This document shows, in pieces, positions 1 through 64,000 of a stretch of 64,000 nucleotides of DNA. How positions within the stretch are numbered: position 1 is the first letter of the stretch; every line of letters starts with the position of its first letter. Source of the DNA: Alphaproteobacteria bacterium (GTDB lineage Bacteria > Pseudomonadota > Alphaproteobacteria > UBA6615). The stretch is from positions 340,264 through 404,263 of the forward strand of contig JAJFIX010000031.1 of the NCBI GenBank assembly GCA_021774575.1, in the 5' to 3' direction. The notes beneath the pieces were generated by a model. The model was given only the letters and a program-made list of their open reading frames with translations, was not told the origin of the DNA and did no database searches. The position numbers and the translations under genes were made by a program.

Positions 1-252
1 GCCGATGACCTTGATTGCCAGCAGTGCGGACGCATAAATCGATAGGAGCGCCGAGAGGCCGGCGACGGTGAGAACCGCCCAGGTGAATGATCCAGTCGCG
101 ACGCCGAGAGCGAGCGCCACGCCTGAAGACCGCCCGACGCTCATGGACGTGCCGAGCACAGCAAGTATGTTGGGACCCGGGCTGGCAATAGCTAGGAGGA
201 AGGCGGAATATGCGAGTAAAATACCGGGCAAATACATAGCGAAATCTTGCAT
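1..252 (-). CDS. LysE/RhtB family exporter, C-terminus cut by window edge
   Basis: The first 84 codons of a LysE/RhtB amino-acid exporter read leftward off the window. They begin at an ATG preceded by a good ribosome binding site (AGAGGAAG). The translation is strongly hydrophobic and carries the family signature SPGPN at residues 24-28, followed by a Gly-rich loop (SVGRSSGVALALGVATG). Members have about six membrane segments and about 200 residues and export amino acids or related metabolites from the cytoplasm. The substrate cannot be told from this fragment. A second family member lies nearby at 1799-2401 and a third at 48080-48703. Confidence 0.85.
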   Translation of the reverse strand, partial: MQDFAMYLPGILLAYSAFLLAIASPGPNILAVLGTSMSVGRSSGVALALGVATGSFTWAVLTVAGLSALLSIYASALLAIKVIG

Positions 253-620
253 GACGAACTTCCTCTGTGCAAATAAATGTTCATGCATTGTTCCATGCGT
301 TCAATGCGGAGGCAACCCTCCGAAAGAATATCAATTTTCCCTATAAGCCACAGTCTGCCCAAAATTTCGACCGCAGATTTTGATTTAAAACGGCCAAGTC
401 GTCAGATTTCGATTTAGCGTGCTGCTCCACCTTTTACAGCCACATCATGTATGCTATTTTCTTTTTTACCTATCCATGTGCGGCTAGGGTTCCGTCGCTT
501 TGCGAGCTGGACCGAGCGCCGTTATGAGCCGTGTACGGCAGACACCCGAGGATGAAAAACCCAGAGGGAGTGGAAAGGGCGTGATGGAGCACGCCCTCAC
601 TCCAACTCGTAAGGTTTATC
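253..620. other. Intergenic gap between divergent exporter genes
   Basis: This 368-bp AT-richer gap must hold the promoters of the two divergent exporter genes. No open frame in it looks coding. The only structure seen is a pair of 14-bp near-identical direct repeats (CAGATTTTGATTTA and CAGATTTCGATTTA) at 374-387 and 403-416. No convincing -35/-10 pair was found. Confidence 0.5.
374..416. repeat. Pair of 14-bp direct repeats, 29 bp apart
   Basis: CAGATTTTGATTTA at 374-387 and CAGATTTCGATTTA at 403-416 match at 13 of 14 positions. They lie upstream of the LysE gene starting at 252. They could be tandem regulator sites or chance AT-rich similarity. Confidence 0.35.
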
Positions 621-1478
621 ATGACGTCTCTCGGATTTGCTCTCGTTCTCGCCGCCGCATTTTGCCACGCAACATGGAACTTCTTCGTCAAACGCATCAA
701 CGGCGGACCAGAGCTTGTTTGGCTGTTCTCGGTAATGTCGGTCCTGATATATCTTCCGGTCGCAATCTACATTCTCGCGACGAAACAACCGGCATTTGGT
801 ATCTGGGAAATCATATTTATCGGCGGCAGTGCGATGTTGCATCTGGGGTATTTCCTACTTTTACAAAAAGGCTATCGGAAGGGCGACTTGTCCTTGGTCT
901 ATCCGACCGCTCGCGCGACAGGCCCATTTTTGTCAACCTGTTTTGCCGTTGTTTTTCTTGGTGAGGCTATGACTGCTCAAATAGCGATCGGGGCCATTGT
1001 TGTCATTGTCGGCATTGTCGGCCTAACCGGCGAATCTCGGAGTGGTGCCACAAATATATCCGTATCCATCTTGTTTGGCATCGGAGCAGGTTTATTAATC
1101 GGCAGTTATACGGCGTGGGATGCCTATGCCGTATCTGCCTTGTCGATACCGCCACTTCTACTAGATTACGTATCGAGCGTAGGACGGTCCTTCCTGCTTG
1201 CTCCAATCGCAATGAAACGCATCGAAATGGTCAAAAGTCAGTGGCATGAACATCGAGCAGGCGTCATCGTCATCGCCATCTTCAACCCTCTCGCCTACAT
1301 TCTTGTCCTTTACGCATTGACCTTTACGCCCGTTATGTACGTTGCTCCAACCCGTGAGGTGAGCGTTCTTCTGACGGTTCTCATGGGAAGCATCTTGCTG
1401 GGCGAAGGCAAATTGAAACAGCGATTGGTGTGGGCATCAGTCATTCTTGTCGGCGTTGCACTACTGGCCGCAGCGTGA
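621..1478 (+). CDS. DMT superfamily (EamA-like) transporter
   Basis: This 285-residue protein is hydrophobic throughout, with about ten predicted membrane helices in two halves, as in the drug/metabolite transporter superfamily. The N-terminal helix has a typical small-residue pattern ending in HATWNFFVK (residues 16-24). Each half contains the usual proline/glycine-rich helix breaks. Such proteins export small metabolites across the inner membrane, but the substrate is not predictable here. The ATG at 621 has an AAGG ribosome binding site six bases upstream. The gene stands alone, divergent from the exporter at the window edge and convergent with the next LysE gene. Confidence 0.85.
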   Translation: MTSLGFALVLAAAFCHATWNFFVKRINGGPELVWLFSVMSVLIYLPVAIYILATKQPAFGIWEIIFIGGSAMLHLGYFLLLQKGYRKGDLSLVYPTARATGPFLSTCFAVVFLGEAMTAQIAIGAIVVIVGIVGLTGESRSGATNISVSILFGIGAGLLIGSYTAWDAYAVSALSIPPLLLDYVSSVGRSFLLAPIAMKRIEMVKSQWHEHRAGVIVIAIFNPLAYILVLYALTFTPVMYVAPTREVSVLLTVLMGSILLGEGKLKQRLVWASVILVGVALLAAA

Positions 1479-1798
1479 CCGTTGCGAGAAAATCATGCTG
1501 GAGCAAACAGCCAAAACGAAATTCGGTACTAATCGCAGCGCACACCTGCATTTAACCTAATTCGGATTATGTCGCCTATGGTATTTGGCCATAGCGCGGC
1601 ATCAATATTCCGCAAAGCTGCCCATAGGATACATTATGCGCGAAATCTGTCGGCGCCCCTCCCTGAGAATTTGACCGCGGCTTTTGACCCGTTGCGGACG
1701 TTCGGTGCGACCAATGTCGCCCAATGACGTTTGATTTACGTCCGCAAATGCCTCAAAATGGTCAGTTACAGTCTGAATGATTTCTGCAAGCGATTTCT
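1479..1798. other. Intergenic gap, no gene seen
   Basis: This 320-bp gap lies between two convergent transporter genes. No coding frame or clear terminator hairpin was found. The part around 1655-1760, with its gcggcttttgacccgttg core, looks like intergenic sequence that recurs in other proteobacterial genomes. That impression is from memory only. Confidence 0.4.
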
Positions 1799-2401
1799 TC
1801 AGCGGCTGACGAGCAAGCGAACCCCCAATGCACCCAGAATCACCGCGGCGGTACGGTCGATATAGACCTTTGCTTTGAGGTATCCATTGCTTGCGGATTG
1901 CGTGCTCATACCGAAAGCCAGTGCGGTGTAGAAAAGCATCTCAATAAATAGGTGGTTCAGCACGACAACGACATTATCGATCAAGGTCATGTTCTCGGGG
2001 AAAATCACGACCAGAACTGCTGCGGCAAACAGCACCGATTTGGGATTCAGAACGTTGATAAAAACCCCCTGCGTGAAGGCTTGACGCGCGAGTTTAACCG
2101 GCGCTTCCACTTTGTTTCGTGCGCCCCGCCACATGCCCCAAGCGATATAAAATAAATAGCCAGCGCCCACGAGCTTGGCAACGGCATACGCCCACGGGAC
2201 GAGGTGAAATATTGCTTCCAAACCGAGGAGTGCCATCATTGTCCAGGTCGCCGCCATTAGACCGAGGCCGCACCCGATGGCAATACCGGCTTTTCGGCCT
2301 GTCCCTAGCGACGTCTGAATGGCAACCAATAATGCGGGTCCCGGACTCGCAATGGCAGCGAAAAGAGCGATGTTGAAGGCAATTAGGTGTTCAATGCTCA
2401 T
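1799..2401 (-). CDS. LysE/RhtB family amino-acid exporter
   Basis: A complete 200-residue LysE/RhtB exporter. The family hallmark SPGPALL is at residues 19-25, the second conserved motif NPKS is at 119-122, and about six membrane helices are predicted. Family members pump amino acids or amino-acid derivatives out of the cytoplasm using the proton gradient. The substrate cannot be inferred. The gene is convergent with the DMT transporter, and a tRNA-Leu gene lies 130 bp upstream on the same strand. Confidence 0.88.
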   Translation of the reverse strand: MSIEHLIAFNIALFAAIASPGPALLVAIQTSLGTGRKAGIAIGCGLGLMAATWTMMALLGLEAIFHLVPWAYAVAKLVGAGYLFYIAWGMWRGARNKVEAPVKLARQAFTQGVFINVLNPKSVLFAAAVLVVIFPENMTLIDNVVVVLNHLFIEMLFYTALAFGMSTQSASNGYLKAKVYIDRTAAVILGALGVRLLVSR

Positions 2402-2530
2402 GCCCGTTCAGTCTCGAATTTAGGTTCCGTTGACAATACACAGCGTCGGTGACGGTGACAAAGCTTTGTATACCAACTCGACTCTTTGCGGCTCTATGAC
2501 TGCTTACTTACCATATTCTATATTGTGAGC

Positions 2531-2618
2531 TGGTGCGGCCGGGGAGACTTGAACTCCCACGCGCTTTGAGCGCAACAGATTTTAAGTCTGTCGTGTCTAC
2601 CAATTCCACCACGGCCGC
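2531..2618 (-). tRNA. tRNA-Leu, anticodon TAA
   Basis: On the minus strand the 88-nt sequence folds as a class II tRNA. The acceptor stem GCGGCCG pairs with CGGCCGC, a long variable arm is present, the T-loop is GTTCAAGTC, and the anticodon loop ACTTAAAAT gives TAA. The 3' CCA is encoded (TGG at 2531-2533). It reads UUA codons. Confidence 0.97.
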
Positions 2619-2709
2619 ATAGATACCGGTAGGCGGTTCACAGTCTATGCCATTGCCGGTAAGATTTCGCCAGCAGGTTCTGCCTTAATTTCGAATTTTT
2701 CCGGCTAAT

Positions 2710-2907
2710 TTGGGTGAGTTGGTGTATCAGAGTTTCGACTATTTGCATCTGGTCTATTTGTTGGCATGGCTGATCCTTGTTGCGCCGGCGGCGGCCTATG
2801 TCTTGCGCGACAGGTCCCGGGCTTTGCGCCATGCGGTGCTATGGCTCATCGCCGCTGTGGCGCTGACATATTTTTATAAGAGCTTCGGCTGGCCGTTTGG
2901 CGGTTAG
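2710..2907 (+). CDS. Small two-helix membrane protein, unknown function
   Basis: A short protein (65 residues from a TTG start at 2710, or 61 from the GTG at 2722) made almost entirely of two hydrophobic segments joined by a basic stretch, LRDRSRALRH. The pattern suggests two membrane helices with a cytoplasmic loop. It ends just before the convergent CinA-like gene. I do not recognise it with confidence. The start is uncertain because neither candidate has a well-spaced ribosome binding site. Non-coding status is less likely because the hydrophobic pattern is regular. Confidence 0.5.
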   Translation: MGELVYQSFDYLHLVYLLAWLILVAPAAAYVLRDRSRALRHAVLWLIAAVALTYFYKSFGWPFGG

Positions 2908-2914
2908 GGCAAAA

Positions 2915-3670
2915 CTAGCCCCGGGTCGCGTCTTCGCCCAGGGCATCTAGCCGCTCGCCGAGTGTTGCCACCGCCTCGTCGAGTTTGGCCTCTTCCGGCC
3001 CTCGCAAGACGACGTTTACCCCCGGCTTGCCGTCCTCAAAGAACGGATAGCTGCCGACATCCATGTCGGCATACTCATTTTGCAGTGTGGTCAAAGTCGG
3101 CGCCAAGACGCCTTCGGGAATGAAGGTTGTGACCGTTCGGCTGCTCATCACCGCGCCGCCGACCAGATCGTCGGCAACGGCCTCAAACATTGCCTGCATG
3201 ATTTTTGGAATGCCGGCCATGACAAAGACATTTTCGATGCGAAAACCTGGTGCGGCGCTTACCTCGTTGACGATCAGGCTGGCGCCGTCGGCGACATCGG
3301 CCATTTTGAGCCGGGCCTCGGTCAGCTCGCGGCCGTTGGCTTGGGTAAACTCGGCAATGGCCCGCTCGGCATCTGGATGGCGGACGAGCGAGACCCCAAA
3401 CGCCTTGGCAATGCAGGCCGAGCTGATATCATCATGGGTCGGGCCAATGCCGCCGGTGGTGAAAAGATAGTCATAGTTAGACCGGAGGGTATTCACCGCC
3501 TCGACAATCGCCCCCTCATCATCGGCGACAACCCGGGCCTCGCGCATCTGAATGCCCAACTCGTTCAGCCGCCGCCCGAGATAGGAGAGATTGGCGTCCA
3601 CCGTGCGACCGGACAAGATTTCATTGCCGATCACCAAAGCTGCTGCCGTAACCCGTTTTTCAGTCGCCAT
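2915..3670 (-). CDS. CinA-like molybdopterin-binding-domain protein
   Basis: This 251-residue protein has the MoaB/MogA-type (MoCF_biosynth) fold typical of the N-terminal half of CinA. GNEILSG is at residues 15-21 and the Gly-rich nucleotide/substrate loop TTGGIGPTHDD is at 71-81. Full-length CinA is over 400 residues with a C-terminal nicotinamide-nucleotide amidase domain, which is absent here. This is the short form often annotated as competence/damage-inducible protein A in alphaproteobacteria. In CinA this domain is linked to ADP-ribose pyrophosphatase activity. A role in molybdopterin chemistry is also possible. Confidence 0.88.
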   Translation of the reverse strand: MATEKRVTAAALVIGNEILSGRTVDANLSYLGRRLNELGIQMREARVVADDEGAIVEAVNTLRSNYDYLFTTGGIGPTHDDISSACIAKAFGVSLVRHPDAERAIAEFTQANGRELTEARLKMADVADGASLIVNEVSAAPGFRIENVFVMAGIPKIMQAMFEAVADDLVGGAVMSSRTVTTFIPEGVLAPTLTTLQNEYADMDVGSYPFFEDGKPGVNVVLRGPEEAKLDEAVATLGERLDALGEDATRG

Positions 3671-3715
3671 TCTTTGCCCCCGTTTAAGCCCTATCGACCG
3701 TGATACTTGTCGGCT

Positions 3716-4030
3716 CTATTCAGTGTGGTAGCCGCGTCTATTCATGCACTCATCGACAACATTTTCATAGGTTCGCCGGGGCTCGATATCGTCCACTTCC
3801 TGGAAAAAATCCGTATTTCCGGCGCGCAGACTTTCCGGTCGTCCGGCGCTTATATCCTGGGTAATGTCGTCGTCTTTCTCACTCAATAAATTTGCCTGCC
3901 CCCGGCAGTCGTAGAGGTCGGTGCTCAAATCCTCTTCCGTCGCCCCGTCTCGCACATAATTACTCGAACCGGCGCATGCGGCAAGTGCCAGGGCGCCGAA
4001 GCTAAGTCCAACCAGAGTAATTCGTTTCAT
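3716..4030 (-). CDS. Small predicted lipoprotein, unknown function
   Basis: I place the start at the ATG at 4030, which follows a purine-rich AAGAAGAG site. The 104-residue product then begins with a lipoprotein signal: KR, a hydrophobic stretch, then the lipobox LAAC with Cys19 as the lipidation residue. The remainder is acidic and probably periplasmic, with a Cys pair (YDCRG and ECMNRRG) that could form a disulfide. No known domain is recognised. A 39-residue upstream extension in the same frame lacks a signal and is probably not translated. Confidence 0.7.
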   Translation of the reverse strand: MKRITLVGLSFGALALAACAGSSNYVRDGATEEDLSTDLYDCRGQANLLSEKDDDITQDISAGRPESLRAGNTDFFQEVDDIEPRRTYENVVDECMNRRGYHTE

Positions 4031-4235
4031 CTCTTCTTTTCCCGTTTTCAAAATTATGTTACCCATCCCGCAAACTATACCCAACGCCATGTATCCAATA
4101 GTTGGACGACAAAATGCAGGTTGCAAGACGGGTTGCCAGCGTGCCAATTTAACTCGCGTAGCACGCGTCGGCGCGCCGGGTCAAAACCCTCGACATACTG
4201 AGTTGCTCATTATCAAACTGGCCGCATCTATTTGG

Positions 4236-4263
4236 CCGCGAGAAATTCGCCACGAGAAATTCA
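4236..4263. repeat. 14-bp tandem duplication before sfsA
   Basis: CCGCGAGAAATTCG (4236-4249) is followed directly by CCACGAGAAATTCA (4250-4263), 12 of 14 identical. It ends three bases before the sfsA ATG, so both copies overlap the likely ribosome-binding region. Confidence 0.75.
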
Positions 4264-4266
4264 CAG

Positions 4267-4986
4267 ATGAAATTTCCCGACCCCTTAATTCGCGGCAAGT
4301 TGGTGCGGCGCTATAAGCGCTTTCTTTCTGATATCCAATTGGATGGGGCCCAAGACCCAATCGTCGCCCATTGCGCTAATTCGGGCTCGATGATGGGATT
4401 AGCCGACCCCGGATCGGAGGTTTGGCTGTCTCCGGCCCGGAATCCAAAACGCAAACTCGCCTTCACCTGGGAATTGATCCGGGTCGGGCAAACTTTGGTT
4501 GGCGTCAACCCGGCTTTGGCCAACAAGATCGGCGAGGAGGCAATCCTTGCCGGACGCATCGCACCGCTGGCAGGGTACGAAAAAATAACCCGTGAAGTCC
4601 GCTACGGCGAACGATCGCGCATCGACCTTTTGCTCGAAGACCCGGCAAAAGGGCGCGCCTATGTAGAGATTAAAAGCGTTACTCTGCGCCGGAGCCCAGA
4701 AAATACCCCAGAAAAAACCGCCGAATTTCCCGACGCCGTAACCGCCCGCGGCGCAAAGCATCTGCGTGAACTCACCGACGTCGCCGCCGCTGGGCATCGG
4801 GCGGTCATGCTGTACGTTATACAACGCGGCGATTGCGACGGGTTTCGCATCGCCGATGATATCGACCCAGAGTATGCCGCCGGCCTCGACGCGGCCCGCC
4901 GGGCCGGTGTCGAAACCTATTGCTATCGCACGCGGGTGACAAAGCATGGCATTGACATCTCGGACCGTTTATCTATGTCCGTGTGA
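4267..4986 (+). CDS. sfsA: SfsA family protein
   Basis: A 239-residue SfsA homologue of normal length. Conserved blocks are CANSGSMMGL (residues 36-45) and a nuclease-like core with Asp120 (RIDLLLED) and Glu134-x-Lys136 (YVEIKSVTL). This resembles the PD-(D/E)xK arrangement reported for the family. SfsA in E. coli was named for stimulating maltose utilisation and binds DNA without clear specificity; its biochemical role is unsettled. Here it heads the run sfsA, map, radC, all on the plus strand. Confidence 0.93.
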   Translation: MKFPDPLIRGKLVRRYKRFLSDIQLDGAQDPIVAHCANSGSMMGLADPGSEVWLSPARNPKRKLAFTWELIRVGQTLVGVNPALANKIGEEAILAGRIAPLAGYEKITREVRYGERSRIDLLLEDPAKGRAYVEIKSVTLRRSPENTPEKTAEFPDAVTARGAKHLRELTDVAAAGHRAVMLYVIQRGDCDGFRIADDIDPEYAAGLDAARRAGVETYCYRTRVTKHGIDISDRLSMSV

Positions 4987-5050
4987 CGCGATAGGCATTT
5001 TTATGATTTTCGGCCATCGATCCTTTTGACCAAACAGTGAACGAAAAGCA

Positions 5051-5854
5051 ATGGACCAAACTTCCCCGCCCCGCAACGTCACCCTTCATGGGCCCGAAGA
5101 TTTTGCCGCCATGCGCCGTGCCGGTCAGCTGGCCGCAGAGGTCTTGGACTTCATCACACCTTCAATCCAGCCCGGGGTAACGACGGAAACGATCGACAAG
5201 ATGTGCCATGATTTCATCGTCGATCACGGCGCCTATCCGTCGCCGTTAAATTATCGCGGTTTTCCAAAATCGACATGCACCTCGGTCAATCATGTGGTCT
5301 GCCACGGCATTCCCGGCGACCGCGTTTTAGCTGATGGCGATATCCTAAATCTAGATATTACCGTTACCTTGGACGGGTGGTTTGGCGACACCAGCCGCAT
5401 GTTTTTCATTGGCGAAGTAAAGCGCCTCGCCCAACGGCTGGTTAACACAACATTTGACGCAATGTGGAAAGGGATAGAGGCCGTTCGTCCCGGCGCCACC
5501 CTCGGCGACATCGGCCACGCCATTCAGACCCATGCCGAGGCGGAGCGATTTTCGGTGGTCCGTGACTTTTGCGGCCACGGATTGGGAGAGATATTTCACA
5601 CCGCACCCAGCGTTCTGCATTACGGCGAGCCAGGCCAAGGCATGCGGCTGGAAAAAGGCATGTTTTTTACCATTGAGCCGATGATTAATGCCGGCCGGTT
5701 TGATGTAAAAATTCTTGCCGACGACTGGACCGCAGTGACCCGGGACCGCAGTCTTTCAGCCCAATTCGAGCATTCCCTCGGCGTCACGCAAGACGGTTAC
5801 GAGGTCTTCACCCGCTCGCCAGCCGGGCTTGACCGGCCCCCTTATAATATTTGA
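5051..5854 (+). CDS. map: Type I methionine aminopeptidase
   Basis: This 267-residue enzyme removes the initiator methionine from nascent proteins in the cytoplasm. All expected metal ligands are present: Asp102, Asp113, His176, Glu209 and Glu240. His85 (VCHGIP) is the substrate-binding histidine. Length and ligand spacing match E. coli Map with a small N-terminal shift. It lies 64 bp after sfsA and about 100 bp before the likely radC start, an order common in alphaproteobacteria. Confidence 0.97.
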   Translation: MDQTSPPRNVTLHGPEDFAAMRRAGQLAAEVLDFITPSIQPGVTTETIDKMCHDFIVDHGAYPSPLNYRGFPKSTCTSVNHVVCHGIPGDRVLADGDILNLDITVTLDGWFGDTSRMFFIGEVKRLAQRLVNTTFDAMWKGIEAVRPGATLGDIGHAIQTHAEAERFSVVRDFCGHGLGEIFHTAPSVLHYGEPGQGMRLEKGMFFTIEPMINAGRFDVKILADDWTAVTRDRSLSAQFEHSLGVTQDGYEVFTRSPAGLDRPPYNI

Positions 5855-5952
5855 CCTTCCCTATAATTGCGCTGCATTGGCGAGCAACCTCGCCGCGTGT
5901 TAGAATAGGTTTTATTCGCGTAAATTTTGTTGAGTTAGTGGCGCACCTAAAT

Positions 5953-6633
5953 ATGTCAGAAAATCCTCAAAAACTTGGCCACCGGGCTCGGCTCCGGGAA
6001 CGCTTCCTGCGCGACGCGGGCGCTGCAATGCCTGATTATGAGTTACTGGAATTGATTCTCACCCAGGCCCAACCCCGTGCCGACACCAAGCCCCAAGCCA
6101 AAGAGTTAATTAAACGCTTTGGGGACCTCGCCGGTGTGATTAGCGCCGAACCGCGCGAACTTTCCAGTATTTCAGGTGTTGGCGAAGCCGCGATCGTCGC
6201 CCTGAAAGCGGCGCGTGAGGCAGGACTGCGCCTCGCCCGCAAATCGATTAGCGATCGGCCCATTTTGAGTGCCTGGGATCAGGTACAAGCCTATTGCCGG
6301 GCGGCGCTCGCCTACGAAAAAACCGAACAATTTCACCTGTTATTCCTCGACCGAAAAAATTGCCTCATCGCCGACGAGGTCCAGCAGCGCGGAACCATTG
6401 ACCACACCCCGGTCTACCCCCGCGAAGTGGTCAAACGGGCCCTTGAGCTCGGTGCCACGGCTTTGATTATGGTGCACAACCACCCGTCCGGCGACCCCAC
6501 ACCCAGTACCGATGATATTGAAATCACCCAAGCGGTCATTGAAGCCGCGGCACCGCTCAACATTATCGTTCACGACCATTTGGTCATCGGCCGCAACGGC
6601 GAATCAAGCCTTCGAGGGCTGGGCTTAATGTAG
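5953..6633 (+). CDS. radC: RadC family JAB/MPN-domain protein
   Basis: A 226-residue protein with helix-hairpin-helix-like repeats at roughly residues 55-95 (ISGVGEAA) and a C-terminal JAB/MPN metalloprotease-like domain. The JAMM residues are complete: Glu125, His175-x-His177 in VHNHPSGDP, and Asp188. The frame is open back to 5851, overlapping the end of map, but the ATG at 5953 gives the usual RadC N-terminus (GHRARLRERFL). Despite its name, a direct role in DNA repair has been questioned. It is often linked to recombination or mobile elements, but here it sits in a housekeeping context. Confidence 0.93.
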   Translation: MSENPQKLGHRARLRERFLRDAGAAMPDYELLELILTQAQPRADTKPQAKELIKRFGDLAGVISAEPRELSSISGVGEAAIVALKAAREAGLRLARKSISDRPILSAWDQVQAYCRAALAYEKTEQFHLLFLDRKNCLIADEVQQRGTIDHTPVYPREVVKRALELGATALIMVHNHPSGDPTPSTDDIEITQAVIEAAAPLNIIVHDHLVIGRNGESSLRGLGLM

Positions 6634-6649
6634 AGCCAATTCCGTAAGC

Positions 6650-7003
6650 TCAGCGCCGCAAAATTCGTGTCACCAGAAGGCCCAGCGCCGCCGCGCCAAT
6701 GAGTGCTAGGGCAAATGTCTTCCCCTTGATCCTGTCCCGACGCACACGAATTCCTTCGGCTTCCAGCACCGCGACCGTTTCATCCGCCTTGGTGATAATA
6801 TCTCCGGTTTCAATTTCCAAAGCCCTCGCCGTCCGGCCGAGCTGATCGACGGTCAAGGCCGATCTGCCCGTTTCTATCCGTGACCATGTTGATTGCCCAA
6901 CCCCCGCCGCAGCCGCAAGGTCGGCCTGGCGAATGCCTTTGTCTTGGCGCAAAAAGACAAGCACCTGGCCAACAATGGCGGCATAGGTCGTTTCCGTCGC
7001 CAT
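6650..7003 (-). CDS. XRE-type HTH protein with C-terminal membrane anchor
   Basis: Read from the ATG at 7003, the product is 117 residues. An XRE/Cro-type helix-turn-helix (about residues 8-65) contains the recognition-helix segment GVGQSTWSRIETG. A short linker follows, then one hydrophobic segment (about 96-113) and a basic tail, RILRR. Such a layout implies a DNA-binding protein tethered to the inner membrane. The frame stays open to 7174, but the extra N-terminus is Gly/Ser/Pro-rich and contains a 12-bp duplication, so I prefer the shorter start. It is divergent from the LRAT-like gene at 7301, and the intergenic space contains an inverted repeat. The regulatory target is unknown. Confidence 0.75.
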   Translation of the reverse strand: MATETTYAAIVGQVLVFLRQDKGIRQADLAAAAGVGQSTWSRIETGRSALTVDQLGRTARALEIETGDIITKADETVAVLEAEGIRVRRDRIKGKTFALALIGAAALGLLVTRILRR

Positions 7004-7081
7004 CGCGCCAACCGACAGTCCGTCGGGAGACAAAGCCCCCGGTTCGGGAAAACTTGGAGAAGAATTCCCGCCTCCGCCACC

Positions 7082-7105
7082 CCTGTCGCCACTCCTGTCG
7101 CCACC
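7082..7105. repeat. 12-bp tandem duplication
   Basis: CCTGTCGCCACT (7082-7093) is followed directly by CCTGTCGCCACC (7094-7105), 11 of 12 identical. It lies upstream of the preferred start of the XRE-type gene. Confidence 0.75.
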
Positions 7106-7229
7106 CAGTGACGGTTCACGTTTACCAGCAATCATCACCGCCCCCAGAATTAAACCGAGCATTGTAAAAGGCAAGTAGGTAAATTACAGCTCGTTAAACA
7201 GCGCATTGCTCAGCTTGACAGCATCCATC

Positions 7230-7252
7230 ATATATGCGCAACGTGCATATAT
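7230..7252. promoter_or_regulatory. Inverted repeat, candidate operator for divergent pair
   Basis: ATATATGC (7230-7237) and GCATATAT (7245-7252) are perfect 8-bp arms around a 7-bp spacer. The repeat lies 48 bp before the LRAT-like start codon and upstream of the divergent XRE-type gene. A consensus -35 hexamer TTGACA is at 7215-7220, but no -10 sits at a proper distance. The operator role is inference. Confidence 0.45.
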
Positions 7253-7300
7253 CTATAGAATTGAAATCACCGCAAGATTTTATTATAGGAAAATTACCGC

Positions 7301-7846
7301 ATGTCAGGTCACGACAAATTACGCACGAACATGTCGGCCAAACGCAACTGGGGCTTAAAAGCCAGTGCGCCAGACCAGCCAACGCCACAGGCTGCACCAA
7401 GCCACGCTACAATTGGGTTCTCGACGGACCTGCCCTACCCACCCGGCGCAATATTGGCCACTGACCGAGGGTTTTTTACCCATTACGGTATTGCCGGTGA
7501 TAGCCGCGTCGCGGGGGAACAAAGCGTCATCTCTTGTTCCCGCCGTCGACGCGGTTGTGCAGAAGAAAGCCTTAGCGCCTTTGCCAACGGAACCAGAGTA
7601 ACTTGTCATGGGTTGATCGGGAACCTTGCCCCCTTTGACATTCTGGCCCGCGCGCGGGCCGACATTGGATCAACGTGGCATCTTATGACCGACAATTGCG
7701 AGCATCACGTCACCCGTGCCTGTGGCCTGAAACCGAAAAGCCCACAAATACGCCGTGCCGCCGCAGGAACGATGGCGATTGCTGTGCTCGCCCTCGTTCC
7801 CGGCTTGCGGCTGGCGCTGCTCAAGGCTGCAGCCACCGGCGTATAG
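7301..7846 (+). CDS. LRAT-domain (NlpC/P60-like) protein with C-terminal anchor
   Basis: This 181-residue protein fits the LRAT/H-rev107 branch of the NlpC/P60 papain-like fold. An opening strand (YPPGAILATDRG) leads to the catalytic His in THYGIAGD (His61). The family box around the nucleophile is DNCEHHV, with Cys133 as the predicted catalytic residue. His before Cys is the permuted order known for LRAT proteins, which act as acyltransferases or phospholipases on lipids. Residues about 155-178 form a hydrophobic tail that could anchor it in the membrane, as in mammalian HRASLS proteins. An AGGA site precedes the ATG at 7301. Substrate and physiological role are unknown. Confidence 0.75.
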   Translation: MSGHDKLRTNMSAKRNWGLKASAPDQPTPQAAPSHATIGFSTDLPYPPGAILATDRGFFTHYGIAGDSRVAGEQSVISCSRRRRGCAEESLSAFANGTRVTCHGLIGNLAPFDILARARADIGSTWHLMTDNCEHHVTRACGLKPKSPQIRRAAAGTMAIAVLALVPGLRLALLKAAATGV

Positions 7847-7855
7847 CCTCTTTTT

Positions 7856-8839
7856 TTAGAGCCAAACTTTTTTGAGTTGCGGCGGGTCGTAGCGCTCTCC
7901 GGAAGCCGCCCCTTGCGGAAAGGCATCGGCCAAGGATTTCACCTCGTCATCGCTCAGTGTAATTTCCAGAGACGCAACATTTTCCTCCAGATATTTAACC
8001 TTTTTGGTCCCTGGAATTGGCACGATATTGCCGCGATGCGCCATTACCCAAGCAATTGCGATTTGCGCGGTGGTCGCGCCCTTATCGGCGGCAACGGCCT
8101 TAATTGCCTCCAAGAGGCCGAGGTTTTTTTCCATATTCTCGGCCATGAAACGCGGGTGGGCGCCGCGGCGGTCGCTTTCAGAAAATCCATCGGGATCGGT
8201 GATGGTCCCGGTCAAAAACCCACGACCGAGGGGCGCATAGGGCACAAAACTGATGCCAAGTTCTTCGCAGAGTGGTTGCACCTCTTCCTCAGTATCCCTG
8301 GTCCATAGAGAATATTCGGTTTGCAATGCGGAAATTGGGTGCTCGGCATGGGCCCGCCGGATCGTCTCGGGGGCGGCTTCAGAAAGGCCGAGAGTTCGAA
8401 TTTTTCCCTGTTCTTTCAACCGCACCATGGCGCCAATTGTTTCTTCAATCGGCACGTCCGGATCGACCCGGTGTTGGTAATATAGATCGATCGTATCGAT
8501 GCCCAGACGGCTCAAACTATCTTCGCACGCCTCTTGGACATAGTCCGGGCGACCATTCACGCCGGGGCCACCTTTTGCCGGAGGGACATTGCCAAACTTT
8601 GTTGCAATAACAAAATCTTGCCGGCAATCTTTAACCGTATTTCCGATTAAACTCTCGTTCGTTCCAAAGCCATATGCGTCAGCGGAATCGAGAAAATTGA
8701 CCCCCAAATCCCTGGCCCGCAATATGGTCGCCGCTGAGGCCTCATTGTCGCGCTCGCCATAGGCGGCCGACATGCCCATGCAGCCAAGGCCGATCTCTGA
8801 AACCGAAATATCCGAGTGTCCTAGTTTGCGTTGCCGCAT
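7856..8839 (-). CDS. Aldo/keto reductase
   Basis: A 327-residue NADPH-dependent aldo/keto reductase of (beta/alpha)8 fold. The catalytic tetrad is visible: Asp51, Tyr56 (DAYGFG), Lys81 (ATKFG) and His123 (YYQHRVD). The C-terminal part has the cofactor-binding segment VPIPGTKK. It most resembles the AKR13-type enzymes common in bacteria, which reduce aldehydes and ketones of broad range. It converges on the LRAT-like gene with only 9 bp between stops and is divergent from the GST gene. The specific substrate cannot be inferred. Confidence 0.93.
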   Translation of the reverse strand: MRQRKLGHSDISVSEIGLGCMGMSAAYGERDNEASAATILRARDLGVNFLDSADAYGFGTNESLIGNTVKDCRQDFVIATKFGNVPPAKGGPGVNGRPDYVQEACEDSLSRLGIDTIDLYYQHRVDPDVPIEETIGAMVRLKEQGKIRTLGLSEAAPETIRRAHAEHPISALQTEYSLWTRDTEEEVQPLCEELGISFVPYAPLGRGFLTGTITDPDGFSESDRRGAHPRFMAENMEKNLGLLEAIKAVAADKGATTAQIAIAWVMAHRGNIVPIPGTKKVKYLEENVASLEITLSDDEVKSLADAFPQGAASGERYDPPQLKKVWL

Positions 8840-9010
8840 AGCGCCTATATCCTCTCGCTGATTAAATCGATCGACACAAAATTTGTGCGTGGGCGCGCAC
8901 TATATGCCATACGCCATTTTGATGCCATCCAATGTGATTCCATTCCAACCAACATCCAACTATGATGCGCCACCAACCCTAATTTCCCCAATTTGCAAAA
9001 GGACAATTTG

Positions 9011-9628
9011 ATGGCAGACGTGACCCTCTACGGTATTGGTTTGAGCAATTACACGCGAACGTGCCTGTTGGCGCTCGAAGAAAAGGGTGTCGATTACGAA
9101 CTTGTCGAGACCATGCCCCAAACCGATGAGGCCCGCGCCCGTCACCCCTTCGGCAAAATACCGTCCCTCGCCCACGGCGATACGTCGATATATGAGACCC
9201 TTGGCATCTGCACGTATATCGATGCCGCCTTCGACGGCCCGGCCCTGACCCTCGAGACCCCCGCCGGCCACGCCAAAATGACCCAATGGATCAGCTGTTA
9301 TAATGACTATTACGACACATCCATGATCCGTGAAATCGTCATTCAACGGGTCCTGGTGCCCCGGCGCGGTGGCGAAACCGATGAGGCAGTGGTTGCTGCC
9401 GCCGCTGAACGGCTTGCTCCCAATCTCGACATACTCGACGCCGCCCTCGCCGCCTCGCCCTATCTGGCCGGAGACGGCTATAGCCTGGCCGACATGACAT
9501 TCCTGCCATCGGTTTTCTATTTTCAAAAAATGCCCGAGGGCAGTCTTCTGGAAACACGGCAAAACATCAATACATGGCTTGCGCGCTGCCTCGAACGGCC
9601 GTCGTCGGCAAAGATTTTTGCCGAATAG
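9011..9628 (+). CDS. Glutathione S-transferase family protein
   Basis: A 205-residue soluble GST. The thioredoxin-like N-terminal domain (residues 1-80) starts VTLYGIGLSNYTRT and has the cis-proline of the glutathione site in GKIPSLAH (Pro51), followed by an all-helical C-terminal domain. The ATG at 9011 has an AGGA ribosome binding site nine bases upstream. Such enzymes conjugate glutathione to electrophiles or act in stress response. No neighbour points to a specific substrate. Confidence 0.9.
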   Translation: MADVTLYGIGLSNYTRTCLLALEEKGVDYELVETMPQTDEARARHPFGKIPSLAHGDTSIYETLGICTYIDAAFDGPALTLETPAGHAKMTQWISCYNDYYDTSMIREIVIQRVLVPRRGGETDEAVVAAAAERLAPNLDILDAALAASPYLAGDGYSLADMTFLPSVFYFQKMPEGSLLETRQNINTWLARCLERPSSAKIFAE

Positions 9629-9629
9629 C

Positions 9630-9656
9630 GGCGCCGCCGATTAGACCTGCGGCGCC
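9630..9656. terminator. Hairpin between convergent genes
   Basis: GGCGCCGC (9630-9637) and GCGGCGCC (9649-9656) form a perfect 8-bp stem with an 11-nt loop, immediately after the GST stop and over the stop of the convergent gene. No T-tract follows, so termination is plausible but unproven. Confidence 0.4.
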
Positions 9657-10033
9657 CGATCACCACGCCAGTAGCGAACTACATCGGCAATATCGAAGAT
9701 CAATGAAAGTGCGTCGGCGGCGATCACGGCGGCAATAAATAGCCAAAGTGAGCTGCCGACTGCATTTTCCGACAGTCTGAATGCCAACCAGGGAACTAGT
9801 CCAAGCCAAGCGACATGCCCAACGCCAAGTAAGCGCACAAAGCCGTATTTGGCATAAAGCACCATCATGATCATCGCGCTGGCACCAAATACGATTAGCA
9901 CCGCGACCGCCTCGACAGATCCTAGAAAAAACAACGGCGCGACCATATTGACCGTCACCAAAACCAGTAACCAAAGCGGCCACGGCATCGGCAGGCGCAT
10001 TACGGCCCCCATAAACCCCAGCATCGTTTTCAT
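9641..10033 (-). CDS. Polytopic membrane protein, unknown function
   Basis: A 130-residue hydrophobic protein with three or four predicted membrane helices and a short basic C-terminal tail (RYWRGDRAPQV). I recognise no characterised family, although small integral membrane proteins of this build are common in marine alphaproteobacteria. It is convergent with the GST gene and divergent from purB. The start ATG at 10033 follows the weak purine run AGGAAAT. Confidence 0.7.
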   Translation of the reverse strand: MKTMLGFMGAVMRLPMPWPLWLLVLVTVNMVAPLFFLGSVEAVAVLIVFGASAMIMMVLYAKYGFVRLLGVGHVAWLGLVPWLAFRLSENAVGSSLWLFIAAVIAADALSLIFDIADVVRYWRGDRAPQV

Positions 10034-10179
10034 CGTCGCGATTTCCTTTTCGTTTGCCGCCTAGGTTTTAGGCTGGATACAGTCAAATAGTTGCAGACTC
10101 ACGCATTCCTTGCTGTAAAAATTTATCCGCCTGAATTTGGGCCAGGCCCGTTGCCCAGCATCTTAGGATATGACCCGAT

Positions 10180-11481
10180 ATGATACCCCGTTACTCCCGC
10201 GATGAAATGGCGGAAATTTGGGCGCCGGAGACCAAGTTTCAAATTTGGTTCGAAATCGAGGCCCACGCATGCGACGCCCAGGCCGCACTCGGCGTGATCC
10301 CTAAAGACGCTGCCAAGGCCGTCTGGGAGCGCGGAAAATGGGATATCGAGCGCATTGATGAAATCGAGGCGGAGGTAAAGCATGATGTCATCGCATTTCT
10401 TACAAACCTAGCAGAACATATTGGAAATGAAGCACGTTTCGTCCATCAAGGCATGACATCTTCAGACGTATTGGATACCTGCCTCGCAGTACAGCTAACC
10501 CGCGCCGCCGACCTGCTCGACGCCGATCTGGAGGCACTGCTAGCCGCCTTAAAGCGGCGTGCCTATGAGCATAAGACCACGCCAACCGTCGGTCGCAGCC
10601 ACGCCATCCACGCCGAGCCAACAAGTTTCGGCTTAAAACTTGCTGGGTTTTACGCTGAATTTTCACGGGCCCGCACCCGCATGGCAGCTGCCAGGGCGGA
10701 AATTTCGACCTGCGCAATTTCGGGTGCCGTCGGCACCTTTGCCGGCATCGACCCCAAGGTCGAAGCCCATGTGGCCGAAAAAATGGGACTGGTCCCGGAA
10801 CCGATTTCAACCCAGGTCATCCCCCGTGACCGACATGCAATGTTTTTTGCCACATTGGCGGTTATTGCCAGTTCACTGGAAAACCTGGCCGTCGAAATTC
10901 GGCATTTGCAGCGCACCGAAGTGCGCGAGGCAGAAGAATATTTTAGCCCGGGCCAGAAGGGCTCCAGCGCCATGCCCCACAAGCGCAATCCGGTGCTGTC
11001 TGAAAATTTGACAGGTCTCGCCCGGCTGGTACGCGGATACTGCCTGCCGGCAATGGAAAATGTCGCGCTCTGGCATGAGCGAGATATTTCCCATTCATCG
11101 GTTGAGCGGATGATCGCTCCTGATGCCACCGTTACGCTGGATTTTGCCCTGTCACGGGCAACCGGCATGATCGACAAATTGGTTGTCTACCCCGAGACCA
11201 TGCAAGCCAATCTCGATGCGCTGGGCGGGCTGGTTTATTCGGGTCATGTGCTGCTCGCCCTGACCCAGGCCGGTATCAGCCGCGAGGACGCCTATGCCAC
11301 GGTCCAGCGCTGCGCGATGAAAGTATGGAAAGAAGGCGGCGACCTCCAGTCAGAACTCGGCAACGACAAGATCGTTGGCGCCCATTTATCCGCTGGCGAA
11401 ATTGACGAGCTCTTTGAATTGGACCGCCACCTCGCTCATATCGACACTATCTTTGACCGGGTTTTCGGACCGCCTGCATGA
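10180..11481 (+). CDS. purB: Adenylosuccinate lyase
   Basis: A 433-residue member of the fumarase/aspartase superfamily that acts twice in purine synthesis. It cleaves SAICAR to AICAR and adenylosuccinate to AMP, releasing fumarate. The catalytic loop signature SSAMPHKRNP is at residues 262-271, and the acid/base His lies in GRSHAIHAEP. The N-terminal IPRYSRDEMAEIW is typical of PurB rather than argininosuccinate lyase. The gene starts the plus-strand run purB, DUF1491, ArsC-like, panE-like. Confidence 0.97.
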   Translation: MIPRYSRDEMAEIWAPETKFQIWFEIEAHACDAQAALGVIPKDAAKAVWERGKWDIERIDEIEAEVKHDVIAFLTNLAEHIGNEARFVHQGMTSSDVLDTCLAVQLTRAADLLDADLEALLAALKRRAYEHKTTPTVGRSHAIHAEPTSFGLKLAGFYAEFSRARTRMAAARAEISTCAISGAVGTFAGIDPKVEAHVAEKMGLVPEPISTQVIPRDRHAMFFATLAVIASSLENLAVEIRHLQRTEVREAEEYFSPGQKGSSAMPHKRNPVLSENLTGLARLVRGYCLPAMENVALWHERDISHSSVERMIAPDATVTLDFALSRATGMIDKLVVYPETMQANLDALGGLVYSGHVLLALTQAGISREDAYATVQRCAMKVWKEGGDLQSELGNDKIVGAHLSAGEIDELFELDRHLAHIDTIFDRVFGPPA

Positions 11482-11490
11482 TCATTTCAA

Positions 11491-11832
11491 ATGTATGAGC
11501 GTGATCGACTACGCACCGATATTTGGCTCTCCAGCCACATCCGCCGCTGCACAGCCGAAGGGGTTCCAGCAACAATTGTCCATCGTGGTGAGGACCAGAG
11601 TGGTACAGTGCTGTTGAAACTCAATCTCTACGACAAAGGGTGCAAAATCCTCACCCAGGGCCGCGATCTCGACGGAAATATGGGCTGGTATCCGGCGCTC
11701 GGCGGCAATCTTGTTGCCGAAACCGAGGCTGACGCCTATATCGAACGCGCCCTTTCGCGAGACCCCGACGTCTGGGTGGTCGAAATTGAACATCGCGATG
11801 GCTGGCACCCGTTCGACGGAAAGATATTGTGA
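11491..11832 (+). CDS. DUF1491 family protein
   Basis: A 113-residue protein matching the pattern of DUF1491, a small alphaproteobacterial family. An RLRTDIWLSSHIRRC-type opening is followed by a strand rich in Gly and Val (GTVLLKLNLYD) and a C-terminal acidic segment with DPDVWVVEIEHRDG. No function is established for the family. It begins 9 bp after purB and is probably cotranscribed with it. Confidence 0.82.
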   Translation: MYERDRLRTDIWLSSHIRRCTAEGVPATIVHRGEDQSGTVLLKLNLYDKGCKILTQGRDLDGNMGWYPALGGNLVAETEADAYIERALSRDPDVWVVEIEHRDGWHPFDGKIL

Positions 11833-11928
11833 GCAGAATGACCAATTGAAACCGCTGCAAGGCGTCGCCATTTCCAGGGTGATGCGGTAGTATCGGATCA
11901 CCACACGCACGATTTGAAGGATCAGCAA

Positions 11929-12345
11929 ATGTCGAGTGAAGCTGCGAATGACGACGAAGATCTTGGGTCGGAAAATGACGGCGCCGACTGGGAGGAATCC
12001 GTCGAAATTTACTTCAATCAAAATTGCAGCAAATGCCGACAAACCTTAGAAATACTTAATAAAAAAGGGCTAGATCCGGAAATAATTGAATATCTGGAGG
12101 ATCCGCCTGACAGCCGCGAACTGGAGCTATTGCTCGAACGGTTGGGAATGGAGCCGCGCGACCTTATTCGAAAAAAAGAACCCATATTTGCCGAACTCGG
12201 CTTGAATGACGCCACTCTTTCGCGCGAACAGTTGATTAAGGCCATGGTCGAAAACCCCATCCTTATTGAGCGTCCGATTGTTGTAATTGGGGCTCAGGTC
12301 GTCCTCGGCAGGCCGCCGGAGAATGTTTTAAAACTCCTAAACTGA
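11929..12345 (+). CDS. ArsC/Spx-family thioredoxin-fold protein (arsenate reductase-like)
   Basis: A 138-residue ArsC-family protein. The thioredoxin-fold domain starts near residue 26 with YFNQNCSKCRQTL, so Cys33 matches the arsenate-reductase nucleophile and Cys36 makes a CxxC pair. Arg residues in DLIRKKEP and ERPIVV match the arsenate-binding arginines of ArsC. The first 22 residues are an acidic extension. The ATG at 11929 has an AAGGA site seven bases upstream and is preferred to 11914. There are no ars genes around it, so a true arsenate role is doubtful. It may be a general glutaredoxin-coupled reductase. Confidence 0.82.
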   Translation: MSSEAANDDEDLGSENDGADWEESVEIYFNQNCSKCRQTLEILNKKGLDPEIIEYLEDPPDSRELELLLERLGMEPRDLIRKKEPIFAELGLNDATLSREQLIKAMVENPILIERPIVVIGAQVVLGRPPENVLKLLN

Positions 12346-12365
12346 TCCCAATCGGCCAGCCAATC

Positions 12366-13364
12366 ATGAAAATCTGCATCGCCGGTGCCGGCGCAATCGG
12401 CGGCTATCTCGGCGCCAAATTATCCGCCGCCGACCAACAGGTGAGCCTCATCGCCCGTGGCGCGCATCTACGCGTGATCCAACAAGATGGCTTACGGCTG
12501 ACCGACGCCGGTGGCGCCGAAATGCTGCACGTTCATCCAGCCTGCAGCGATAACCCGACAGATTTCGGCCCCCAGGATTTCGTTATCCTGACGGTCAAGG
12601 CCCCGTCGCTGATCTACATGGCACCGCTGCTCACCCCGTTGATCGGGCCCGACACGATTATCGTTGCGGCGATGAACGGCATTCCGTGGTGGTTTTGCAC
12701 CGGTGTCGGCGGGCCACTCGAAGGTCGGCATCTTTATTCCGTTGACCCGGATCGTAAGCTGGCCGCGTTGCTTCCCCCCGAAAGACTTCTGGGCTGCGTC
12801 GTACATGGGGGATGTGAGGTTTCGGCACCGGGAACTGTGCGCCATATGGCGGGCGGCGAATTTATTCTCGGCCACCCAATTCATGCGACGTCAGAACATG
12901 CCGACGCCTTGGCGATTGCGATTGCGCAGGCAGGTGCCAAGGCCCACACCCACCCCCGCATTCACGACGCAATTTGGCACAAACTTCTTGGCAACCTCTC
13001 AATGAACCCAGTGGCCGCCTTAACCGGGGCGACATTGGCGGAAATGGCCGAAAACCGGTCAAGCCGCCGCCTCATCGCAACCCTGATGGCCGAGGCCATG
13101 GCCGTCGGCGACCGGCTCAACCTCGACAATGGCTCAACGATTGAGGATCGCATCGACCTTGGAGCATCCCTTGGCGCGTTCAAGGCATCGATGCTGCAGG
13201 ATATGGAACAAGGCCGCCCGCTGGAAATAGATGCCCTCCTTACCGTTGTATGCGAATTGGCGAAAATCGCCGGCATTGAAACGCCGGCCATCGAGGCCGT
13301 TCGCGCCCTACTCATTCTTAAAACAGATATCAGAGACGCGAGGTCGGCAGAAATTTCTCGCTGA
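12366..13364 (+). CDS. panE: 2-dehydropantoate 2-reductase family protein
   Basis: A 332-residue ketopantoate reductase-type enzyme. The NADP-binding GAGAIGGYLG loop is at residues 7-16, a conserved Lys lies in LTVKAP, and the C-terminal helical domain has the catalytic-site Lys in WHKLLGN. In pantothenate synthesis PanE reduces 2-dehydropantoate to pantoate with NADPH. Many paralogues of this fold in proteobacteria act on other 2-oxo acids, and this longer version could be one. It follows the ArsC-like gene by 20 bp. Confidence 0.82.
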   Translation: MKICIAGAGAIGGYLGAKLSAADQQVSLIARGAHLRVIQQDGLRLTDAGGAEMLHVHPACSDNPTDFGPQDFVILTVKAPSLIYMAPLLTPLIGPDTIIVAAMNGIPWWFCTGVGGPLEGRHLYSVDPDRKLAALLPPERLLGCVVHGGCEVSAPGTVRHMAGGEFILGHPIHATSEHADALAIAIAQAGAKAHTHPRIHDAIWHKLLGNLSMNPVAALTGATLAEMAENRSSRRLIATLMAEAMAVGDRLNLDNGSTIEDRIDLGASLGAFKASMLQDMEQGRPLEIDALLTVVCELAKIAGIETPAIEAVRALLILKTDIRDARSAEISR

Positions 13365-13434
13365 CACTGGACAGATGACCCGCTAAACCCACTTTACTAG
13401 TTGAAACAGCAGAAGATCAGACGGGACGATAAAG

Positions 13435-14295
13435 ATGTTTATTCAAACCGAAGCGACGCCAGACCAGCGTGTGATGAAATTTTTTCCCGGCCAGACCGTA
13501 TTGGAAAACGGTCGGGCTGAATTTCCCGATATCGATGCCGCTGGAAAGTCGCCGTTGGCGCAGCGGCTATTTGATGTGAACGGCGTGCAGTGTGTCGTCT
13601 TCGACCATGATTTCGTCTCGGTAACGAAAGACGAAGAGCTCGATTGGGCGGTGTTAAAACCCGCCGTGCTCGGCGCTATCATGGACCATTTCATGGCCGG
13701 CCATCCGGTTATGGGCGCCGCCGATACCGCCCCTACCCCAGCCTCGGCCCCTGATGTTCCGCCGGAAAAAATAGCTGAGATTACGGCAGAGATTAATGAG
13801 CTCATCGAAACGCGCATCCAACCGGCGGTGAGCCAAAATGGCGGCAGTGTTGCCTTTCATAGCCTAAAAGAAGGAACGCTTTATCTCGAGTTCGGCGGTT
13901 CGGCCTACACAATGCTGCGGCCGATTGAAAATATGATCTGCCACTATGTTGAGGCCGTCGAGGCTGTGCGCGACCATCGTGATAGCTTACCTAAGCCGGG
14001 GCTTGATACCCCCATCGGCCAAGCCGTCGCCCAGGTTATCCAGGAGAAGGTTAATCCAGCGGTCGCATCCCATGGCGGCTATATCACCCTGGTCGATGTT
14101 ATCGACGACGAGAAAGCCTTCATCCGGCTCGAAGGCGGCTGCCAAGGCTGCGGCATGGCCAGCGTCACCTTAAAACAGGGTGTCGAGGTGGAGATCAAAA
14201 ACGCCGTTCCCCAAATAACCGACGTGCTGGACGTGACCGATCACGCCGGGGGCGACAACCCTTATTACCAGCCAGGCCAGGGCGCACCAGCCTGA
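13435..14295 (+). CDS. NifU-family Fe-S carrier with an extra degenerate NifU domain
   Basis: A 286-residue protein in three parts. Residues 1-90 are the Nfu N-terminal domain (MFIQTEATPD, VNGVQCVVFDHDFVSVTK). Residues about 113-183 and 193-265 are two copies of the NifU C-terminal fold. The second copy has the cluster-binding CQGC (Cys236, Cys239). In the first copy the equivalent loop reads GGSAYTM, with Ser156 and Thr159 in place of the cysteines. Alphaproteobacterial Nfu proteins are normally near 185 residues with one C-terminal domain. The C-terminal copy should still carry a [4Fe-4S] cluster for transfer to apoproteins. A strong terminator follows directly. Confidence 0.88.
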   Translation: MFIQTEATPDQRVMKFFPGQTVLENGRAEFPDIDAAGKSPLAQRLFDVNGVQCVVFDHDFVSVTKDEELDWAVLKPAVLGAIMDHFMAGHPVMGAADTAPTPASAPDVPPEKIAEITAEINELIETRIQPAVSQNGGSVAFHSLKEGTLYLEFGGSAYTMLRPIENMICHYVEAVEAVRDHRDSLPKPGLDTPIGQAVAQVIQEKVNPAVASHGGYITLVDVIDDEKAFIRLEGGCQGCGMASVTLKQGVEVEIKNAVPQITDVLDVTDHAGGDNPYYQPGQGAPA

Positions 14296-14310
14296 ACCCG
14301 GACGCAAAAA

Positions 14311-14341
14311 AACCGCCACGTCATGTGGCGGTTCTCATTTT
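14311..14341 (+). terminator. Rho-independent terminator after the NifU gene
   Basis: AACCGCCAC (14311-14319) pairs with GTGGCGGTT (14325-14333) around a 5-nt loop, preceded by a run of A and followed by CTCATTTT. It ends the transcript of the NifU-family gene. Confidence 0.85.
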
Positions 14342-14746
14342 GCCGCTAGATAAATATCTAGACTAAAATCCCGAACGGTCTAACGACACTCCTGCATGGT
14401 GGCCGAAGGCAGGACAAAGGTGATATCAGCCAAATTCAGTGGCGGAGCTTTCGCAGGACAGTCTCCGTCGCTTTTTCAGAGCGTCAGACCCCGGCAACGT
14501 AGAGGTAATTACCTCGGCCACCGGCGTCCCAACCGCCCGGGACAATCAGACGTTAGCGCGGCGCAGTGAGCCGAGCTTTGATGTAGGTCAAAATCGAAAA
14601 TCAAAATTAGCTGACCGAAAATTTTTCGGCTTATCCACAAGAAATCGTCCTTCCCCAGCCAAGTTCAACATTCGACTCGAGCCGGCCCTTCTATAGCTGA
14701 AGGCGCTAAACTGCCAAAAAAGGCATCTCCGAGGAGTAAATTGACG
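14342..14746. other. Intergenic gap, promoter region of next gene
   Basis: About 400 bp between the NifU terminator and the small secreted-protein gene. No coding frame, RNA gene or clear repeat was seen. A GAGGAG ribosome binding site for the next gene is at 14731-14736. Confidence 0.45.
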
Positions 14747-15097
14747 ATGGCTAGCCCCATTTCGAAACAATTGGCTTTGGTGAGCTTCATGTTTGTTGCG
14801 GTTGCCTGGGCAGAAAATGCGACCCCCGCCGGCGCCCAAGAGGCCGAAGAATTTGAGACTTGCGTCAATACCCTCGCCACAGCTCATCGAGCCAACGGCC
14901 TGTCGTCGGGCGAAGCCCTGCTGGTCGCACGCGCCCAAATTAGCGCCAACGCTATTCCGGCATTAAACTCGGGACTAGGATCATCCACCACCCTGGCCTG
15001 TAGCAAAGATTTCGACGTAACCAGCGCCGATTCGGTTGCCCCAAAAGCAGGCTCATTTAACGGCCCGGCACTGGCGGTAACCCTGTCCCCGAAATAA
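14747..15097 (+). CDS. Small secreted protein, unknown function
   Basis: A 116-residue product from the ATG at 14747, which lies 10 bases after a GAGGAG site. A TTG six bases earlier is too close to that site. The N-terminus is a Sec signal peptide, probably cleaved after AVAWA near residue 22. The mature part is about 94 residues with two cysteines (FETCVN and TLACSKD) that may form a disulfide, and is rich in Ala, Ser and Gly. No domain is recognised. It has its own terminator, shared with the convergent rpsI gene. Confidence 0.65.
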   Translation: MASPISKQLALVSFMFVAVAWAENATPAGAQEAEEFETCVNTLATAHRANGLSSGEALLVARAQISANAIPALNSGLGSSTTLACSKDFDVTSADSVAPKAGSFNGPALAVTLSPK

Positions 15098-15146
15098 ACG
15101 CCAAAACTGCGAATTGCCGCCCTGCCTCTTCCTGTCTGCTAACGAA

Positions 15147-15183
15147 AAAGGCCCGCCAAAAATAGCGGGCCTTTCCGTTTTTG
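15147..15183. terminator. Bidirectional terminator between secreted protein and rpsI
   Basis: AAAGGCCCGC (15147-15156) and GCGGGCCTTT (15165-15174) form a perfect 10-bp stem with an 8-nt loop. A-rich sequence on the left and CCGTTTTT on the right let it stop transcription from both sides. Confidence 0.88.
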
Positions 15184-15199
15184 AAATAGCCTAAAGCTA

Positions 15200-15703
15200 T
15201 TAGCGTTTCGAGAACTGGAAGCTTCGACGTGCTTTTGCCTTACCGTATTTTTTCCGCTCGACGACGCGACTATCGCGGGTCAGCATGCCGGCTTTTTTCA
15301 GCAGGGGCCGAAGTTCCGGCTCACGCAGGACCAAGGCCTTGGAAATGCCGTGGCGCACGGCGCCCGCTTGGCCAGAGAGGCCGCCACCCTTAACGGTACA
15401 GAAAATGTCGTACTGGCCGACCCGGTCGGTCAGTTGGAAGGGTTGGCTTAAAATCATGCGCAGGACGGGGCGGGCGAAATATTGCTCGCCGGTGCGTCCA
15501 TTGACTTTGAGCTCTCCTTTGCCGGGTTTTAGCCATACGCGTGCCACCGCATCTTTGCGTTTTCCGGTGGCATAGGTGCGACCATGCTCGTCGATCACCG
15601 GCTCTGCTGGGGCAATCGCTTCGGCCACAACTTCTGCCGCCGTGGCAGCAGTGGCAACAACACCAGCTTGCGCGAGGGCTTCGCCTACCGTGGTATCGGT
15701 CAT
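15200..15703 (-). CDS. rpsI: 30S ribosomal protein S9
   Basis: A 167-residue S9 protein. The core from about residue 43 ([16 protein letters not shown]) to the invariant C-terminal tail, ending in SFQFSKR, is complete. That tail reaches the P-site tRNA in the small subunit. The first 40 residues are an Ala/Val/Glu-rich extension typical of alphaproteobacterial S9. It is preceded by rplM with 4 bp between stop and start, the usual two-gene operon. Confidence 0.98.
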
Positions 15704-15707
15704 GGGC

Positions 15708-16172
15708 TTACGCGCTCCTCTTGTTTTTCGGGTTCATGGCGGCAATATCCAAAGGTGCCGGGGATTGAGCTTCGTGCGGGTGTTGCGTGCCCACATAGAC
15801 CCTCAATTTTTTCAACTGAGTGCGGCCCATGGGGCCTTTCGGCACCATCCGCTCGACGGCTTTCTCGACAATCCGTTCGGGGAATTTTCCGGCCAGAATT
15901 TGCTCGGCGGTGATGCTTTTAAGCCCACCGGGATAACCTGAGTGACGGTAATAGGTCTTCTGCGCCACCTTGCGGCCGGTCAAATGCACTTTCTCGGCAT
16001 TGATCACCACCACATGGTCACCACAATCAAGGTTAGGCGAGAAAAGCGGCTTATGCTTGCCCCGCAATCGGTCGGCGATAACCACGGCCATCCGGCCAAG
16101 GGTCAGCCCCTCGGCATCGACGATCCACCATTTTCGCTCGATATCATCGGGCTTTGCTGAATATGTTTTCAC
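15708..16172 (-). CDS. rplM: 50S ribosomal protein L13
   Basis: L13 binds 23S rRNA early in large-subunit assembly. I choose the GTG at 16172 as start: it gives [16 protein letters not shown], the usual alphaproteobacterial N-terminus and 154-residue length, and follows an AGGA site. The frame extends five codons further to a TTG, which would give a non-standard extension. Conserved segments include [12 protein letters not shown] and [11 protein letters not shown]. It forms an operon with rpsI. Confidence 0.96.
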
Positions 16173-16199
16173 TGTTTCCTGGTCCAATCTGACATACAG

Positions 16200-16227
16200 G
16201 TGAGTTTAGGCAAGTGAGTTTAGGCAG
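16200..16227. repeat. 14-bp tandem duplication in rplM leader
   Basis: GTGAGTTTAGGCAA (16200-16213) is followed by GTGAGTTTAGGCAG (16214-16227), 13 of 14 identical. It lies 28 bp upstream of the rplM start, in the mRNA leader or promoter. Confidence 0.8.
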
Positions 16228-16444
16228 GTGTATTTAAGAATGGCGCAGTATGCCCATAATTTTTGCACTGTCAACGGCAAACAAAGCGCAAATATCGTTA
16301 TATATCAAATGGTTAAAATTAAGGTATCATTTCACTCAGGCATATTGAGCACTAAGCCGATATCTGCGCTTTGATCCAGTCTCGGGGATCGCGTACTAGT
16401 GCATCTCCCAGCGCATAAATCGGCGCGTATATAAGAGGCTGCAA

Positions 16445-16879
16445 ATGACCGCCCCGTCACCGTTCACCTATCTCGACGCCGACCTGGCCCGCATATTCGA
16501 TGAAACCCGCTCGATTGCAATCATCGGCATGAGCCGACGCGGCGACCGCGCGAGCAATCGTGTCGGCGCATACCTAAAGGAGCAGGGTTACCAAATATTC
16601 CCGGTAAATCCTGGTGCCGCCGGCGAAACCATGATCGGCGAGCCGGTCTATGCGACCCTTGGCGAAATCCCCCACCGGGTAGACATGGTCGACATCTTTA
16701 AACGCAGCGCCGACGTGCCTCCCTTTGTCGATCAGGCGATTGAAATCGGCGCCAAGGTGATCTGGATGCAACTCGACATATTCGACCTTGATGCCGCCAA
16801 AAAAGCGGAAGACGCAGGGCTAACCGTGATCATGGATCGCTGCCCAAAAATCGAACTGCCCCGCCTCCAACGCGCCTAG
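16445..16879 (+). CDS. CoA-binding Rossmann-fold protein
   Basis: A 144-residue single-domain protein of the CoA-binding family (the YccU type). The Rossmann segment SIAIIGMSRRGDRASNRV is followed by QIFPVNPG, and the ordered strands match the CoA-binding domain of succinyl-CoA synthetase alpha. The conserved C-terminal DRCPKIE fits the stand-alone family. Function is uncharacterised; CoA or nucleotide binding is expected. The ATG is preceded by AGAGG. Confidence 0.88.
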   Translation: MTAPSPFTYLDADLARIFDETRSIAIIGMSRRGDRASNRVGAYLKEQGYQIFPVNPGAAGETMIGEPVYATLGEIPHRVDMVDIFKRSADVPPFVDQAIEIGAKVIWMQLDIFDLDAAKKAEDAGLTVIMDRCPKIELPRLQRA

Positions 16880-16898
16880 CCTCACCCGCCCGGCAACA

Positions 16899-17366
16899 TT
16901 AAGACGGCATATCGCCGCGAATGGCGTAGGCAAGCGCCTGGACCACTTGCTCGGGTGTCTCGGCGACCGCAAGGGCCGAGGCATCAACTTCTTTCAATGC
17001 ATGGGTCAGCGCCCCGTCATGCAGGGTGATGATCGACTTGCCCAATGCGGCGGCATATCCGGCGTCGAAAGCCGCATTCCATTGCCGATATTTATCACCA
17101 AAACGCACCACCACAACCTCGGCGTTTTCGATCAAGGTACGTGTCCGAATGGCGTTTAGTTTGGCGCCTTTGTGGTCGTGCCAGAATTTATCGTTCTCAG
17201 CACCAAAGACAGCGACCCCACAATCGTCGCTATCGTTATGGACGGTGTTGGGCCCAGAAAGCTCGATGGGAAGATCCGCCGCCGCGATCCCTTTGGCGAT
17301 GCGGTCACGCCAATCGGTATGAATTTCACCGGAAAGATAAACGTTCCAATTTGCGTTATTGCTCAT
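16899..17366 (-). CDS. YtoQ family protein
   Basis: A 155-residue protein that begins WNVYLSGEIHTDWRDRI, the hallmark of the YtoQ family named after a Bacillus protein. The remainder has nucleoside 2-deoxyribosyltransferase-like features: GAENDKFWHDHKGA, then RTRTLIENAEVVVVRFG and AAFDAGYAAALGK. A hydrolase or transferase acting on nucleotides is possible, but no activity has been shown to my knowledge. The gene is convergent with the CoA-binding protein gene. Confidence 0.87.
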   Translation of the reverse strand: MSNNANWNVYLSGEIHTDWRDRIAKGIAAADLPIELSGPNTVHNDSDDCGVAVFGAENDKFWHDHKGAKLNAIRTRTLIENAEVVVVRFGDKYRQWNAAFDAGYAAALGKSIITLHDGALTHALKEVDASALAVAETPEQVVQALAYAIRGDMPS

Positions 17367-17890
17367 TTCAATCTTGTTCCTGGTTGCCGAATTTTCAAAA
17401 AGTCTTGCACCGCCTTTTATACATATTTTGCCAGGCCTTCATCTCATTTTTCCCGCTGCACGTCGTATATTTGTATTTTCATAATCCTAATTTATTAGAT
17501 TAAATAATAGCAGATATATCGTTGTTTTTTATTATTTTATTTAACTTTTACCATATGGTTTTTCATTGCTCAAATGGGCCTACAAGAGCACCGACCAATT
17601 CATCGCAGCGCAACATGCCGACCTTCACTCGAACTGACCTCCATCACGCAAACGAGACTGATCAGCATCATAAATTTCCCTAATATAGACCTGGAACCGA
17701 TTGATTTTCCTGGATTTCCGCTCAAAATCACCTAGAATGAATTGACGTTCGAAATCAGCCTTGGCAAATCGAGCCCGATACCCGAAAAGGATAATTGGGG
17801 AGCCGCAGTAAAGCGGCAGGCAGATGGAGACGGCACGTACCAATTTGGCCTCAGATGGCCGGTACGTTGTTTACGGGGGGGAGGAATGCT
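17367..17890. other. AT-rich intergenic gap
   Basis: About 520 bp without a supportable gene. The stretch 17450-17560 is markedly AT-rich and contains an imperfect inverted repeat (TAATCCTAAT/ATTAGATTA, near 17483-17502). The right end carries the strong GGGGAGGAAT ribosome binding site of the next gene. No RNA gene was recognised. Confidence 0.45.
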
Positions 17891-18289
17891 ATGGCGGATT
17901 TTCGCCGAGCGACGCGCTGTGCGTCAGACAGTACATCAATCAGTACGCCAGATAATGTCATCCAACTATATCCAGGACTTCGCAAATCATCCCGACTTCA
18001 ACCGGCGCGCGCCCAAGGCGGACGTGCCCGAGAAGGGTCGACTGGCCCTAGCAAGCGGCAAACCGCTTGGCTGTCGCGTGGCCTGAACCGCGATGGCGGT
18101 CATCTCCCGCTATTTGACCGGCATGGACAAAAAATCGATGAACGCACCGTCAGCGCGTGTGTCAAACGCGGCTGGGTTGAGCCGTCGTTTTCCCGCCCTG
18201 TCAGGCTAAATTGGACCGTCTGCAAGTTGACCCATAAAGGTCGCGAATTACTCACCGGTACCGGCGCCAAAGTCATCTCAACAATCTGA
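17891..18289 (+). CDS. Conserved-looking protein with winged-helix-like C-terminus
   Basis: The ATG at 17891 follows a strong GGAGG site and gives 132 residues. The N-terminal half is basic and low in structure. The C-terminal half has an ordered segment (DRHGQKIDERTVSACVKRG, then WTVCKLTHKGRELL) that resembles the helix-turn-helix plus wing of small winged-helix proteins and is a pattern I associate with uncharacterised alphaproteobacterial proteins. No named family is claimed. The upstream part of the frame (from 17795) is Arg/Trp-rich and unlikely to be translated. Confidence 0.6.
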   Translation: MADFRRATRCASDSTSISTPDNVIQLYPGLRKSSRLQPARAQGGRAREGSTGPSKRQTAWLSRGLNRDGGHLPLFDRHGQKIDERTVSACVKRGWVEPSFSRPVRLNWTVCKLTHKGRELLTGTGAKVISTI

Positions 18290-18322
18290 GCAAGATTCTG
18301 AGAAACTCGGCGATCTACGGCC

Positions 18323-19102
18323 TTACCAGGCCGTCCAGCCCCCATCGATTACCAGGCTGGCGCCGGTAATCAGACTTGCCGCGGGCGAACTCAAGAACAC
18401 CACGGCCCCGGTGACCTCGTTCATTTGGCCAACCCGCCCCATCGGAATGCGTTGCAAGGTGTCTTTGGTAAAGTCGGGATTCTCGAAAAACGGCTTGGTC
18501 ATCGGGGTCTCGATAAATGTCGGCCCGATGGTATTCACCCGAATTTTTTCCGGAGCTAATTCCACCGCCATCGCCTTGCTCAACCCTTCAACTGAGTGCT
18601 TGGTCATGCAGTAAACGGTTCGGTTTGGCGCACCGACATGACCCATCTGTGACGACATCATGACGATTGCACCGCCTCGCCCACCGGCCCGCATTTTCAA
18701 TGCTGCCGCTTGGGCAACGACAAAGACAGCTTTGACGTTTAAATTTAAAATACGGTCGAGATGATCTTCGGTCACATCTTCTATTGGTTCGGGGATATTT
18801 GCCCCCGCATTATTGAACAGAATATCTAATCGCGGTAACCCGGCAATCGCCTCCTTGACCGCACTCGTATCCGTCACATCGCAGACCAACGGCACGGCCT
18901 TTCCATTCGCCCTATTTATTTCCTCACACAAGCTATCAATATCGTCTTGGGTCCGCGCCATGGCGACAATCTCGGCCCCCGCCTGCGCCAAGGCCAGGGC
19001 GCAAGCCCGCCCAAGTCCTCGTCCTGCACCGCTAACCAGCCCGACCAGACCGTCCAGGCGCATCGACGGCAAGACGTGTTCATCTGGCGAAGCTGTCATC
19101 AT
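18323..19102 (-). CDS. Short-chain dehydrogenase/reductase
   Basis: A 259-residue classical SDR. The cofactor loop is SGAGRGLG near residue 24, NAG appears in LFNNAGANI, and the catalytic Ser-Tyr-Lys set is MMSSQMG and YCMTK. The C-terminus has the usual GASLVIDGGW. It would oxidise or reduce an alcohol or ketone with NAD(P)H; the substrate is unknown. A strong GGAGGGGGATA site precedes two consecutive ATG codons. It is next to a degraded transposase gene on the same strand. Confidence 0.93.
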   Translation of the reverse strand: MMTASPDEHVLPSMRLDGLVGLVSGAGRGLGRACALALAQAGAEIVAMARTQDDIDSLCEEINRANGKAVPLVCDVTDTSAVKEAIAGLPRLDILFNNAGANIPEPIEDVTEDHLDRILNLNVKAVFVVAQAAALKMRAGGRGGAIVMMSSQMGHVGAPNRTVYCMTKHSVEGLSKAMAVELAPEKIRVNTIGPTFIETPMTKPFFENPDFTKDTLQRIPMGRVGQMNEVTGAVVFLSSPAASLITGASLVIDGGWTAW

Positions 19103-19139
19103 TATCCCCCTCCAAATTTACCGAACCACCACCGTGCAT

Positions 19140-19640
19140 TAGCATCTTCACAGCATTCCCGTCGAGCGCGGCGAAATGTCTACACGCAAATTTTGCGCTT
19201 AAATCGACTGGCCAACATATATGGCGCACGGAATATTAGAAGCCATCGATATATTGGCCTGGTTTCTTGTCTGGGAGCTTGCACGCCAGATCGGCAGGGG
19301 TTTGACGGTCTTGAACACTACCTCGACCAACGCATTGTCATCGAAATTCCCGTCTCCGCTCATCGACGTAATATCGACGTGACATCTTTAGCAGCCGTCG
19401 AAGTTCGTATGAACAATAATGGCTGCTATGATTAAAATTGTGGATCAGTTCCGGCGGTTAAATGTGCGGTGCTATGGCGTGAAGCAACGAACTTAGAGCC
19501 ATGTCTCGTTAGAGCAGGTCACTAGTTGCCCAACCGAAAACACGACGCGAATAAAAGTCCAGCATGATGGCAAGATAGAATTAATCTTGGGCCGTCCAGA
19601 CACAATTGAAATCCATTGACCCACACTACGCGGCTCAGGC
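19140..19640 (-). pseudogene. Degraded IS3-family transposase (OrfB/DDE) remnant
   Basis: Translation of the minus strand in shifting frames gives clear IS3 OrfB blocks: MLDFYSRRVFGWATSD at 19565-19518 and, in another frame, GDGNFDDNALVEVVFKTVK at 19357-19301. These match the rve-domain segments around the second half of the DDE site. At least two in-frame stops and two frameshifts separate them. The middle Asp region (normally HSDRGSQY) reads HNFNHSSHY, so the catalytic Asp is lost as well. No intact ends or target duplication were identified. This is a dead element. Confidence 0.78.
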
Positions 19641-19794
19641 TCTACTTCAGTCATGGTTGGCCGAAACCGCACAACTCGCGACGCCGCCGATCCGCAGGAC
19701 CAGCTCACCGATAATCTCGGCCAAATCGCCGATCACAAATTCACACTTACCTACTAACTACTAAGCTGGCGCTACATCCAGGATTGAGCGTAAC

Positions 19795-19813
19795 GCCGAT
19801 AACAATTATCGGC
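19795..19813. terminator. Perfect hairpin downstream of the barrel gene
   Basis: GCCGATAA (19795-19802) and TTATCGGC (19806-19813) form an 8-bp stem with a 3-nt loop, 67 bp after the stop of the minus-strand outer-membrane gene. No T-tract follows, so a role in termination or mRNA stability is only possible. Confidence 0.4.
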
Positions 19814-19879
19814 AAAACTGAGTCACCGGGCGAATAAATGAGCGCCGGGCCGAAGGGCGAAAAGAAACGGTTGGTATTT

Positions 19880-20947
19880 TTAATTGACGAAAATGCGGAA
19901 TCCCATTTTACCCGTGGCGCCGAACAGTGTCTCGTCTTCGAGTATAAGGGCACCCTGTTGTGTCACGAATTTGCCAGGTAATGCCGTCGGAAATAGCGGG
20001 CGCGGCGTATTGGTGATGACGCGGAATTCGCCGCCCGCGAACAGCTCGAATTTGCCGAGTCGGTGCGTAAGGTTTAGCCCGGTTAAGAGTTCCGGCGCGA
20101 ATACATTGTCATGTAGATTAACGTTCTGAGTACGCGAAACGATCGGAAATCCACTCGCGTCACTTTGAAATTGCTCCACCTCCAGGTCGTTGTCAGCGAA
20201 ATAGAGAAGCCCCTTCGCAAAGGCTTCGAAATTCAAGTTACGCAGCTGACCGCTCGCTCTCAAACCGATGACTGGACCTAGCTTTGACGCGGAAGATTCG
20301 ACATAAGCAGTGTTTAATGACAGATCGGTTACATCAAGCCCGGCAATCGAAATATTGGTATCTGTCTTAAACTGAGCTCCTGCGATGCCGAATATAGCGT
20401 CGAGGGTGATGCCCTGACGCTCGCCGATCATTTTAAAACCAGTCAACTCCAGTGCAAATTGGGACGTCTTCGTCTCTATAGAGCCGCTGTGGATCGTATT
20501 GAAAAGGGCGGCATTTTCGGCACCCACCGGATCCGCAATGATTGGTAGCACCCCAAAAAAATTCCCTGACAAAGTCGTCGCCCGATTGAAATCTCGGTCC
20601 GTTTCTACCTCCCAATACTCAGCGTGCAGATTACCGCTATCGATAAAGGCAAAGGAATCGACTGGCGCGCGCACGTCCCCGCCGACGGTCCACCCTAACC
20701 CATCGACGTCATACTGTTCGCCGGGTGTAATGGTGGCCGAGAAATCGGTGGTGTTATAGCCATAGTTAGTATCGTCGCCGCCAAACAGGTAAAACGCACC
20801 ACCAAAGAGATCGACTGAGACACTATTAGGCATTACCGGGGCCAAAGGACCGGGATCGACTGAAGTTTCTTGTGCGATAGAAGTAGCTATTCCACCAGTT
20901 GCCGTGATTGCGAGAACGATGGCTGCTTTTGCAAGAACGCTATACAT
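19880..20947 (-). CDS. Predicted outer-membrane beta-barrel protein
   Basis: About 355 residues from the ATG at 20947; a GTG at 20959 is an alternative. A Sec signal peptide is likely cleaved after ATSIA. The mature part shows alternating polar/hydrophobic strands with Gly and aromatic residues (DLFGGAFYLFGG, GWTVGGDVR, KFELFAGGEFRVIT), as expected for a barrel of porin or surface-antigen type. The last residue is Asn rather than the usual Phe. No named family is certain. It sits between a dead IS3 element and tRNA-Pro, in a patch that looks accessory. Confidence 0.65.
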   Translation of the reverse strand: MYSVLAKAAIVLAITATGGIATSIAQETSVDPGPLAPVMPNSVSVDLFGGAFYLFGGDDTNYGYNTTDFSATITPGEQYDVDGLGWTVGGDVRAPVDSFAFIDSGNLHAEYWEVETDRDFNRATTLSGNFFGVLPIIADPVGAENAALFNTIHSGSIETKTSQFALELTGFKMIGERQGITLDAIFGIAGAQFKTDTNISIAGLDVTDLSLNTAYVESSASKLGPVIGLRASGQLRNLNFEAFAKGLLYFADNDLEVEQFQSDASGFPIVSRTQNVNLHDNVFAPELLTGLNLTHRLGKFELFAGGEFRVITNTPRPLFPTALPGKFVTQQGALILEDETLFGATGKMGFRIFVN

Positions 20948-21020
20948 AGTCAAGTCCACTTTACGTTAGATTTACTTCAAAAAAACACCTCACCTGTGGA
21001 AAATCCATTCAGTGCAAAAG

Positions 21021-21070
21021 TGTTACCCATGTCTCCGGTATGAACTGTTACCTATGTCTCCGGTATATAC
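21021..21070. repeat. 25-bp tandem duplication with ATGTCTCCGGTAT core
   Basis: Two adjacent 25-bp units at 21021-21045 and 21046-21070 share TGTTACC(C/T)ATGTCTCCGGTAT and differ at only four positions. Similar TTACC-ATGTCTCCGG sequences are, from memory, found at ends of some transposable elements. No transposase gene lies directly beside them. Confidence 0.75.
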
Positions 21071-21081
21071 CTTGAATTCAT

Positions 21082-21158
21082 TGGTCGGGACGGCAGGATT
21101 TGAACCTGCGACCCCCACACCCCCAGTGTGATGCGCTACCAGACTGCGCTACGTCCCG
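21082..21158 (-). tRNA. tRNA-Pro, anticodon GGG
   Basis: The 77-nt minus-strand sequence has an acceptor stem CGGGACG/CGTCCCG, D-arm GCGCAGTCTGGTAGCGC, anticodon loop ACTGGGGGTG giving GGG, T-loop GTTCAAATC, and an encoded CCA (TGG at 21082-21084). It reads CCC codons. Confidence 0.97.
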
Positions 21159-21266
21159 ACCGGACGATCTTTACGATCGCGCGGACTATAGGCGCGTCTC
21201 GGGACCCTGGCAATGCGTCCTTTGGCAGTTTTAATCTCTAAATCAGACCTTCAGATGAAATGAAAA

Positions 21267-21767
21267 TTATTTCGAGCTCTTTAGGATGGCCCGCAGCTCT
21301 TCCAGTTCGACAATGATCGCCTCAATGGCCGTACGAGTGTCACCATCCAAACCGGTCGCCACAACCTCCTTCGCCTCTTTTACGGCTACCTTGCCCCCGC
21401 CAAGTTCCAAACTGTCAGGTGCCGACGGCGTTGTAGCTCCCACCTGAATACTGCTTTTAACGTCTGCTTCTTTAGCCAGTTCACCCAAACCGTCCAGTTT
21501 TGCGCCACCGTCGCGCAGCAGTTTTTGCACGCCCTTAATTGTGTAACCATCCTCATAAAGCAGCTGCTTAATGCGTTGTAATAAATCAATATCTTCTGGT
21601 CGATAATACCGCCTGCCGCCGCCGCGCTTCATCGGTTTTAGCCGGGTGAATTTTGTCTCCCAGAACCGCAATACATGCTGCGGCAGGTCGAGCTCTATGG
21701 AAACCTCGCCAATGGTGCGAAAAGCCGTTGCCGATTTGCCGCGATCACGAGCCGACTGAGTCACCAT
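21267..21767 (-). CDS. MerR family transcriptional regulator
   Basis: A 166-residue MerR-type protein from the ATG at 21767, which has a GAGAGG site; a GTG at 21788 is an alternative. The winged helix-turn-helix spans about residues 15-85 (FRTIGEVS, then LRFWETKF and [15 protein letters not shown]). The C-terminal part is Ala/Glu-rich and probably dimerises, with no metal-binding cysteines. This gene downstream of ihfA is a recurrent arrangement in alphaproteobacteria. Its target is not established. Confidence 0.9.
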
Positions 21768-21867
21768 GACACCGGCACCTCTCGACACCGCTGGCCGCCA
21801 ACAGCGCTATACAGCAATATCATCGTCGGAATTATCATATTCGAATATATCACGGGATCACCCAACA

Positions 21868-22227
21868 TCAGTCGAATGACGAAGTTTGGCCGTCTTGGGA
21901 AGCGCCATCATGCTCCCCCTCAATTGCGGAAACTTCCTCGCCGTTAATGCGTTTTTTGAGCACATGGCTGGGGCGAAACACCAGCACCCGACGCGGAGAA
22001 ATTGGCACTTCCTCACCGGTTTTTGGATTGCGACCCATGCGGGCCCCTTTTTGGCGGACGGAAAAACTGCCAAATGAAGACAATTTGACTACTTCGCCAA
22101 CGACCAGCGCCTTACACATTTCCTCGATAACCGTCTCGACGAGCTCCGCCGACTCATTACGCGACAAGCCGACTTCCTGATAGACCGCTTCGGTCAATTC
22201 CGCCCGTGTGACTGTTTGGGACGCCAT
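21868..22227 (-). CDS. ihfA: Integration host factor alpha subunit
   Basis: A 119-residue HU/IHF-family DNA-bending protein. The order [44 protein letters not shown] with [13 protein letters not shown] identifies the alpha subunit; the Pro in the NPKTGE arm intercalates into DNA. It is about 20 residues longer than E. coli IhfA, with an acidic tail, as in many alphaproteobacteria. A GGGGAGAAG site precedes the ATG. It lies 138 bp downstream of fabH. Confidence 0.95.
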
Positions 22228-22365
22228 CTTGCTTCTCCCCCCCGGAATATAATCTTCCCAAAGGTATCCTGCGAGAAGAAATCCGTCAATATCAATGATT
22301 TGGCCGCAATGTTTAAATCTCAGCTTGAATCGCTGATGGGCTGTAAAATATAGTTTCGAGAGGGG

Positions 22366-23334
22366 CTACCAGCGCAGGATACAAGAGCCCCAGGTAAACC
22401 CGCCGCCAAGCGCCTCCAAGAGCACAATATCCCCGCCCTTAATGCGCTGATCCGCCCGGCCTTCCGCCAGCGCAAGGGGGATCGAAGCCGCGGACGTATT
22501 GGCGTGCCGGTCGATGGTAATAATGACGTTTTCAGATGAAATGCCAAGTTTGCGGGCTGTGGAATTAATGATCCGGCGGTTGGCTTGGTGGGGCACAAAC
22601 CAGTCAACATCTTTCGCCGACATGCCTTGTGCATCCAGTGCTTCGCGCATCGCCGCCGCCATTTTTTCGACCGCATGTTTGAAAACATCTCGCCCAGACA
22701 TCTTCAAATAGCCGATGCTACCGGTAGAAGAGACGCCCCCATCGACATAGAGCAAATCATGGTATTGGCCATCGGAATGCAGATGGCAGGATAATATGCC
22801 TGGACTATTCTCATCCTCGGTGTCTTCACCAGATAGCACCACCGCACCGGCACCATCACCAAATAAGATGCAGGTTGATCGATCCGTCCAGTCGAGAATA
22901 CGCGAAAAGGTCTCGGCGCCGATCACCAGGGCCGTCTTGACCTGCCCGGCCTTAATAAAATTATCAGCCACGCTCATCGCATAAACGAAGCCCGAACATA
23001 CTGCCTGTATATCGAAGGCCATGCCCCCGGTCATGCCGAGACGCGACTGAACAACAGTCGCCGTCGCCGGAAATGTCTCATCGGGCGTCGAGGTTGCCAA
23101 AATGATCATATCGATCGATTGAGCGTCGAGACCGGCATCAGTAAGGGCGCCTTGGGCCGCCTTCAGCGCCAAGTCCGACGTCATCTCACCATCGGCGGCA
23201 ATACGCCGGCTTTCGATGCCTGTACGCTCCTTGATCCATTCGTCTGACGTATCGACGCTGGTCGCCAACTCGGTGTTGGTGAGCACACGTTCCGGCAAAT
23301 AGGACCCACAGCCAATTATCCGCGACCGCCGCAT
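22366..23334 (-). CDS. fabH: Beta-ketoacyl-ACP synthase III
   Basis: A 322-residue FabH that condenses acetyl-CoA with malonyl-ACP to start fatty-acid elongation. The catalytic triad is complete: Cys113 (AVCSGF), His249 (VPHQANRR) and Asn279 (HANTSAAS). The C-terminal [13 protein letters not shown] is typical. The ATG at 23334 shares its A with the plsX stop (TGATG), so translation is coupled to plsX. Confidence 0.97.
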
Positions 23335-24395
23335 CAATTCGGTACAGCCTTCACGGAGGATTCAGCTGCCAGTGCCGGCGCAAGATCAAGCTGGCCAACA
23401 TGCTCGGCAATCAATTCAATGGCGTTTTTTGAAGCCATATCGACCGCCACACCGATCGCAGTCGCAAATCCAAGGGCATCGGTTCCGCCATGGCTCTTTA
23501 CACAGACCCCGTTGAGCCCCAATAGCATGGCGCCATTGTACCGGCGTGGATCCGCCCGCATCCGCATTTTAGTAAAGGCGCGCCGGGCGAAAAGATAACC
23601 GATCCGGGCCGACAACGAACTGCGAAAGGCCTGTCGCACGAAATTGGTCATTAACTTTGCCGTTCCTTCGGCGGTTTTAAGCGCAACATTGCCGGTAAAT
23701 CCGTCGGTCACGACAACATCGACGGTCCCGTTGGGAATATCGTCGCCTTCGACATAGCCGCAAAAGGTTAGCGGCAAGTCGGCATTAATGAGAATTGACG
23801 CCGCCTCTTTAAGCGCTTCATTGCCTTTGGTTTCTTCGGTACCAATATTGAGCAGCGCTACTTTAGGGTCGCGCGCCCCCAAAACGGTGCGGCTATAGAC
23901 TTCGCCCATCACCGCGAACTGCACCAAATTACGCGCGTTGCATTTGAGATTGGCGCCGAGATCCAGCACCACAGTCTCTCCGCGTAAGGTTGGCATGAAG
24001 GTCGCAATGGCTGGCCGGTCGATGGCGGGTAACGTGCGCAATGTAAACATCGCCACCGCCATGAGGGCACCGGTGTTGCCCGATGAGACAACACCATTTG
24101 CGGTGCCGTCACGAACCGCTTCAACGGCTTTCCACATGCTAGTATTGCGGCCGGTGCGAACGACCTGGCTAGGCTTGGCGTCGGCTGCAACGAATTCGTC
24201 GGTATGCACGACGCTGGAAACGGCGGAAAGGGCTTTAAAACGGGCCAGGCGTTTGCCGAACTTTGCCGCGTCGCCGAAAAATATAAATCGGACCTCAGGA
24301 TGCCGCTTGCGGGCGATATTGGCACCAGCAATGACCGCCTCAGGTGCATTGTCACCGCCCATTGCATCAAGAGCTAATGTTACGGTTTTATCCAC
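23334..24395 (-). CDS. plsX: Phosphate acyltransferase PlsX
   Basis: A 353-residue PlsX, which makes acyl-phosphate from acyl-ACP for phospholipid synthesis at the membrane. [13 protein letters not shown] opens the protein, and [13 protein letters not shown] and [11 protein letters not shown] are conserved blocks. The GTG start at 24395 has a GAGGGG site eight bases upstream. It is coupled to fabH by a one-base overlap. A 12-bp tandem repeat lies between it and rpmF. Confidence 0.97.
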
Positions 24396-24415
24396 CCGAA
24401 ACGCCCCTCAAAGGC

Positions 24416-24450
24416 CCACTAGAAAATCCACTAGAAAATCCACTGGAAAG
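24416..24450. repeat. 12-bp tandem repeat, nearly three copies
   Basis: CCACTAGAAAAT is repeated at 24416-24427 and 24428-24439, then CCACTGGAAAG at 24440-24450. It fills the short gap between rpmF and plsX. Confidence 0.85.
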
Positions 24451-24488
24451 CCAAAGTAAAAGCATATTTAGGCCAGATCTGCCCAGGG

Positions 24489-24674
24489 CTAAATCCGCTC
24501 TTTGACCTTAAAGACCTGTCGGCCTTTATAGAACCCGGTCTTCATATCAATATGATGCGGCCGGTGCAGCTCGCCGGTATCGCCGTCTTCGACATAGGTC
24601 GCGGACGCCAAGGCATCATGGGACCGGCGCTGATTACGCCGGGATTTGGTCACTTTTTTCTTTGGAACGGCCAT
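24489..24674 (-). CDS. rpmF: 50S ribosomal protein L32
   Basis: A 61-residue L32 beginning [20 protein letters not shown], the invariant N-terminus, and ending QVFKVKERI. The ATG at 24674 is chosen on this basis; the frame is open for another 20 codons upstream without family support. No zinc-binding Cys set is present, as usual in proteobacteria. rpmF before plsX-fabH is a widely conserved order linking ribosome and lipid synthesis. Confidence 0.97.
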
Positions 24675-24801
24675 TTCTAAGTAGCTCCGCAAATTCGTAT
24701 GCAGGGATCCTATTGTCGGGATATCAATACTCACGACCCACTATAAGTCCCTTGAACGGCGGTTCTTAGCGAATATTGCCGTTGGTTGCAAGCGGCGATG
24801 A

Positions 24802-25362
24802 TTATTCTTTTAGCCTATCGCGCAATTTATCCAAGACAGCGAATGGGTTGTTGGCTTTGGGCGCGCTACCAGACGCAATATCTTCGCCCAACAGATCACC
24901 CTCTGATTCCACCGTCTGAAATCCGATACCCGGCGCATGTGGATAGGGGTCGAGGCTGAGCGACAAATGTTGAACTGCAATTTCACCTAAATCGAGCATC
25001 GGCCCCGATAGTGGCTCAAGGGGTTCGTCGTCCTCCCCGTCGATAATAAGGTCGGCTTCAGTCGGTTTCATGCCGACCCCGAACGCCACCTCGAATCTAT
25101 CCTCAACGCGGTCTTCCACCGGCTCACCACCAACAACGCAATGCTGCACGATATTTGCCCTAACTTCGCCACGAACAGAAAGAGCGCCGCCGTTTTTCTG
25201 GACCAGCACCATATCGGTCCTAAAATCCGTCAATTTCACGAGCCCCAGTCGGGCGGCAACCGCTCGACACTCGGCCGCCGTAGCCGTGATCGCGTGCCGA
25301 AGTGGCTCGGGACCAATTTCGACGATAGCCATTGGCCGAGTGAACTCAGTGCCTTCAGTCAC
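24802..25362 (-). CDS. YceD/DUF177 family protein
   Basis: A 186-residue DUF177 protein, the family upstream of rpmF in most bacteria. It is reported to be needed for 23S rRNA accumulation in E. coli and plants. The central Cys of NIVQHCVVGGEPVED and the C-terminal segment KANNPFAVLDKLRDRLK match the family. The acidic middle is typical. The GTG start overlaps the stop of the CBP3-type gene (GTGA), so the two are translationally coupled. Confidence 0.9.
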   Translation of the reverse strand: MTEGTEFTRPMAIVEIGPEPLRHAITATAAECRAVAARLGLVKLTDFRTDMVLVQKNGGALSVRGEVRANIVQHCVVGGEPVEDRVEDRFEVAFGVGMKPTEADLIIDGEDDEPLEPLSGPMLDLGEIAVQHLSLSLDPYPHAPGIGFQTVESEGDLLGEDIASGSAPKANNPFAVLDKLRDRLKE

Positions 25363-26006
25363 GCGGGCGCCCTCCTCTTTTGGGGAACTGGGAATAGGAG
25401 CTCGCCCTCCATCAAAACGCCGGCATCCATTGCATCTAGATGTCGCGTGGTTTGGCGCAAATAATCGGCTATTGCAGCGATCTGCTCGACTGACGGTGCC
25501 TTGCCATCGGTCGGTGTGACACCGTCCTGCTCAAAGAGCGTGCCGTAAAGATTGCGCCGCAGCGCATCAATTAGGAGAGCGTCGCCGGTATCGCTATCTG
25601 TGTCGCTGCCTGAAGATTTAGCGCTCAGTCCGGCCTCATAAGCGCCGATGCGTCCATAGAGGCTTGTTGCCAGTTTTTTGACCCGCTTCCCAACCCCCAT
25701 ATCCCCTATCCCCATTTCTCGCAGGGTCCGATCGATATCGGCAAACATCACATCGTGGGTGGATTGGCTAAGGTCGACACCATCGGAACCGAGATCCTTT
25801 AAGCGCCGCAAAACCGGGAAAATATGCAGGCAGATCATCTCAAATCGCCCGGTCTCGGTATCGGGCACGCCGAACTCAAGATAAAATACGGGATTGCGCG
25901 CCTGATCAACAACGGCCTTATATAACCGTTCCGCTACGCGTTTTGACCCGGTCGCACCGACCGCTCGGCGAAAAAGGCTGGCAAACAAAGGATTTCCACC
26001 CATCAT
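25359..26006 (-). CDS. Ubiquinol-cytochrome c chaperone (CBP3/UQCC1) family protein
   Basis: A 215-residue protein of the CBP3 family. Conserved elements are YKAVVDQARNPVFYLEFGVP, the LRRLK helix, and QSTHDVMFADIDRTLREMG. The mitochondrial homologue binds newly made cytochrome b and assists assembly of the bc1 complex. In alphaproteobacteria the gene lies between bamE and DUF177, exactly as here. A role in bc1 assembly is inferred by homology. It overlaps the next gene by 4 bp. Confidence 0.9.
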   Translation of the reverse strand: MMGGNPLFASLFRRAVGATGSKRVAERLYKAVVDQARNPVFYLEFGVPDTETGRFEMICLHIFPVLRRLKDLGSDGVDLSQSTHDVMFADIDRTLREMGIGDMGVGKRVKKLATSLYGRIGAYEAGLSAKSSGSDTDSDTGDALLIDALRRNLYGTLFEQDGVTPTDGKAPSVEQIAAIADYLRQTTRHLDAMDAGVLMEGELLFPVPQKRRAPA

Positions 26007-26230
26007 GAAGAAACAAGAAAGAATGTAATAATCTGGCGGACCCTACTCGACCCGAATTGCGATTACAATTTAGTCGAGATGGAATACGCACCCAAACGGC
26101 CCTATCAATCACATAATGCCCCCAAAAAAAGCAATTTCGGTTGGCCATATGATCAACAAGCCGTAAATAGGGTCACGACACGAGAGATAAATGTAAATTG
26201 GACTCTATTATGCCCGATAGGAATTTCAAT

Positions 26231-26716
26231 ATGTCTGCCTACCCGTGGAAAACAGCAATTTGCGCGGTCGCCTTTGGTTTTTTCGCCGCTCCAGCCTGCT
26301 CGCCAATCATTGAGACCCACGGGATTGAGCCAAACCGCGACATTGTCGAGTCATTCGAACTGGGCCGGACCCGCCAAGAAGACGTAAATGCTGCTTTTGG
26401 GTCGCCTTTGGCAGAAGGAACATTTCGCTCGGACGTCTGGTATTACGTGTTCGAACGAGCCGAAACTATTGCCTTTTTCGAACCCAAAATCGCCTATAGA
26501 AGAGTCTACGCCTTTGATTTCGATGACGGTGGCGTGCTTGAAAATGTGGCAAGCTTGACCGAAGCCGACGGGCGATCAATTGATTTCGAAAGCCGTGTGA
26601 CACCGAGTCGCGGCACCGAAGCAAATTTCATCCAGGAATTATTTGGCAATATCGGCCGGTTCACCGGCGACGCCGATCAAGTCTTGCCGACCGGCCGGCC
26701 AGGCGGCCCGCCTTAA
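26231..26716 (+). CDS. bamE: Outer-membrane assembly lipoprotein BamE
   Basis: A 161-residue SmpA/OmlA-domain lipoprotein from the ATG at 26231, which has an AGGA site. The signal peptide ends in AAPAC, with Cys23 as the lipidation site. The BamE domain follows (IEPNRDIVESFELGRTRQED, then WYYVFERAE and RVYAFDFDDGGVL). It is part of the Bam machine that inserts beta-barrel proteins. The tail after about residue 115 is Gly/Thr-rich. It is divergent from the CBP3-type gene, as in related genomes. Confidence 0.9.
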   Translation: MSAYPWKTAICAVAFGFFAAPACSPIIETHGIEPNRDIVESFELGRTRQEDVNAAFGSPLAEGTFRSDVWYYVFERAETIAFFEPKIAYRRVYAFDFDDGGVLENVASLTEADGRSIDFESRVTPSRGTEANFIQELFGNIGRFTGDADQVLPTGRPGGPP

Positions 26717-26946
26717 CCGCCGAAACTCGCTCTGACGGTAGGGCCTAGGCGAGGTTCACGCATATTAGGGTGGTAAATCACCGCTCTTTTAACCTCGAGA
26801 TCGGACCCGGGAACGCATTTTATTTCGCGTCTTAGTGCAGAATGTGCCCCCGCACCCTTGAATTTTGACCATTTGAGGCCTAATTTTATCTCGTGGCTGC
26901 GGCTTTTTGAGGCGCCGCCACGTATTAGCGTTTCCTCCCTAAACTT

Positions 26947-26979
26947 GGGCCGTGGCACATCGCGGCCCCTTTTTTTTTC
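26947..26979 (+). terminator. Plus-strand rho-independent terminator
   Basis: GGGCCG (26947-26952) pairs with CGGCCC (26963-26968) and is followed by C and nine T residues. It is the obvious terminator for plus-strand transcription from bamE, 230 bp downstream of its stop. The 230 bp between hold no gene I can support. Confidence 0.78.
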
Positions 26980-26982
26980 AAT

Positions 26983-27846
26983 CTACAACTTTACACAACA
27001 GACAGCCGAAATGAGCTGAGCCATATCGTCGGCCAGGTCTTTCCAATAATTCTTTAATTCGAGGCTCTTTTCGTCGAGATAGAGCGCCCGATTAATTTCG
27101 ATTTGCAAACTATGCAGGCCCTGTTTTGGATGCCCGTAACGATCAGTGATAAAGCCGCCGGGATAGGGAATATTTTGCCGAACCGTATACCCCATGCTGA
27201 TTAGGGTCTCCTCGGCCAATTCAATCAATGGCGGTTCGCAAGACCGGCCATTCGCGTTACCAAGCACGAAGTCGACACCCCGCTGCGCATTTGACCCAAC
27301 GCCATCACCAGCAGCATTTGGCGACGGACCGCCGGCCGACGGCATGGAATGGCAGTCTATGACGATACAGTGGCCAAATTGCGCTTTCGTGCTCTCAACG
27401 AGATTTGTCAGGGCATCATGATAAGGTCGATAACAGCGCTCAATGCGATCAGCAGCCTGGGTGAAGGTCAATTTATCCCGATAAATATCAACCCCTCTGG
27501 CGACCACTCGGGCAATGGTACCCAGCCCCGCTGCCACCCTGGGCGACCCGGTATTGACATGCTCGGGAAGCCGACCGTCGAACATGGCGGGGTCGAGTTC
27601 ATAGGGTTCGCGATTTGGGTCGACAAATGCTCGGGGAAAATTAGCCTTCAATAATGGTGCGCCAAATTCCGGCGCCCGGGCAAAGAGTAAATCCACGCAA
27701 ACATCCTCCGACCGCCGCAATACCAACGGGTCGAGCTTGGAGGCCGCAACAAATCCCGGCGGGTAGTCCCGCCCGCTATGGGGCGACGAAAACACCACCG
27801 GTGCACTCTGCCGCTTGGGAAGAAGAATTTCGATCGGTTCAGACAT
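26983..27846 (-). CDS. N-formylglutamate amidohydrolase family protein
   Basis: A 287-residue protein of the N-formylglutamate amidohydrolase fold. Conserved blocks are FSSPHSGRDYP, the RRSEDVCVD loop, the predicted metal/catalytic segment VIDCHSMPS, and LQIEINRALY. In histidine breakdown HutG removes formate from N-formylglutamate. No hut genes are nearby, so the true substrate may be another N-formyl or amide compound. The ATG at 27846 is preferred to the one four codons upstream only by family length. Confidence 0.88.
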   Translation of the reverse strand: MSEPIEILLPKRQSAPVVFSSPHSGRDYPPGFVAASKLDPLVLRRSEDVCVDLLFARAPEFGAPLLKANFPRAFVDPNREPYELDPAMFDGRLPEHVNTGSPRVAAGLGTIARVVARGVDIYRDKLTFTQAADRIERCYRPYHDALTNLVESTKAQFGHCIVIDCHSMPSAGGPSPNAAGDGVGSNAQRGVDFVLGNANGRSCEPPLIELAEETLISMGYTVRQNIPYPGGFITDRYGHPKQGLHSLQIEINRALYLDEKSLELKNYWKDLADDMAQLISAVCCVKL

Positions 27847-28007
27847 GCATCCGGTCATGGGTCAATTCTAACCAGTTGGCGCGCCCTGTCACCCCCGCCA
27901 TTTCACCGCGCCACCAGCTATTTTGTCCGTCTCTCCCAGAGGGCCTTGCAATGGCGCCTCGACCCATGTAAGAGCGCATCTATTGGAAGTAATTTCCTTC
28001 CAGGGTG

Positions 28008-28082
<75 letters not shown>

Positions 28083-28588
28083 TTTTTCAGACGGAAATTT
28101 TTAAAGAGACCAACCGGTTACGTGAGGCACGTGAATCTGTTTCGCGATCTGGGTAACGCATTGGTAACAACTCGACACTGGTTTACCCTGCTCCACAACG
28201 ATCCGCTGCAAATCTTAAGAAATATAGTTCCTTCCACTTAGGGATGGGGGAAGGTCGGTTTTGGGGATCACCTCAGCCTGGACGAGCTGAATTGCTACAA
28301 CTGACATCCTTACCCACAATTGGACACCCGACCAGATCAAAACATATCCGTCTACATTCCTGGAGTAACGCGCCCCTTACGGCCTACAATTTTGGCAACA
28401 GTAAACGCGCGCGCAAACTCCCTGCTGACCTCGGTCACATAAAACAACCTGCACTCGAGTAGTTATCCACAATCTCTCGTCAATGTGAACGCGTCGAGAA
28501 AGCAAATTATGCTTACAATTTTGTGCTTATGTGCGCTGATCACAGGAAAATCTTGATTAGCGAAACACGATCCCGGAAGGACAGAATT
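28083..28588. other. Intergenic gap after tRNA-Val
   Basis: About 500 bp with no supportable gene. No integrase gene and no second copy of the tRNA 3' end were found, so there is no evidence of an integrated element. The right end has the GGAAGG ribosome binding site of the next gene. Confidence 0.45.
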
Positions 28589-29317
28589 ATGAAGAGCATT
28601 CAATTTGGAAGTGCACTCTTAGCGTTTTTCCTGTTCACCAACGGTCCGTCTTTTGGCCAATCTGGCGAAAGTACTTTTACACCGTCAGCCGCCTATGAAA
28701 TTGTGCTTGTGGGTACGGCGCTTGGGGAATTCACGGCACCAGCTGGAACCAACGGGCAATTTGGATTTGACTTAAGTGCAAGGATCTCGTTTGGCTTCAT
28801 TGATCACAAGGGAAAAAATTTCGGACTCTTTGATATTGACGCAAATTTTTGTTTAAGGAATCCGGAAAGTTGCCCTATCGACCCGTGTCTCGCGCCACTT
28901 ATCAACGTGACGCAGTCTTCCGGCTTACTGCCATACTTTAAATGCGCGCTTGGCACCGACCGATCCGCGCAAATTAGCCCAACTCCGATAACAGTAAATG
29001 GTCGCACCATGCTGGAAAACGCGGAGGCTGAATTTCTGGGTAACGTCATGGATGCGACTTTTATTGCTAGTTCCGAATCTGCCGTTCTTTATCGGAATTC
29101 CGCCGACGGCGGCTATAGCGTCCTCAACACCGCTCAATTCAATGAAGTAATGGTAGGGCTTGGCTACACGATAACGGACAACACGAACCCTGTTGATATG
29201 GAATTTTATGCTTCGCACGGCTTCTGCTTCGACGTTGGGCCTTGCGAACCGATAGAAATGCTGGCGACAGGCAGATGTTATCACCCGGTAACGGGTAGAT
29301 TTTACCCGTGTAACTGA
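28589..29317 (+). CDS. Secreted Cys-containing protein, unknown function
   Basis: A 242-residue product from the ATG at 28589 with a GGAAGG site. A Sec signal peptide is cleaved near SFG-QSGES. The mature part has about ten cysteines in two groups, one around NFCLRNPESCPIDPC and the other in the last 35 residues (HGFCFDVGPCEP, then GRCYHPVTGRFYPCN). Such paired cysteines suggest disulfides in the periplasm or outside the cell. The middle is beta-rich. No family is recognised. A perfect terminator follows, and the GH108-type gene is convergent. Confidence 0.7.
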   Translation: MKSIQFGSALLAFFLFTNGPSFGQSGESTFTPSAAYEIVLVGTALGEFTAPAGTNGQFGFDLSARISFGFIDHKGKNFGLFDIDANFCLRNPESCPIDPCLAPLINVTQSSGLLPYFKCALGTDRSAQISPTPITVNGRTMLENAEAEFLGNVMDATFIASSESAVLYRNSADGGYSVLNTAQFNEVMVGLGYTITDNTNPVDMEFYASHGFCFDVGPCEPIEMLATGRCYHPVTGRFYPCN

Positions 29318-29323
29318 TACCGG

Positions 29324-29366
29324 ATGGGGCTCTTCTTGCTCGATCGAGCGAGCCCCATTTCATTTA
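29324..29366. terminator. Terminator between convergent genes
   Basis: ATGGGGCTC (29324-29332) and GAGCCCCAT (29350-29358) form a perfect 9-bp stem, followed by TTCATTT. The loop contains a second palindrome, GCTCGATCGAGC. It serves the secreted-protein gene and possibly the GH108-type gene. Confidence 0.82.
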
Positions 29367-29372
29367 CCAGCC

Positions 29373-29918
29373 TCACCCCAACCACACAGTCGCGCGATTG
29401 ATCCAGCCCTCGACGAAAAGCGCGTTGCTTTTTGACGCAGGCAGAGTGCCGGCATTGACCTTGTTGGCGTCCTGTTGGGCAAGGTGGGCCATAAAGCGGC
29501 ATCGGACGCCGATAAGGTTTAGCAATAATGCAGCCTGATCGACCTCGGCGAGTTTACCGAGAGTGATCGACCCAATTTTGCCGTCATCGGCGGTACCGAT
29601 CGCTTTCTGCAACCACATGGTCGCTAGTCGCGGGCCATGCAAAACCCCCATATCGACCATCATTGCGCGAAGGGGCGTGTCTGAGATTTGATCGAACAGC
29701 GGGTCTTCAATATATCGCTTGGCGTATATCTCAATCGCCTCGCTTCTGGTCAGGGTTTTGACATCTTCAATCGTCGCCTGACCACGCCAGGCGCGCAATG
29801 CGTTTAGGGTGATGCCATATTTTGTCGGACCACCACGGTCGGCCGAATGATTGGTATAGCGGCTACCTTCGGCGCGTAAAATATCTTCGATGATTTGCCC
29901 AGTAGTTATTCGCGGCAT
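29373..29918 (-). CDS. GH108-type N-acetylmuramidase (phage-like lysozyme)
   Basis: A 181-residue glycoside hydrolase 108 protein. The N-terminal half carries the family motif (EGSRYTNHSADRGGPTKYGIT region, residues about 16-37) with the predicted catalytic Glu at its start. The C-terminal half is the small peptidoglycan-binding domain usual in this family (LQKAIGTADDGKIGSITL). The conserved EGG is EGS here. Such enzymes cut the glycan backbone of peptidoglycan and often come from phages or secretion-like systems. No holin, signal peptide or phage gene is nearby, so its export route is unclear. Confidence 0.85.
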   Translation of the reverse strand: MPRITTGQIIEDILRAEGSRYTNHSADRGGPTKYGITLNALRAWRGQATIEDVKTLTRSEAIEIYAKRYIEDPLFDQISDTPLRAMMVDMGVLHGPRLATMWLQKAIGTADDGKIGSITLGKLAEVDQAALLLNLIGVRCRFMAHLAQQDANKVNAGTLPASKSNALFVEGWINRATVWLG

Positions 29919-30033
29919 AACGTACTCCAAACTGATTAAACTGCCAACGGTAGTACAGTGTCATATGGATGACAACCGTCCAATCAGTAATGAGCAAGTT
30001 CGCGATTGCTTGACGGGCCCAACAACCACCGCA

Positions 30034-33000
30034 TTATTTAACGCGGTTATCCAATTCGTTCCGGACCGCCGCAAGCAATTCCGAAATTCTGAAAGGTTTT
30101 TTGATAAGAGACGGTACCGATGCCATATTTTGATCTCCGCCGAATTCCCCGTCGGTATAGCCGGTGGTGTAGATAACTTTTATGCCGGGCTGCAACTCTC
30201 TGGCTTGTTCGGCGATATCTGCACCACTTATCCCCCCCGGCAACACCATGTCGGTAAACAATAAATCGAACGGTTCATCGTTCTCCAAATGAATTATTGC
30301 CTCTTTTCCATCCGCCACTCCTTCGACGTCATAACCATGGTCACGAAGGGCACTTACAGGAATTTCGCGAAGATCACGGTCGTCTTCTACAACAAGGATA
30401 CGCTCGGTGCCCCGTTCGTTACCGCGGATGGTGGGGTCCTTTACGTCCGTACTAACATCACCATATGAACGCGGAAGATAGAGCCTAAATGTTGTCCCAA
30501 TTCCAACTTCACTTTCAGCAACAATATGGCCGCCGGATTGTTTAACAAAACCGAAAACCATACTGAGGCCAAGACCGCTACCTTCACCAACCTCCTTCGT
30601 GGTGAAAAACGGTTCAAACACCCTGGCAAGTATTTCAGGGGGCATACCCGTTCCCGTATCGCGCACTTCAATTTCCACGTATTCACCCGGCACCACATCA
30701 TTTTCGGTGCCAATTTGGCGTGCATCGAGAACCGCATTGGTGGCAGAAACCTGGAGCACTCCACCGGTGGACATGGCATACCGGGCATTCACCGCCATAT
30801 TGACCAGCGCATGTTCCAATTGGGCCGAGTCAATAAGCGCCGGCCACAGGCCTTTCGCCGTATTGACGAGCAGTTCAGTTTCTTCTCCCAGACTTCGCCG
30901 CAGCATATCGTCGATGCCACGCGTCAATTCGCCGATGTCGGTAACCCTGGGCGCCAAGGTTTGTTTCCGACCAAAAGCCAAAAGCCGTTCAGTGAGCGTT
31001 GCCCCCCTTTCGACCGCACCAATTATCCCCGCTATATTGTGCATGGCTGTTTTATCGCCGCCAATTTTATCGCCCAGAATTTCAGCGTTGCCGATCATCA
31101 CGCCGAGCAAATTATTGAAATCATGAGCGATGCCACTGGTCAATTGGCCGACGGCCTCCAATCTTTGAGACTGTCGAAGCTGGGCCTCTAATTCCTTGAC
31201 CCTGGTTAAATCCGAGACGGAACAGATAAACGTACTCCCCTTGTCGAGAATCATTTCACCAACCCCTATATGCATGGGGAATTCATCTCCATTTTTCCGG
31301 CGCCCAGTCACCTCTCTGCCGAGGCCGATAAATGTTTCTTCGCCAGTTGCGATATTGTTTTGGAGATAACCGTCATGGCCACTCGCATAGGTCTCGGGCA
31401 TCAGCATGCTCACATTCTGACCGATGACTTCATCGGAATCGTGGCCAAAGATCTCCTCCGCCGCCGCGTTGAATATTTCGACTGTTCCGTATTCATCTAT
31501 CACGATCGACCCGACAACCATGCATTTTAAAGCCAATGCAAATCGCGCCTCGCTTTGGCGCAATGCATCCTCAATTTTTCTTTGTTTTGTTATGTCGATA
31601 CCGATAGATCCGATGTAAGGGATCTTCCCGTCGGCATCAAAAATTGGAAACTTGGTGGCCAATGTAACCGTATCTCCACCTTCAAGATGGCGATGAATTA
31701 CCCGTGTTTCATGTCGCCCCGTTTTAAACACATCGCGATCAAACACCTTAATTGCCTCGGTGGTTTGGGGATTTTCCAGAACCTTATAGGGTTTTTCCCA
31801 TAGGTCGTCAGGTAACGGAATTCCCAATCGACGCCGCGTGACCGGGTTCGCCGACAGCAACATCCCGTCCCGGTCCTTGACCGATATCGAGACCGGCGCA
31901 TTGTCTAGGATTGCCGATAAAAGCTGCTCGCTCCTGGCCAGAGCAGCTTCAGCATTTTTTTGCTCTGTTATATCGGCGATGGTCACAGGAACATTTCTGA
32001 AACCAATTTCGGCATCGGGTATCGGAACAGAAATTATGGCCCGAATATATTTGCCATCGAGAGAGCGATAATTTGATTCTGATCGAAACGATTTCTCCCT
32101 ATTCCAGATTGCGCAGAGTTGATCGATGAATACGTTGATCGCCCCCTCCCCAAATGTTTCATCTATACGGTAAATAAAGTCGGTTTCAGATTGCGCGCCA
32201 AACAATTTCAGAGTCGCTTTGTTGACCTGAACAACCTTTACCTTGGAAGCAATTTCACCGGCCTTACCCGCATTACTTTCTAAATATTGCCGGAGGTCGC
32301 GAACGCCTTCGCGTCGAATATTTTGTAGCGTCGTGTAAACTGCGGAATAATCCTCGTGCCAAATTGATATCTCTGAATTCTCGAAGAAACCCTTAAACCT
32401 CTCCTCGCTGACTTGTAGTTCGCGGGTTCTTCGCTTCACCTTAATACTTAACGATTTCGTCCATATAGATGCAGCCACGAAGATTAAGGCGATTATGGAA
32501 AGACCAAGACTTGCGCTAACTCGAAACGCTCGCGATTTAATAATTGGTTCATCTAGAACACCCAAGTTAATCCACTTATTATAAATAGCCTGGCTCTCAC
32601 TCGCGGGGATTTGCGCCAGCGCTTTTTCGATTGCGCTGGCCAGAAGCGGCCAGTCTTTTCTGACAGCAAAGGAGAGATGAGTTGCGTAACCGGTCTCGCC
32701 AGCAACTTGAAGACCTGGGATGCCGGCCTGCCCAATCGTTTCTATCGCCACCGGAAGGGTCGCAATTGCGGCATCCACCGATCCGAAGGCAACCTTGCCC
32801 AGTGCAGTTTCTAAATTCGGCACCGGAACGACATCTATTTCCGGGTGCTCCGCCTCAACCAATTCTTGCCATACATACCCCGAAACAATGGCCACGGATT
32901 TGCCGGTCAAATCGGACAAAGTTAACGCATCCGCAGCTTGCTCCCGAACGATAATTACGCCCGGTAGTATGAGATGCGCCGACGCGAAATTCAGATACTC

Positions 33001-33390
33001 CTGACGTTGTGGCGTATTCGCCGCAGCGGGCAAAACGTCAACATCCTTCGCCTCGGCTCTCTCCAGAACCTCATCCCAATTCCTGGCACTAAATACCGTG
33101 AATGTAACCCCAAGCAACGCCTCGACAACCTGAGTATAATCGGCAGAAAGTCCGATATAGTTACCGTCATTATCGATGGATTCGATGGGTGAAAAATTAG
33201 GGTCCGGTGCGATTCTTATGACTGGATGGTTTCGCAGAAAACTCCACTCGGCTGATGTCAACCATGGTGGTTTTTCCGCCGAAATCACCTCTTGCTCATT
33301 CACAACTTGGCCAAAGGCGCTAGGAAAGACGAATATCCCGCCCCCCAATGCCAAGAGGGCCGTCAGCACGATCGAAATGCGTTTGTACAA
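30034..33390 (-). CDS. Hybrid histidine kinase with periplasmic solute-binding domain
   Basis: A 1118-residue sensor. A signal/anchor segment (1-28) is followed by a bacterial solute-binding type 3 domain (about 45-275) as in BvgS-type sensors, one membrane helix (about 290-312) and three PAS domains (about 325-730). HisKA has the phospho-His in SGIAHDFNNLLG. The ATPase domain has the N box MAVNARYAMS, the G1 box DTGTGMP and the G2 box GEGSGLGLS. A C-terminal receiver has the phospho-Asp in FTDMVLPGG. The TTG start has an AAGGA site seven bases upstream. It probably senses a small periplasmic ligand; the ligand and output gene are unknown. Confidence 0.92.
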   Translation of the reverse strand: MYKRISIVLTALLALGGGIFVFPSAFGQVVNEQEVISAEKPPWLTSAEWSFLRNHPVIRIAPDPNFSPIESIDNDGNYIGLSADYTQVVEALLGVTFTVFSARNWDEVLERAEAKDVDVLPAAANTPQRQEYLNFASAHLILPGVIIVREQAADALTLSDLTGKSVAIVSGYVWQELVEAEHPEIDVVPVPNLETALGKVAFGSVDAAIATLPVAIETIGQAGIPGLQVAGETGYATHLSFAVRKDWPLLASAIEKALAQIPASESQAIYNKWINLGVLDEPIIKSRAFRVSASLGLSIIALIFVAASIWTKSLSIKVKRRTRELQVSEERFKGFFENSEISIWHEDYSAVYTTLQNIRREGVRDLRQYLESNAGKAGEIASKVKVVQVNKATLKLFGAQSETDFIYRIDETFGEGAINVFIDQLCAIWNREKSFRSESNYRSLDGKYIRAIISVPIPDAEIGFRNVPVTIADITEQKNAEAALARSEQLLSAILDNAPVSISVKDRDGMLLSANPVTRRRLGIPLPDDLWEKPYKVLENPQTTEAIKVFDRDVFKTGRHETRVIHRHLEGGDTVTLATKFPIFDADGKIPYIGSIGIDITKQRKIEDALRQSEARFALALKCMVVGSIVIDEYGTVEIFNAAAEEIFGHDSDEVIGQNVSMLMPETYASGHDGYLQNNIATGEETFIGLGREVTGRRKNGDEFPMHIGVGEMILDKGSTFICSVSDLTRVKELEAQLRQSQRLEAVGQLTSGIAHDFNNLLGVMIGNAEILGDKIGGDKTAMHNIAGIIGAVERGATLTERLLAFGRKQTLAPRVTDIGELTRGIDDMLRRSLGEETELLVNTAKGLWPALIDSAQLEHALVNMAVNARYAMSTGGVLQVSATNAVLDARQIGTENDVVPGEYVEIEVRDTGTGMPPEILARVFEPFFTTKEVGEGSGLGLSMVFGFVKQSGGHIVAESEVGIGTTFRLYLPRSYGDVSTDVKDPTIRGNERGTERILVVEDDRDLREIPVSALRDHGYDVEGVADGKEAIIHLENDEPFDLLFTDMVLPGGISGADIAEQARELQPGIKVIYTTGYTDGEFGGDQNMASVPSLIKKPFRISELLAAVRNELDNRVK

Positions 33391-33582
33391 CCTTCAATCC
33401 TTGAGCCAAATCATGCATACGAGAGGAATGAAACGGACAAGAACAAACAGCATAGAGCACATACCAATGATAACGTTGCAGCGTAATGACATATGTCATT
33501 TTCGTCGCGCGTATGGTTTGGCATAACCGTGGATATTGCGCTACTATCAAATGCCCTTGATATCGGACGGCCCACGCATGAC

Positions 33583-33993
33583 CTAAATCCCTTGCTCGTT
33601 GAGTAGAAAACGTACTTTCTCAAGCAATTCGGATCGTCGATAGGGTTTGTTGATCACCCCCTCACCCGGCTGCAAATTGCTCAAATTCAGAATCGTATTT
33701 TTGGCATAGCCGGCAGTGTAGATCACTCTCATTTTCGGATGTAGGCGCTTTGCTTCTGTCGCGATCTCGGTACCGTTCATCCCTCCAGGAAGGACGATAA
33801 CGGTAAACAACAAATCAAAATGGCGGCCATCCTCCAATTGTTCAATTGCCGCCTGTCCATCCTCCACCTCGACAACCTCGCAACCTCGCGCTCGAAGGAG
33901 GGAGACCGGAATATCACGAACTTCCCGGTCGTCTTCGACAACCAGAACGCGCTCCCAGCCCAGCTCGAAAACTGCTTCATCTTCCACGTTCAC
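33583..33993 (-). CDS. Lone receiver domain lacking the phosphoacceptor Asp
   Basis: A 136-residue CheY-like receiver without an output domain. The acidic pair (VVEDDRE) and the conserved Lys (INKPYR) are present, as is Thr in YTAGYAK. At the phosphoacceptor site, where its relatives have FTD, it reads FTVIVLPGG, so Asp is replaced by Val (GTT for GAT, a one-base change). It closely resembles the receiver at the end of the 1118-residue kinase next door. It lies between two hybrid kinases on the same strand. It may be a pseudo-receiver that binds partners without phosphorylation, or a decaying copy. Confidence 0.85.
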   Translation of the reverse strand: MNVEDEAVFELGWERVLVVEDDREVRDIPVSLLRARGCEVVEVEDGQAAIEQLEDGRHFDLLFTVIVLPGGMNGTEIATEAKRLHPKMRVIYTAGYAKNTILNLSNLQPGEGVINKPYRRSELLEKVRFLLNEQGI

Positions 33994-34054
33994 AACCGGG
34001 ATCTCATCGGTTCAGGAACGGGGCAAGTATAGATAAACCGTAATGGCTTACTTC

Positions 34055-36751
34055 CTAGTCAGCGCGCAATGCCTCTATTAATTCAGCTCGTCTAAATGGC
34101 TTTCTCAAAAGTTGTAGTCCGCGGACCGATAGACCTCGTGATTCAATATCGGCTTGAGTGTAACCAGACATAACAATGATTTTTGTTTCCGGATTTTGCT
34201 GTTGAATCTCGCGCGCCAACCCGATGCCGTCCATATCGCCTGGCATGATGACATCGGTAAGCACCAATTCGACTTGCGGATGGCCCTCGAACGCTGCCAA
34301 TGCCTCGGCGGCATTTTCTGCTTCCGTTACCGTATATCCAAGATCAGTCACAACTTGACGCATAATGCTCAGAACCAATTTATCATCTTCAACCACGATG
34401 GCTGATTTTCCACCACCGGACTTTGTATCGCTTTCTTGTGTCGGTATTACCGTCTCGATCGGTTGCCTGTCAGTTCTTGGAAGGTAGAGCTTAATAGACG
34501 TCCCCTCACCCTCGACGCTTTCCACTCCCACGTGACCGCCCGACTGTTTGGCAAAGCCATGCACCATGCTCAACCCCAACCCGGAGCCCTTGCCAACATC
34601 CTTTGTTGTAAAAAATGGCTCAAAGACATGATCAACTATTTCCGGAGCCATGCCCATTCCGGTATCCGTCACTTTGACCAGCACATAATCGCCCGCCGCA
34701 ACATCATCAAATGAGCGTGCGTTTGCCTCATCAACCTCAATATTGCTCGTCGTAAATGTAAGCGTCCCTCCGTCGGGCATCGCGTCGCGAGCGTTAATTG
34801 CGAGATTGAGAAAAGCAGCTTCCGTTTGTCCTCGGTCAAGATAGCTCGACCATAAATCTCCGCTTAGAACTGATTCTATTTTTATGGCCGCCCCCAAACT
34901 CGTCTCAAGCATCAACACGCTTTGGGCCAGGGCGTCATTTATGTCTAGGGGTTCTGGTCGGAGCATCTGCTTGCGGCCATAAGATAGCATACGATCGGTC
35001 AGGTCGGCGCCGCGTTGAGTTGCACGTTGGGCGACGGTTAAAATGCGCGCGAGGTTTTCGTCTCCGGACGGCAGGTGGGATTCGAGATACTCCAGACTTC
35101 CGCCAACGGCCATCAGCAAATTGTTAAATTCATGGGCAATGCCACCGGCGAGTTGCCCTACCGCTTCCAATTTTTGCGCTTGACGAAGTTTTTCCTCAGC
35201 CTCGCGCAATTGGGTCACGTCGACACTGATCGTCCCAACACCCAAAACCTGTTCAAGATCGTCTTTCACCGGAAATTTGGTGACTTCAAGTTTATGCAGC
35301 TCACCGTCGGCAAACGGTATTTCCATAATTTGATTGACGGTGGTGTTGGTCGTCAAAGCTCGTTTGTCGAGCGTCTCAATGCTCATCGCCAGATCACGAG
35401 GCAAGAAATCGTAATCCGTTTTTCCAACCGTCGCGTCTTGGTCAAGGCTATGCCATTCATCAATGCGCCGGTTCGCCAACAGAATTTTTCCGGATTTATC
35501 TTTCAAAACAATCAAGTCGGGCGAATGATTGACGATAGCTCGAACCCTGGCTTCGCTTTCGCGTAGTGCCCCAAGGGCCTGCATTTCGGCGGTTACGTCA
35601 GAAGCAATTGTCCCGACACCCAGCGCTTGCCCACCGCTGTCCCTAACGGGAAATTTGGTAATCTCCAAATTATGCACCAGGCCGTCGGCGAGTTCGACTT
35701 CAAGCACCTGGTGAATGACCTCGTTGGTTGTTAAAACCTCTCTATCCAATTTTGCAACGGCACGGGCCATTTCCGGTGGCAGAATTTCCTCATCAGTTTT
35801 GCCGAGCCAGGCGCCCTCTGCGACGCCATTCCATTCTTCAAATGTGCGATTGGCTAATAGGTAGCGTATGTTAGAATCCTTGAGAATTATGAGATCGGGG
35901 GAATGGTTGATAACGGCGGCGAACCGCTCTCGAATTTCCTGTAAACGCCTTTCCGCTTCTTTTCGTTCGGTAATATCTTCGGCCATTCCGAGGCTATAGA
36001 GCGGCTTCCCACTATCATCGCGAATGACGCTGAGAGTGGTATTGCCCCAAACAATTTCACCGGATTTTGTTAGGTAACGTTTTTCGCGTTGGCTCGCTCC
36101 GACTTCCCCGGCAAGCAGCTTCTTAGCATGATCCAGGCTTTTATCAAGGTCATCGGGATGGGTGACATCCACCGCCTTGCGGCCTATCAGCTCGTCCTCG
36201 CGGTAACCGAGCATACGGCAAAAGGCCCGGTTGACAGCAAACATTCGTCGGTCGGGCGTACTGAGCGCCATGCCCAGCGGGCTATCTTCAAACAACCGTC
36301 GAAATCGTGCCTCACTCTCGTGGACCGACATCTCCGCCTGTTTCCGGTCGGTAATGTCTTCCATATAGGATTCAATTTGGGTTAAATTTCCCGCCCCGTC
36401 ATAAACACCGTAAGACCTCTCCAAGACCCATTTTTCGCCTTCAGACCGGGTATCGATACAGTACTCATGTTCACTTGTTTTATGGGCTACTAAACATTCA
36501 TCTAGGTCAGTCAAAATCCCATTCAAATCAGCAGCGTTTATCAGCTGTCCGAACGAAACATGCTTATCTCCGATCAATTCGTCCGGGGTGTAGCCAAGTA
36601 TTTCTCGAACACCCTCACTAACGAATCGCATCGTCCGATTTTTGCCAGGTTCGCATACAAAGAAAAACCCCGGCATGCTCGCGATCAAACGCGTGAGCTG
36701 ATCCCTATCTTCTAAGAACGTCACGCCCTCTCCCTTCATATCTGCGACCAT
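34055..36751 (-). CDS. Cytoplasmic multi-PAS hybrid histidine kinase
   Basis: An 898-residue protein with no signal peptide or membrane helix. Four PAS domains span about 15-520; the third and fourth are clear tandem duplicates (NHSPDLIILKDS and NHSPDLIVLKDK openings, both closing in LGVGTI). HisKA has the phospho-His in GGIAHEFNNLLMA. The ATPase domain has NLAINARDAMP, DTGMGMAP and GKGSGLGLS. The receiver has the phospho-Asp in LTDVIMPGD. It probably senses a cytoplasmic cue such as redox state or a small ligand. The start is uncertain; a GTG at 36724 has a better ribosome binding site (GGGAGAGG). Confidence 0.92.
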   Translation of the reverse strand: MVADMKGEGVTFLEDRDQLTRLIASMPGFFFVCEPGKNRTMRFVSEGVREILGYTPDELIGDKHVSFGQLINAADLNGILTDLDECLVAHKTSEHEYCIDTRSEGEKWVLERSYGVYDGAGNLTQIESYMEDITDRKQAEMSVHESEARFRRLFEDSPLGMALSTPDRRMFAVNRAFCRMLGYREDELIGRKAVDVTHPDDLDKSLDHAKKLLAGEVGASQREKRYLTKSGEIVWGNTTLSVIRDDSGKPLYSLGMAEDITERKEAERRLQEIRERFAAVINHSPDLIILKDSNIRYLLANRTFEEWNGVAEGAWLGKTDEEILPPEMARAVAKLDREVLTTNEVIHQVLEVELADGLVHNLEITKFPVRDSGGQALGVGTIASDVTAEMQALGALRESEARVRAIVNHSPDLIVLKDKSGKILLANRRIDEWHSLDQDATVGKTDYDFLPRDLAMSIETLDKRALTTNTTVNQIMEIPFADGELHKLEVTKFPVKDDLEQVLGVGTISVDVTQLREAEEKLRQAQKLEAVGQLAGGIAHEFNNLLMAVGGSLEYLESHLPSGDENLARILTVAQRATQRGADLTDRMLSYGRKQMLRPEPLDINDALAQSVLMLETSLGAAIKIESVLSGDLWSSYLDRGQTEAAFLNLAINARDAMPDGGTLTFTTSNIEVDEANARSFDDVAAGDYVLVKVTDTGMGMAPEIVDHVFEPFFTTKDVGKGSGLGLSMVHGFAKQSGGHVGVESVEGEGTSIKLYLPRTDRQPIETVIPTQESDTKSGGGKSAIVVEDDKLVLSIMRQVVTDLGYTVTEAENAAEALAAFEGHPQVELVLTDVIMPGDMDGIGLAREIQQQNPETKIIVMSGYTQADIESRGLSVRGLQLLRKPFRRAELIEALRAD

Positions 36752-36923
36752 CGGGCTTTGGGAAAGAACTGGTAGAATAATTCAATTATAAGAGGTCAAA
36801 ACAATTATAGACCAGCCTAAAATAATGAGTGGCGTCAAATCACCGGTTAATAAATTCTTCACACTGGGCAGGCATTATTGCAGACGAGCAAGGACTTATC
36901 CCTGGCCGAGGACCAAAGATACG

Positions 36924-37586
36924 ATGCCTAAGTTGACTTTAATGCCCCTATCATCTGGCGCCCCAAGCACTGCAACACCGATCCCGCTTGACCTGGCGAG
37001 TCTACTGCCGAAAAAAAACAGTCGGTTTGATGCGCTGCTGTTGAAGATAGGGGCGCTACCAGCAAGGGCTCGTCTATCAGATGGGCGGCGCAACGGCGAT
37101 GGATCCTGGTCGGTCTCCGTCGAGCAATTGGTTGGCTTGAACTATATTCCCGCAAGTTCAGATTTCCTTCCTCACTATTTGAATGTTCGGATAATCGGCT
37201 TGAATGAAGACGAGGCCGAGGTTGTTAGGCAGGTCGATTTAAGAGTTGCCCTTGACGGCAAAACTCCATTTGCAACGGCGCAAATAGATGCCGGCAAAAC
37301 ATCGCCGGGAAAGCCACTAATTTTCTTCTCCCGCTCCGAGCGCCAAGACGAAATATCCGCCGCCAACCCGAGACTGCATGATCAAATAGCCATTCTCGCG
37401 CAGCGCCTCGACGAAGCCGAAACGGAAATAAACAATCTAAAAGACGTCGCCCGAGCCGCATCGGCTCGACTGGCGGCAATCGAGACGGCTGCAGAGACGG
37501 CTGCGGCCAACGGCGACGACCCCCTTGGCATCCAGACCGGAGGGGGACCGCGCCCGGCGATCTGGGCTGCGGCATCACCCGCGTAG
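36924..37586 (+). CDS. Uncharacterised protein with GDGSW-motif domain and coiled coil
   Basis: A 220-residue protein from the ATG at 36924. Residues about 35-115 resemble the repeated motif seen in large uncharacterised alphaproteobacterial proteins (LPARARLSDGRRNGDGSWSV, then VEQLVGLNYIP), here as a single copy. Residues about 155-195 form a heptad-like coiled coil (AILAQRLDEAETEINNLKDV), followed by an Ala-rich, Gly/Pro tail. There is no signal peptide. It is convergent with secF, with 8 bp between stops. Function unknown; a scaffold or polymerising role is only a guess. Confidence 0.65.
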   Translation: MPKLTLMPLSSGAPSTATPIPLDLASLLPKKNSRFDALLLKIGALPARARLSDGRRNGDGSWSVSVEQLVGLNYIPASSDFLPHYLNVRIIGLNEDEAEVVRQVDLRVALDGKTPFATAQIDAGKTSPGKPLIFFSRSERQDEISAANPRLHDQIAILAQRLDEAETEINNLKDVARAASARLAAIETAAETAAANGDDPLGIQTGGGPRPAIWAAASPA

Positions 37587-37594
37587 AATTCGGC

Positions 37595-38521
37595 TTACTT
37601 GCCGCGCCGCGTACCGCCCGGCACATAGCCAATTGCCCGTAGCATCGGCGCCGCGATATAGATTGAAGAGTAGGTTCCGACGATCACACCCCACGCCATC
37701 GCCATGGCAAAATCGCGGATAACCGGCCCGCCCATGATGATCGGGGCCGCCAGCGCTAGCAAGGTCGTCACGCTGGTTAATAGGGTCCGTGATAAAGTCG
37801 CATTCAATGCAGAATTCAATATATCGGTTATCGCCGCCGCTTTATATTTTCGCGCCCGTTCCCGAACACGATCATAAATGACCACGGTATCGTTGATCGA
37901 ATATCCGGCGATCGTGAATACAGCGGCAATCGACGCCAAATTAAACTCGATCTGGGTTAGTCCAAAAAACCCTATCGTCAAAATGATGTCATGGAGCAAG
38001 GCCGCAACCGCACCTATTCCAAATTGCCATTCGAAGCGAAACCAAACGTAAATCAAGATTGCGCTAATAGCTAACATGACAGCCATCGTCGCCGACCTTA
38101 TCAACTCGGCGCCGACGGTCGGGCCGACGAATTCGGTCCGCCGGTATTCGAGCACCCGCTCACCTAATGCCGCTTGAACCAAATCGATGGATGCCAATTG
38201 GGCTTGCGCGTCACCCACCTGATGCTCGATGCGGATCAACACATCCTCGGGCCGGCCGAAATTTTGCACCTGCACGTCGCCCAAACCGAGGCCGCCGGCG
38301 ATCTCTCTGATATTTGCAAGGTCCGCCGGACCATCGGTGCGCAATTCGATTAGGATCCCGCCGCGAAAATCAATCCCAAAATTCAGCCCTTGAGTGAGAA
38401 AAATGGCGAGCGAGAGGGCGATCAGTAGTCCGGACCCAAACATGGCCCAGATCGTACCTCCGAGAAAATTGATATGCGTATCATCGCGAGATAAACGCAA
38501 AGGACGAAGACCTAACTTCAT
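37595..38521 (-). CDS. secF: Protein translocase subunit SecF
   Basis: A 308-residue SecF from the ATG at 38521; a TTG one codon earlier is less likely. The first membrane helix is followed by the conserved periplasmic FGIDFRGGILIE. Later blocks FVGPTVGAEL, TIAGYSINDTVVIYDRVRE and NATLSRTLLTS are diagnostic of SecF, and six helices are predicted. SecDF uses the proton gradient to help pull proteins through SecYEG. SecF is normally preceded by secD; here the upstream gene is an amidohydrolase and no secD occurs in the window. Confidence 0.96.
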   Translation of the reverse strand: MKLGLRPLRLSRDDTHINFLGGTIWAMFGSGLLIALSLAIFLTQGLNFGIDFRGGILIELRTDGPADLANIREIAGGLGLGDVQVQNFGRPEDVLIRIEHQVGDAQAQLASIDLVQAALGERVLEYRRTEFVGPTVGAELIRSATMAVMLAISAILIYVWFRFEWQFGIGAVAALLHDIILTIGFFGLTQIEFNLASIAAVFTIAGYSINDTVVIYDRVRERARKYKAAAITDILNSALNATLSRTLLTSVTTLLALAAPIIMGGPVIRDFAMAMAWGVIVGTYSSIYIAAPMLRAIGYVPGGTRRGK

Positions 38522-38581
38522 CAATCATGCGCCCGCGCGCGGCCCAGTCCCGTTGGACCAGTCTGATCTTTTGTCCCAGCC

Positions 38582-39475
38582 TCAAAACCCATAAAGCTCG
38601 GCCGGGTTACGCACAAGAATTTGCTCTCGCAGCGTTTCATCAAACCCCCAGTCGGCAAGTTGATCTAAAAGATAACCGTCATTGGGCATGGTCTTATAAT
38701 ACCATGGATGGGGCCAATCGCTGGCCCATAAAACCCGATCGGGTCGCGCCGCCGCCAGGGCTTGCGCATAAGGCGCGACATCGTCATAGGGTGGCGCATC
38801 GCGGGCCGTCACCCGGTAGGTACCGGATAATTTAACCCAGCAATTTCCGCCCCGGACAATGTCTAGAAATGCCTGATAGCCGGGATGTGCAACACCCAAC
38901 CCGGCTTTGATATAGCCGAGATGCCCAACCACCGTATCGACGGGAAACCCCGAAAAAATTTCGGCAAGATCTGGTTCCTCTGCCACGTGAATGAGCAGCT
39001 CGATATGCCAGCCCATGGACTTGATCCGTTCTCCCATCCGATAGACGTCTTTGATGCCATCAAACGGCATACCACCTTTGTCGACTAAATTGACGCGAAT
39101 ACCGCGAACCCCTGCGACGTGCAGGTGTTCAAGCTCGGCATCGGTAACGTCGGCGCCAACGGCCGCCACGCCACGGGCGCGACCGCCCATTGCCTGCAAA
39201 CCGTCGACCAAGGCGGCGTTATCAATGCCGTAAACCGACGGCTGGGTCAGGACGCACCGCGCCATGCCCAAAACGTCCTGCATTTTCAAAAAATCGGCCA
39301 GCAAAGCGTCGGGGGGCGTGTATCCCCGCTTCGGTGAATAGGGATATTTGCTTTCCGGCCCGAATAGATGGGCATGGGTATCACACGCGTCGGCCGGAAC
39401 AACAAAACCCGGCCGTGTGGTCCCGGCGACCGGCGGTGGGCAACCGGGAATATTCCCGTGGCCGTTCACGCTCAC
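38582..39475 (-). CDS. Amidohydrolase, 2-pyrone-4,6-dicarboxylate hydrolase-like
   Basis: A 297-residue metal-dependent hydrolase of the amidohydrolase-2 group. CDTHAHLFGP carries the His-x-His metal site, LLIHVAEE and VVGHLGYIK supply further His ligands, and WASDWPHPW the catalytic Asp. The overall pattern resembles LigI-like lactonases that open 2-pyrone-4,6-dicarboxylate or related lactones. The GTG start overlaps the stop of the double-YciI gene (GTGA), so the two are coupled. The pathway is unknown but is probably aromatic or uronate-type degradation. Confidence 0.87.
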   Translation of the reverse strand: MSVNGHGNIPGCPPPVAGTTRPGFVVPADACDTHAHLFGPESKYPYSPKRGYTPPDALLADFLKMQDVLGMARCVLTQPSVYGIDNAALVDGLQAMGGRARGVAAVGADVTDAELEHLHVAGVRGIRVNLVDKGGMPFDGIKDVYRMGERIKSMGWHIELLIHVAEEPDLAEIFSGFPVDTVVGHLGYIKAGLGVAHPGYQAFLDIVRGGNCWVKLSGTYRVTARDAPPYDDVAPYAQALAAARPDRVLWASDWPHPWYYKTMPNDGYLLDQLADWGFDETLREQILVRNPAELYGF

Positions 39476-40101
39476 CCTGCGCCAGCCTGTAATTCCGGTT
39501 TAAACTGATCAAAAACCCGGCCAAATCGCCACCGATAGACCTCGGATCGCTCAAATAACCCGCCTTGATTGAACGGCTCATCGTTCCAGAAAGCGCGGCC
39601 AGCAGCATCATCGGGCACATCGATAATCATCAAACTGCCGATTTGGCAGTCGCGAGCGTCGTTCATCAAAGGCCCCCTTGTAACATAGAGGTCGCTTACC
39701 TGTGCTTGGTAGGCCTCATGAGCGGCTCTCAACTCGTTACGCAAATCATCACTTCCTTGCTTATCATACGCAATAATCAAGAATTGGATAAAGCCCTCCG
39801 TCCGCGGACAATCGTGCCATGTCCAAGGCACACTGTTCGACCAGGGAAGGACTTCCATCCCTCGTTGAATACCGGCGATCACATATGGCTCGTCGCGCAA
39901 ATGGGCTTTGGCGTCCTCGACTGTGTCGAAATCCATCAGCCGATGGCTACCAACCGCCGTTTCGCCGTCATCGGCCAGCATCGGTCCGCCGAACCAGGTC
40001 CGGCTATCGAAACTCTTGAGGTAATCGAGATGCGCCTGGCGCGCAACATCACGCTCAGGGCCGCTATCCGGCTTATCAAAAACTTTGATCGAGTAAAGCA
40101 T
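39472..40101 (-). CDS. Tandem two-domain YciI-like protein
   Basis: A 209-residue protein built of two YciI-like (ferredoxin-fold) domains. The first covers about 1-95 (MLYSIKVFDKPDSGPERDVAR, with RQAHLDYLKSF and GPMLADDGETAVGS). The second covers about 105-200 (FIQFLIIAYDK, with AHEAYQAQ and RGPLMNDARDC). Most YciI proteins are one domain of about 95 residues that dimerise, so this is a fused pair. The conserved His of the first copy (AHLDYL) and of the second (AHEAYQ) are kept. Coupling to the amidohydrolase suggests the same catabolic pathway. Confidence 0.85.
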   Translation of the reverse strand: MLYSIKVFDKPDSGPERDVARQAHLDYLKSFDSRTWFGGPMLADDGETAVGSHRLMDFDTVEDAKAHLRDEPYVIAGIQRGMEVLPWSNSVPWTWHDCPRTEGFIQFLIIAYDKQGSDDLRNELRAAHEAYQAQVSDLYVTRGPLMNDARDCQIGSLMIIDVPDDAAGRAFWNDEPFNQGGLFERSEVYRWRFGRVFDQFKPELQAGAG

Positions 40102-40347
40102 GCATCCGCCTTTTTATCTGCGGCCCGTATCGGGCCAATTTTATGAGTGATACCAGCACAATATCGCGTGATCAACGGTCGGAAATTTGTTCATCATTTT
40201 AAACAAGCGCTGAGCCGTTTCCTAAAACGTAATGACGGACGGCTATCCCTTGCCCCGAATCGGTGCCATTTCCTACGAAGTACAAAGTAAATCATGTGCC
40301 CCAGGTATGAGGCGCAGGGGACCAAAAACCTCAAAGGAAACAGAGTA

Positions 40348-41043
40348 ATGCGTACCCTCCCAATCATTGCTTCTACGCTCGTGCTTGGCTTGGCGGCTTG
40401 TGCGCCGTCGCATCAAGGCGGGTATTACGAACCCGACCATAGCAGCTCAAAGTTTGACCACCATCATGGCCCGGCTGTGGTCGAGGATGCCCGAGTGGAT
40501 TCCCACCAAGACGCGATGGCCATGGCTGATAGTCGTGGTGGCCAATTTGATGAAGTCCAGATTGTCAATGACGGCCAACCGTTTGGCGGACACCAGTTCG
40601 ACAATCAGCGACATGACTATCCTGACCATTATTTTGGGCAAAACCGGACCGCGCCGCCCGTTCGATATATGACGCGCAATACCAGTGGTCACCATCAAGG
40701 CCATCAGCAGAGCAACCAAGGATATCGTTCCAATTACGGTCCCTATGGACCTGGGCTTGACCACGAGGCCCCTGTCCCGAGTCCGAATAGTGAAGATGTG
40801 GGTATTGGCCCAGCTCAAATCGCTGAAACACAGGCAACTCTCCGCCAACTTGGGTTCGACCCGGGCCGGACGGATGGCGTCTTCGGTCCAGCAACTGAGC
40901 AAGCGATCATCGGCTACACCACCCATCAGGGAATGCCCACGGATGGTGCCGTCACCCACAGCCTGATGTCATATTTGCGCAGCGATCTGAACACACGGAT
41001 ACGGGCGCAATCAAGAATGTCTGGTGGTCAGCACCACTATTAG
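40348..41043 (+). CDS. Peptidoglycan-binding lipoprotein
   Basis: A 231-residue lipoprotein from the ATG at 40348 with an AAGGA site. The signal ends with LGLAAC (Cys18). A long His/Gln/Gly/Asn-rich linker spans about 20-145 (such as HHQGHQQSNQGYRSN). The C-terminal peptidoglycan-binding-1 domain (about 155-215) contains TLRQLGFDPGRTDGVFGPAT. It is probably anchored in the outer membrane and touches the cell wall. The linker is unusually rich in metal-binding-type residues. A terminator follows. Confidence 0.82.
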   Translation: MRTLPIIASTLVLGLAACAPSHQGGYYEPDHSSSKFDHHHGPAVVEDARVDSHQDAMAMADSRGGQFDEVQIVNDGQPFGGHQFDNQRHDYPDHYFGQNRTAPPVRYMTRNTSGHHQGHQQSNQGYRSNYGPYGPGLDHEAPVPSPNSEDVGIGPAQIAETQATLRQLGFDPGRTDGVFGPATEQAIIGYTTHQGMPTDGAVTHSLMSYLRSDLNTRIRAQSRMSGGQHHY

Positions 41044-41074
41044 GCGGGGCATCTACTCCTAACGACTTGTTACG

Positions 41075-41120
41075 GAAACGCCGGTTCAGGAATATTCTTG
41101 ACCCGGCGTTTTCATTTTTG
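41075..41120 (+). terminator. Terminator after the peptidoglycan-binding gene
   Basis: GAAACGCCGG (41075-41084) and CCGGCGTTTT (41103-41112) form a stem of about 8-9 bp with an 18-nt loop, followed by CATTTTTG. Good match to a rho-independent terminator. Confidence 0.8.
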
Positions 41121-41350
41121 TATCGAATTACTGCGCCCAACCCTCTGTGTTGACAGGAAAAAACCAAATCGGGGTGTAGCTTTTCTGAAATGATGGCGCT
41201 AAGGTAACTGGGATATTGAGCGATTCGATTGAACGCGCTGGCAAATCGCGTTTGGTGGAGTTGAATACTGGATCAATCAGGCTAGAAAATTGCGCACGCT
41301 GAGCCGTCCTCGGATCGGGTTGCGCACCTGTTCATACCCGGGGGGGAATT
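41121..41350. other. Intergenic gap before the cupredoxin-like gene
   Basis: The rest of this roughly 300-bp gap after the terminator holds no open frame I can support. Its right end has a GGGGGGGAATT ribosome binding site for the gene at 41351. No clear promoter was found. Confidence 0.45.
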
Positions 41351-41968
41351 ATGGACCATCAAACAGATGCGCTTGCTCTATCGGCAGGCAAAAAAAGTTT
41401 TCGTCTATTGCTGGCGACTTTATTCGCTACTGCCCTAGCAGTTCTTTTCGCCACACCAGCATCCGCGCAGGCGCCGGGCATTTTGGCGTTTGATTTATCA
41501 ATCTCCGGGCGCCATCTCGCGACTGGCTTAAATACCAACTTGAACACACCGGTGCTGCGTGTACGCCAAGGTCAGACCACGGCGCTCAACTTGACAACCG
41601 ATGAGGCCACGCGAATTTTTCTGCAAGATTACGGACATAATATCGGCCTCGCACCAGGGGCACCGGGCACGCTCAAATTTAAAGCGACCGTCGCCGGCAG
41701 GTTCGCCGTCGAAGCTCACGGTTTCGCCGGTCGCCAAGTCCTCGCGGACACCAATGGCGGATCCGAAGAGGGCAACGAAGCTGTCCAAAATGCACTCGCG
41801 TCGCTTGCCGACTCGATTGTCAGTGAAATCGCCTCAGCAGGTGGTGGCGCAGGCAGTTCTAGTGCAAGCGCATCCCGGCGTGATGCGAGCCAAGGGCCGC
41901 AAATTGTGTTCATCCCACCGACCCCGGCCCAAGTGGTTTTGCTCTATATTGAGGTGTTACCCCGGTGA
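41351..41968 (+). CDS. Secreted cupredoxin-like protein
   Basis: A 205-residue protein with a long signal peptide (cleaved after PASA near residue 39). The mature N-terminal part (about 45-135) resembles cupredoxin-fold domains of the EfeO type (VLRVRQGQTTALNLTTDEAT, then GHNIGLAPGAPGTLKF and TVAGRFAVEAHGFAG). The full His/Cys/Met copper-ligand set is not evident. The C-terminal region is Gly/Ser/Ala-rich, then hydrophobic (IVFIPPTPAQVVLLYIEV), and may contact membrane. Its stop overlaps the start of the polytopic protein gene (GTGA), so the two are almost certainly partners. Confidence 0.75.
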   Translation: MDHQTDALALSAGKKSFRLLLATLFATALAVLFATPASAQAPGILAFDLSISGRHLATGLNTNLNTPVLRVRQGQTTALNLTTDEATRIFLQDYGHNIGLAPGAPGTLKFKATVAGRFAVEAHGFAGRQVLADTNGGSEEGNEAVQNALASLADSIVSEIASAGGGAGSSSASASRRDASQGPQIVFIPPTPAQVVLLYIEVLPR

Positions 41969-43467
41969 TCTACCGCCCTATGAGCTACCTTAAGGCTACC
42001 GGTCACTTTTTGCCGCTCCTGGCAATATTGCTGCCCACTCCGGCATTCGCTCATGCATTCGGTCAGCGCTACGACCTGCCTTTGCCGTTAAGTTACTATA
42101 TTGTCGGTGGCGGGATTGCGGTTCTCGCCTCGTTTATCATCATGGCGCTGGTTTTCGTCCGACCCCGGGATGAAAATGAGCTTAGCATAAGGCAGATCGC
42201 AAGCTGGCCGCTCGACGCTCGAGGGCCGCTTTACGCTAAATTCTTTCTACTTGAGATACCGGCGGTCTTTACCTTCGCATTTTTGATTTATGCCGGGTTT
42301 GACGGGTTTCAGCGCAGTCCTACCTTAAATATTCTGCCAACCATGGTTTGGGTCATATGGTGGGTCGGATTTGCCTTCATCGCGGCCCTGGTAGGCAATA
42401 TTTGGGACGCAATCAACCCGTGGTCGATCATTGGCCGATGGGTCGGACTGGTCATCAAGGCCCTGGGATGGAGACCACCACAATTTGCCTACCCAAAATG
42501 GCTCTCGGCTTGGCCCGCAGTCATTCTGTTTGCCGCTTTTGCCTGGATGGAAATCGCTTGGCCGTCCCGCATCGTGCCGGCCAAACTTGCCACCGTTATT
42601 TTGGTTTATAGCGGCATCACCTGGGTCGGTATGGCGTGGTTTGGGCGTAAAACCTGGCTCGCCCATGGTGAAACATTCACTATGTTTTTCAGCACTTTTT
42701 CGCGATTTGCTCTATTCGCCGGCCGTGCCAGTGTTGATGAAAATGGTGACGGGCGTTATGAAATTCTTGTGCGCCCGCCTTCGGTTGGCCTGCTCGGCGC
42801 CGCCCCGAAGAGCTTGGCCCATCTCACCTTTATTTTGCTGATTTTTTCCACCGTCACCTTTGACGGCATTGCCGAGACACCGTTCTGGCAAGGCATCGCC
42901 GACTGGTTTGCCCAGCAGGACGCAATCTGGCCGATCCTGTTAAACCTGAGCTACATCATGGGGGGCACCGCCGGGGTCAATCTTACCCTCGGGTTTATCC
43001 TGGTATTTTCGACTTTTTTGATGGTCTATTTGACCTTTGCCCTGCTCATCAAACTTGCGTCGGGACATTCAAATACGGTCACCGAGGTCGCAACTCTGTT
43101 TGTCTATTCCCTCGTTCCTATCGCTATTGCCTACCATTTAGCCCATTTTTTGCCCTTCCTGCTGATCTTCGGGCAATCGATCATTCCGCTGATTTCCAAT
43201 CCGCTCGGCGTCGAAGGCGTCGATATATTCGGCACGGCCGACTACCGGATCAACATCAATCTGATCGGTGCCAAGTTTTCCTGGATTGCCTCGGCCCTGG
43301 CAATCGTCATCGGCCATATTGCGGCGGTGTTCGTCGCCCACATCATGGCATTACGCTTATTCTCCGGTCACCGGTCTGCTTTATCCAGCCAACTTCCAAT
43401 GCTCATTTTGATGATCGCCTATACCATGCTGAGCCTATGGATCCTCGCCCAGCCAGTAGTAGAATAA
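41965..43467 (+). CDS. Polytopic membrane protein, fenitrothion hydrolase-like annotation family
   Basis: A 500-residue protein with a signal-like N-terminus ending near AFAHAFG and about twelve membrane helices. The motif AFGQRYDLPLPLSYY right after the first segment is, from memory, shared with actinobacterial and proteobacterial proteins annotated as fenitrothion hydrolase. That name comes from a reported membrane-bound organophosphate hydrolase and may not reflect the real role. The GTG start at 41965 has GAGGTG eight bases upstream and overlaps the cupredoxin-like stop. A transporter or membrane-bound enzyme using the cupredoxin-like partner is possible. Confidence 0.7.
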   Translation: MIYRPMSYLKATGHFLPLLAILLPTPAFAHAFGQRYDLPLPLSYYIVGGGIAVLASFIIMALVFVRPRDENELSIRQIASWPLDARGPLYAKFFLLEIPAVFTFAFLIYAGFDGFQRSPTLNILPTMVWVIWWVGFAFIAALVGNIWDAINPWSIIGRWVGLVIKALGWRPPQFAYPKWLSAWPAVILFAAFAWMEIAWPSRIVPAKLATVILVYSGITWVGMAWFGRKTWLAHGETFTMFFSTFSRFALFAGRASVDENGDGRYEILVRPPSVGLLGAAPKSLAHLTFILLIFSTVTFDGIAETPFWQGIADWFAQQDAIWPILLNLSYIMGGTAGVNLTLGFILVFSTFLMVYLTFALLIKLASGHSNTVTEVATLFVYSLVPIAIAYHLAHFLPFLLIFGQSIIPLISNPLGVEGVDIFGTADYRININLIGAKFSWIASALAIVIGHIAAVFVAHIMALRLFSGHRSALSSQLPMLILMIAYTMLSLWILAQPVVE

Positions 43468-43509
43468 TCGGCGCGCATTCAATTAGTCCGCCCAGAAAGA
43501 GTAAGACCT

Positions 43510-44610
43510 ATGAAAATCCCCACACTCACGTTACGCGATGTCCGACTGCGGGCTGTTGCGGTACCCCTTCGCCGCCCATTGGTAACGAAAGTGATCACCA
43601 TTGAGGCCGCGCCGTTTCTGCTGATCGATCTGGAAACCGAAGAGGGAATTACCGGACGTAGCTATTTATTCGGCTATTTGCCGTCCGGCCCCGGATATAT
43701 AGCGCCTCTCATCCGCGACCTGGTCGCCCGGTTTGCCGGCCAGAGCCTCTCTCCCACAGATTTTTATGACGGTATGGTCAAAGCCAACACCCTGTTTGGC
43801 GTGCAGGGACTAACCGCCATGGCGGCCTCGGGACTTGATATGGCCTATTGGGATGCGGTGGCTCAGGCGGCAGGCGCGCCGCTGGTGGACTTGCTCGGCG
43901 GGAAAGTCGAGCCCGTTCGCGCCTATAATAGCAATGGCCTTGGCATAATCGAACCTATGGCGGCGACTGACGAAGCCCTCGAACTCATTGGTGAAGGCGA
44001 CTTTAAGGCGGTAAAAATGCGCGTCGGTCGGGAAACGGTCGATGAAGATCTCGCGGTCGTCCGCGCAGTTCGCGCGGCAATTGGCGACGACATAAAGCTG
44101 CCATGTGATTTCAACCAATGCCTCGATGTCGCCGAGGCCATCAAGCGCGGCCTCGCCTTCGACAACGAAGGCCTGCTCTGGATCGAAGAACCGATCACCT
44201 ATGACGATCTCAGCGGGAACGCTGAAATTGCCGACCGTGTGGCGACCCCCATTTCCATCGGTGAGAATTTTTTTGGCCCCCGTTCAATGGGTGATGCCAT
44301 TGCCGCCAAGGCCGCCGACCTCATGATGCCCGATGCCGGTCGCATCGGCGGCGTCACCGGCTGGCTTCGGGCCGCCGCACTGGCCGAGACTGCCGGAATT
44401 GAAATGTCATCCCATATTTACCCGGAAATTTCCGCCCACCTGATGGCGGTAACACCGACCCCCGGATGGCTCGAATTTGTCGATTGGGCCTCCCCAATTT
44501 TAACCGCGCCAGCACATGTCATTGACGGTGCATTAACACCCACGGAAATACCGGGAACCGGCATATCTTGGAATGAGGACGCCGTTCAACAATTTGCCAC
44601 TGAACTCTGA
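43510..44610 (+). CDS. Mandelate racemase homologue with Lys-to-Arg catalytic change
   Basis: A 366-residue enolase-superfamily protein very close to mandelate racemase across its length (SYLFGYLP, MPDAGRIGGVTGW, MSSHIYPEISAHL and TPGWLEFVD have direct counterparts). Metal ligands Asp200, Glu226 and Glu252 and the Asp275/His302 acid-base pair are kept. The KxK motif on the opposite face (Lys164/Lys166 of mandelate racemase) reads AVKMRVG, so the second Lys is Arg171. Without that Lys a normal two-base racemase is not expected. A dehydratase or one-face epimerase acting on a 2-hydroxy acid is more likely. Confidence 0.9.
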   Translation: MKIPTLTLRDVRLRAVAVPLRRPLVTKVITIEAAPFLLIDLETEEGITGRSYLFGYLPSGPGYIAPLIRDLVARFAGQSLSPTDFYDGMVKANTLFGVQGLTAMAASGLDMAYWDAVAQAAGAPLVDLLGGKVEPVRAYNSNGLGIIEPMAATDEALELIGEGDFKAVKMRVGRETVDEDLAVVRAVRAAIGDDIKLPCDFNQCLDVAEAIKRGLAFDNEGLLWIEEPITYDDLSGNAEIADRVATPISIGENFFGPRSMGDAIAAKAADLMMPDAGRIGGVTGWLRAAALAETAGIEMSSHIYPEISAHLMAVTPTPGWLEFVDWASPILTAPAHVIDGALTPTEIPGTGISWNEDAVQQFATEL

Positions 44611-44617
44611 CCCCATT

Positions 44618-46969
44618 CTAACTACCAGGCTCGATTTCAGGGCCGGAAAATATTTGCACCGGCGCCATCTCGCCATCTATTTTTTCCAACTCGATGAGCG
44701 CCGTTTGCGAAATCGGAGCCTGAGATAGCTTCGATGTTCCCTTGTCGAGGGTCAGCACATTGGCGTTGCCGTGCCTGTCTAGACCGCCCGGTGTTTCTGG
44801 GTCCCACCATGCGCCGGTCGCCAAGACGACGACACCCGGACGAACTGTATTTGTCACTTTTGCGCCGGCCAAACATTGTCCGCGATCATTGAACAGCCGG
44901 ACCAAGTCTCCGTCGATAATTCCTCTTCGGGCGGCGTCATCGGGATGTATCGATACCGGTTCCCGACCTTGAATTTTAGCCGCGCGCGACACCCGACCGA
45001 AATCATATTGGCTATGCAATTTCGTCGATGGCTGATTAGAGATTAGATGGAGATATTTTGATCCAACGCCTTCGGTCCCGAGCCATTCCGCCGGCTCGAT
45101 CCACACCGGATGGCCGGGGCAATCCTCATAGCCAAAATCGGCGATGGTCTGAGAGAAAATTTCAATTTTCCCCGACGGCGTGTTCAGCCCCGCCCCGTCC
45201 GGATCGGACCTGAAGCCTTCAAACAACACGCGTGCGTCGTCATCCGCCGCCAATTCGAAATGCCCGGCATTCCAGAAATCATCGAATTGGGGCAGCTCGA
45301 CTTTGCCGCGTGCCGAACCTTGGGCGAATAAATCCCAAAGATGGCGCAACCATGCGTCCTCATTGCGACCCTCGCTGAACTCATCGCCGAAACCCATTTT
45401 CTCGGCAACGCCAGAAAATATTTGATAATCGGTGCGCGCCCACCCCAAAGGCTCCAGCACTTTTTTACTGGCAACAATGAACGGGTCATTGGCGGCTTTA
45501 CCTATATCGTTTCGCTCCAAGGACGTTGCCGCCGGTAAGACGATATCGGCATGACGGGCGGTCGGCGTCCACCAAGGTTCGTTGACGATAACCGTTTCCG
45601 GCCGTTGCCAGGCACGCGCCAGGCGATTGAGATCCTGGTGATGATGAAACGGATTTCCGCCGCACCAATAAATGAGTTTTGTCTCGGGATAGGTATGGCG
45701 CTTACCGTTATAGTCGAAGGTCCCCCCCGGGTTTTCCAGTAAGTCGGTAATCCGTGCCACCGGGATGAAATCGGCGACCCGATTAGCGCTGCGCGGCAGC
45801 GCCAACCCGCCAAGCGCCGTCACCGGATTTCCATACGCCGCCTGGGCGCCATAACCAAAACCGATACCGCCCCCCGGCAAGCCGATTTGGCCAAGCATAG
45901 CCGCCAAGGCAATCGCCGCCCAATATGGCTGCTCACCATGATCGGCGCGCTGCAATGACCAAGCCAGAGAAATCATGGTTCGGCCACCGGCCATTTTACG
46001 GGCTAGGTTTCGGATATCTTGGCCTGAAATACCGGTGATTTCAGCCGCCCAGTCTGCGTCTTTTGCTACCCCGTCATCTGCCCCCATCAAATAAAGTAGA
46101 AAGGGCTCAAAGCCGACGCAATATTTAGCGAGGAATGCCTGGTCATGCATCCCTTCGGCAACCAGGCTATGGGCAAGGGCCAGCAGCATCGCCGTATCGG
46201 TATTGGGAGCAATAGCCAGCCATTTTGCATCAAACTGAGGATCGATATCGTCTTCAACCGGGCTGACATTGACTAAATTCACGCCCCCCGCACGAAGTTT
46301 CTCCAACCAGTCGCGGCACCGATGTGCGCCCAGCCCGCCCGAATTGACCTGAGTGTTTTTCATCGGTATGCCACCAAAGGCAACCATCAGATCCGTATGC
46401 TCGGCAATCACCGGCCAGGCGGTGAGTTCGTTCGACAGCAAAAAAAACGGCCGCCCGAGAATATGCGGGATCAATGTTTCGGCTGCGGCGACGGAATAGG
46501 TATTTACCGACCGAGTAAAACCGCCCGCAAGCCCCAAAAAACGATGCAGCTGCCCGGAGGCCCGGTGAAACACCCCCGCACTCGCCCACCCATAGGAGCC
46601 ACCAAATATTGCCTGAGGACCATGGGTTCGATTTACCCTGGATAATTCTCCAGCCACCAACTCATTTGCTTTTTCCCAAGAAACCTCAACAAAAGCCCCG
46701 CGACCTCGTCCGCCGTCGGGCTCTACCCGTCCTGTGGGCGGACCGTTTTCCAGCCAACTCTTGCGCACCATTGGCGCGGTCACCCGAAGTTCGGGGTCCG
46801 CGGCATCGGCTAGAGCAGCACCGATATCCGACGGGTCGGGGTCAGCGTCGAAGGGATGAACAGCACAAATGTCACCTTCGTCGACCTCGATATGATAGGT
46901 ACCCCAATGGGTATAGGTCTGAATTGTCTTGGGTTTTTCCTCATTCATGGGCCGATCATAGAGACGCAT
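44618..46969 (-). CDS. BisC-like molybdopterin oxidoreductase
   Basis: A 783-residue enzyme of the DMSO/TMAO/biotin sulfoxide reductase group. No N-terminal Fe-S Cys motif and no Tat signal, as in cytoplasmic BisC. The molybdenum ligand is predicted to be Ser130 in GGSYGWASAG. Other blocks are WCGGNPFHHHQDLNRL, NEPWWTPTARHADIVLPAAT and the C-terminal cofactor domain (GLDRHGNANVLTLDKGTSKLS). It would reduce an S- or N-oxide; biotin or methionine sulfoxide are possibilities. An alternative ATG is at 46948. It is convergent with the mandelate-racemase-like gene, 7 bp apart. Confidence 0.9.
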   Translation of the reverse strand: MRLYDRPMNEEKPKTIQTYTHWGTYHIEVDEGDICAVHPFDADPDPSDIGAALADAADPELRVTAPMVRKSWLENGPPTGRVEPDGGRGRGAFVEVSWEKANELVAGELSRVNRTHGPQAIFGGSYGWASAGVFHRASGQLHRFLGLAGGFTRSVNTYSVAAAETLIPHILGRPFFLLSNELTAWPVIAEHTDLMVAFGGIPMKNTQVNSGGLGAHRCRDWLEKLRAGGVNLVNVSPVEDDIDPQFDAKWLAIAPNTDTAMLLALAHSLVAEGMHDQAFLAKYCVGFEPFLLYLMGADDGVAKDADWAAEITGISGQDIRNLARKMAGGRTMISLAWSLQRADHGEQPYWAAIALAAMLGQIGLPGGGIGFGYGAQAAYGNPVTALGGLALPRSANRVADFIPVARITDLLENPGGTFDYNGKRHTYPETKLIYWCGGNPFHHHQDLNRLARAWQRPETVIVNEPWWTPTARHADIVLPAATSLERNDIGKAANDPFIVASKKVLEPLGWARTDYQIFSGVAEKMGFGDEFSEGRNEDAWLRHLWDLFAQGSARGKVELPQFDDFWNAGHFELAADDDARVLFEGFRSDPDGAGLNTPSGKIEIFSQTIADFGYEDCPGHPVWIEPAEWLGTEGVGSKYLHLISNQPSTKLHSQYDFGRVSRAAKIQGREPVSIHPDDAARRGIIDGDLVRLFNDRGQCLAGAKVTNTVRPGVVVLATGAWWDPETPGGLDRHGNANVLTLDKGTSKLSQAPISQTALIELEKIDGEMAPVQIFSGPEIEPGS

Positions 46970-47052
46970 TCGTAGCGGCGCCAGATGCCGTTTTGCTTTG
47001 CCGAGCAGGGAGGGTAAAGTTCGACCAGTAACTATAAAATGGACCTTTGAAC

Positions 47053-47565
47053 ATGCCCCAGACGATTGAAGCCCTCGCCCGAGTTTGCCACGATGCTCTG
47101 TCCACTAACCCTGGTTTGGAGGGACAAGAGCAAGCGCGACAAGCGCTCATGGCGGCCCTCGCCAACCCTAAATTTGTTGACGCACAGTTTGACGAAACGG
47201 CCGAGGGAGGCCCTGCCAAGCGCCAGACCCTCTATGAAGATGCAGACCTTGGGTTCCGCATTGTCGCCCACGCCGACCAAGGGGCCAATGACGGCAACCC
47301 CCACGACCATGGCCCAACTTGGGCAATTTATGGTCAAGCCAAGGGGCAAACTCGTATGACCGAATGGCGCATTATCGAAGCCGCGACCCAAGACAGTCCG
47401 GCCGTGGTCGAACCGGCAAAGAACTATCTGATGACCCCAGGCGATGTCGTAATTTATGGCGAAGGCGTTGTACATTCACCAATACGCGAAAGCGATACGC
47501 GCCTGATCCGGATCGAAGGCCGCAATTTGGATGACGTAAAACGCCCAAAATACCAAGCGCGGTGA
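47053..47565 (+). CDS. Cupin-fold protein, cysteine dioxygenase-like shape
   Basis: A 170-residue protein from the ATG at 47053. A helical N-terminal third is followed by a beta-rich cupin core with the metal-type motif HDHGPTWAIYG, MTPGDVVIYGEGVVHSP and TRLIRIEGRNLDDVKR. Two His near HDH and one in VVHSP could bind a metal. The shape recalls small cupin dioxygenases, but no substrate can be named. It is divergent from the molybdoenzyme gene and probably shares a promoter region with it. Confidence 0.75.
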   Translation: MPQTIEALARVCHDALSTNPGLEGQEQARQALMAALANPKFVDAQFDETAEGGPAKRQTLYEDADLGFRIVAHADQGANDGNPHDHGPTWAIYGQAKGQTRMTEWRIIEAATQDSPAVVEPAKNYLMTPGDVVIYGEGVVHSPIRESDTRLIRIEGRNLDDVKRPKYQAR

Positions 47566-47607
47566 CAGATGAACTAGCGAGGCACACATCCGCATAGGAG
47601 TATTTTC

Positions 47608-48057
47608 ATGAAAATCAAAAACCGAACATTGGCCGGACTGATATTCGCCGGATCGCTTGCGAGTACTGCGGGTGCCGTCGGTATGGTCAATGTTCATGAG
47701 TGGGAGAATTCGGCCAGGCCCCGCTCGCAACTTGCACCGTTGATCGCCGATCAAAGCAAACGCCCAATTGCCAGGGCTGAAATTTCTCTGGGCGGCGGGG
47801 CAAATGGCCAAATGGCGGCAACAACCGATGAAAATGGTTTTGCCACCGTCCGCGGACCGCTTGGCGTTTACAATGTGTTTGTAACTGGTGGCGATATTTC
47901 CAACCAAGCTACTACGATCAGCATCGAGCTGGCCGACCCTGGAAAGCCGGGATATTACCTGCACACGGCGCCGGTCCAGTTTTATCAGGATCGTGGATTG
48001 GGACTGGCCATTCGGTTCAGCCATCCGGTTTTTGAAATTCGTATTGTCGAGAATTAG
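47608..48057 (+). CDS. Secreted protein with Ig-like (carboxypeptidase-regulatory-type) domain
   Basis: A 149-residue protein with a signal peptide cleaved near STAGA. The mature part has a beta-sandwich domain recalling the transthyretin-like or CarboxypepD_reg type (KRPIARAEISLGG, then TDENGFATVRGPLGVYNVFVTG). A TAGGAG site precedes the ATG at 47608, 42 bp after the cupin gene, so the two may be cotranscribed. It has no cysteines. Function unknown; such domains often bind ligands or surface partners. Confidence 0.65.
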   Translation: MKIKNRTLAGLIFAGSLASTAGAVGMVNVHEWENSARPRSQLAPLIADQSKRPIARAEISLGGGANGQMAATTDENGFATVRGPLGVYNVFVTGGDISNQATTISIELADPGKPGYYLHTAPVQFYQDRGLGLAIRFSHPVFEIRIVEN

Positions 48058-48079
48058 GGCAGCACTGATCGGAACCGGG

Positions 48080-48703
48080 TCAGCTCGTGCGTCCAACCGC
48101 AGCAATGCCAACGCCCGCACCGATGAGGCAGCCCCCAGAAACGCGATTAATCCAGGTCAAGCGACGCGGGTCGCGGGCCCAATTTCGCATTCCGGCAGCA
48201 AGTCCCCCATAGGTGCCAAGAACCGCGCCTTCAACCACTATACTGGTCAACCCAAGAATAACGACCTGAGAAACAATGGGCGCTGTCGGATCAAGGAATT
48301 GCGGTAGCAAAGCGACAAAAAATATCAAGTTTTTCGGATTGGCCAGCTGCACGACCATGGCCCCACGAAACACGCGATAGAGTGCGCCATCGCGAGCGAT
48401 TTCAACGTGCAGAGGCACCGGACGTCGCCGTAATGCACTAATCCCAAGCCAGATGAGATAGGCCGCTCCGGCCAACTTTATCACCGTAAAAAACTCGCCC
48501 GACGCCAAAATGAGCGCGCCGGCACCAGTTGCCGATAGGGCAAAATAGATCGTATTTGCAATGATAATTCCGGCGTTTGCCACACCGGCCACACGCCATC
48601 CCCCGCCTAGCCCCTGGGATACCACATAAAGAACGGCAGGCCCTGGGGAAAGGCATAGGGCCGTTTCAGTGATCAGAAAAAGAAACCAAATTTCAATCGA
48701 CAT
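48080..48703 (-). CDS. LysE/RhtB family exporter
   Basis: A 207-residue exporter with six predicted helices. CLSPGPAVLYVV carries the SPGP motif (residues 19-22) and QLANPKNLIFFVALLPQF the second motif. The Arg-rich C-terminal loop NWARDPRRLTWINR is as in RhtB-type threonine/homoserine exporters. The substrate is not predictable. It is convergent with the Ig-like secreted-protein gene. Confidence 0.88.
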   Translation of the reverse strand: MSIEIWFLFLITETALCLSPGPAVLYVVSQGLGGGWRVAGVANAGIIIANTIYFALSATGAGALILASGEFFTVIKLAGAAYLIWLGISALRRRPVPLHVEIARDGALYRVFRGAMVVQLANPKNLIFFVALLPQFLDPTAPIVSQVVILGLTSIVVEGAVLGTYGGLAAGMRNWARDPRRLTWINRVSGGCLIGAGVGIAAVGRTS

Positions 48704-48724
48704 CGGCCAGAATAATTTCCCACC

Positions 48725-48901
48725 CTATTGAGGGTCGGTTTCCAGGATAATCATTTCGCAACTCTCTGTCGCCGGGTCCTCAATGTCACAATTTGGATCG
48801 ATAACGGTGACCCAGCCCCGACCCCCAATGGCATACCCGATGATCACGCCGGCCAGCAAACCAAGGCTAAAAACCAAGGCCATCCACCGTGTCGTGGTCA
48901 T
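48725..48901 (-). CDS. Small single-span membrane protein
   Basis: From the ATG at 48901 this is a 58-residue protein: a short basic N-terminus (TTTRW), one Gly-rich helix (LGLLAGVIIGYAIGG) and an acidic tail with two Cys (DPNCDIEDP and ESCEM). The helix is predicted to span the inner membrane, with the acidic tail outside. The frame is open 16 codons further upstream, to 48949. It lies between glnK and a LysE gene on the same strand. Unknown function. Confidence 0.55.
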   Translation of the reverse strand: MTTTRWMALVFSLGLLAGVIIGYAIGGRGWVTVIDPNCDIEDPATESCEMIILETDPQ

Positions 48902-48967
48902 CTTTTCTTTTCGGTCAGAACCGAGATCCAAGTTCTCTTCTCCAATCAAAAAAAAGTTGCCGCTCTG

Positions 48968-49342
<375 letters not shown>

Positions 49343-50653
49343 TTATAAGCTGTAGCCACGCTCGCCATGCTCACTAAGGTCGAGCCCCATGGTTTCTTCT
49401 TCTTCCGAAGACCGCAGACCGGCAACCGCTTGGGTCACTTTGATGATTATCAGCGAAACAATAGCGGTATAGGCGACGACGCTGACAACGCCGATGACCT
49501 GCACTGTAAATTGGCTGGTCATGGTCATGCCTTCACCGTACCCGAACCCACCCAGTGCAGGCGATGCAAACAATGCCGCTAGCAGTGTGCCGAGAATTCC
49601 GCCAACACCATGCACTGCAAATACATCCAAGCTATCGTCGATCTTGAGTTTCTGCTTGATCAATTGCACGGCAATATAACAGACAATGCCCGCTACAATA
49701 CCATAAGCCAACGCACCAACTGGCCCGATAAAACCCGACGCCGGGGTGATTGTCGCGAGCCCGGCAATGGCACCAGTGACCGTACCGATGAGGCTCGGTT
49801 TCCCGAGTTTTATCCATTCGACCAGCATCCAGGTGAGGGCTGCCGTTGCCGCCGAAATATGGGTGACGGTTATCGCCATGCCGGCCGCGCCATCCGCCGC
49901 CAAGGCACTCCCCCCGTTAAATCCATACCAGCCAACCCACAGCATGGCCGCACCGATCATGGTCATTCCCGGATTGTGCGGCGGCGAAACATCGCCGGGA
50001 AAGCCTTTGCGCGCACCCAAAGCAAGCGCGAGGACAATCGCGGCGGTACCTGCGGTCGCATGGACAACCAAGCCACCGGCAAAATCCATCACATTCCGGT
50101 CCGCAAGCCAACCACCACCCCAGACCCAATGGGTCACCGGGGCATAGACCAGCAACAGCCAAAGCGCTGTGAACAACAGCACCGCGCCGAATTTTATCCG
50201 TTCGGGATAGGCCCCGACGATGAGCGCCGGTGTGATAATGGCGAAGGTCATCTGAAACATGAAAAAGACCGATTCGGGCAGATCGCCGGAGGTCGTATCC
50301 ATCCCCACGCCTGCCAGCATGGCCTTGTCGAGCCCGCCCCACCATTGATTGAGTGCACCGCCACTGCCAAAGGCAATTGAATATCCGGCGACCAACCAGA
50401 GGACAGACACCAAGCAGGCGATGGCAAAACAATGCATCAATACCGAGAGCACATTATTTGAGCGCACCAACCCACCATAAAACAGCGCCAGCCCCGGCAG
50501 GGTCATAAAGAGCACCAGCGCCGTCGCAGTGAGGATCCAAGCCGTATTGGCGCCATTCACCCCGCCATCCTGGGCTAGTGCGAGCGTCGGCGTTAAAACC
50601 GCCAAACCGGACGCTAAAAGAACCGATCTAAAAGCTATAAGTCGTCGTAACAT
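49343..50653 (-). CDS. amtB: Ammonium transporter
   Basis: A 436-residue Amt/Mep channel from the ATG at 50653, which has a GAGG site; a GTG two codons earlier is an alternative. A cleaved signal peptide ends near LALAQ. Eleven helices are predicted. Conserved blocks are LALFYGGLVRSNNVLS and MFQMTFAIITPALIVGA, and the central His pair of the pore is in GGLVVHATAGTAA and VHGVGGILGT. It admits ammonium at low nitrogen and is shut by PII. The C-terminal tail (EEEETMGLDLSEHGERGY) is the PII contact. Confidence 0.96.
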   Translation of the reverse strand: MLRRLIAFRSVLLASGLAVLTPTLALAQDGGVNGANTAWILTATALVLFMTLPGLALFYGGLVRSNNVLSVLMHCFAIACLVSVLWLVAGYSIAFGSGGALNQWWGGLDKAMLAGVGMDTTSGDLPESVFFMFQMTFAIITPALIVGAYPERIKFGAVLLFTALWLLLVYAPVTHWVWGGGWLADRNVMDFAGGLVVHATAGTAAIVLALALGARKGFPGDVSPPHNPGMTMIGAAMLWVGWYGFNGGSALAADGAAGMAITVTHISAATAALTWMLVEWIKLGKPSLIGTVTGAIAGLATITPASGFIGPVGALAYGIVAGIVCYIAVQLIKQKLKIDDSLDVFAVHGVGGILGTLLAALFASPALGGFGYGEGMTMTSQFTVQVIGVVSVVAYTAIVSLIIIKVTQAVAGLRSSEEEETMGLDLSEHGERGYSL

Positions 50654-50788
50654 TTCCACCTCGTGGGTCTGCCGCTCCGTCGGCGAACCGTAATCAGTTG
50701 TTTATGATTCTGCCATATGCGACCAAAATGAACTGGGGCAGCAGCAAGCCCTGAATGAGCCCGTATCGGCTCGCGCGAGGAGAACAAC

Positions 50789-50995
50789 ATGAGCAAGCAC
50801 ATTGACGATCAAGGGCGTTTCCAATCTGACAAGTACCTAAATTTGCCTCCGGACCGAATTCGCCTCAATTTCGCTGACCCGCTCGTTTGGCCGGCCCTTG
50901 CCGCTCTGGCGGCAAATTATCGAAGTGTCGACCCGGCTTTTGCTGACGATATTGAGCAACGGCTGCGAACGGTGCGTGACGAAGTCGGGCCGTAG
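50789..50995 (+). CDS. Small soluble protein, unknown
   Basis: A 68-residue protein with a strong ribosome binding site (CGAGGAGAACAAC before the ATG). It is polar with a predicted helix-loop-helix at the C-terminal half (WPALAALAANYRSVDPAFADDIEQRL). No family is recognised with certainty. It ends 9 bp before the alpha/beta hydrolase gene and is likely cotranscribed with it. Confidence 0.7.
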   Translation: MSKHIDDQGRFQSDKYLNLPPDRIRLNFADPLVWPALAALAANYRSVDPAFADDIEQRLRTVRDEVGP

Positions 50996-51004
50996 CGAGG
51001 GATA

Positions 51005-51985
51005 ATGGCCGACTCAATAAAGGCCCCAGTTGAAGGCCATAGCCGCACTTTTTGGCAACCCATCCTGCCGACCATTGCCGATCTCGGCGGCACGGAGGAA
51101 TATATCCCCATAGCGGGTTCGACTATACTGCGGTGCGCCCATTTTCCGTCTGCCGAGGCGCCCAATCATACGGTCGTAATCTTGCCGGGACGCACCGAGT
51201 TTATTGAGAAATACTTGGAACTGGTCGACGACCTTACCGACCGGGGAAACGATGTCTGGGTGTTGGATTGGCGTGGTCAAGGCCTGTCTGAACGCCCCCA
51301 GCCAAATCGGCAAAAAGGCCATATTCACGATTTCAATGCCTATGTCGATGATCTCGCCATTTTAATTAGATCTCATATACACCAGCGATCCCGCGCCCCC
51401 ATCACATTGCTCGGCCATTCGACCGGCAGCCTCATTGCCCTGCTTTATTTATATCGCACTGGCCAACCGATTGCCGGCGCTGTCCTGGTTACGCCAATGA
51501 CCAAAATAGAGGCAGGAACGCCGTTTAAGCGCGCCTTACTCGGATTGTTCGTACCCTTCAGCAATTGGTCGTTGCTCGGGACCAGATATATGCCGGGGTT
51601 TGGCGACTATCGAACGGGTCGCACGTTTGCAAACAATCCCCTAACCAGTGACGAAAACCGGTTTCACGTTCTCGATCGCTATTTCGCCGCCCAGCCCAAA
51701 CTCGCCGTTGGCGGCCCAACGCTACGCTGGTACGCCGCCGGCCAGGCGGCGATAGCAGAGGTCGCGAAATGGCCAACCGAGGATCTTTTTGACACGCCAA
51801 CATTGATCATCTGCGCCAAACCTGACCAAGTCGTTGGGCACGCGACCCAGCGCACCCTGGCGGCAAGGCTTCCCAACGGGTCATTCGCCATCATTGAAGG
51901 CGCGCGCCATGAAATCATGATGGAGCAAGATCGTTACCGAAACCGGTTCCTCACCCTGTTCGACGATTTCATCGGCGCGCTATAG
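51005..51985 (+). CDS. Alpha/beta hydrolase (lysophospholipase-like)
   Basis: A 326-residue cytoplasmic alpha/beta hydrolase of the serine aminopeptidase S33/lysophospholipase type. The nucleophile elbow is LLGHSTGS, with Ser in GHSTG; Asp is in CAKPDQVVG and His in GARHEIMME. The core opens with VVILPGRTEFIEKY and VWVLDWRGQGLSERP, as in PldB-type enzymes. It likely cleaves esters of lysolipids or monoglycerides. It ends 12 bp from the stop of the convergent mmsA gene. Confidence 0.9.
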   Translation: MADSIKAPVEGHSRTFWQPILPTIADLGGTEEYIPIAGSTILRCAHFPSAEAPNHTVVILPGRTEFIEKYLELVDDLTDRGNDVWVLDWRGQGLSERPQPNRQKGHIHDFNAYVDDLAILIRSHIHQRSRAPITLLGHSTGSLIALLYLYRTGQPIAGAVLVTPMTKIEAGTPFKRALLGLFVPFSNWSLLGTRYMPGFGDYRTGRTFANNPLTSDENRFHVLDRYFAAQPKLAVGGPTLRWYAAGQAAIAEVAKWPTEDLFDTPTLIICAKPDQVVGHATQRTLAARLPNGSFAIIEGARHEIMMEQDRYRNRFLTLFDDFIGAL

Positions 51986-51997
51986 AGCCTTCGCCCT

Positions 51998-53494
51998 CTA
52001 CTTCATCGTCGGCATAACAAATTCGGCACCGGATCGAATGCCGGTCGGCCAACGGGAAGTCACAGTCTTGAGGGCGGTATAAAAATGGATCCCCTCGGTT
52101 CCATGAACGCCGTGGCTACCGAAGATCGATCGCTTCCATCCGCCAAAACTGTGAAAGGCCATCGGGACCGGTATCGGCACATTGATGCCGACCATGCCAA
52201 CCTGCACCCGCTCGGCAAAGGTCCGCGCGGCCTCGCCGTCACGGGTGAAAATTGCCGTGCCGTTTCCGTATTCATGCTCATCAATGACTTTCATTGCGCC
52301 CTCGAAGTCATCCCGGCGCACCACCGACAGAACCGGTCCAAAGATTTCCTCGTTATAGATCCGCATATCGGTTTCGACGTTGTCGAAAAGACATGGGCCG
52401 AGGAAATAACCGTCTTCATAGCCCTGGAGCTTCAACCCACGCCCATCAACTTTGAGGTCGGCTCCCTCTTCCACGCCCAAATCGACATAGGAGTGTACTT
52501 TGTCAAAATGCTGGGCCGTGACCAACGGGCCCATTTCGGCTTCCGGATCCAGGCCCGGCCCCACTTTGAGATTACGAATTTTTGGCTCAAGAATTTGCAA
52601 CAGCTTGTCGGCCGCATCACCAACGGTCACGGCAACAGAGATCGCCATGCAGCGTTCGCCCGCGGAGCCATAGGCCGCCCCCATCAGCGCATCTGCCGCC
52701 TGCTCTAGATCTGCATCGGGCATGACGATCATGTGGTTTTTTGCGCCACCCAATGCCTGGACACGTTTCCCGTGATGGGATCCGGTTTGATAAATATATT
52801 CAGCGATCGGTGTCGATCCGACAAAGCTCACCGCCGCAATCCGAGGATCGGTGAGCAGCGTATCGACCGCTTCCTTATCGCCGTTTACCACATTGAAAAC
52901 ACCATCGGGCAAGCCTGCTTGCTTCAAGAGCTTGGCCATCAGTAGAGAGGCCGAAGGATCTTTCTCCGACGGCTTTAAGACAAAGGTGTTTCCGCACGCG
53001 ATGGCGATTGGATACATCCACATCGGCACCATGACGGGGAAATTAAACGGCGTAATGCCCGCACAGACACCAAGCGGTTGACGCAACGAGTAGCTATCGA
53101 CATTGGTCCCGACATTTTCCGAATACTCACCCTTTTGTAGGTGGGTAATGCCACAGGCAAACTCGACGACCTCGCGCCCTCTAGTGACCTCGCCTTGGGC
53201 ATCGGAGAATGTCTTGCCATGTTCGGCGGTAATCAGCCCCGCCAATTCGTCATGATGCTCGATGAGCAATTCATTAAAGCGAAACATGACCCGCGCCCGT
53301 CTCAGGGCCGGCGTATAGCGCCAAGTTTTAAACGCCTCGGCCGCCGCCGCAATTGCCGTTTCGACATCTTGCGTACTCGCCATGGCCACCTGTTTGGTCG
53401 CTTCTCCCGTCGCGGGATCAAACACGTCGGCGAGCCGACCGCTTGTTCCTGCCTGCTCCTGACCGTCAATAAAATGCTGAATGATTTCCGCCAT
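51998..53494 (-). CDS. mmsA: Methylmalonate-semialdehyde dehydrogenase (CoA-acylating)
   Basis: A 498-residue aldehyde dehydrogenase. [20 protein letters not shown] and the active-site [13 protein letters not shown], with the nucleophilic Cys near residue 286, identify the MmsA family. Unlike most aldehyde dehydrogenases, MmsA needs CoA and lacks the catalytic Glu general base; the expected sequence context, [11 protein letters not shown], is seen. It converts methylmalonate or malonate semialdehyde to propionyl- or acetyl-CoA in valine, beta-alanine and inositol breakdown. No other catabolic genes of those pathways are next to it. Confidence 0.95.
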
Positions 53495-53568
53495 GGTGCC
53501 GCTCTTTCTTTGGGGTCTAAATTTGAAACGCTGATACTATCTTCGGGCTTCACCAAAATCCATTCGAA

Positions 53569-53604
53569 ACCTTGCCAGCCACCTTGCCAGCCACCTTGCC
53601 AGCC
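53569..53604. repeat. 12-bp tandem repeat, three exact copies
   Basis: ACCTTGCCAGCC occurs three times in a row at 53569-53580, 53581-53592 and 53593-53604. It lies between mmsA and a small membrane-protein gene. Confidence 0.92.
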
Positions 53605-53650
53605 ATGGGGACTTGCCACTACCATACCCGTGGATCAAAGTGAGCAAATT

Positions 53651-53785
53651 ATGCGCAAATTTCTACGTAAGATCGTCTTCCCGTTTGTCGTTACATTCGT
53701 CGTGTTGGCATTATTTGTTGGCGCGATTACTTTCTTTTCCGGTGTATTCGATTGGGTCGTTTATGCGCTGATGGATATGGGGTGA
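53651..53785 (+). CDS. 44-residue single-span membrane peptide
   Basis: A short product from the ATG at 53651: a basic start (RKFLRKIVFPF), one hydrophobic helix of about 22 residues (FVVTFVVLALFVGAITFF) and a short tail (DWVVYALMDMG). It looks like a genuine small membrane protein because charge and hydrophobicity are cleanly arranged, but there is no homology evidence and the ribosome binding site is weak. It is convergent with the AsmA-like gene. Confidence 0.5.
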   Translation: MRKFLRKIVFPFVVTFVVLALFVGAITFFSGVFDWVVYALMDMG

Positions 53786-53806
53786 ACCCAGGCTAGGCCA
53801 GTATAT

Positions 53807-56800
53807 TCAGCGAAGTAGGTTTTCAATCAAACTTCTGAATGCATCCCGGGGCACCTGAGCCCCCGGACCACCCTCAACTTCACCCCCGACTTCACTCCCG
53901 ACTTCATTTGACGGTGCGAGCTCATTCTCCTCTTCGGCCTCAACCCGACCGAATGCTGCAATTTCATCTCGGTTTATCAGGGTGATTTTTGTATCTCCAA
54001 AGGCGCCGCTTTGGGCAAATTCAAGATTTGGTAAATTCCCGCCATCTTCGCCACGTCCGACAAAGCCGACCTGAGTGACGAAATCGATCCGGCGCGCCGC
54101 AAAGTCGATCGCACCGGCAAGCTGCGCGGTAGCACAATCGGCGGAAATCTCGGGTGCGTTAAGAATGCCCGTTCCCTCCTCAACATTTATCTGGATAATG
54201 AAGGGCGCAAGTAGCGTCGCTGGCGATGCCTGGTTCGCCACTACCTCGTCAACCGGCGAGACCGTTGGTCCCGAAGAAAGAATGGCGGCGATTTCACAAC
54301 TATCGACGCCGTTCACCGCGACCCCCTCAAAGACTGTCACCGAGCGGCCGACCAGCGTTTGAGCCATGTCGGCCGGGCTCTCTCCCGCCGCGGATAAATC
54401 CACTTCGATTTCTATCGTACCGCCGGAAAGATCAAGACCGACACCGGGAACGAGTGGGGAAATGAGCGCAGAGATCCATCCCCCGCCGTCTTGTTGCAAC
54501 GCCGCAATTTCGCTCAGCCTGCCGGCCTCAATACCGGTCAGCCGCGCGCGAAAAAAGGCCGATGGAGGCTCGTCTCCACCGCCAACAAATGAACCAGAGG
54601 TCGTTGCGTGGCCTCCAAGGAAATCACCTTCCAGTGTTCTGAGGTCGAGCGCGCCGCCAAGAACAGCCAAATCCAGATGGCCGTCCTCAAGAATTAGCCC
54701 ATTATAAAGGAGCGCCTCCGCGTCTACCCCTAACTCAAAGTCCATGGCGGTCAGTCGCTCAGTATCAAAAAGATCAGTGGGCCATGGCGAAACAAATTGC
54801 GCCCCAATTTCACCGAGCCCGTTTTGCCCACCTCTGCTGGCATCAATAAAAAACGGCAAAGCAAACCACGCCAATGGAATAGGGCCCGTCTCCAGCAGCG
54901 ACGTGATTTTCACCCGTTCATCCTGGGACGAAATTTCGGCACCGCCGCCAAGGGTAATATCGCCGATAGCCCCGCCTAGGTCGTAAATTTCAATTTTTCC
55001 GTCATCGAGAGAAATTTTGCCTTCCAAATTCAATGCCCTACCGACGGTATCGTTCGACTGAAGGGCTAGCATTTGCAAATTTGGAGCCACCCGCCGGACG
55101 AAGGCCCCAAAATCGGAATGGGTCGCCGTAATTTCCAGATCGCCGTCCAGGGCGTCGAAATCAATATCATCGCCGACGAGGTTTAACTCAGCGCCGGCAA
55201 GCCGCGCCGTCACATCGACGGTCATCTGTTCGCGCTCTCCCTCAACTTCGCCGCGAATGTCAAAATCAAATCCCGTGCCGTTCTCTCTTTCTTCAGGCGC
55301 AGCTGCATTGCTGATCGCAAAATTCATTTCGAATTCAGACCCTTGCCCCTTTGCCACAGAAGTCAACGCGACCGAGCCGACAGTAAAGAGCGCATCTAAT
55401 CCAGCCTCACGCCCCAAGTTCAATCGCCCGGAAAGGTCTGTGCCTCCAATATCGCCACGAATATTTTCAAAGCGGGTCACGCCGCCGATCCGCTCTATCT
55501 CAGACTGAGACTTAAAGGGTTTTCCCGGCAACAATGGACCAACCCCATATCGCGACGCCCCCAGCCATTTCAATAATGCCGCAAAGTTCGGCCCTTCGAG
55601 GCCGAGCCTTCCATCCAAATACGCTTCTCCGTCGAGGGCCTCCAGATCACCGTCAAAACTCAGTAATGCGCCCGAGGGCAGCAACACCGAAAGTTCATTA
55701 AACGTCGCTCGGCCATTGGCAAGGTGCATCGAAAACCCGAGATCGTTGGCCTGCTGGCCCCGGTAAATAAGGTCGTCGACAACGGCGTCAACAGACATCG
55801 AGAACCCAGTCGGTAAAGCAAAGGGGCGCGGCCCCGTATCAAGCCCCGCGTCGCGCCTCAGCGTGTTTTCGGCCTCCGCATCACGACTGGGTGCGAGCAA
55901 TTCTTCTTGCAGCGCCACTGCTTCTTGGAAGGCATCGAAATCCATCGTGCCGACGGTCATCAATAACGAGACGTTCGAGGGTTCGCCAAAATCGATCCGC
56001 AGTTCGCCGCGCCCATCTATGGTGCCGACTTGAGCCGTTAACTGCTCGACTAAAATGGTCTTTTCGGTCGCATTGATCACGCCGTCGAAAGACCCTCTCC
56101 GCCCCGAACGAACGTTATCTCCTTCGGCGTTGATTCCCGCCGCGAGGAAAAAAGCCAGCGCATCTTGCGCATCGCCCGAAATGCTCCCCGACAAGCGTGG
56201 ATTTTCCGGATACCCGGATAGAACCCCTGAAAAATCAATATCGGCACCTAAAGCACCAAAATTGAGGCCGACAGGAACCGCCATACCTTCGGTCAGAGTG
56301 TCTACACCAAGTCGATATTGCCAAATCGTATTTCCCACTGCGATATCGCCTTCGGCGTTAAACGGACCCGAAAGGGTCTGGGCGGTAATTGCAGCGTTCA
56401 GTCCAAAAAACTTGCGCGTAAATCCCGTTCCGGCATCGTGATAGGTGACATTTCCACCAACGATATTGATCGCGTTTGCACGCAAAGTTGACGCAAGGTC
56501 CGCCGCTCCATTATCAAAACCACCGGTTCCGGTTCTCACCTGTCCGACGAACGACCAATTTGCCGTACCATCGGCAAACCGGGTCAAATTGATGTCTGGA
56601 GAAATCAACGTGACCAGGCTGACCCCCCAATCGCCGGAAAATATGGCTGCCAAATCGATCTTCAGTAAAACTTGCTCGGCCTGCACCATCGCCTCGGCGT
56701 CGGTTTCCGAAACAGGGTCGGCCAGACTGACGTCACGCACGCGGACCGTCGGCCAAGGCATAAATTTCAACGAAATTGATCCATCGACAACCAGCCGTCG

Positions 56801-56959
56801 GCCGATGGACGCCTCGATTTGATCTGATAATTTTGCCTCCAGCCGCCCCCAAGGAATAGCCAGCGACAAAACCAGCGGCAGTACCAATATCAAAACAAAC
56901 AAAGATAGGGCGGCGCTACCGAGACCTATTAGGAGTTTGCGAAATGTCGGCCGGGACAT
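53807..56959 (-). CDS. AsmA family protein
   Basis: A 1050-residue AsmA-like protein. One N-terminal membrane helix (residues 9-33) is followed by the conserved start of the periplasmic domain (PWPTVRVRDVSLADPV, then LVTLISPDINLTRFADGTANWSF). A long beta-strand-rich stretch extends to a C-terminal AsmA-C domain (LDLSGGTIEIEVDLSAAGES, EGVAVNGVDSCEI, FAARRIDFVTQV). AsmA proteins are related to bridge-type lipid transport proteins and affect outer-membrane lipid balance. The C-terminus has an in-frame 12-bp duplication (SEVGGEVEGG). It starts 4 bp after the stop of the D-lactate dehydrogenase-like gene. Confidence 0.9.
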   Translation of the reverse strand: MSRPTFRKLLIGLGSAALSLFVLILVLPLVLSLAIPWGRLEAKLSDQIEASIGRRLVVDGSISLKFMPWPTVRVRDVSLADPVSETDAEAMVQAEQVLLKIDLAAIFSGDWGVSLVTLISPDINLTRFADGTANWSFVGQVRTGTGGFDNGAADLASTLRANAINIVGGNVTYHDAGTGFTRKFFGLNAAITAQTLSGPFNAEGDIAVGNTIWQYRLGVDTLTEGMAVPVGLNFGALGADIDFSGVLSGYPENPRLSGSISGDAQDALAFFLAAGINAEGDNVRSGRRGSFDGVINATEKTILVEQLTAQVGTIDGRGELRIDFGEPSNVSLLMTVGTMDFDAFQEAVALQEELLAPSRDAEAENTLRRDAGLDTGPRPFALPTGFSMSVDAVVDDLIYRGQQANDLGFSMHLANGRATFNELSVLLPSGALLSFDGDLEALDGEAYLDGRLGLEGPNFAALLKWLGASRYGVGPLLPGKPFKSQSEIERIGGVTRFENIRGDIGGTDLSGRLNLGREAGLDALFTVGSVALTSVAKGQGSEFEMNFAISNAAAPEERENGTGFDFDIRGEVEGEREQMTVDVTARLAGAELNLVGDDIDFDALDGDLEITATHSDFGAFVRRVAPNLQMLALQSNDTVGRALNLEGKISLDDGKIEIYDLGGAIGDITLGGGAEISSQDERVKITSLLETGPIPLAWFALPFFIDASRGGQNGLGEIGAQFVSPWPTDLFDTERLTAMDFELGVDAEALLYNGLILEDGHLDLAVLGGALDLRTLEGDFLGGHATTSGSFVGGGDEPPSAFFRARLTGIEAGRLSEIAALQQDGGGWISALISPLVPGVGLDLSGGTIEIEVDLSAAGESPADMAQTLVGRSVTVFEGVAVNGVDSCEIAAILSSGPTVSPVDEVVANQASPATLLAPFIIQINVEEGTGILNAPEISADCATAQLAGAIDFAARRIDFVTQVGFVGRGEDGGNLPNLEFAQSGAFGDTKITLINRDEIAAFGRVEAEEENELAPSNEVGSEVGGEVEGGPGAQVPRDAFRSLIENLLR
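53879..53902. repeat. In-frame 12-bp duplication in the AsmA-like gene
   Basis: TTCACCCCCGAC (53879-53890) and TTCACTCCCGAC (53891-53902) differ at one position and sit in frame near the C-terminus, giving repeated EVG(S/G) residues. Confidence 0.75.
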
Positions 56960-56963
56960 AACG

Positions 56964-58361
56964 TTAGTCGGCCGGATAAATAACTTTACCGGGATTCATG
57001 ATCCCATCGGGGTCAAAGACGCTTTTAATCGACTGCATGAGTTCAACGCCGCTGCCATGTTCACGAACCAGAAAGTCCATTTTCCCAGCGCCAATACCGT
57101 GCTCGCCAGTACAAGTGCCCCCCATGGCAACGGCTAAATCCGTCACCTTATCGCTCGCCGCCTTGGCTCGCGCATATTCGTCTTTATCGTCGGGGTTAAT
57201 TAGGCAGATCATATGAAAGTTTCCGTCGCCGACATGACCGACGACCGGTGAGGTAAATCCGGCAGCAGATATAATCTCGCTGCATTTTCTAATGCACTCG
57301 GCCAGACGAGAAACCGGCACACAAACATCGGTGGTCAACCCGCGCTTACCCGGCTCCAAGGCCAGACAAGCGTAATAGGCGTCATGGCGCGCCTGCCAAA
57401 GTTGGTTGCGCTCTTCTTGCGCCTTAGTCCAACGGAAGTCACTGCCACCATGCTCTTGAGCCAGCTCGCCGACTTGCTGCGCCTGCTCTGCAACCGCGTT
57501 CTCGGTGCCATGAAATTCGAAAAACAGTGTCGGCTTGGCCTCAAACCCCTCCAACTTCGAATAATCGATTGTCGCCTGCATCATCAACGCGTCGAGAATT
57601 TCGATGCGTGCCACGGGAATGCCTAGCTGCACGGCCAAAATGACCGTATCGACCGCCGCATCGAGGCTGGGGAACTGACAGATCGCCGCCGAAATTTGCT
57701 CGGGAATGCCAAATAGCCTGAGATGAACTTCGGTGATCACTCCCAGGGTCCCTTCGGACCCAACGAACAAACGCGTCAGATCATACCCTGCCGACGATTT
57801 TCGCGCCCGCCCACCGGTGCGAATGATCCGCCCATCGGCCATGACCATGGTCAGTCCCATGACCAGTTCGCGCATGGTGCCATAACGGACCGCATTGGTC
57901 CCGCTGGCCCGGGTTGCCGCCATTCCACCAAGCGACGCATCGGCCCCCGGATCGACGGGAAAGAATAGACCGGTATCCTTCAGATGCTCATTGAGCTGCT
58001 TGCGGGTGACCCCGGCCTGCACGCGGACATCCAAATCTTCGGCATGAACCTCGAGCACATTGTTCATTTGAGCCAAACTCAGGCAAACGCCGCCATGAGG
58101 CGCGGTCACATGACCCTCAACCGATGTCCCCGTACCATAGGGGATCACCGGGATCTTATTGGCCGCGCAAATCTTGACGATTGCCGAAACCTCTTCGATG
58201 CTCACGGGGAAACACACGGCGTCGGGGGGTGCCGGGTCAAAATAATCTTCACCGTGGGAATGATGCTCACGCACCGATTGGGAGACCGACACCCGATCAC
58301 CGAGCAACGCTTCAAGCTCGCCAACTACGCCGTCATCCGCGTGCGCAAAAGCTACCGACAT
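56964..58361 (-). CDS. FAD-linked D-lactate dehydrogenase-like protein
   Basis: About 465 residues from the ATG at 58361. The FAD-binding-4 domain has PYGTGTSVEGHV, GVTRKQLNEHLKDTG, PVDPGADASLGGMAATRASG and FVGSEGTLGVITEV. The C-terminal FAD-oxidase domain has GHVGDGNFHMICLINPD and GTCTGEHGIGAGK. These match D-lactate dehydrogenase (LDHD type) more closely than the glycolate oxidase GlcD. It would oxidise D-lactate or another D-2-hydroxy acid and pass electrons to the respiratory chain. There are no glcE/glcF neighbours. Confidence 0.92.
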   Translation of the reverse strand: MSVAFAHADDGVVGELEALLGDRVSVSQSVREHHSHGEDYFDPAPPDAVCFPVSIEEVSAIVKICAANKIPVIPYGTGTSVEGHVTAPHGGVCLSLAQMNNVLEVHAEDLDVRVQAGVTRKQLNEHLKDTGLFFPVDPGADASLGGMAATRASGTNAVRYGTMRELVMGLTMVMADGRIIRTGGRARKSSAGYDLTRLFVGSEGTLGVITEVHLRLFGIPEQISAAICQFPSLDAAVDTVILAVQLGIPVARIEILDALMMQATIDYSKLEGFEAKPTLFFEFHGTENAVAEQAQQVGELAQEHGGSDFRWTKAQEERNQLWQARHDAYYACLALEPGKRGLTTDVCVPVSRLAECIRKCSEIISAAGFTSPVVGHVGDGNFHMICLINPDDKDEYARAKAASDKVTDLAVAMGGTCTGEHGIGAGKMDFLVREHGSGVELMQSIKSVFDPDGIMNPGKVIYPAD

Positions 58362-58507
58362 AACCAAAAAACTCCACACATATTGTCGCCTGGGATACTC
58401 GAACAATAGCTCTAATGGCGATCTCTTGCGAGAGCCACCTTTTTTGAAACGAAATACGATCCCCCCCTAGGCCTGGAGCCCGGCATCGCCTATACCTCTC
58501 ACCTGAA

Positions 58508-59257
58508 ATGAGCATATTGGGCAAAATTATCGGGGGGACCGCGGGTCTCGCCCTGGGCGGGCCGTTGGGCGCGCTGATTGGCGTCGTCGCTGGCCATGCC
58601 GTCGACACCGCGCGCAATGAGCGTAGCGGCAGGGAACATAGCGGTGGGCAGCCGGAAAAACAGGTCGCCTTTACCATTGCGGTCATTGCCCTTGGCGCCA
58701 AACTCGCCAAGGCCGACGGAACCGTAACACCAGATGAAATTCGCGCCTTCCGCAAAGTCTTTAAAGTGCCCCCCGAGGAGGTCAAAAATGTCGGCAAGGT
58801 CTTCGACCTTGCCCGGCGTCATGCGGAAGGCTACGAGCCCTACGCCCGTCAAATCGCCACCATGTTCCAGAACAATCCAAGGGTTTTGGAAGATTTGTTG
58901 TGGTGTCTTTTTCACATTGCCCGGGCCGACGGTCATATCTCCGATGAGGAGATCGCCTATATTCGAAATGTCGCGGCAATTTTTGGCCTGAGCGAAGACG
59001 ATTTTCTGCGAATTCAGGCCGAATTCACCGGTCCCGACGCCTCCGACCCATATAGAATTCTCGGTGTGGACCGCGACAGCACCGATGATGAGATCAAGGC
59101 CATTCACCGGAATTTAGTCCGCGAAAACCACCCCGACAAGTTGATTGCCCAAGGATTGCCCGAAGAATTCGTCGCCGTCGCCAATGAGAAACTGGCAGCC
59201 ATCAACGCCGCTTACGATAAAATACGCGACGCCCGCGCCAACACGACAAACCGGTAA
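58508..59257 (+). CDS. TerB-like plus J-domain protein
   Basis: A 249-residue protein in three parts. The Gly-rich N-terminus (IIGGTAGLALGGPLGALIGVV, about 8-28) may dip into the membrane. A TerB-like helical domain follows (about 50-170), with acidic pairs such as AKADGTVTPDEI and ARADGHISDEEI. The C-terminal J domain has the HPD motif in ENHPDKL (about 180-240). This architecture is known from DjlA-related proteins, which bring DnaK to membranes. It begins a plus-strand run followed by the ABC-F gene with 2 bp spacing. Confidence 0.9.
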   Translation: MSILGKIIGGTAGLALGGPLGALIGVVAGHAVDTARNERSGREHSGGQPEKQVAFTIAVIALGAKLAKADGTVTPDEIRAFRKVFKVPPEEVKNVGKVFDLARRHAEGYEPYARQIATMFQNNPRVLEDLLWCLFHIARADGHISDEEIAYIRNVAAIFGLSEDDFLRIQAEFTGPDASDPYRILGVDRDSTDDEIKAIHRNLVRENHPDKLIAQGLPEEFVAVANEKLAAINAAYDKIRDARANTTNR

Positions 59258-59259
59258 TC

Positions 59260-61062
59260 ATGGCACCGCCAATATTGAGCATACGCAACGCCGCAATTTC
59301 GTTCGGCGGCAACCCGCTATTCGAAAATGTCGAGCTATCGCTTGGACCTGATGCTCGGGCCTGCTTGGTTGGACGCAATGGCAGCGGCAAGTCGACATTG
59401 CTCAAAATCCTTGCCGGCGCACTGATTTCCGACAGCGGCGACCTATTTCGCCAGCCCGGAACGACGGTGAGCTACCTGCCCCAGTCCGAGCGGGTGAGCC
59501 CCGGCGTCACGACCAACGCGTTCGTTGGAGCCCCTCCCGGCATGTCCGCGCCCGAATCGCACCGTGTCGATGAAATGCTCGACCGGCTGGAGCTGGATGG
59601 TGCGACCGACGTCGCCAATCTCTCCGGCGGCGAAGCAAGACGGGTTCATCTTGCCCGGGCGCTGATCGGTGCCCCGAATATTTTACTGCTCGATGAACCG
59701 ACCAATCACCTCGATTTGCCGACCATTCTCTGGCTCGAACGGGAGCTTAGCGATATCAAGGCTGCGCTGCTGATCATCAGCCATGACCGTGCCTTCCTCG
59801 GCAATCTGACCAATGAGACCTTTTGGCTGCGCAAGGATCGCCTCATCACCGCACCGGTGGGATATCGAAATTTCGACAAATGGGCCGATCAATTGGCCCA
59901 CGATGAAGAAAAGGCGGCCGACCGGCTAAAGCAAAAGATCAGAGCAGAAGAGCATTGGCACATTCACGGGGTCACGGCCCGCCGGAAACGCAATCAAGGG
60001 CGCCTCAGTCGCTTAGGCGAAATGCGCGCCGAGCGCGCGGCATTGCTCAATACGGTTGGCACTACAAGATTGACCGCAATGACCGGCGGGGCCAGCGGAC
60101 GTCTGGTTATAGATGCCGAAGAAATTTCCAAAAATTACGATGGAACCCAGGTCATCAAGCCCTTTTCGACCCGGGTGGTGCGCGGCGACCGGATCGGTAT
60201 TGTCGGCCCCAATGGCAGCGGCAAGACAACTTTGGTCAATCTCCTGACCGGGAAACTCCCCACCGATAGCGGCCATATTCGGCTCGGATCTGGACTGACC
60301 CAATCCCATTTTACCCAAAACCGGGAAACTCTGGACCCGGAAGAAACCTTGTGGCGAACCCTGGTACCCCAAGGTGGTGACAGTATTGATGTCGCCGGGC
60401 GTCAGCGTCATGTCGTCTCTTACTTAAAGGAATTTCTGTTCGACGAGGCCCAGGCCAACACACCGGTCAAAACCCTCTCCGGGGGCGAGCAAAACCGGTT
60501 GGTATTGGCGATGAACCTCGCCCGCGCCGCCAATCTCATGATCCTTGACGAGCCGACCAACGATCTTGATATGGAAACCCTCGACGTGCTTGAAGACATG
60601 CTGAGCGGCTATGACGGCACCCTATTGCTGGTCAGCCATGATCGGGATTTTCTCGACCGTATCGTCACATCGACAATTGTCCTCGATGGCCACGGCGGAG
60701 CCGAGGAACATGCTGGCGGCTATGGCATTGCGGTCACGGCGGCAAAACGGGCCGGCAATGGCAAGGCGAAAAAGAAGCAACCGCGCGAACGACAGCAGAC
60801 CGAAGCGCGCAAAAAGAAACTCTCATTTAACGAGCAGCGGGAACTCGACACCCTGCCCGACACGCTGGAGAAACTCGAAGCGGCGGCGAGCGGTCTGGAG
60901 ACGGCATTAGCTGATCCGATGCTTTATTCCAAAGACCCGACCAAACACGCGGCAACGGCCGCCAAACTTGTCGAAATTCAAAATGCCTTGGAACAAGCCG
61001 AAACCCGCTGGCTTGATTTAGAAGCGCAGCGCGAAACCCTGGCAGCCGAAGTCGCCGGCTAA
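59260..61062 (+). CDS. ABC-F family ATPase, Uup-like
   Basis: A 600-residue soluble protein with two ATPase cassettes. Walker A is GRNGSGKST (residues 38-46) and GPNGSGKTT. Signatures are LSGGEARR and LSGGEQNR, and Walker B segments end LLDEPTNHLD and ILDEPTNDLD. A basic C-terminal tail with a coiled coil (from about 500) matches the Uup/ABC-F type. ABC-F proteins act on ribosomes or on branched DNA rather than as transporters. The gene follows the TerB-J gene by 2 bp. Confidence 0.95.
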   Translation: MAPPILSIRNAAISFGGNPLFENVELSLGPDARACLVGRNGSGKSTLLKILAGALISDSGDLFRQPGTTVSYLPQSERVSPGVTTNAFVGAPPGMSAPESHRVDEMLDRLELDGATDVANLSGGEARRVHLARALIGAPNILLLDEPTNHLDLPTILWLERELSDIKAALLIISHDRAFLGNLTNETFWLRKDRLITAPVGYRNFDKWADQLAHDEEKAADRLKQKIRAEEHWHIHGVTARRKRNQGRLSRLGEMRAERAALLNTVGTTRLTAMTGGASGRLVIDAEEISKNYDGTQVIKPFSTRVVRGDRIGIVGPNGSGKTTLVNLLTGKLPTDSGHIRLGSGLTQSHFTQNRETLDPEETLWRTLVPQGGDSIDVAGRQRHVVSYLKEFLFDEAQANTPVKTLSGGEQNRLVLAMNLARAANLMILDEPTNDLDMETLDVLEDMLSGYDGTLLLVSHDRDFLDRIVTSTIVLDGHGGAEEHAGGYGIAVTAAKRAGNGKAKKKQPRERQQTEARKKKLSFNEQRELDTLPDTLEKLEAAASGLETALADPMLYSKDPTKHAATAAKLVEIQNALEQAETRWLDLEAQRETLAAEVAG

Positions 61063-61089
61063 CCGGGCACAGGTTAACCTGGCACAGGC
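61060..61089. repeat. 15-bp tandem duplication over the ABC-F stop codon
   Basis: TAACCGGGCACAGGT (61060-61074) is followed by TAACCTGGCACAGGC (61075-61089), 13 of 15 identical. The first copy begins with the ABC-F stop codon. Confidence 0.8.
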
Positions 61090-61096
61090 ATTCGAC

Positions 61097-61798
61097 ATGA
61101 AGATTATAGACAGCCCCTCGCCCAATCATGATGCCCGACCGGCGAACCAGCCGATCGATATATTGGTGCTCCATTATACGGGAATGCTGACCGCCAGCGG
61201 TGCCCTTGATTGGCTGCGCAATCCGGCTTCCAAAGTAAGCGCCCATTATTTTGTCGACGAAGGCGGCAAAATACACCGCCTAGTCGATGAAACGCGGCGC
61301 GCCTGGCATGCCGGTGTCGGCGCTTGGCGCGGTCACCGAGATATTAATGAACGTTCCATCGGCATTGAGATCGTCAATCCCGGCCACGAACTCGGGTATG
61401 GAGATTTCCCTCCCCAACAAATAAGCGCGGTGATTGCGCTCTGTGGTAAAATATTGAACCAGCACCCGATCCCGCCGCGCAATGTTGTCGGCCATTCCGA
61501 TATCGCACCGGGCCGCAAATCCGACCCCGGCGAACGTTTTCCATGGGCGCGGCTTGCCGAAGAAGGAATTGGCCTGTGGCCGGCCGAACAACCATCCGAC
61601 CCGGTACCCATTCAGGATGTACGCGAAGCGATCGAAACCATTGGCTATTCAGTCGATATCGCCTCGCTGCCTGAGATAATCACGGCATTTCAGCGCCATT
61701 ACCAACCGGCCAGAGTCGACGGCTTGGCCGATGAGCTCACCAGAGACCGATTGGCCGCCCTCCTCGAACTTGTTGCGAAAACCACCGACACCACGTAA
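61097..61798 (+). CDS. N-acetylmuramoyl-L-alanine amidase, AmpD type
   Basis: A 233-residue Amidase-2 protein. Zinc ligands are His in LVLHYTGM and His and Asp in VVGHSDIAPGRKSDPG; SAHYFVDEGG and SIGIEIVNPG are the remaining blocks. It has no signal peptide, unlike periplasmic amidases, so a cytoplasmic role in recycling anhydro-muropeptides (AmpD-like) is likely. The C-terminal 60 residues resemble a peptidoglycan-binding-1 domain (IQDVREAIETIGYSVDI), as in AmiD. The cytoplasmic or periplasmic location is therefore open. Confidence 0.9.
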   Translation: MKIIDSPSPNHDARPANQPIDILVLHYTGMLTASGALDWLRNPASKVSAHYFVDEGGKIHRLVDETRRAWHAGVGAWRGHRDINERSIGIEIVNPGHELGYGDFPPQQISAVIALCGKILNQHPIPPRNVVGHSDIAPGRKSDPGERFPWARLAEEGIGLWPAEQPSDPVPIQDVREAIETIGYSVDIASLPEIITAFQRHYQPARVDGLADELTRDRLAALLELVAKTTDTT

Positions 61799-61841
61799 AT
61801 CAATCCTGGGTCAGACGGTTGGATGACCGCGCGGCGGCAAA

Positions 61842-61865
61842 TGGGGAAACCCGTGGGGAAACCCG
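61842..61865 (+). repeat. 12-bp exact tandem duplication in rnpB
   Basis: TGGGGAAACCCG is repeated exactly at 61842-61853 and 61854-61865, in the part that normally forms the P3 stem. Confidence 0.88.
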
Positions 61866-61990
61866 TCGCTCGCGAGGAAAGTCCGGGCTCCACGGAAACA
61901 CGGTGCCGGCTAACGGCCGGCGGGGGCAACCCTAGGGAAAGTGCCACAGAAAGCAAACCGCCCCGCCAAGCACCAAACGGTGTCAGGCGT

Positions 61991-62025
<35 letters not shown>

Positions 62026-62049
62026 GTCGGCGGTAACGTCGGCGGTCAC
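62026..62049 (+). repeat. 12-bp tandem duplication in rnpB
   Basis: GTCGGCGGTAAC (62026-62037) is followed by GTCGGCGGTCAC (62038-62049), near the expected P12 stem. One base differs. Confidence 0.75.
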
Positions 62050-62216
62050 GGCAAACCCCACCGGGAGCAAGACCGAGTAGGGACGGCACATGGCGCGTTT
62101 TCGAGCCGCCGTCCGGGTGGGTCGCATTGAGGTGTCCGGTAACGGCCACCCCAGATGAATGGTCATCCAGCGTTCTTTATCGAACGTGGACAGAACCCGG
62201 CTTACAGACCGTCTGA

Positions 62217-62236
62217 CCCCGCTAGCGGGGCTTTAC
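62217..62236 (+). terminator. Probable rnpB terminator
   Basis: CCCCGCTAGCGGGG (62217-62230) is a perfect short hairpin right after the 3' end of the RNA, followed by CTTTACTT. The T-tract is weak. Confidence 0.6.
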
Positions 62237-62460
62237 TTGGGCCGGTGGCTCGCTCCTCTTTAGGCACGGAAACCCTGGGCTACAGTCGGGTTGCGGTACC
62301 TTTCACCCAATAAGAACAAATCATGAACAAATATTCGCCTGTTTGGTAAAATAGATGGGCAGCAATTTGCCATATCCGCCAAAGAAACCCGTAAATGGTC
62401 CGAACGAAACCAAGCAGAAATACCGGTTTCAACTTGATATTCCATAAAATCACCTAGAAA

Positions 62461-62505
62461 ACCCATTGACGCCCATGCTATCCCATGCTATCCCATAATC
62501 ACCCA
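62461..62505 (-). promoter_or_regulatory. Five 10-bp-phased MraZ-type boxes
   Basis: On the minus strand TGGGN occurs five times at exactly 10-bp steps (plus-strand NCCCA starting at 62461, 62471, 62481, 62491 and 62501), each separated by 5 bp. This matches the TGGGN-N5 direct-repeat operator described for MraZ at the mra promoter, although E. coli has three copies. The boxes lie 240-283 bp before mraZ and read opposite to it. MraZ autoregulation is inferred. Confidence 0.72.
62466..62494 (+). promoter_or_regulatory. Candidate dcw-cluster promoter within the boxes
   Basis: TTGACG (62466-62471) is followed after 17 bp by CTATCC (62489-62494), close to the alphaproteobacterial RpoD pattern TTGAC-N17-CTATAT. 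It lies inside the five-box array, as expected for a repressed promoter. No transcript data support it. Confidence 0.45.
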
Positions 62506-62743
62506 AATCGAAGAACGATGCGGCAGACTCCCAAAACGGCGGAAATATTTTGAGCCTGGGCAGTTTTTTAGAGAGGCACGGTCGGAGCAACTGGCGATGG
62601 AAACATCACCGAACTGGGTTCAGAGGAACTGAACCAAATCAATTCGGATAGCCCCGGCCAAAAAACAACACCGTCCTAATTAACGCAGACGATGCGACGG
62701 ACGGAGACGGAGGCAGCCCGTCAAGAGCGGGCCGGCGATTTAA

Positions 62744-63220
62744 ATGGCGCTTTTTCTGTCAACCACGGTCAACAAGATCGACCGTAAAGGCCGGGTTTCA
62801 GTACCCGCAGCCTTCCGCAGCGAGCTTGCGGGACAGGAATTTCACGGCATCGTCGCAATGCCCTCTTTCAAAGCGTCGGCACTTCAATGTGGCGGCATGG
62901 ATTGGATGGAACGGCTTTCAAGCGGAGTGAGTGAGTACGACATGTTTTCGGATGAACAGGACATGCTTTCGGCGACATTGTTTGCGTCGGCCCAGCGCAT
63001 CGCCTTCGACGGCGATGGTCGGATCCTGTTGCCCGAAAGCCTAATCTCTCACGCCAAGCTGACCGACCAGGCCGCTTTCGTCGGTCGCGGCAAGCTTTTT
63101 GAAATCTGGGAGCCCGAAGCCTTCGCGCAACATCAAGCCGACGCCATGAAGCGGGTCGCCGAGCGGGGCCTCACTTTGCGCCCAGCCGCTCCCGCAAATG
63201 ATGATGGGGGGCAAAAATGA
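62744..63220 (+). CDS. mraZ: Transcriptional regulator MraZ
   Basis: A 158-residue MraZ with two SpoVT/AbrB-like swapped-hairpin domains. Their DxxxR signatures are DRKGRVSVP (13-21) and DGDGRILLP (near 89-97). MraZ forms rings, binds TGGGN repeats upstream of itself and represses the division/cell-wall cluster. The stop overlaps the rsmH start (ATGA). The phased boxes at 62461-62505 are the likely target. Confidence 0.96.
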   Translation: MALFLSTTVNKIDRKGRVSVPAAFRSELAGQEFHGIVAMPSFKASALQCGGMDWMERLSSGVSEYDMFSDEQDMLSATLFASAQRIAFDGDGRILLPESLISHAKLTDQAAFVGRGKLFEIWEPEAFAQHQADAMKRVAERGLTLRPAAPANDDGGQK

Positions 63221-64000
63221 TCGGCCATACCCCCGTTTTACTCAACGAAATCATCTCCGCGCTCAACCCGACAACGGGCGCCATCATCGTCGACGCGACA
63301 TTTGGTGGTGGTGGCTACAGTAGAGCAATTTTGGAGGCGGCTCCCTGCGTGGTCTGGGGTATAGATCGCGACGCCGACGCGCTGGCGCGGGGAGCCGAAC
63401 TCGCCAAATCGACAAATGACCGCCTCGCCCTTTTGCATGGTCGCTTCGGCAATATGTGCGCTCTACTACACGCCAAGGGCATTGAAAAAGTCGACGGCAT
63501 CGTGCTCGACCTCGGCGTATCTTCTTTCCAGCTTGACGACCAGGCACGTGGATTTTCCTTCCGTGGCGACGGCCCCCTCGATATGCGCATGGATCAAAGC
63601 GACGAGGCCGGGCCCAACGCTGCCGACTTCGTCAACTCGGCGAGCGAAGAAAATCTTGCCAACATCATTTATGCCTTTGGTGAAGAGCGGGCTTCCCGCC
63701 GCATCGCCCGCGCTATTGTGCGCGCCCGCAGCCTTGATCCCATTCTGACAACCGGCGCGTTGGCCGACATTGTCCGTGACGTCATGCCGTCCCGGCATTC
63801 GGCGCGGCGCCTCGGTCCGGACCCGGCAACCAAAACATTCCAAGCGATTAGAATTCACGTCAATGGCGAGCTTGATGAACTGGACCGCGGTCTCGCGGCG
63901 GCAGAAACCTTGCTCAAGCCCGGCGGACGCCTGGCGGTCGTATCCTTCCATTCTTTGGAGGACCGCCGGGTCAAATCTTTCATGAAGCTACGTGCCGGCG
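63217..64000 (+). CDS. rsmH: 16S rRNA m4C1402 methyltransferase, 3' end cut by window
   Basis: The first 261 codons of RsmH (MraW), which N4-methylates C1402 of 16S rRNA using S-adenosylmethionine. HTPVLLNEII opens it, and VDATFGGGGYSRAI is the cofactor loop. LDLGVSSFQLDDQARGFSF, DMRMDQS and ATKTFQAIRIHVNGEL are conserved. The frame runs into the window edge just after VVSFHSLEDRRVK. The ATG overlaps the mraZ stop by four bases. Confidence 0.97.
   Translation, partial: MIGHTPVLLNEIISALNPTTGAIIVDATFGGGGYSRAILEAAPCVVWGIDRDADALARGAELAKSTNDRLALLHGRFGNMCALLHAKGIEKVDGIVLDLGVSSFQLDDQARGFSFRGDGPLDMRMDQSDEAGPNAADFVNSASEENLANIIYAFGEERASRRIARAIVRARSLDPILTTGALADIVRDVMPSRHSARRLGPDPATKTFQAIRIHVNGELDELDRGLAAAETLLKPGGRLAVVSFHSLEDRRVKSFMKLRAG

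What the first reader, a model, noticed from the sequence alone, without database searches (positions are those of the whole stretch)
6650..7846. Divergent pair: membrane-anchored XRE regulator and membrane-anchored LRAT-fold protein
Seen: a 117-residue XRE-type protein ending in one hydrophobic helix faces away from a 181-residue protein with LRAT-type His61 and Cys133 (DNCEHHV) that also ends in a hydrophobic helix. Between them is a perfect 8-bp inverted repeat (7230-7237 and 7245-7252). Known: LRAT/H-rev107 proteins act on lipids, and mammalian members are held by a C-terminal helix. Inference: a two-gene membrane unit in which a tethered regulator controls a lipid-acting enzyme.
Basis: partly seen in the sequence, partly recalled or inferred. 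Interest (0 to 1): 0.55.

Follow-up and report, generated by a model that had tools for sequence, protein, structure and literature searches.

The report
Mobile membrane-anchored regulator–lipid-enzyme gene pair
Two small back-to-back genes, one for a DNA-binding repressor and one for a bacterial cousin of human lipid-cutting PLAAT enzymes, both with a greasy tail that should hold them in the membrane, recur together with the same DNA switch between them in distantly related bacteria, which points to an undescribed mobile lipid-targeting module.

Summary
ORF 7301-7846(+) passes the Pfam LRAT cut-off; its model matches human PLAAT3 (Z 12.2, 2.5 Å over 95 residues). ORF 6650-7003(-) is an XRE protein with a hydrophobic C-terminal helix. 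The pair recurs: ten distinct divergent XRE–LRAT pairs, one on a Polaromonas plasmid, and two same-strand pairs; all 24 proteins have a hydrophobic tail. The window's inverted repeat recurs too: its half-sites TATGC-N7-GCATA fit the nine other intergenic regions with 13 mismatches in total against 31.2 ± 2.2 in simulated sequences (0 of 1000 as low), and spacer 7 stands alone. XRE and LRAT distances correlate (r 0.65, p 0.001). Relatives lack the pair in the same radC–purB slot, so it was probably acquired. Best reading: a mobile regulator–effector module in which a membrane-tethered XRE autorepressor controls a membrane-anchored lipid acyltransferase or phospholipase, perhaps for conflict or defence. 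Activity, toxicity, DNA binding and membrane insertion are untested; the third catalytic position is Ser, not His/Asn.

The parts
6650..7003 (-). XRE-family helix-turn-helix protein, 117 aa from ATG 7003, with C-terminal hydrophobic helix (residues 97-116, about 6656-6715)
   Evidence: Pfam HTH_31/HTH_3 above cut-off; AlphaFold2 model pLDDT 83, HTH core 85-97, helix 97-116 at low confidence; Foldseek ClgR/restriction-controller HTH fold; homologous over full length in other pairs
7004..7174 (-). possible N-terminal extension of the XRE ORF (TTG 7174, ATG 7162, ATG 7135); not matched in other pairs, probably not translated
   Evidence: open frame; codon-position GC not decisive
7230..7252 (.). 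palindromic operator ATATATGC-N7-GCATATAT; conserved core TATKC-N7-GMATA at 7233-7249
7301..7846 (+). LRAT-fold (PF04970) protein, 181 aa, His61 and Cys133, Ser78 at the third triad position, C-terminal hydrophobic helices (residues 148-165 and 167-179)
   Evidence: Pfam; model; fold match to human PLAAT3; His61 and Cys133 invariant in 8 of 8
6634..10179 (.). variable slot between radC and purB that holds the pair (plus an aldo-keto reductase, a GST-like gene and others); 3,546 bp here, 329-1,245 bp in the 10 relatives where both ends were seen

Best explanation
This is a compact mobile regulator-effector module. The LRAT-fold protein is a tail-anchored inner-membrane enzyme that forms an acyl-thioester on Cys133 and removes or moves acyl chains of phospholipids, in the manner of mammalian PLAAT enzymes. 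The divergently read XRE protein binds as a dimer to the palindrome between the genes, represses its own promoter and that of the enzyme, and is itself held at the membrane by its C-terminal helix, so that enzyme dose or membrane state feeds back on repression. Because such enzymes can damage membranes and the unit travels on plasmids and islands, its most likely use is in conflict (phage defence or element maintenance). Shown by computation: both families, the fold, recurrence of the pair, recurrence of the operator, the hydrophobic tails, co-variation, patchy distribution. Inferred: DNA binding, repression, membrane insertion, lipid activity, feedback, conflict role.
For: LRAT family and fold. 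Ten distinct divergent pairs: window; L015 (Polaromonas plasmid pH1NP1); L004 and L009; L027 (its LRAT frame is broken); L036, L037 (= L038, L039, L047), L040, L041; L048. In one search, 6 of 7 loci have the divergent XRE and the seventh (L042) starts inside the LRAT gene at the contig end. Two tandem pairs, L055 and L056, with HTH proteins that also end in a hydrophobic helix. Tails: 24 of 24 pair proteins 2.03-2.91; in the own-genome control only the window XRE among 22 HTH_3 ORFs, apart from the mis-picked frame of L105. Operator. Reverse search: in 384 Burkholderiales genomes the XRE profile finds 5 proteins at E <= 1e-12; the two best, and the only full-length ones, are the two with a divergent LRAT. 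Co-variation r 0.65, p 0.001, n = 9. Mobility and defence context: pair next to nuclease, helicase and methyltransferase genes and an integrase on pH1NP1; integrases near L039, L040, L041, plasmid actin near L041, AbiEi-like regulator near L039; absent from the conserved slot in relatives. Analogy for toxicity: Tox-Act1, a permuted NlpC/P60 phospholipase effector that needs its His and Cys (PMC12994826, passages).
Against: The third triad position is Ser78 here (Ser in most paired members, Cys in L036, His in L027) where PLAAT enzymes have His or Asn, so activity is not assured. L009 and L027 do not fit the operator at spacer 7 (L009 has a spacer-6 form), nor do the tandem pairs. Many LRAT genes have no such XRE neighbour: 10 of 13 matches, 11 of 13, 15 of 19, 10 of 10 (checked; flanks 1.5 kb; some genomes occur in more than one call; L051 has an XRE nearby that lacks a hydrophobic tail and is not divergent). 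No defence model matches the LRAT protein. The window's own neighbours (radC, aldo-keto reductase, purB) are ordinary. The hydrophobic helices are modelled at low to middling confidence. Only one plasmid record of 72,556 was found to carry the divergent pair.
Confidence: 0.5

Rival explanations
1. Membrane toxin-antitoxin-like pair: the XRE protein neutralises the LRAT enzyme by direct contact, helix to helix in the membrane, as well as repressing it.
For: Both partners carry a C-terminal hydrophobic helix in 12 of 12 pairs, also in the tandem form whose HTH is of another subtype; co-variation; plasmid and island carriage; weak likeness of the XRE to antitoxin HTHs such as HipB/Y4mF, below cut-off.
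Against: Divergent order is not the usual TA operon; no toxicity data; co-variation may reflect joint inheritance only.
Confidence: 0.2
2. Ordinary lipid-remodelling or lipoprotein-acylating enzyme with a dedicated regulator, used for membrane adaptation (for example cold or solvent stress), not for conflict.
For: LRAT-fold relatives remodel phospholipids (PMC4624172, passages) and the NlpC/P60-type LnsA takes part in lipoprotein N-acylation (PMC7387801, passages); one host is a glacier Polaromonas; window neighbours are metabolic.
Against: Very patchy distribution, 1 of 24 genomes in the family; recurrent integrases, plasmid genes and restriction-type genes nearby.
Confidence: 0.25
3. The LRAT protein is catalytically dead or a non-lipid enzyme and the pair is a regulatory or sensory switch at the membrane.
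For: Ser instead of His/Asn at the third triad position.
Against: His61, Cys133 and the NCEH motif are kept in 8 of 8 rows of A6, which would be odd for a dead enzyme.
Confidence: 0.1

Closest known systems
Mammalian LRAT/PLAAT (HRASLS, H-rev107) lipid acyltransferases
   Same: Pfam LRAT above cut-off, fold (Z 12.2 to PLAAT3 4dot), His and Cys, NCEH motif, hydrophobic C-terminal helix
   Different: Third triad residue Ser rather than His/Asn; prokaryotic; paired with an HTH regulator; about 20% identity
Tox-Act1 (Salmonella T6SS phospholipase effector with permuted NlpC/P60 fold; PMC12994826)
   Same: Same superfamily, His/Cys chemistry expected, acts on phospholipids
   Different: Tox-Act1 is secreted and has an immunity protein; here no secretion marker was seen and the partner is an HTH protein
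XRE-type control proteins (C proteins of restriction systems, ClgR) and CapH-like defence repressors
   Same: HTH fold (Foldseek hits 3f51, 2b5a, 3clc, 7t5u); small autorepressor with a local palindrome expected
   Different: Those listed are soluble (recalled); here a hydrophobic tail follows the HTH
Type II toxin-antitoxin pairs with HTH antitoxins
   Same: Small two-gene mobile unit with HTH partner
   Different: Divergent order in 10 of 12 pairs; both partners with hydrophobic tails; toxicity not tested

Membership tests
LRAT domain family (PF04970, permuted NlpC/P60 fold) | profile score above curated cut-off | tested here: met
   31.4 bits, cut-off 24.3
LRAT domain family (PF04970, permuted NlpC/P60 fold) | papain-like permuted fold | tested here: met
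   VIA Z 12.2, 2.5 Å, 95 residues to 4dot; Foldseek E 2.7e-5 to 4fa0
LRAT domain family (PF04970, permuted NlpC/P60 fold) | catalytic His before Cys in an NCEH motif | tested here: met
   His61 and Cys133 invariant in 8 of 8 (A6) and 10 of 10 (A8)
PLAAT subfamily | His or Asn as third triad residue | tested here: not met
   aligned position is Ser78 in the window (reading of the alignment, not of model geometry); triad described in PMC4624172
PLAAT subfamily | C-terminal hydrophobic anchor | tested here: met
   15-residue hydropathy 2.31; helices 148-165 and 167-179 in the model
PLAAT subfamily | phospholipase A1/2 or acyltransferase activity | not testable with these tools
   needs purified protein
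XRE/HTH_3 regulators | HTH profile above cut-off and HTH fold | tested here: met
XRE/HTH_3 regulators | binding to a cognate operator | tested here: inconclusive
   conserved palindrome between the genes in 8 of 10 divergent pairs with at most one mismatch; binding not measured
Type II toxin-antitoxin | antitoxin and toxin in one operon | tested here: not met
   window and nine other pairs are divergent; only L055 and L056 are tandem
Type II toxin-antitoxin | toxicity neutralised by the partner | not testable with these tools
   needs growth assays

The most novel reading that the evidence does not exclude
A new family of membrane-embedded self-controlled conflict systems: a tail-anchored PLAAT-like phospholipase kept silent by a tail-anchored repressor that senses the enzyme or the membrane through its own helix and releases the enzyme on infection, so that bacteria and mammals use the same anchored lipid enzyme to break down membranes. 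The two architectures with different HTH types would be two separate origins of the same partnership.
Probability: 0.25. Interest if true: 0.78.

Novelty: new variant of a known kind. Interest (0 to 1): 0.57.

Why it matters
Bacterial LRAT-domain proteins are annotated in many genomes but, as far as my searches showed, not explained. A conserved partner, a conserved operator and a shared hydrophobic tail make their role directly testable in E. coli K-12. If lipid activity is confirmed, the module would be a small bacterial counterpart of PLAAT-type membrane breakdown and an unusual case of a transcription repressor anchored by a C-terminal tail beside its own target enzyme.

Tried and rejected
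Chance inverted repeat: the 8-bp repeat alone is weak evidence (23 of 500 simulated stretches); rejected as an explanation because the half-sites and spacer recur. Coincidence of two neighbouring genes: rejected by ten distinct divergent pairs. Prophage module: window LRAT and L037 LRAT find no phage record; viral contigs hold LRAT relatives but no XRE of this type was found beside L031, L035, L045 or L032-L034, and two XRE scans of viral contigs gave none. NCBIfam, PHROGs and PADLOC do not name the LRAT protein. Wider regulon: one perfect and eight one-mismatch sites for ATATGC-N7-GCATAT in the genome against two for the control pattern; not followed. Promoter scan: one promoter-like site over the repeat on the minus strand, at chance level. 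The tree does not resolve whether the divergent pairs are one clade: 8 of 10 lie in a weakly supported group of 18 rows with 10 unpaired rows, and L009 and L027 fall outside it. Literature: ten searches found no paper describing an XRE-LRAT module in the held library (PMC, CC0/CC BY/CC BY-SA only); I saw listings for all and passages for the papers named in the text. The 2003 NlpC/P60 survey is not held and is known to me only as cited by others. The Polaromonas plasmid paper does not mention the gene ('lecithin' and 'acyltransferase' 0 times), nor does DefensePredictor mention LRAT; in a Vibrio study an LRAT gene clusters with defence genes (PMC12409351, one passage).

Full report
What is there. 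The window lies in a 3.5 Mb draft genome. On the plus strand 7301-7846 encodes a 181-residue protein with one Pfam match, LRAT (PF04970), 31.4 bits over a cut-off of 24.3. On the minus strand 6650-7003 encodes a 117-residue XRE protein with HTH_31 and HTH_3 over cut-off. The open frame of the XRE gene continues to TTG 7174, so its start is not certain; other members start close to the conserved Tyr that is residue 7 of the 117-residue form. The 8-bp inverted repeat at 7230-7252 is exact.

Fold. The LRAT model (10-row alignment, mean pLDDT 80.8, most core blocks 88-97, N-terminal 40 residues poorly modelled) has helices at 148-165 and 167-179 after the core. Foldseek finds human AdPLA/HRASLS3/PLAAT3/HRASLS2 first (E 2.7e-5 to 5.4e-5), and the second look gives Z 12.2 at 2.5 Å over 95 residues for HRASLS3 (4dot), followed by other PLAAT structures and, lower, Aichivirus 2A and E. 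coli YiiX. The XRE model has a confident HTH domain followed by a short strand and a C-terminal helix 97-116 of low confidence; its best matches are ClgR, an M. smegmatis XRE protein, C.BclI, C.AhdI and C.Esp1396I.

The pair recurs. The best plasmid match of the LRAT protein (36% identity) is on Polaromonas plasmid pH1NP1, where the gene lies back to back with a helix-turn-helix gene. A scan of the species-genome collection returned 7 loci; 6 have a divergent XRE and the seventh begins inside the LRAT gene at the contig end. Three of the six (L037, L038, L039) show identical proteins in bins labelled Acidobacteria, Proteobacteria and Planctomycetota and are counted once, with L047. Searches of whole genomes add L004 and L009, L027 (LRAT frame broken) and L048. 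That makes ten distinct divergent pairs with the window. L055 and L056 have a tandem form: an HTH gene upstream on the same strand, also ending in a hydrophobic helix, of a subtype nearer MqsA HTHs; L055's LRAT is not matched by PF04970 at E 0.01 and rests on the A6 profile. The XREs of divergent pairs align over their full length, tail included. Pairwise distances of XRE and LRAT correlate, r 0.65, permutation p 0.001, nine pairs (L027 left out).

Not every LRAT gene has the partner. With 1.5 kb flanks, a tail-bearing XRE lies beside 3 of 13 matches, 2 of 13, 4 of 19 (two divergent, two tandem) and 0 of 10 (examined; several genomes occur in more than one call). Conversely, an XRE profile search of 384 Burkholderiales genomes gives 5 proteins at E 1e-12 or better: the top two are the XREs of L047 and L048, the other three match at most 95 of 122 positions and have no LRAT gene in their loci. 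XREs from plasmids that resemble the window's (L116, L117, L118, L119) have no annotated LRAT neighbour in the stretches shown and no comparable tail; L043 has hydrophobic segments.

The operator. In 6 of 10 divergent intergenic regions TATKC-N7-GMATA occurs exactly, in 2 (L004, L048) with one mismatch, in L027 with two and in L009 with three. That consensus was fitted to these regions, so I tested the half-sites of the window alone, TATGC-N7-GCATA, on the nine others: 13 mismatches in total, against 31.2 (SD 2.2, minimum 23) in 1000 sets of first-order Markov sequences; spacers 0-6 and 8-14 give 23-32 on the real regions. L009 has the same half-sites at spacer 6 with one mismatch. L015 and L036 are close to each other and not fully independent. 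In the 64-kb window the consensus occurs only here.

Tails. All 12 HTH proteins and all 12 LRAT proteins of the pairs have a 15-residue C-terminal hydropathy maximum of 2.03-2.91. Among the 22 HTH_3 ORFs of the window's genome two pass 1.6: the window XRE and L105, a mis-picked frame. That these helices cross the membrane is inferred.

Where it sits. Relatives in the family keep sfsA-map-radC-purB as far as their loci reach. None of the 14 radC loci examined (L074-L087) holds either gene (L088, a partial match, was not examined), and PF04970 is found in 1 of 24 genomes of the family. The radC-purB gap is 329-458 bp in six and 1,144-1,245 bp in four relatives where both ends were seen, against 3,546 bp here. 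Other pairs lie near integrases (L039, L040, L041), a plasmid-type actin (L041), an AbiEi-like gene (L039), and on pH1NP1 beside nuclease, helicase and methyltransferase genes and an integrase. Pfam was run on ten chosen neighbours only.

Mechanism. PLAAT enzymes use a Cys-His-His/Asn triad; the C-terminal hydrophobic domain holds HRASLS3 at membranes and is needed for its activity (PMC4624172, passages). Tox-Act1 shows that a bacterial protein of the permuted superfamily can be a toxic phospholipase dependent on His and Cys (PMC12994826, passages). The window protein keeps His and Cys (A6 8 of 8) but has Ser78 where PLAATs have His or Asn, by reading the alignment. I therefore hold the lipid activity likely, not certain. 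The most economical mechanism is autorepression through the shared palindrome with both products held at the inner membrane; feedback through the tails and a role in conflict are inferences.

Novelty. The parts are known kinds. The combination (divergent, operator-linked, both partners with hydrophobic tails, mobile) was not found in the held literature by the ten searches listed under Tried and rejected; most subscription papers are not held, so this is weak evidence of absence.

Noticed in passing
L055:1501-2171 and L056:1079-1749: Tandem XRE-LRAT pairs in two Burkholderiales genomes: closely spaced genes on one strand, HTH of an MqsA-like subtype, both products with hydrophobic tails.
   Followed up: partly
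L123:878-1321: A related XRE with hydrophobic C-terminal stretch beside an integrase-like frame, with a different small divergent ORF instead of LRAT; tail-anchored XREs may control other effectors too.
   Followed up: no
L043:2566-3054: Aeromonas veronii 12-kb plasmid XRE with two hydrophobic segments next to short hypothetical genes.
   Followed up: no
L071:883-2016: LRAT-tail gene directly behind an ORF that by eye looks like an ImmA/IrrE-type metallopeptidase, with an HNH-like ORF beyond (no family search run).
   Followed up: no
L044:3848-5953: Aeromonas media plasmid: LRAT-DUF2787-RadC-YeeU order without XRE; a Vibrio study lists an LRAT gene clustering with DUF2787, integrase and defence genes.
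   Followed up: no
L037:747-1601 (also L038, L039, L047): The same XRE and LRAT proteins occur in contigs binned as Acidobacteria, Proteobacteria, Planctomycetota and a Burkholderiales genome; a spreading element or misbinned contigs.
   Followed up: no
G000:C45:309697-309715: A one-mismatch copy of the operator lies about 90 bp before the HTH of another XRE gene of the same genome (L097); nine such sites genome-wide against two for the control pattern.
   Followed up: no
window 6634-10179: The radC-purB interval is a variable slot in this family, of different length in different genera.
   Followed up: partly

Follow-up and report, generated by a model that had tools for sequence, protein, structure and literature searches.

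The window analysed here, a stretch of 64,000 nucleotides from an alphaproteobacterium with a 3.5-Mb genome, carries mraZ, the first gene of a dcw cluster, and upstream of this gene lie five NCCCA boxes (TGGGN on the minus strand) with a period of exactly 10 bp (Table 1). The number exceeds the minimum of three TGGGN words in register expected of an MraZ operator, and all five boxes are present where the sequence-only reading had placed them; the adjacent register positions, 62451 (CACCT) and 62511 (AAGAA), hold none. Three overlapping matches to a three-box array were observed in the window compared to 0.04 expected from shuffles, and five-box arrays would be expected by chance at about 3e-7 per window under independent placement of the words. 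Boxes 2–4 include an exact 10-bp duplication (CATGCTATCC twice). Embedded in the array is a putative sigma70 promoter, TTGACG followed at 17 bp by TATCCC with a TG extension, which a generic promoter scan omits because TATCCC matches TATAAT poorly. The earlier reading had seen a promoter-like pair here, TTGACG-N17-CTATCC, of which the pairing and the -35 element stand, but the hexamer at a 17-bp spacing is TATCCC. By analogy, transcription would start at approximately 62501, giving mraZ a predicted 5' UTR of about 240 nt.

Table 1. Features of the rnpB–mraZ region, in window coordinates.
Feature	Coordinates	Strand	Remarks
rnpB (RNase P RNA, class A)	61811..62220	+	Rfam RF00010, 302.9 bits; neighbour 5' of the array
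Box 1, ACCCA (TGGGT on minus strand)	62461..62465	-	immediately 5' of the -35
-35 element, TTGACG	62466..62471	+
Box 2, GCCCA (TGGGC)	62471..62475	-
Box 3, TCCCA (TGGGA)	62481..62485	-	in the promoter spacer
Extended -10, TGC + TATCCC	62486..62494	+	hexamer 62489-62494; 17 bp from the -35
Box 4, TCCCA (TGGGA)	62491..62495	-	overlaps the -10
Box 5, ACCCA (TGGGT)	62501..62505	-	about the predicted transcription start
5' leader of mraZ	62506..62743	+	238 nt, box 5 to ATG; fold z -2.0
mraZ, presumed reader of the boxes	62744..63220	+	PF02381 over cut-off; DXXXR motifs DRKGR and DGDGR
rsmH	63217..64000	+	runs off the window

The genome thus encodes an MraZ with two DXXXR DNA-binding motifs, which matches the NCBIfam MraZ model with an E-value of 2e-47 and 160.8 bits, slightly below the equivalog cut-off of 162. 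Open reading frames beyond rsmH, named by eye, comprise an ftsL-like gene followed by ftsI, murE, murF, mraY, murD, ftsW and murG, so that the array stands 5' of mraZ at the head of a dcw operon. The mraZ leader is unusually long, with 238 nt after box 5 compared to a class median UTR estimate of about 84 nt; it contains two mini-ORFs (62518, MRQTPKTAEIF; 62597, METSPNWVQRN) and gives a weak folding signal. A long dcw leader is also known from Rhodobacter sphaeroides, where the UpsM/mraZ 5' UTR measures 268 nt (PMC5089854); in contrast to the UpsM leader, no plus-strand terminator was seen in the leader of the window by a generic promoter and terminator scan. The position of rnpB directly 5' of mraZ recurs in distant alphaproteobacteria (L018, L074 and L019) and in SAR11 (PMC2704228), and in some of these distant genomes the rnpB–mraZ spacer is very short, with the boxes inside it. 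Elsewhere in the window, positions 26910-26983 match the suhB/mmgR sRNA family (RF00519, 49 bits).

After a search for MraZ in the relatives and in the class at large, the upstream regions were collected, with the start of each mraZ assigned by a script. At least three CCCA boxes in exact 10-bp register were found in 97 of the 134 non-identical alphaproteobacterial mraZ upstream regions and at least four in 58, while forward TGGG arrays were found in none of the 134 and shuffles yielded no arrays. Box number and strand in the relatives were what the sequence-only reading had proposed to examine, and it would have been undermined by boxes lacking conservation in sister genomes; the arrays are instead conserved class-wide. 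Its remark that the locus has more boxes than the three of Escherichia coli, and in reverse orientation, is borne out on both points, but the reverse orientation proved to be usual in Alphaproteobacteria and not special to the locus.

An alignment seeded from the window, the frame of which is therefore biased towards the window, converged on about 130 of 137 alphaproteobacterial regions with the layout CCCA-TTGACG-CCCA-N6-CCCA-TGnTAT-CCCA-N6-CCCA. The aligned consensus reads CCCA-TTGACG-CCCAT-nnaaT-CCCATGnTATCCCAT-nnnn-TCCCA, and the class profile of the array (CCCATTGACGCCCATnnaaTCCCATGnTATCCCATnnnnTCCCA) has its boxes confined to five register positions. Across 130 alphaproteobacteria, an exact CCCA occupies box 1 in 35, box 2 in 91, box 3 in 108, box 4 in 113 and box 5 in 79, whereas the flanking register positions 0 and 6 hold one in only 5 and 3, a fall-off that is not imposed by the seed. 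Since occupancy drops outside the five positions, the array in this class extends no further than the five boxes of the window. Four boxes are the commonest number, most species having three or four, and five exact boxes occur in 9 of the 130; the genome analysed here keeps all five. The extended -10 is similarly widespread, with TGnTATCCC in 97 of the 130 and TTGA at the offset of the window or one base upstream (17–18 bp spacing) in 109, and the relatives keep the register though their spacers differ. Some mraZ-containing clades (sphingomonad-like and Rhodobacteraceae-like) show drifted boxes or an 11-bp period; in the Rhodobacteraceae-like L043, L044 and L054 the boxes take the form TATCCAT, TATCCAT, TACCCAT and CTCCAT, at a spacing of about 11 bp as read in L043 and L044. 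A separate element, TTTACT, lies about 10 nt 5' of the -35 in 19 of the 130 arrays (e.g. L135, L132, L053 and L117), compared to 14 of 2864 background bins; it is perhaps the site of another regulator or an UP element, and is absent from the window.

The promoter register could be compared with transcription start data for Sinorhizobium meliloti, where the -10 hexamer ends 178 nt before mraZ and a reanalysis of public data places the start site 170 nt before the gene (PMC5089854). The resulting distance of eight bases fits a functional -10, bearing in mind that the annotated mraZ start codon may differ between the strain read here and that of the paper.

Both a scan for exact boxes and a sequence model of the array identified the array upstream of mraZ as the sole convincing one in the 3.5-Mb genome. 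Two other exact three-box matches were discarded as MraZ targets, one being internal to an open reading frame and the other a GC-rich tandem repeat, and the array model (R1) found no second site in this genome. The model gave exactly one match per genome in 30 of 40 relatives, with coordinates just 5' of mraZ, and the best 8 loci of its search in families f67, f140 and f141 all had MraZ directly downstream. In a separate scan, four exact boxes were found in 66 of 192 class genomes; many of these coincide with the upstream coordinates of mraZ, and among the four-box matches listed most share a TATCCC-type core.

The fate of the array where mraZ is missing was assessed at rsmH in those alphaproteobacteria that have rsmH and lack a Pfam match to MraZ. 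Six of these turned out to have a divergent MraZ that a class-specific profile recognises. No MraZ reading frame lies 5' of rsmH in the remaining 18, and none of them showed an array there, the longest chain being two boxes. Within families f67, f140 and f141, model R1 matched in 12 of 12 genomes with mraZ compared to 0 of 12 without it at rsmH (Fisher P of approximately 7e-7, computed on 11/11 versus 0/12 and uncorrected for relatedness, the mraZ-less genomes falling in few families and not all being independent). An array-like match in the mraZ-less genome G289 was rejected, as it is a ATCCCATTAT microsatellite away from rsmH; the locus (L221, C1:196025) has at least five ATCCCATTAT repeats in an apparently coding stretch and looks like a 10-bp repeat tract rather than an operator. 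Four genomes of a single genus that lack mraZ retain the promoter as TTGACG-18-TACC with its TG but no longer have boxes 2 and 5. The boxes are thus kept only where mraZ is present, apart from a partial array in the reduced, mraZ-less genome G144 (L220, C4:7162-7192), in which boxes 1–3 and the promoter stand directly before rsmH. Most simply, this three-box array is a relic; the absence of boxes 4 and 5 gives it the look of decay after a recent loss of mraZ.

Outside the class the arrangement differs. The window resembles the E. coli promoter mraZ1p (Pmra) in that TGGGN recurs every 10 bp 5' of mraZ, where the dcw cluster begins, but the E. coli operator consists of three boxes on the coding strand just 3' of the -10, whereas here five boxes run in the opposite direction over the -35, spacer and -10. 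In the E. coli region read here, the coding strand has TGGG at -43, -33 and -23, the known MraZ site. At least three forward GTGG words in register were found in 20 of 31 non-alphaproteobacterial regions (one from E. coli, and 30 that represent other proteobacterial families in the phylum sample), and reverse arrays in none of the 31. Likewise, among named loci, forward GTG-type repeats were found in Burkholderia, Bacillus, Paenibacillus, Nonomuraea, Bacteroides and Mesomycoplasma, and reverse arrays in S. meliloti, Shinella and Tistrella. The mraZ boxes of Mollicutes and Bacillales (Mesomycoplasma, Bacillus velezensis and Paenibacillus) share with the window a period of 10 bp and a TGG core before mraZ, but they are forward, near the ATG, and have the core GTGG rather than the ATGGGA seen here. 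PmraBc of Burkholderia cenocepacia also has 10-bp repeats (7 + 3 nt), on a fragment to which MraZ bound in gel shift, but its GTG-type repeats lie 3' of the -10, over the TSS (PMC7761207), and in the Burkholderia locus read here they are forward. The arrays seen outside the class are thus forward and placed after the -10, and the E. coli and Burkholderia arrangement, on the coding strand 3' of the -10, was found neither in the window nor class-wide. As the non-alphaproteobacterial arrays are forward, the parsimonious reading of these sequences is that the alphaproteobacterial orientation would be the derived one.

Taken together, the class-wide conservation, the single site per genome and the loss of the array with mraZ support the reading of the array as an MraZ operator. 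MraZ is an AbrB-type protein that forms an octameric ring and represses Pmra in E. coli, and the Burkholderia protein binds a fragment with period-10 repeats (PMC7761207). The five TGGGN boxes would present one site per helical turn on a single face of the DNA, antiparallel to mraZ and spanning approximately -40 to +4, a layout that suits a multimeric protein touching the DNA at each turn and overlying the polymerase site. Over this span they alternate with the elements of the dcw-operon promoter (-35, spacer, extended -10 and start site). An MraZ oligomer on the boxes could thereby shield the core promoter from sigma70-RNA polymerase, and mraZ, rsmH and the dcw genes that follow would come under negative feedback. 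From these comparisons we infer binding by MraZ, the geometry of the ring on the DNA and repression of its own operon. Given boxes on one face over the polymerase site, repression in E. coli and binding in Burkholderia, negative autoregulation of the dcw operon appears the likeliest outcome, and the array is very probably the autoregulatory operator of MraZ.

It is possible, though unlikely, that MraZ bound to the array activates or merely fine-tunes the promoter, given that box 1 lies 5' of the -35, a position open to activators; the boxes, however, extend over the -35, spacer, -10 and start site and would be expected to keep polymerase out, and E. coli MraZ represses its own promoter (as summarised in PMC7761207). 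A more doubtful explanation is that no regulator is involved, the repeats being simply the promoter consensus of Alphaproteobacteria (-35, spacer and extended -10) combined with a local tandem duplication. The promoter elements are indeed embedded in the array, the repeated 10-bp unit in boxes 2–4 is exact, and the core promoter survives in the four related mraZ-less genomes. Nevertheless, boxes 1, 2 and 5 lie outside the -10 and are still conserved in register, the register is kept in relatives despite different spacers, the array occurs once per genome, and loss of mraZ is accompanied by erosion of boxes 2 and 5, TTGACG and TG-TACC being retained. As the boxes are lost with mraZ and the promoter stays, the pattern is hard to explain by a promoter-only role. 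Least probable is that the boxes are read by a different regulator, for instance a cell-cycle factor or a response regulator such as CenR. ChIP-seq enrichment of CenR was reported 5' of R. sphaeroides mraZ, but the study found no CenR motif at that site and no change with inactive CenKR (PMC9275681). The core and 10-bp period of the boxes are those of the MraZ site in E. coli, and the array disappears together with mraZ.

As a candidate MraZ operator, the array of the window appears to be the complete five-box form of an inverted, promoter-embedded operator found throughout the class. The kind of operator is already known, whereas the class-wide inverted orientation and fusion to the core promoter are apparently a new variant; the literature searched, which covers the field in part so that the variant may be reported elsewhere, yielded no mention of this inversion and fusion or of an alphaproteobacterial MraZ motif. 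On balance we lean towards a scenario in which the operator, at or near the base of the Alphaproteobacteria, changed its orientation and left the initially transcribed region for the core promoter, where box and extended -10 fused (CCCATGnTATCCCA), so that the rings would dock in the opposite direction and compete with polymerase for the -35 and -10, compared to an array after the -10 elsewhere.

MraZ heads one of the most conserved bacterial gene clusters, and its role has been little studied outside E. coli, Burkholderia, Bacillus and mycoplasmas. A class-wide inverted and promoter-embedded operator offers a precise, testable prediction for Caulobacter, Sinorhizobium and their relatives, and the loss of mraZ with decay of the operator constitutes a natural experiment. 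Several MraZ entries are available in the PDB, and for structural work the array supplies a DNA ligand with which to ask whether the direction and number of the boxes matter to the ring.
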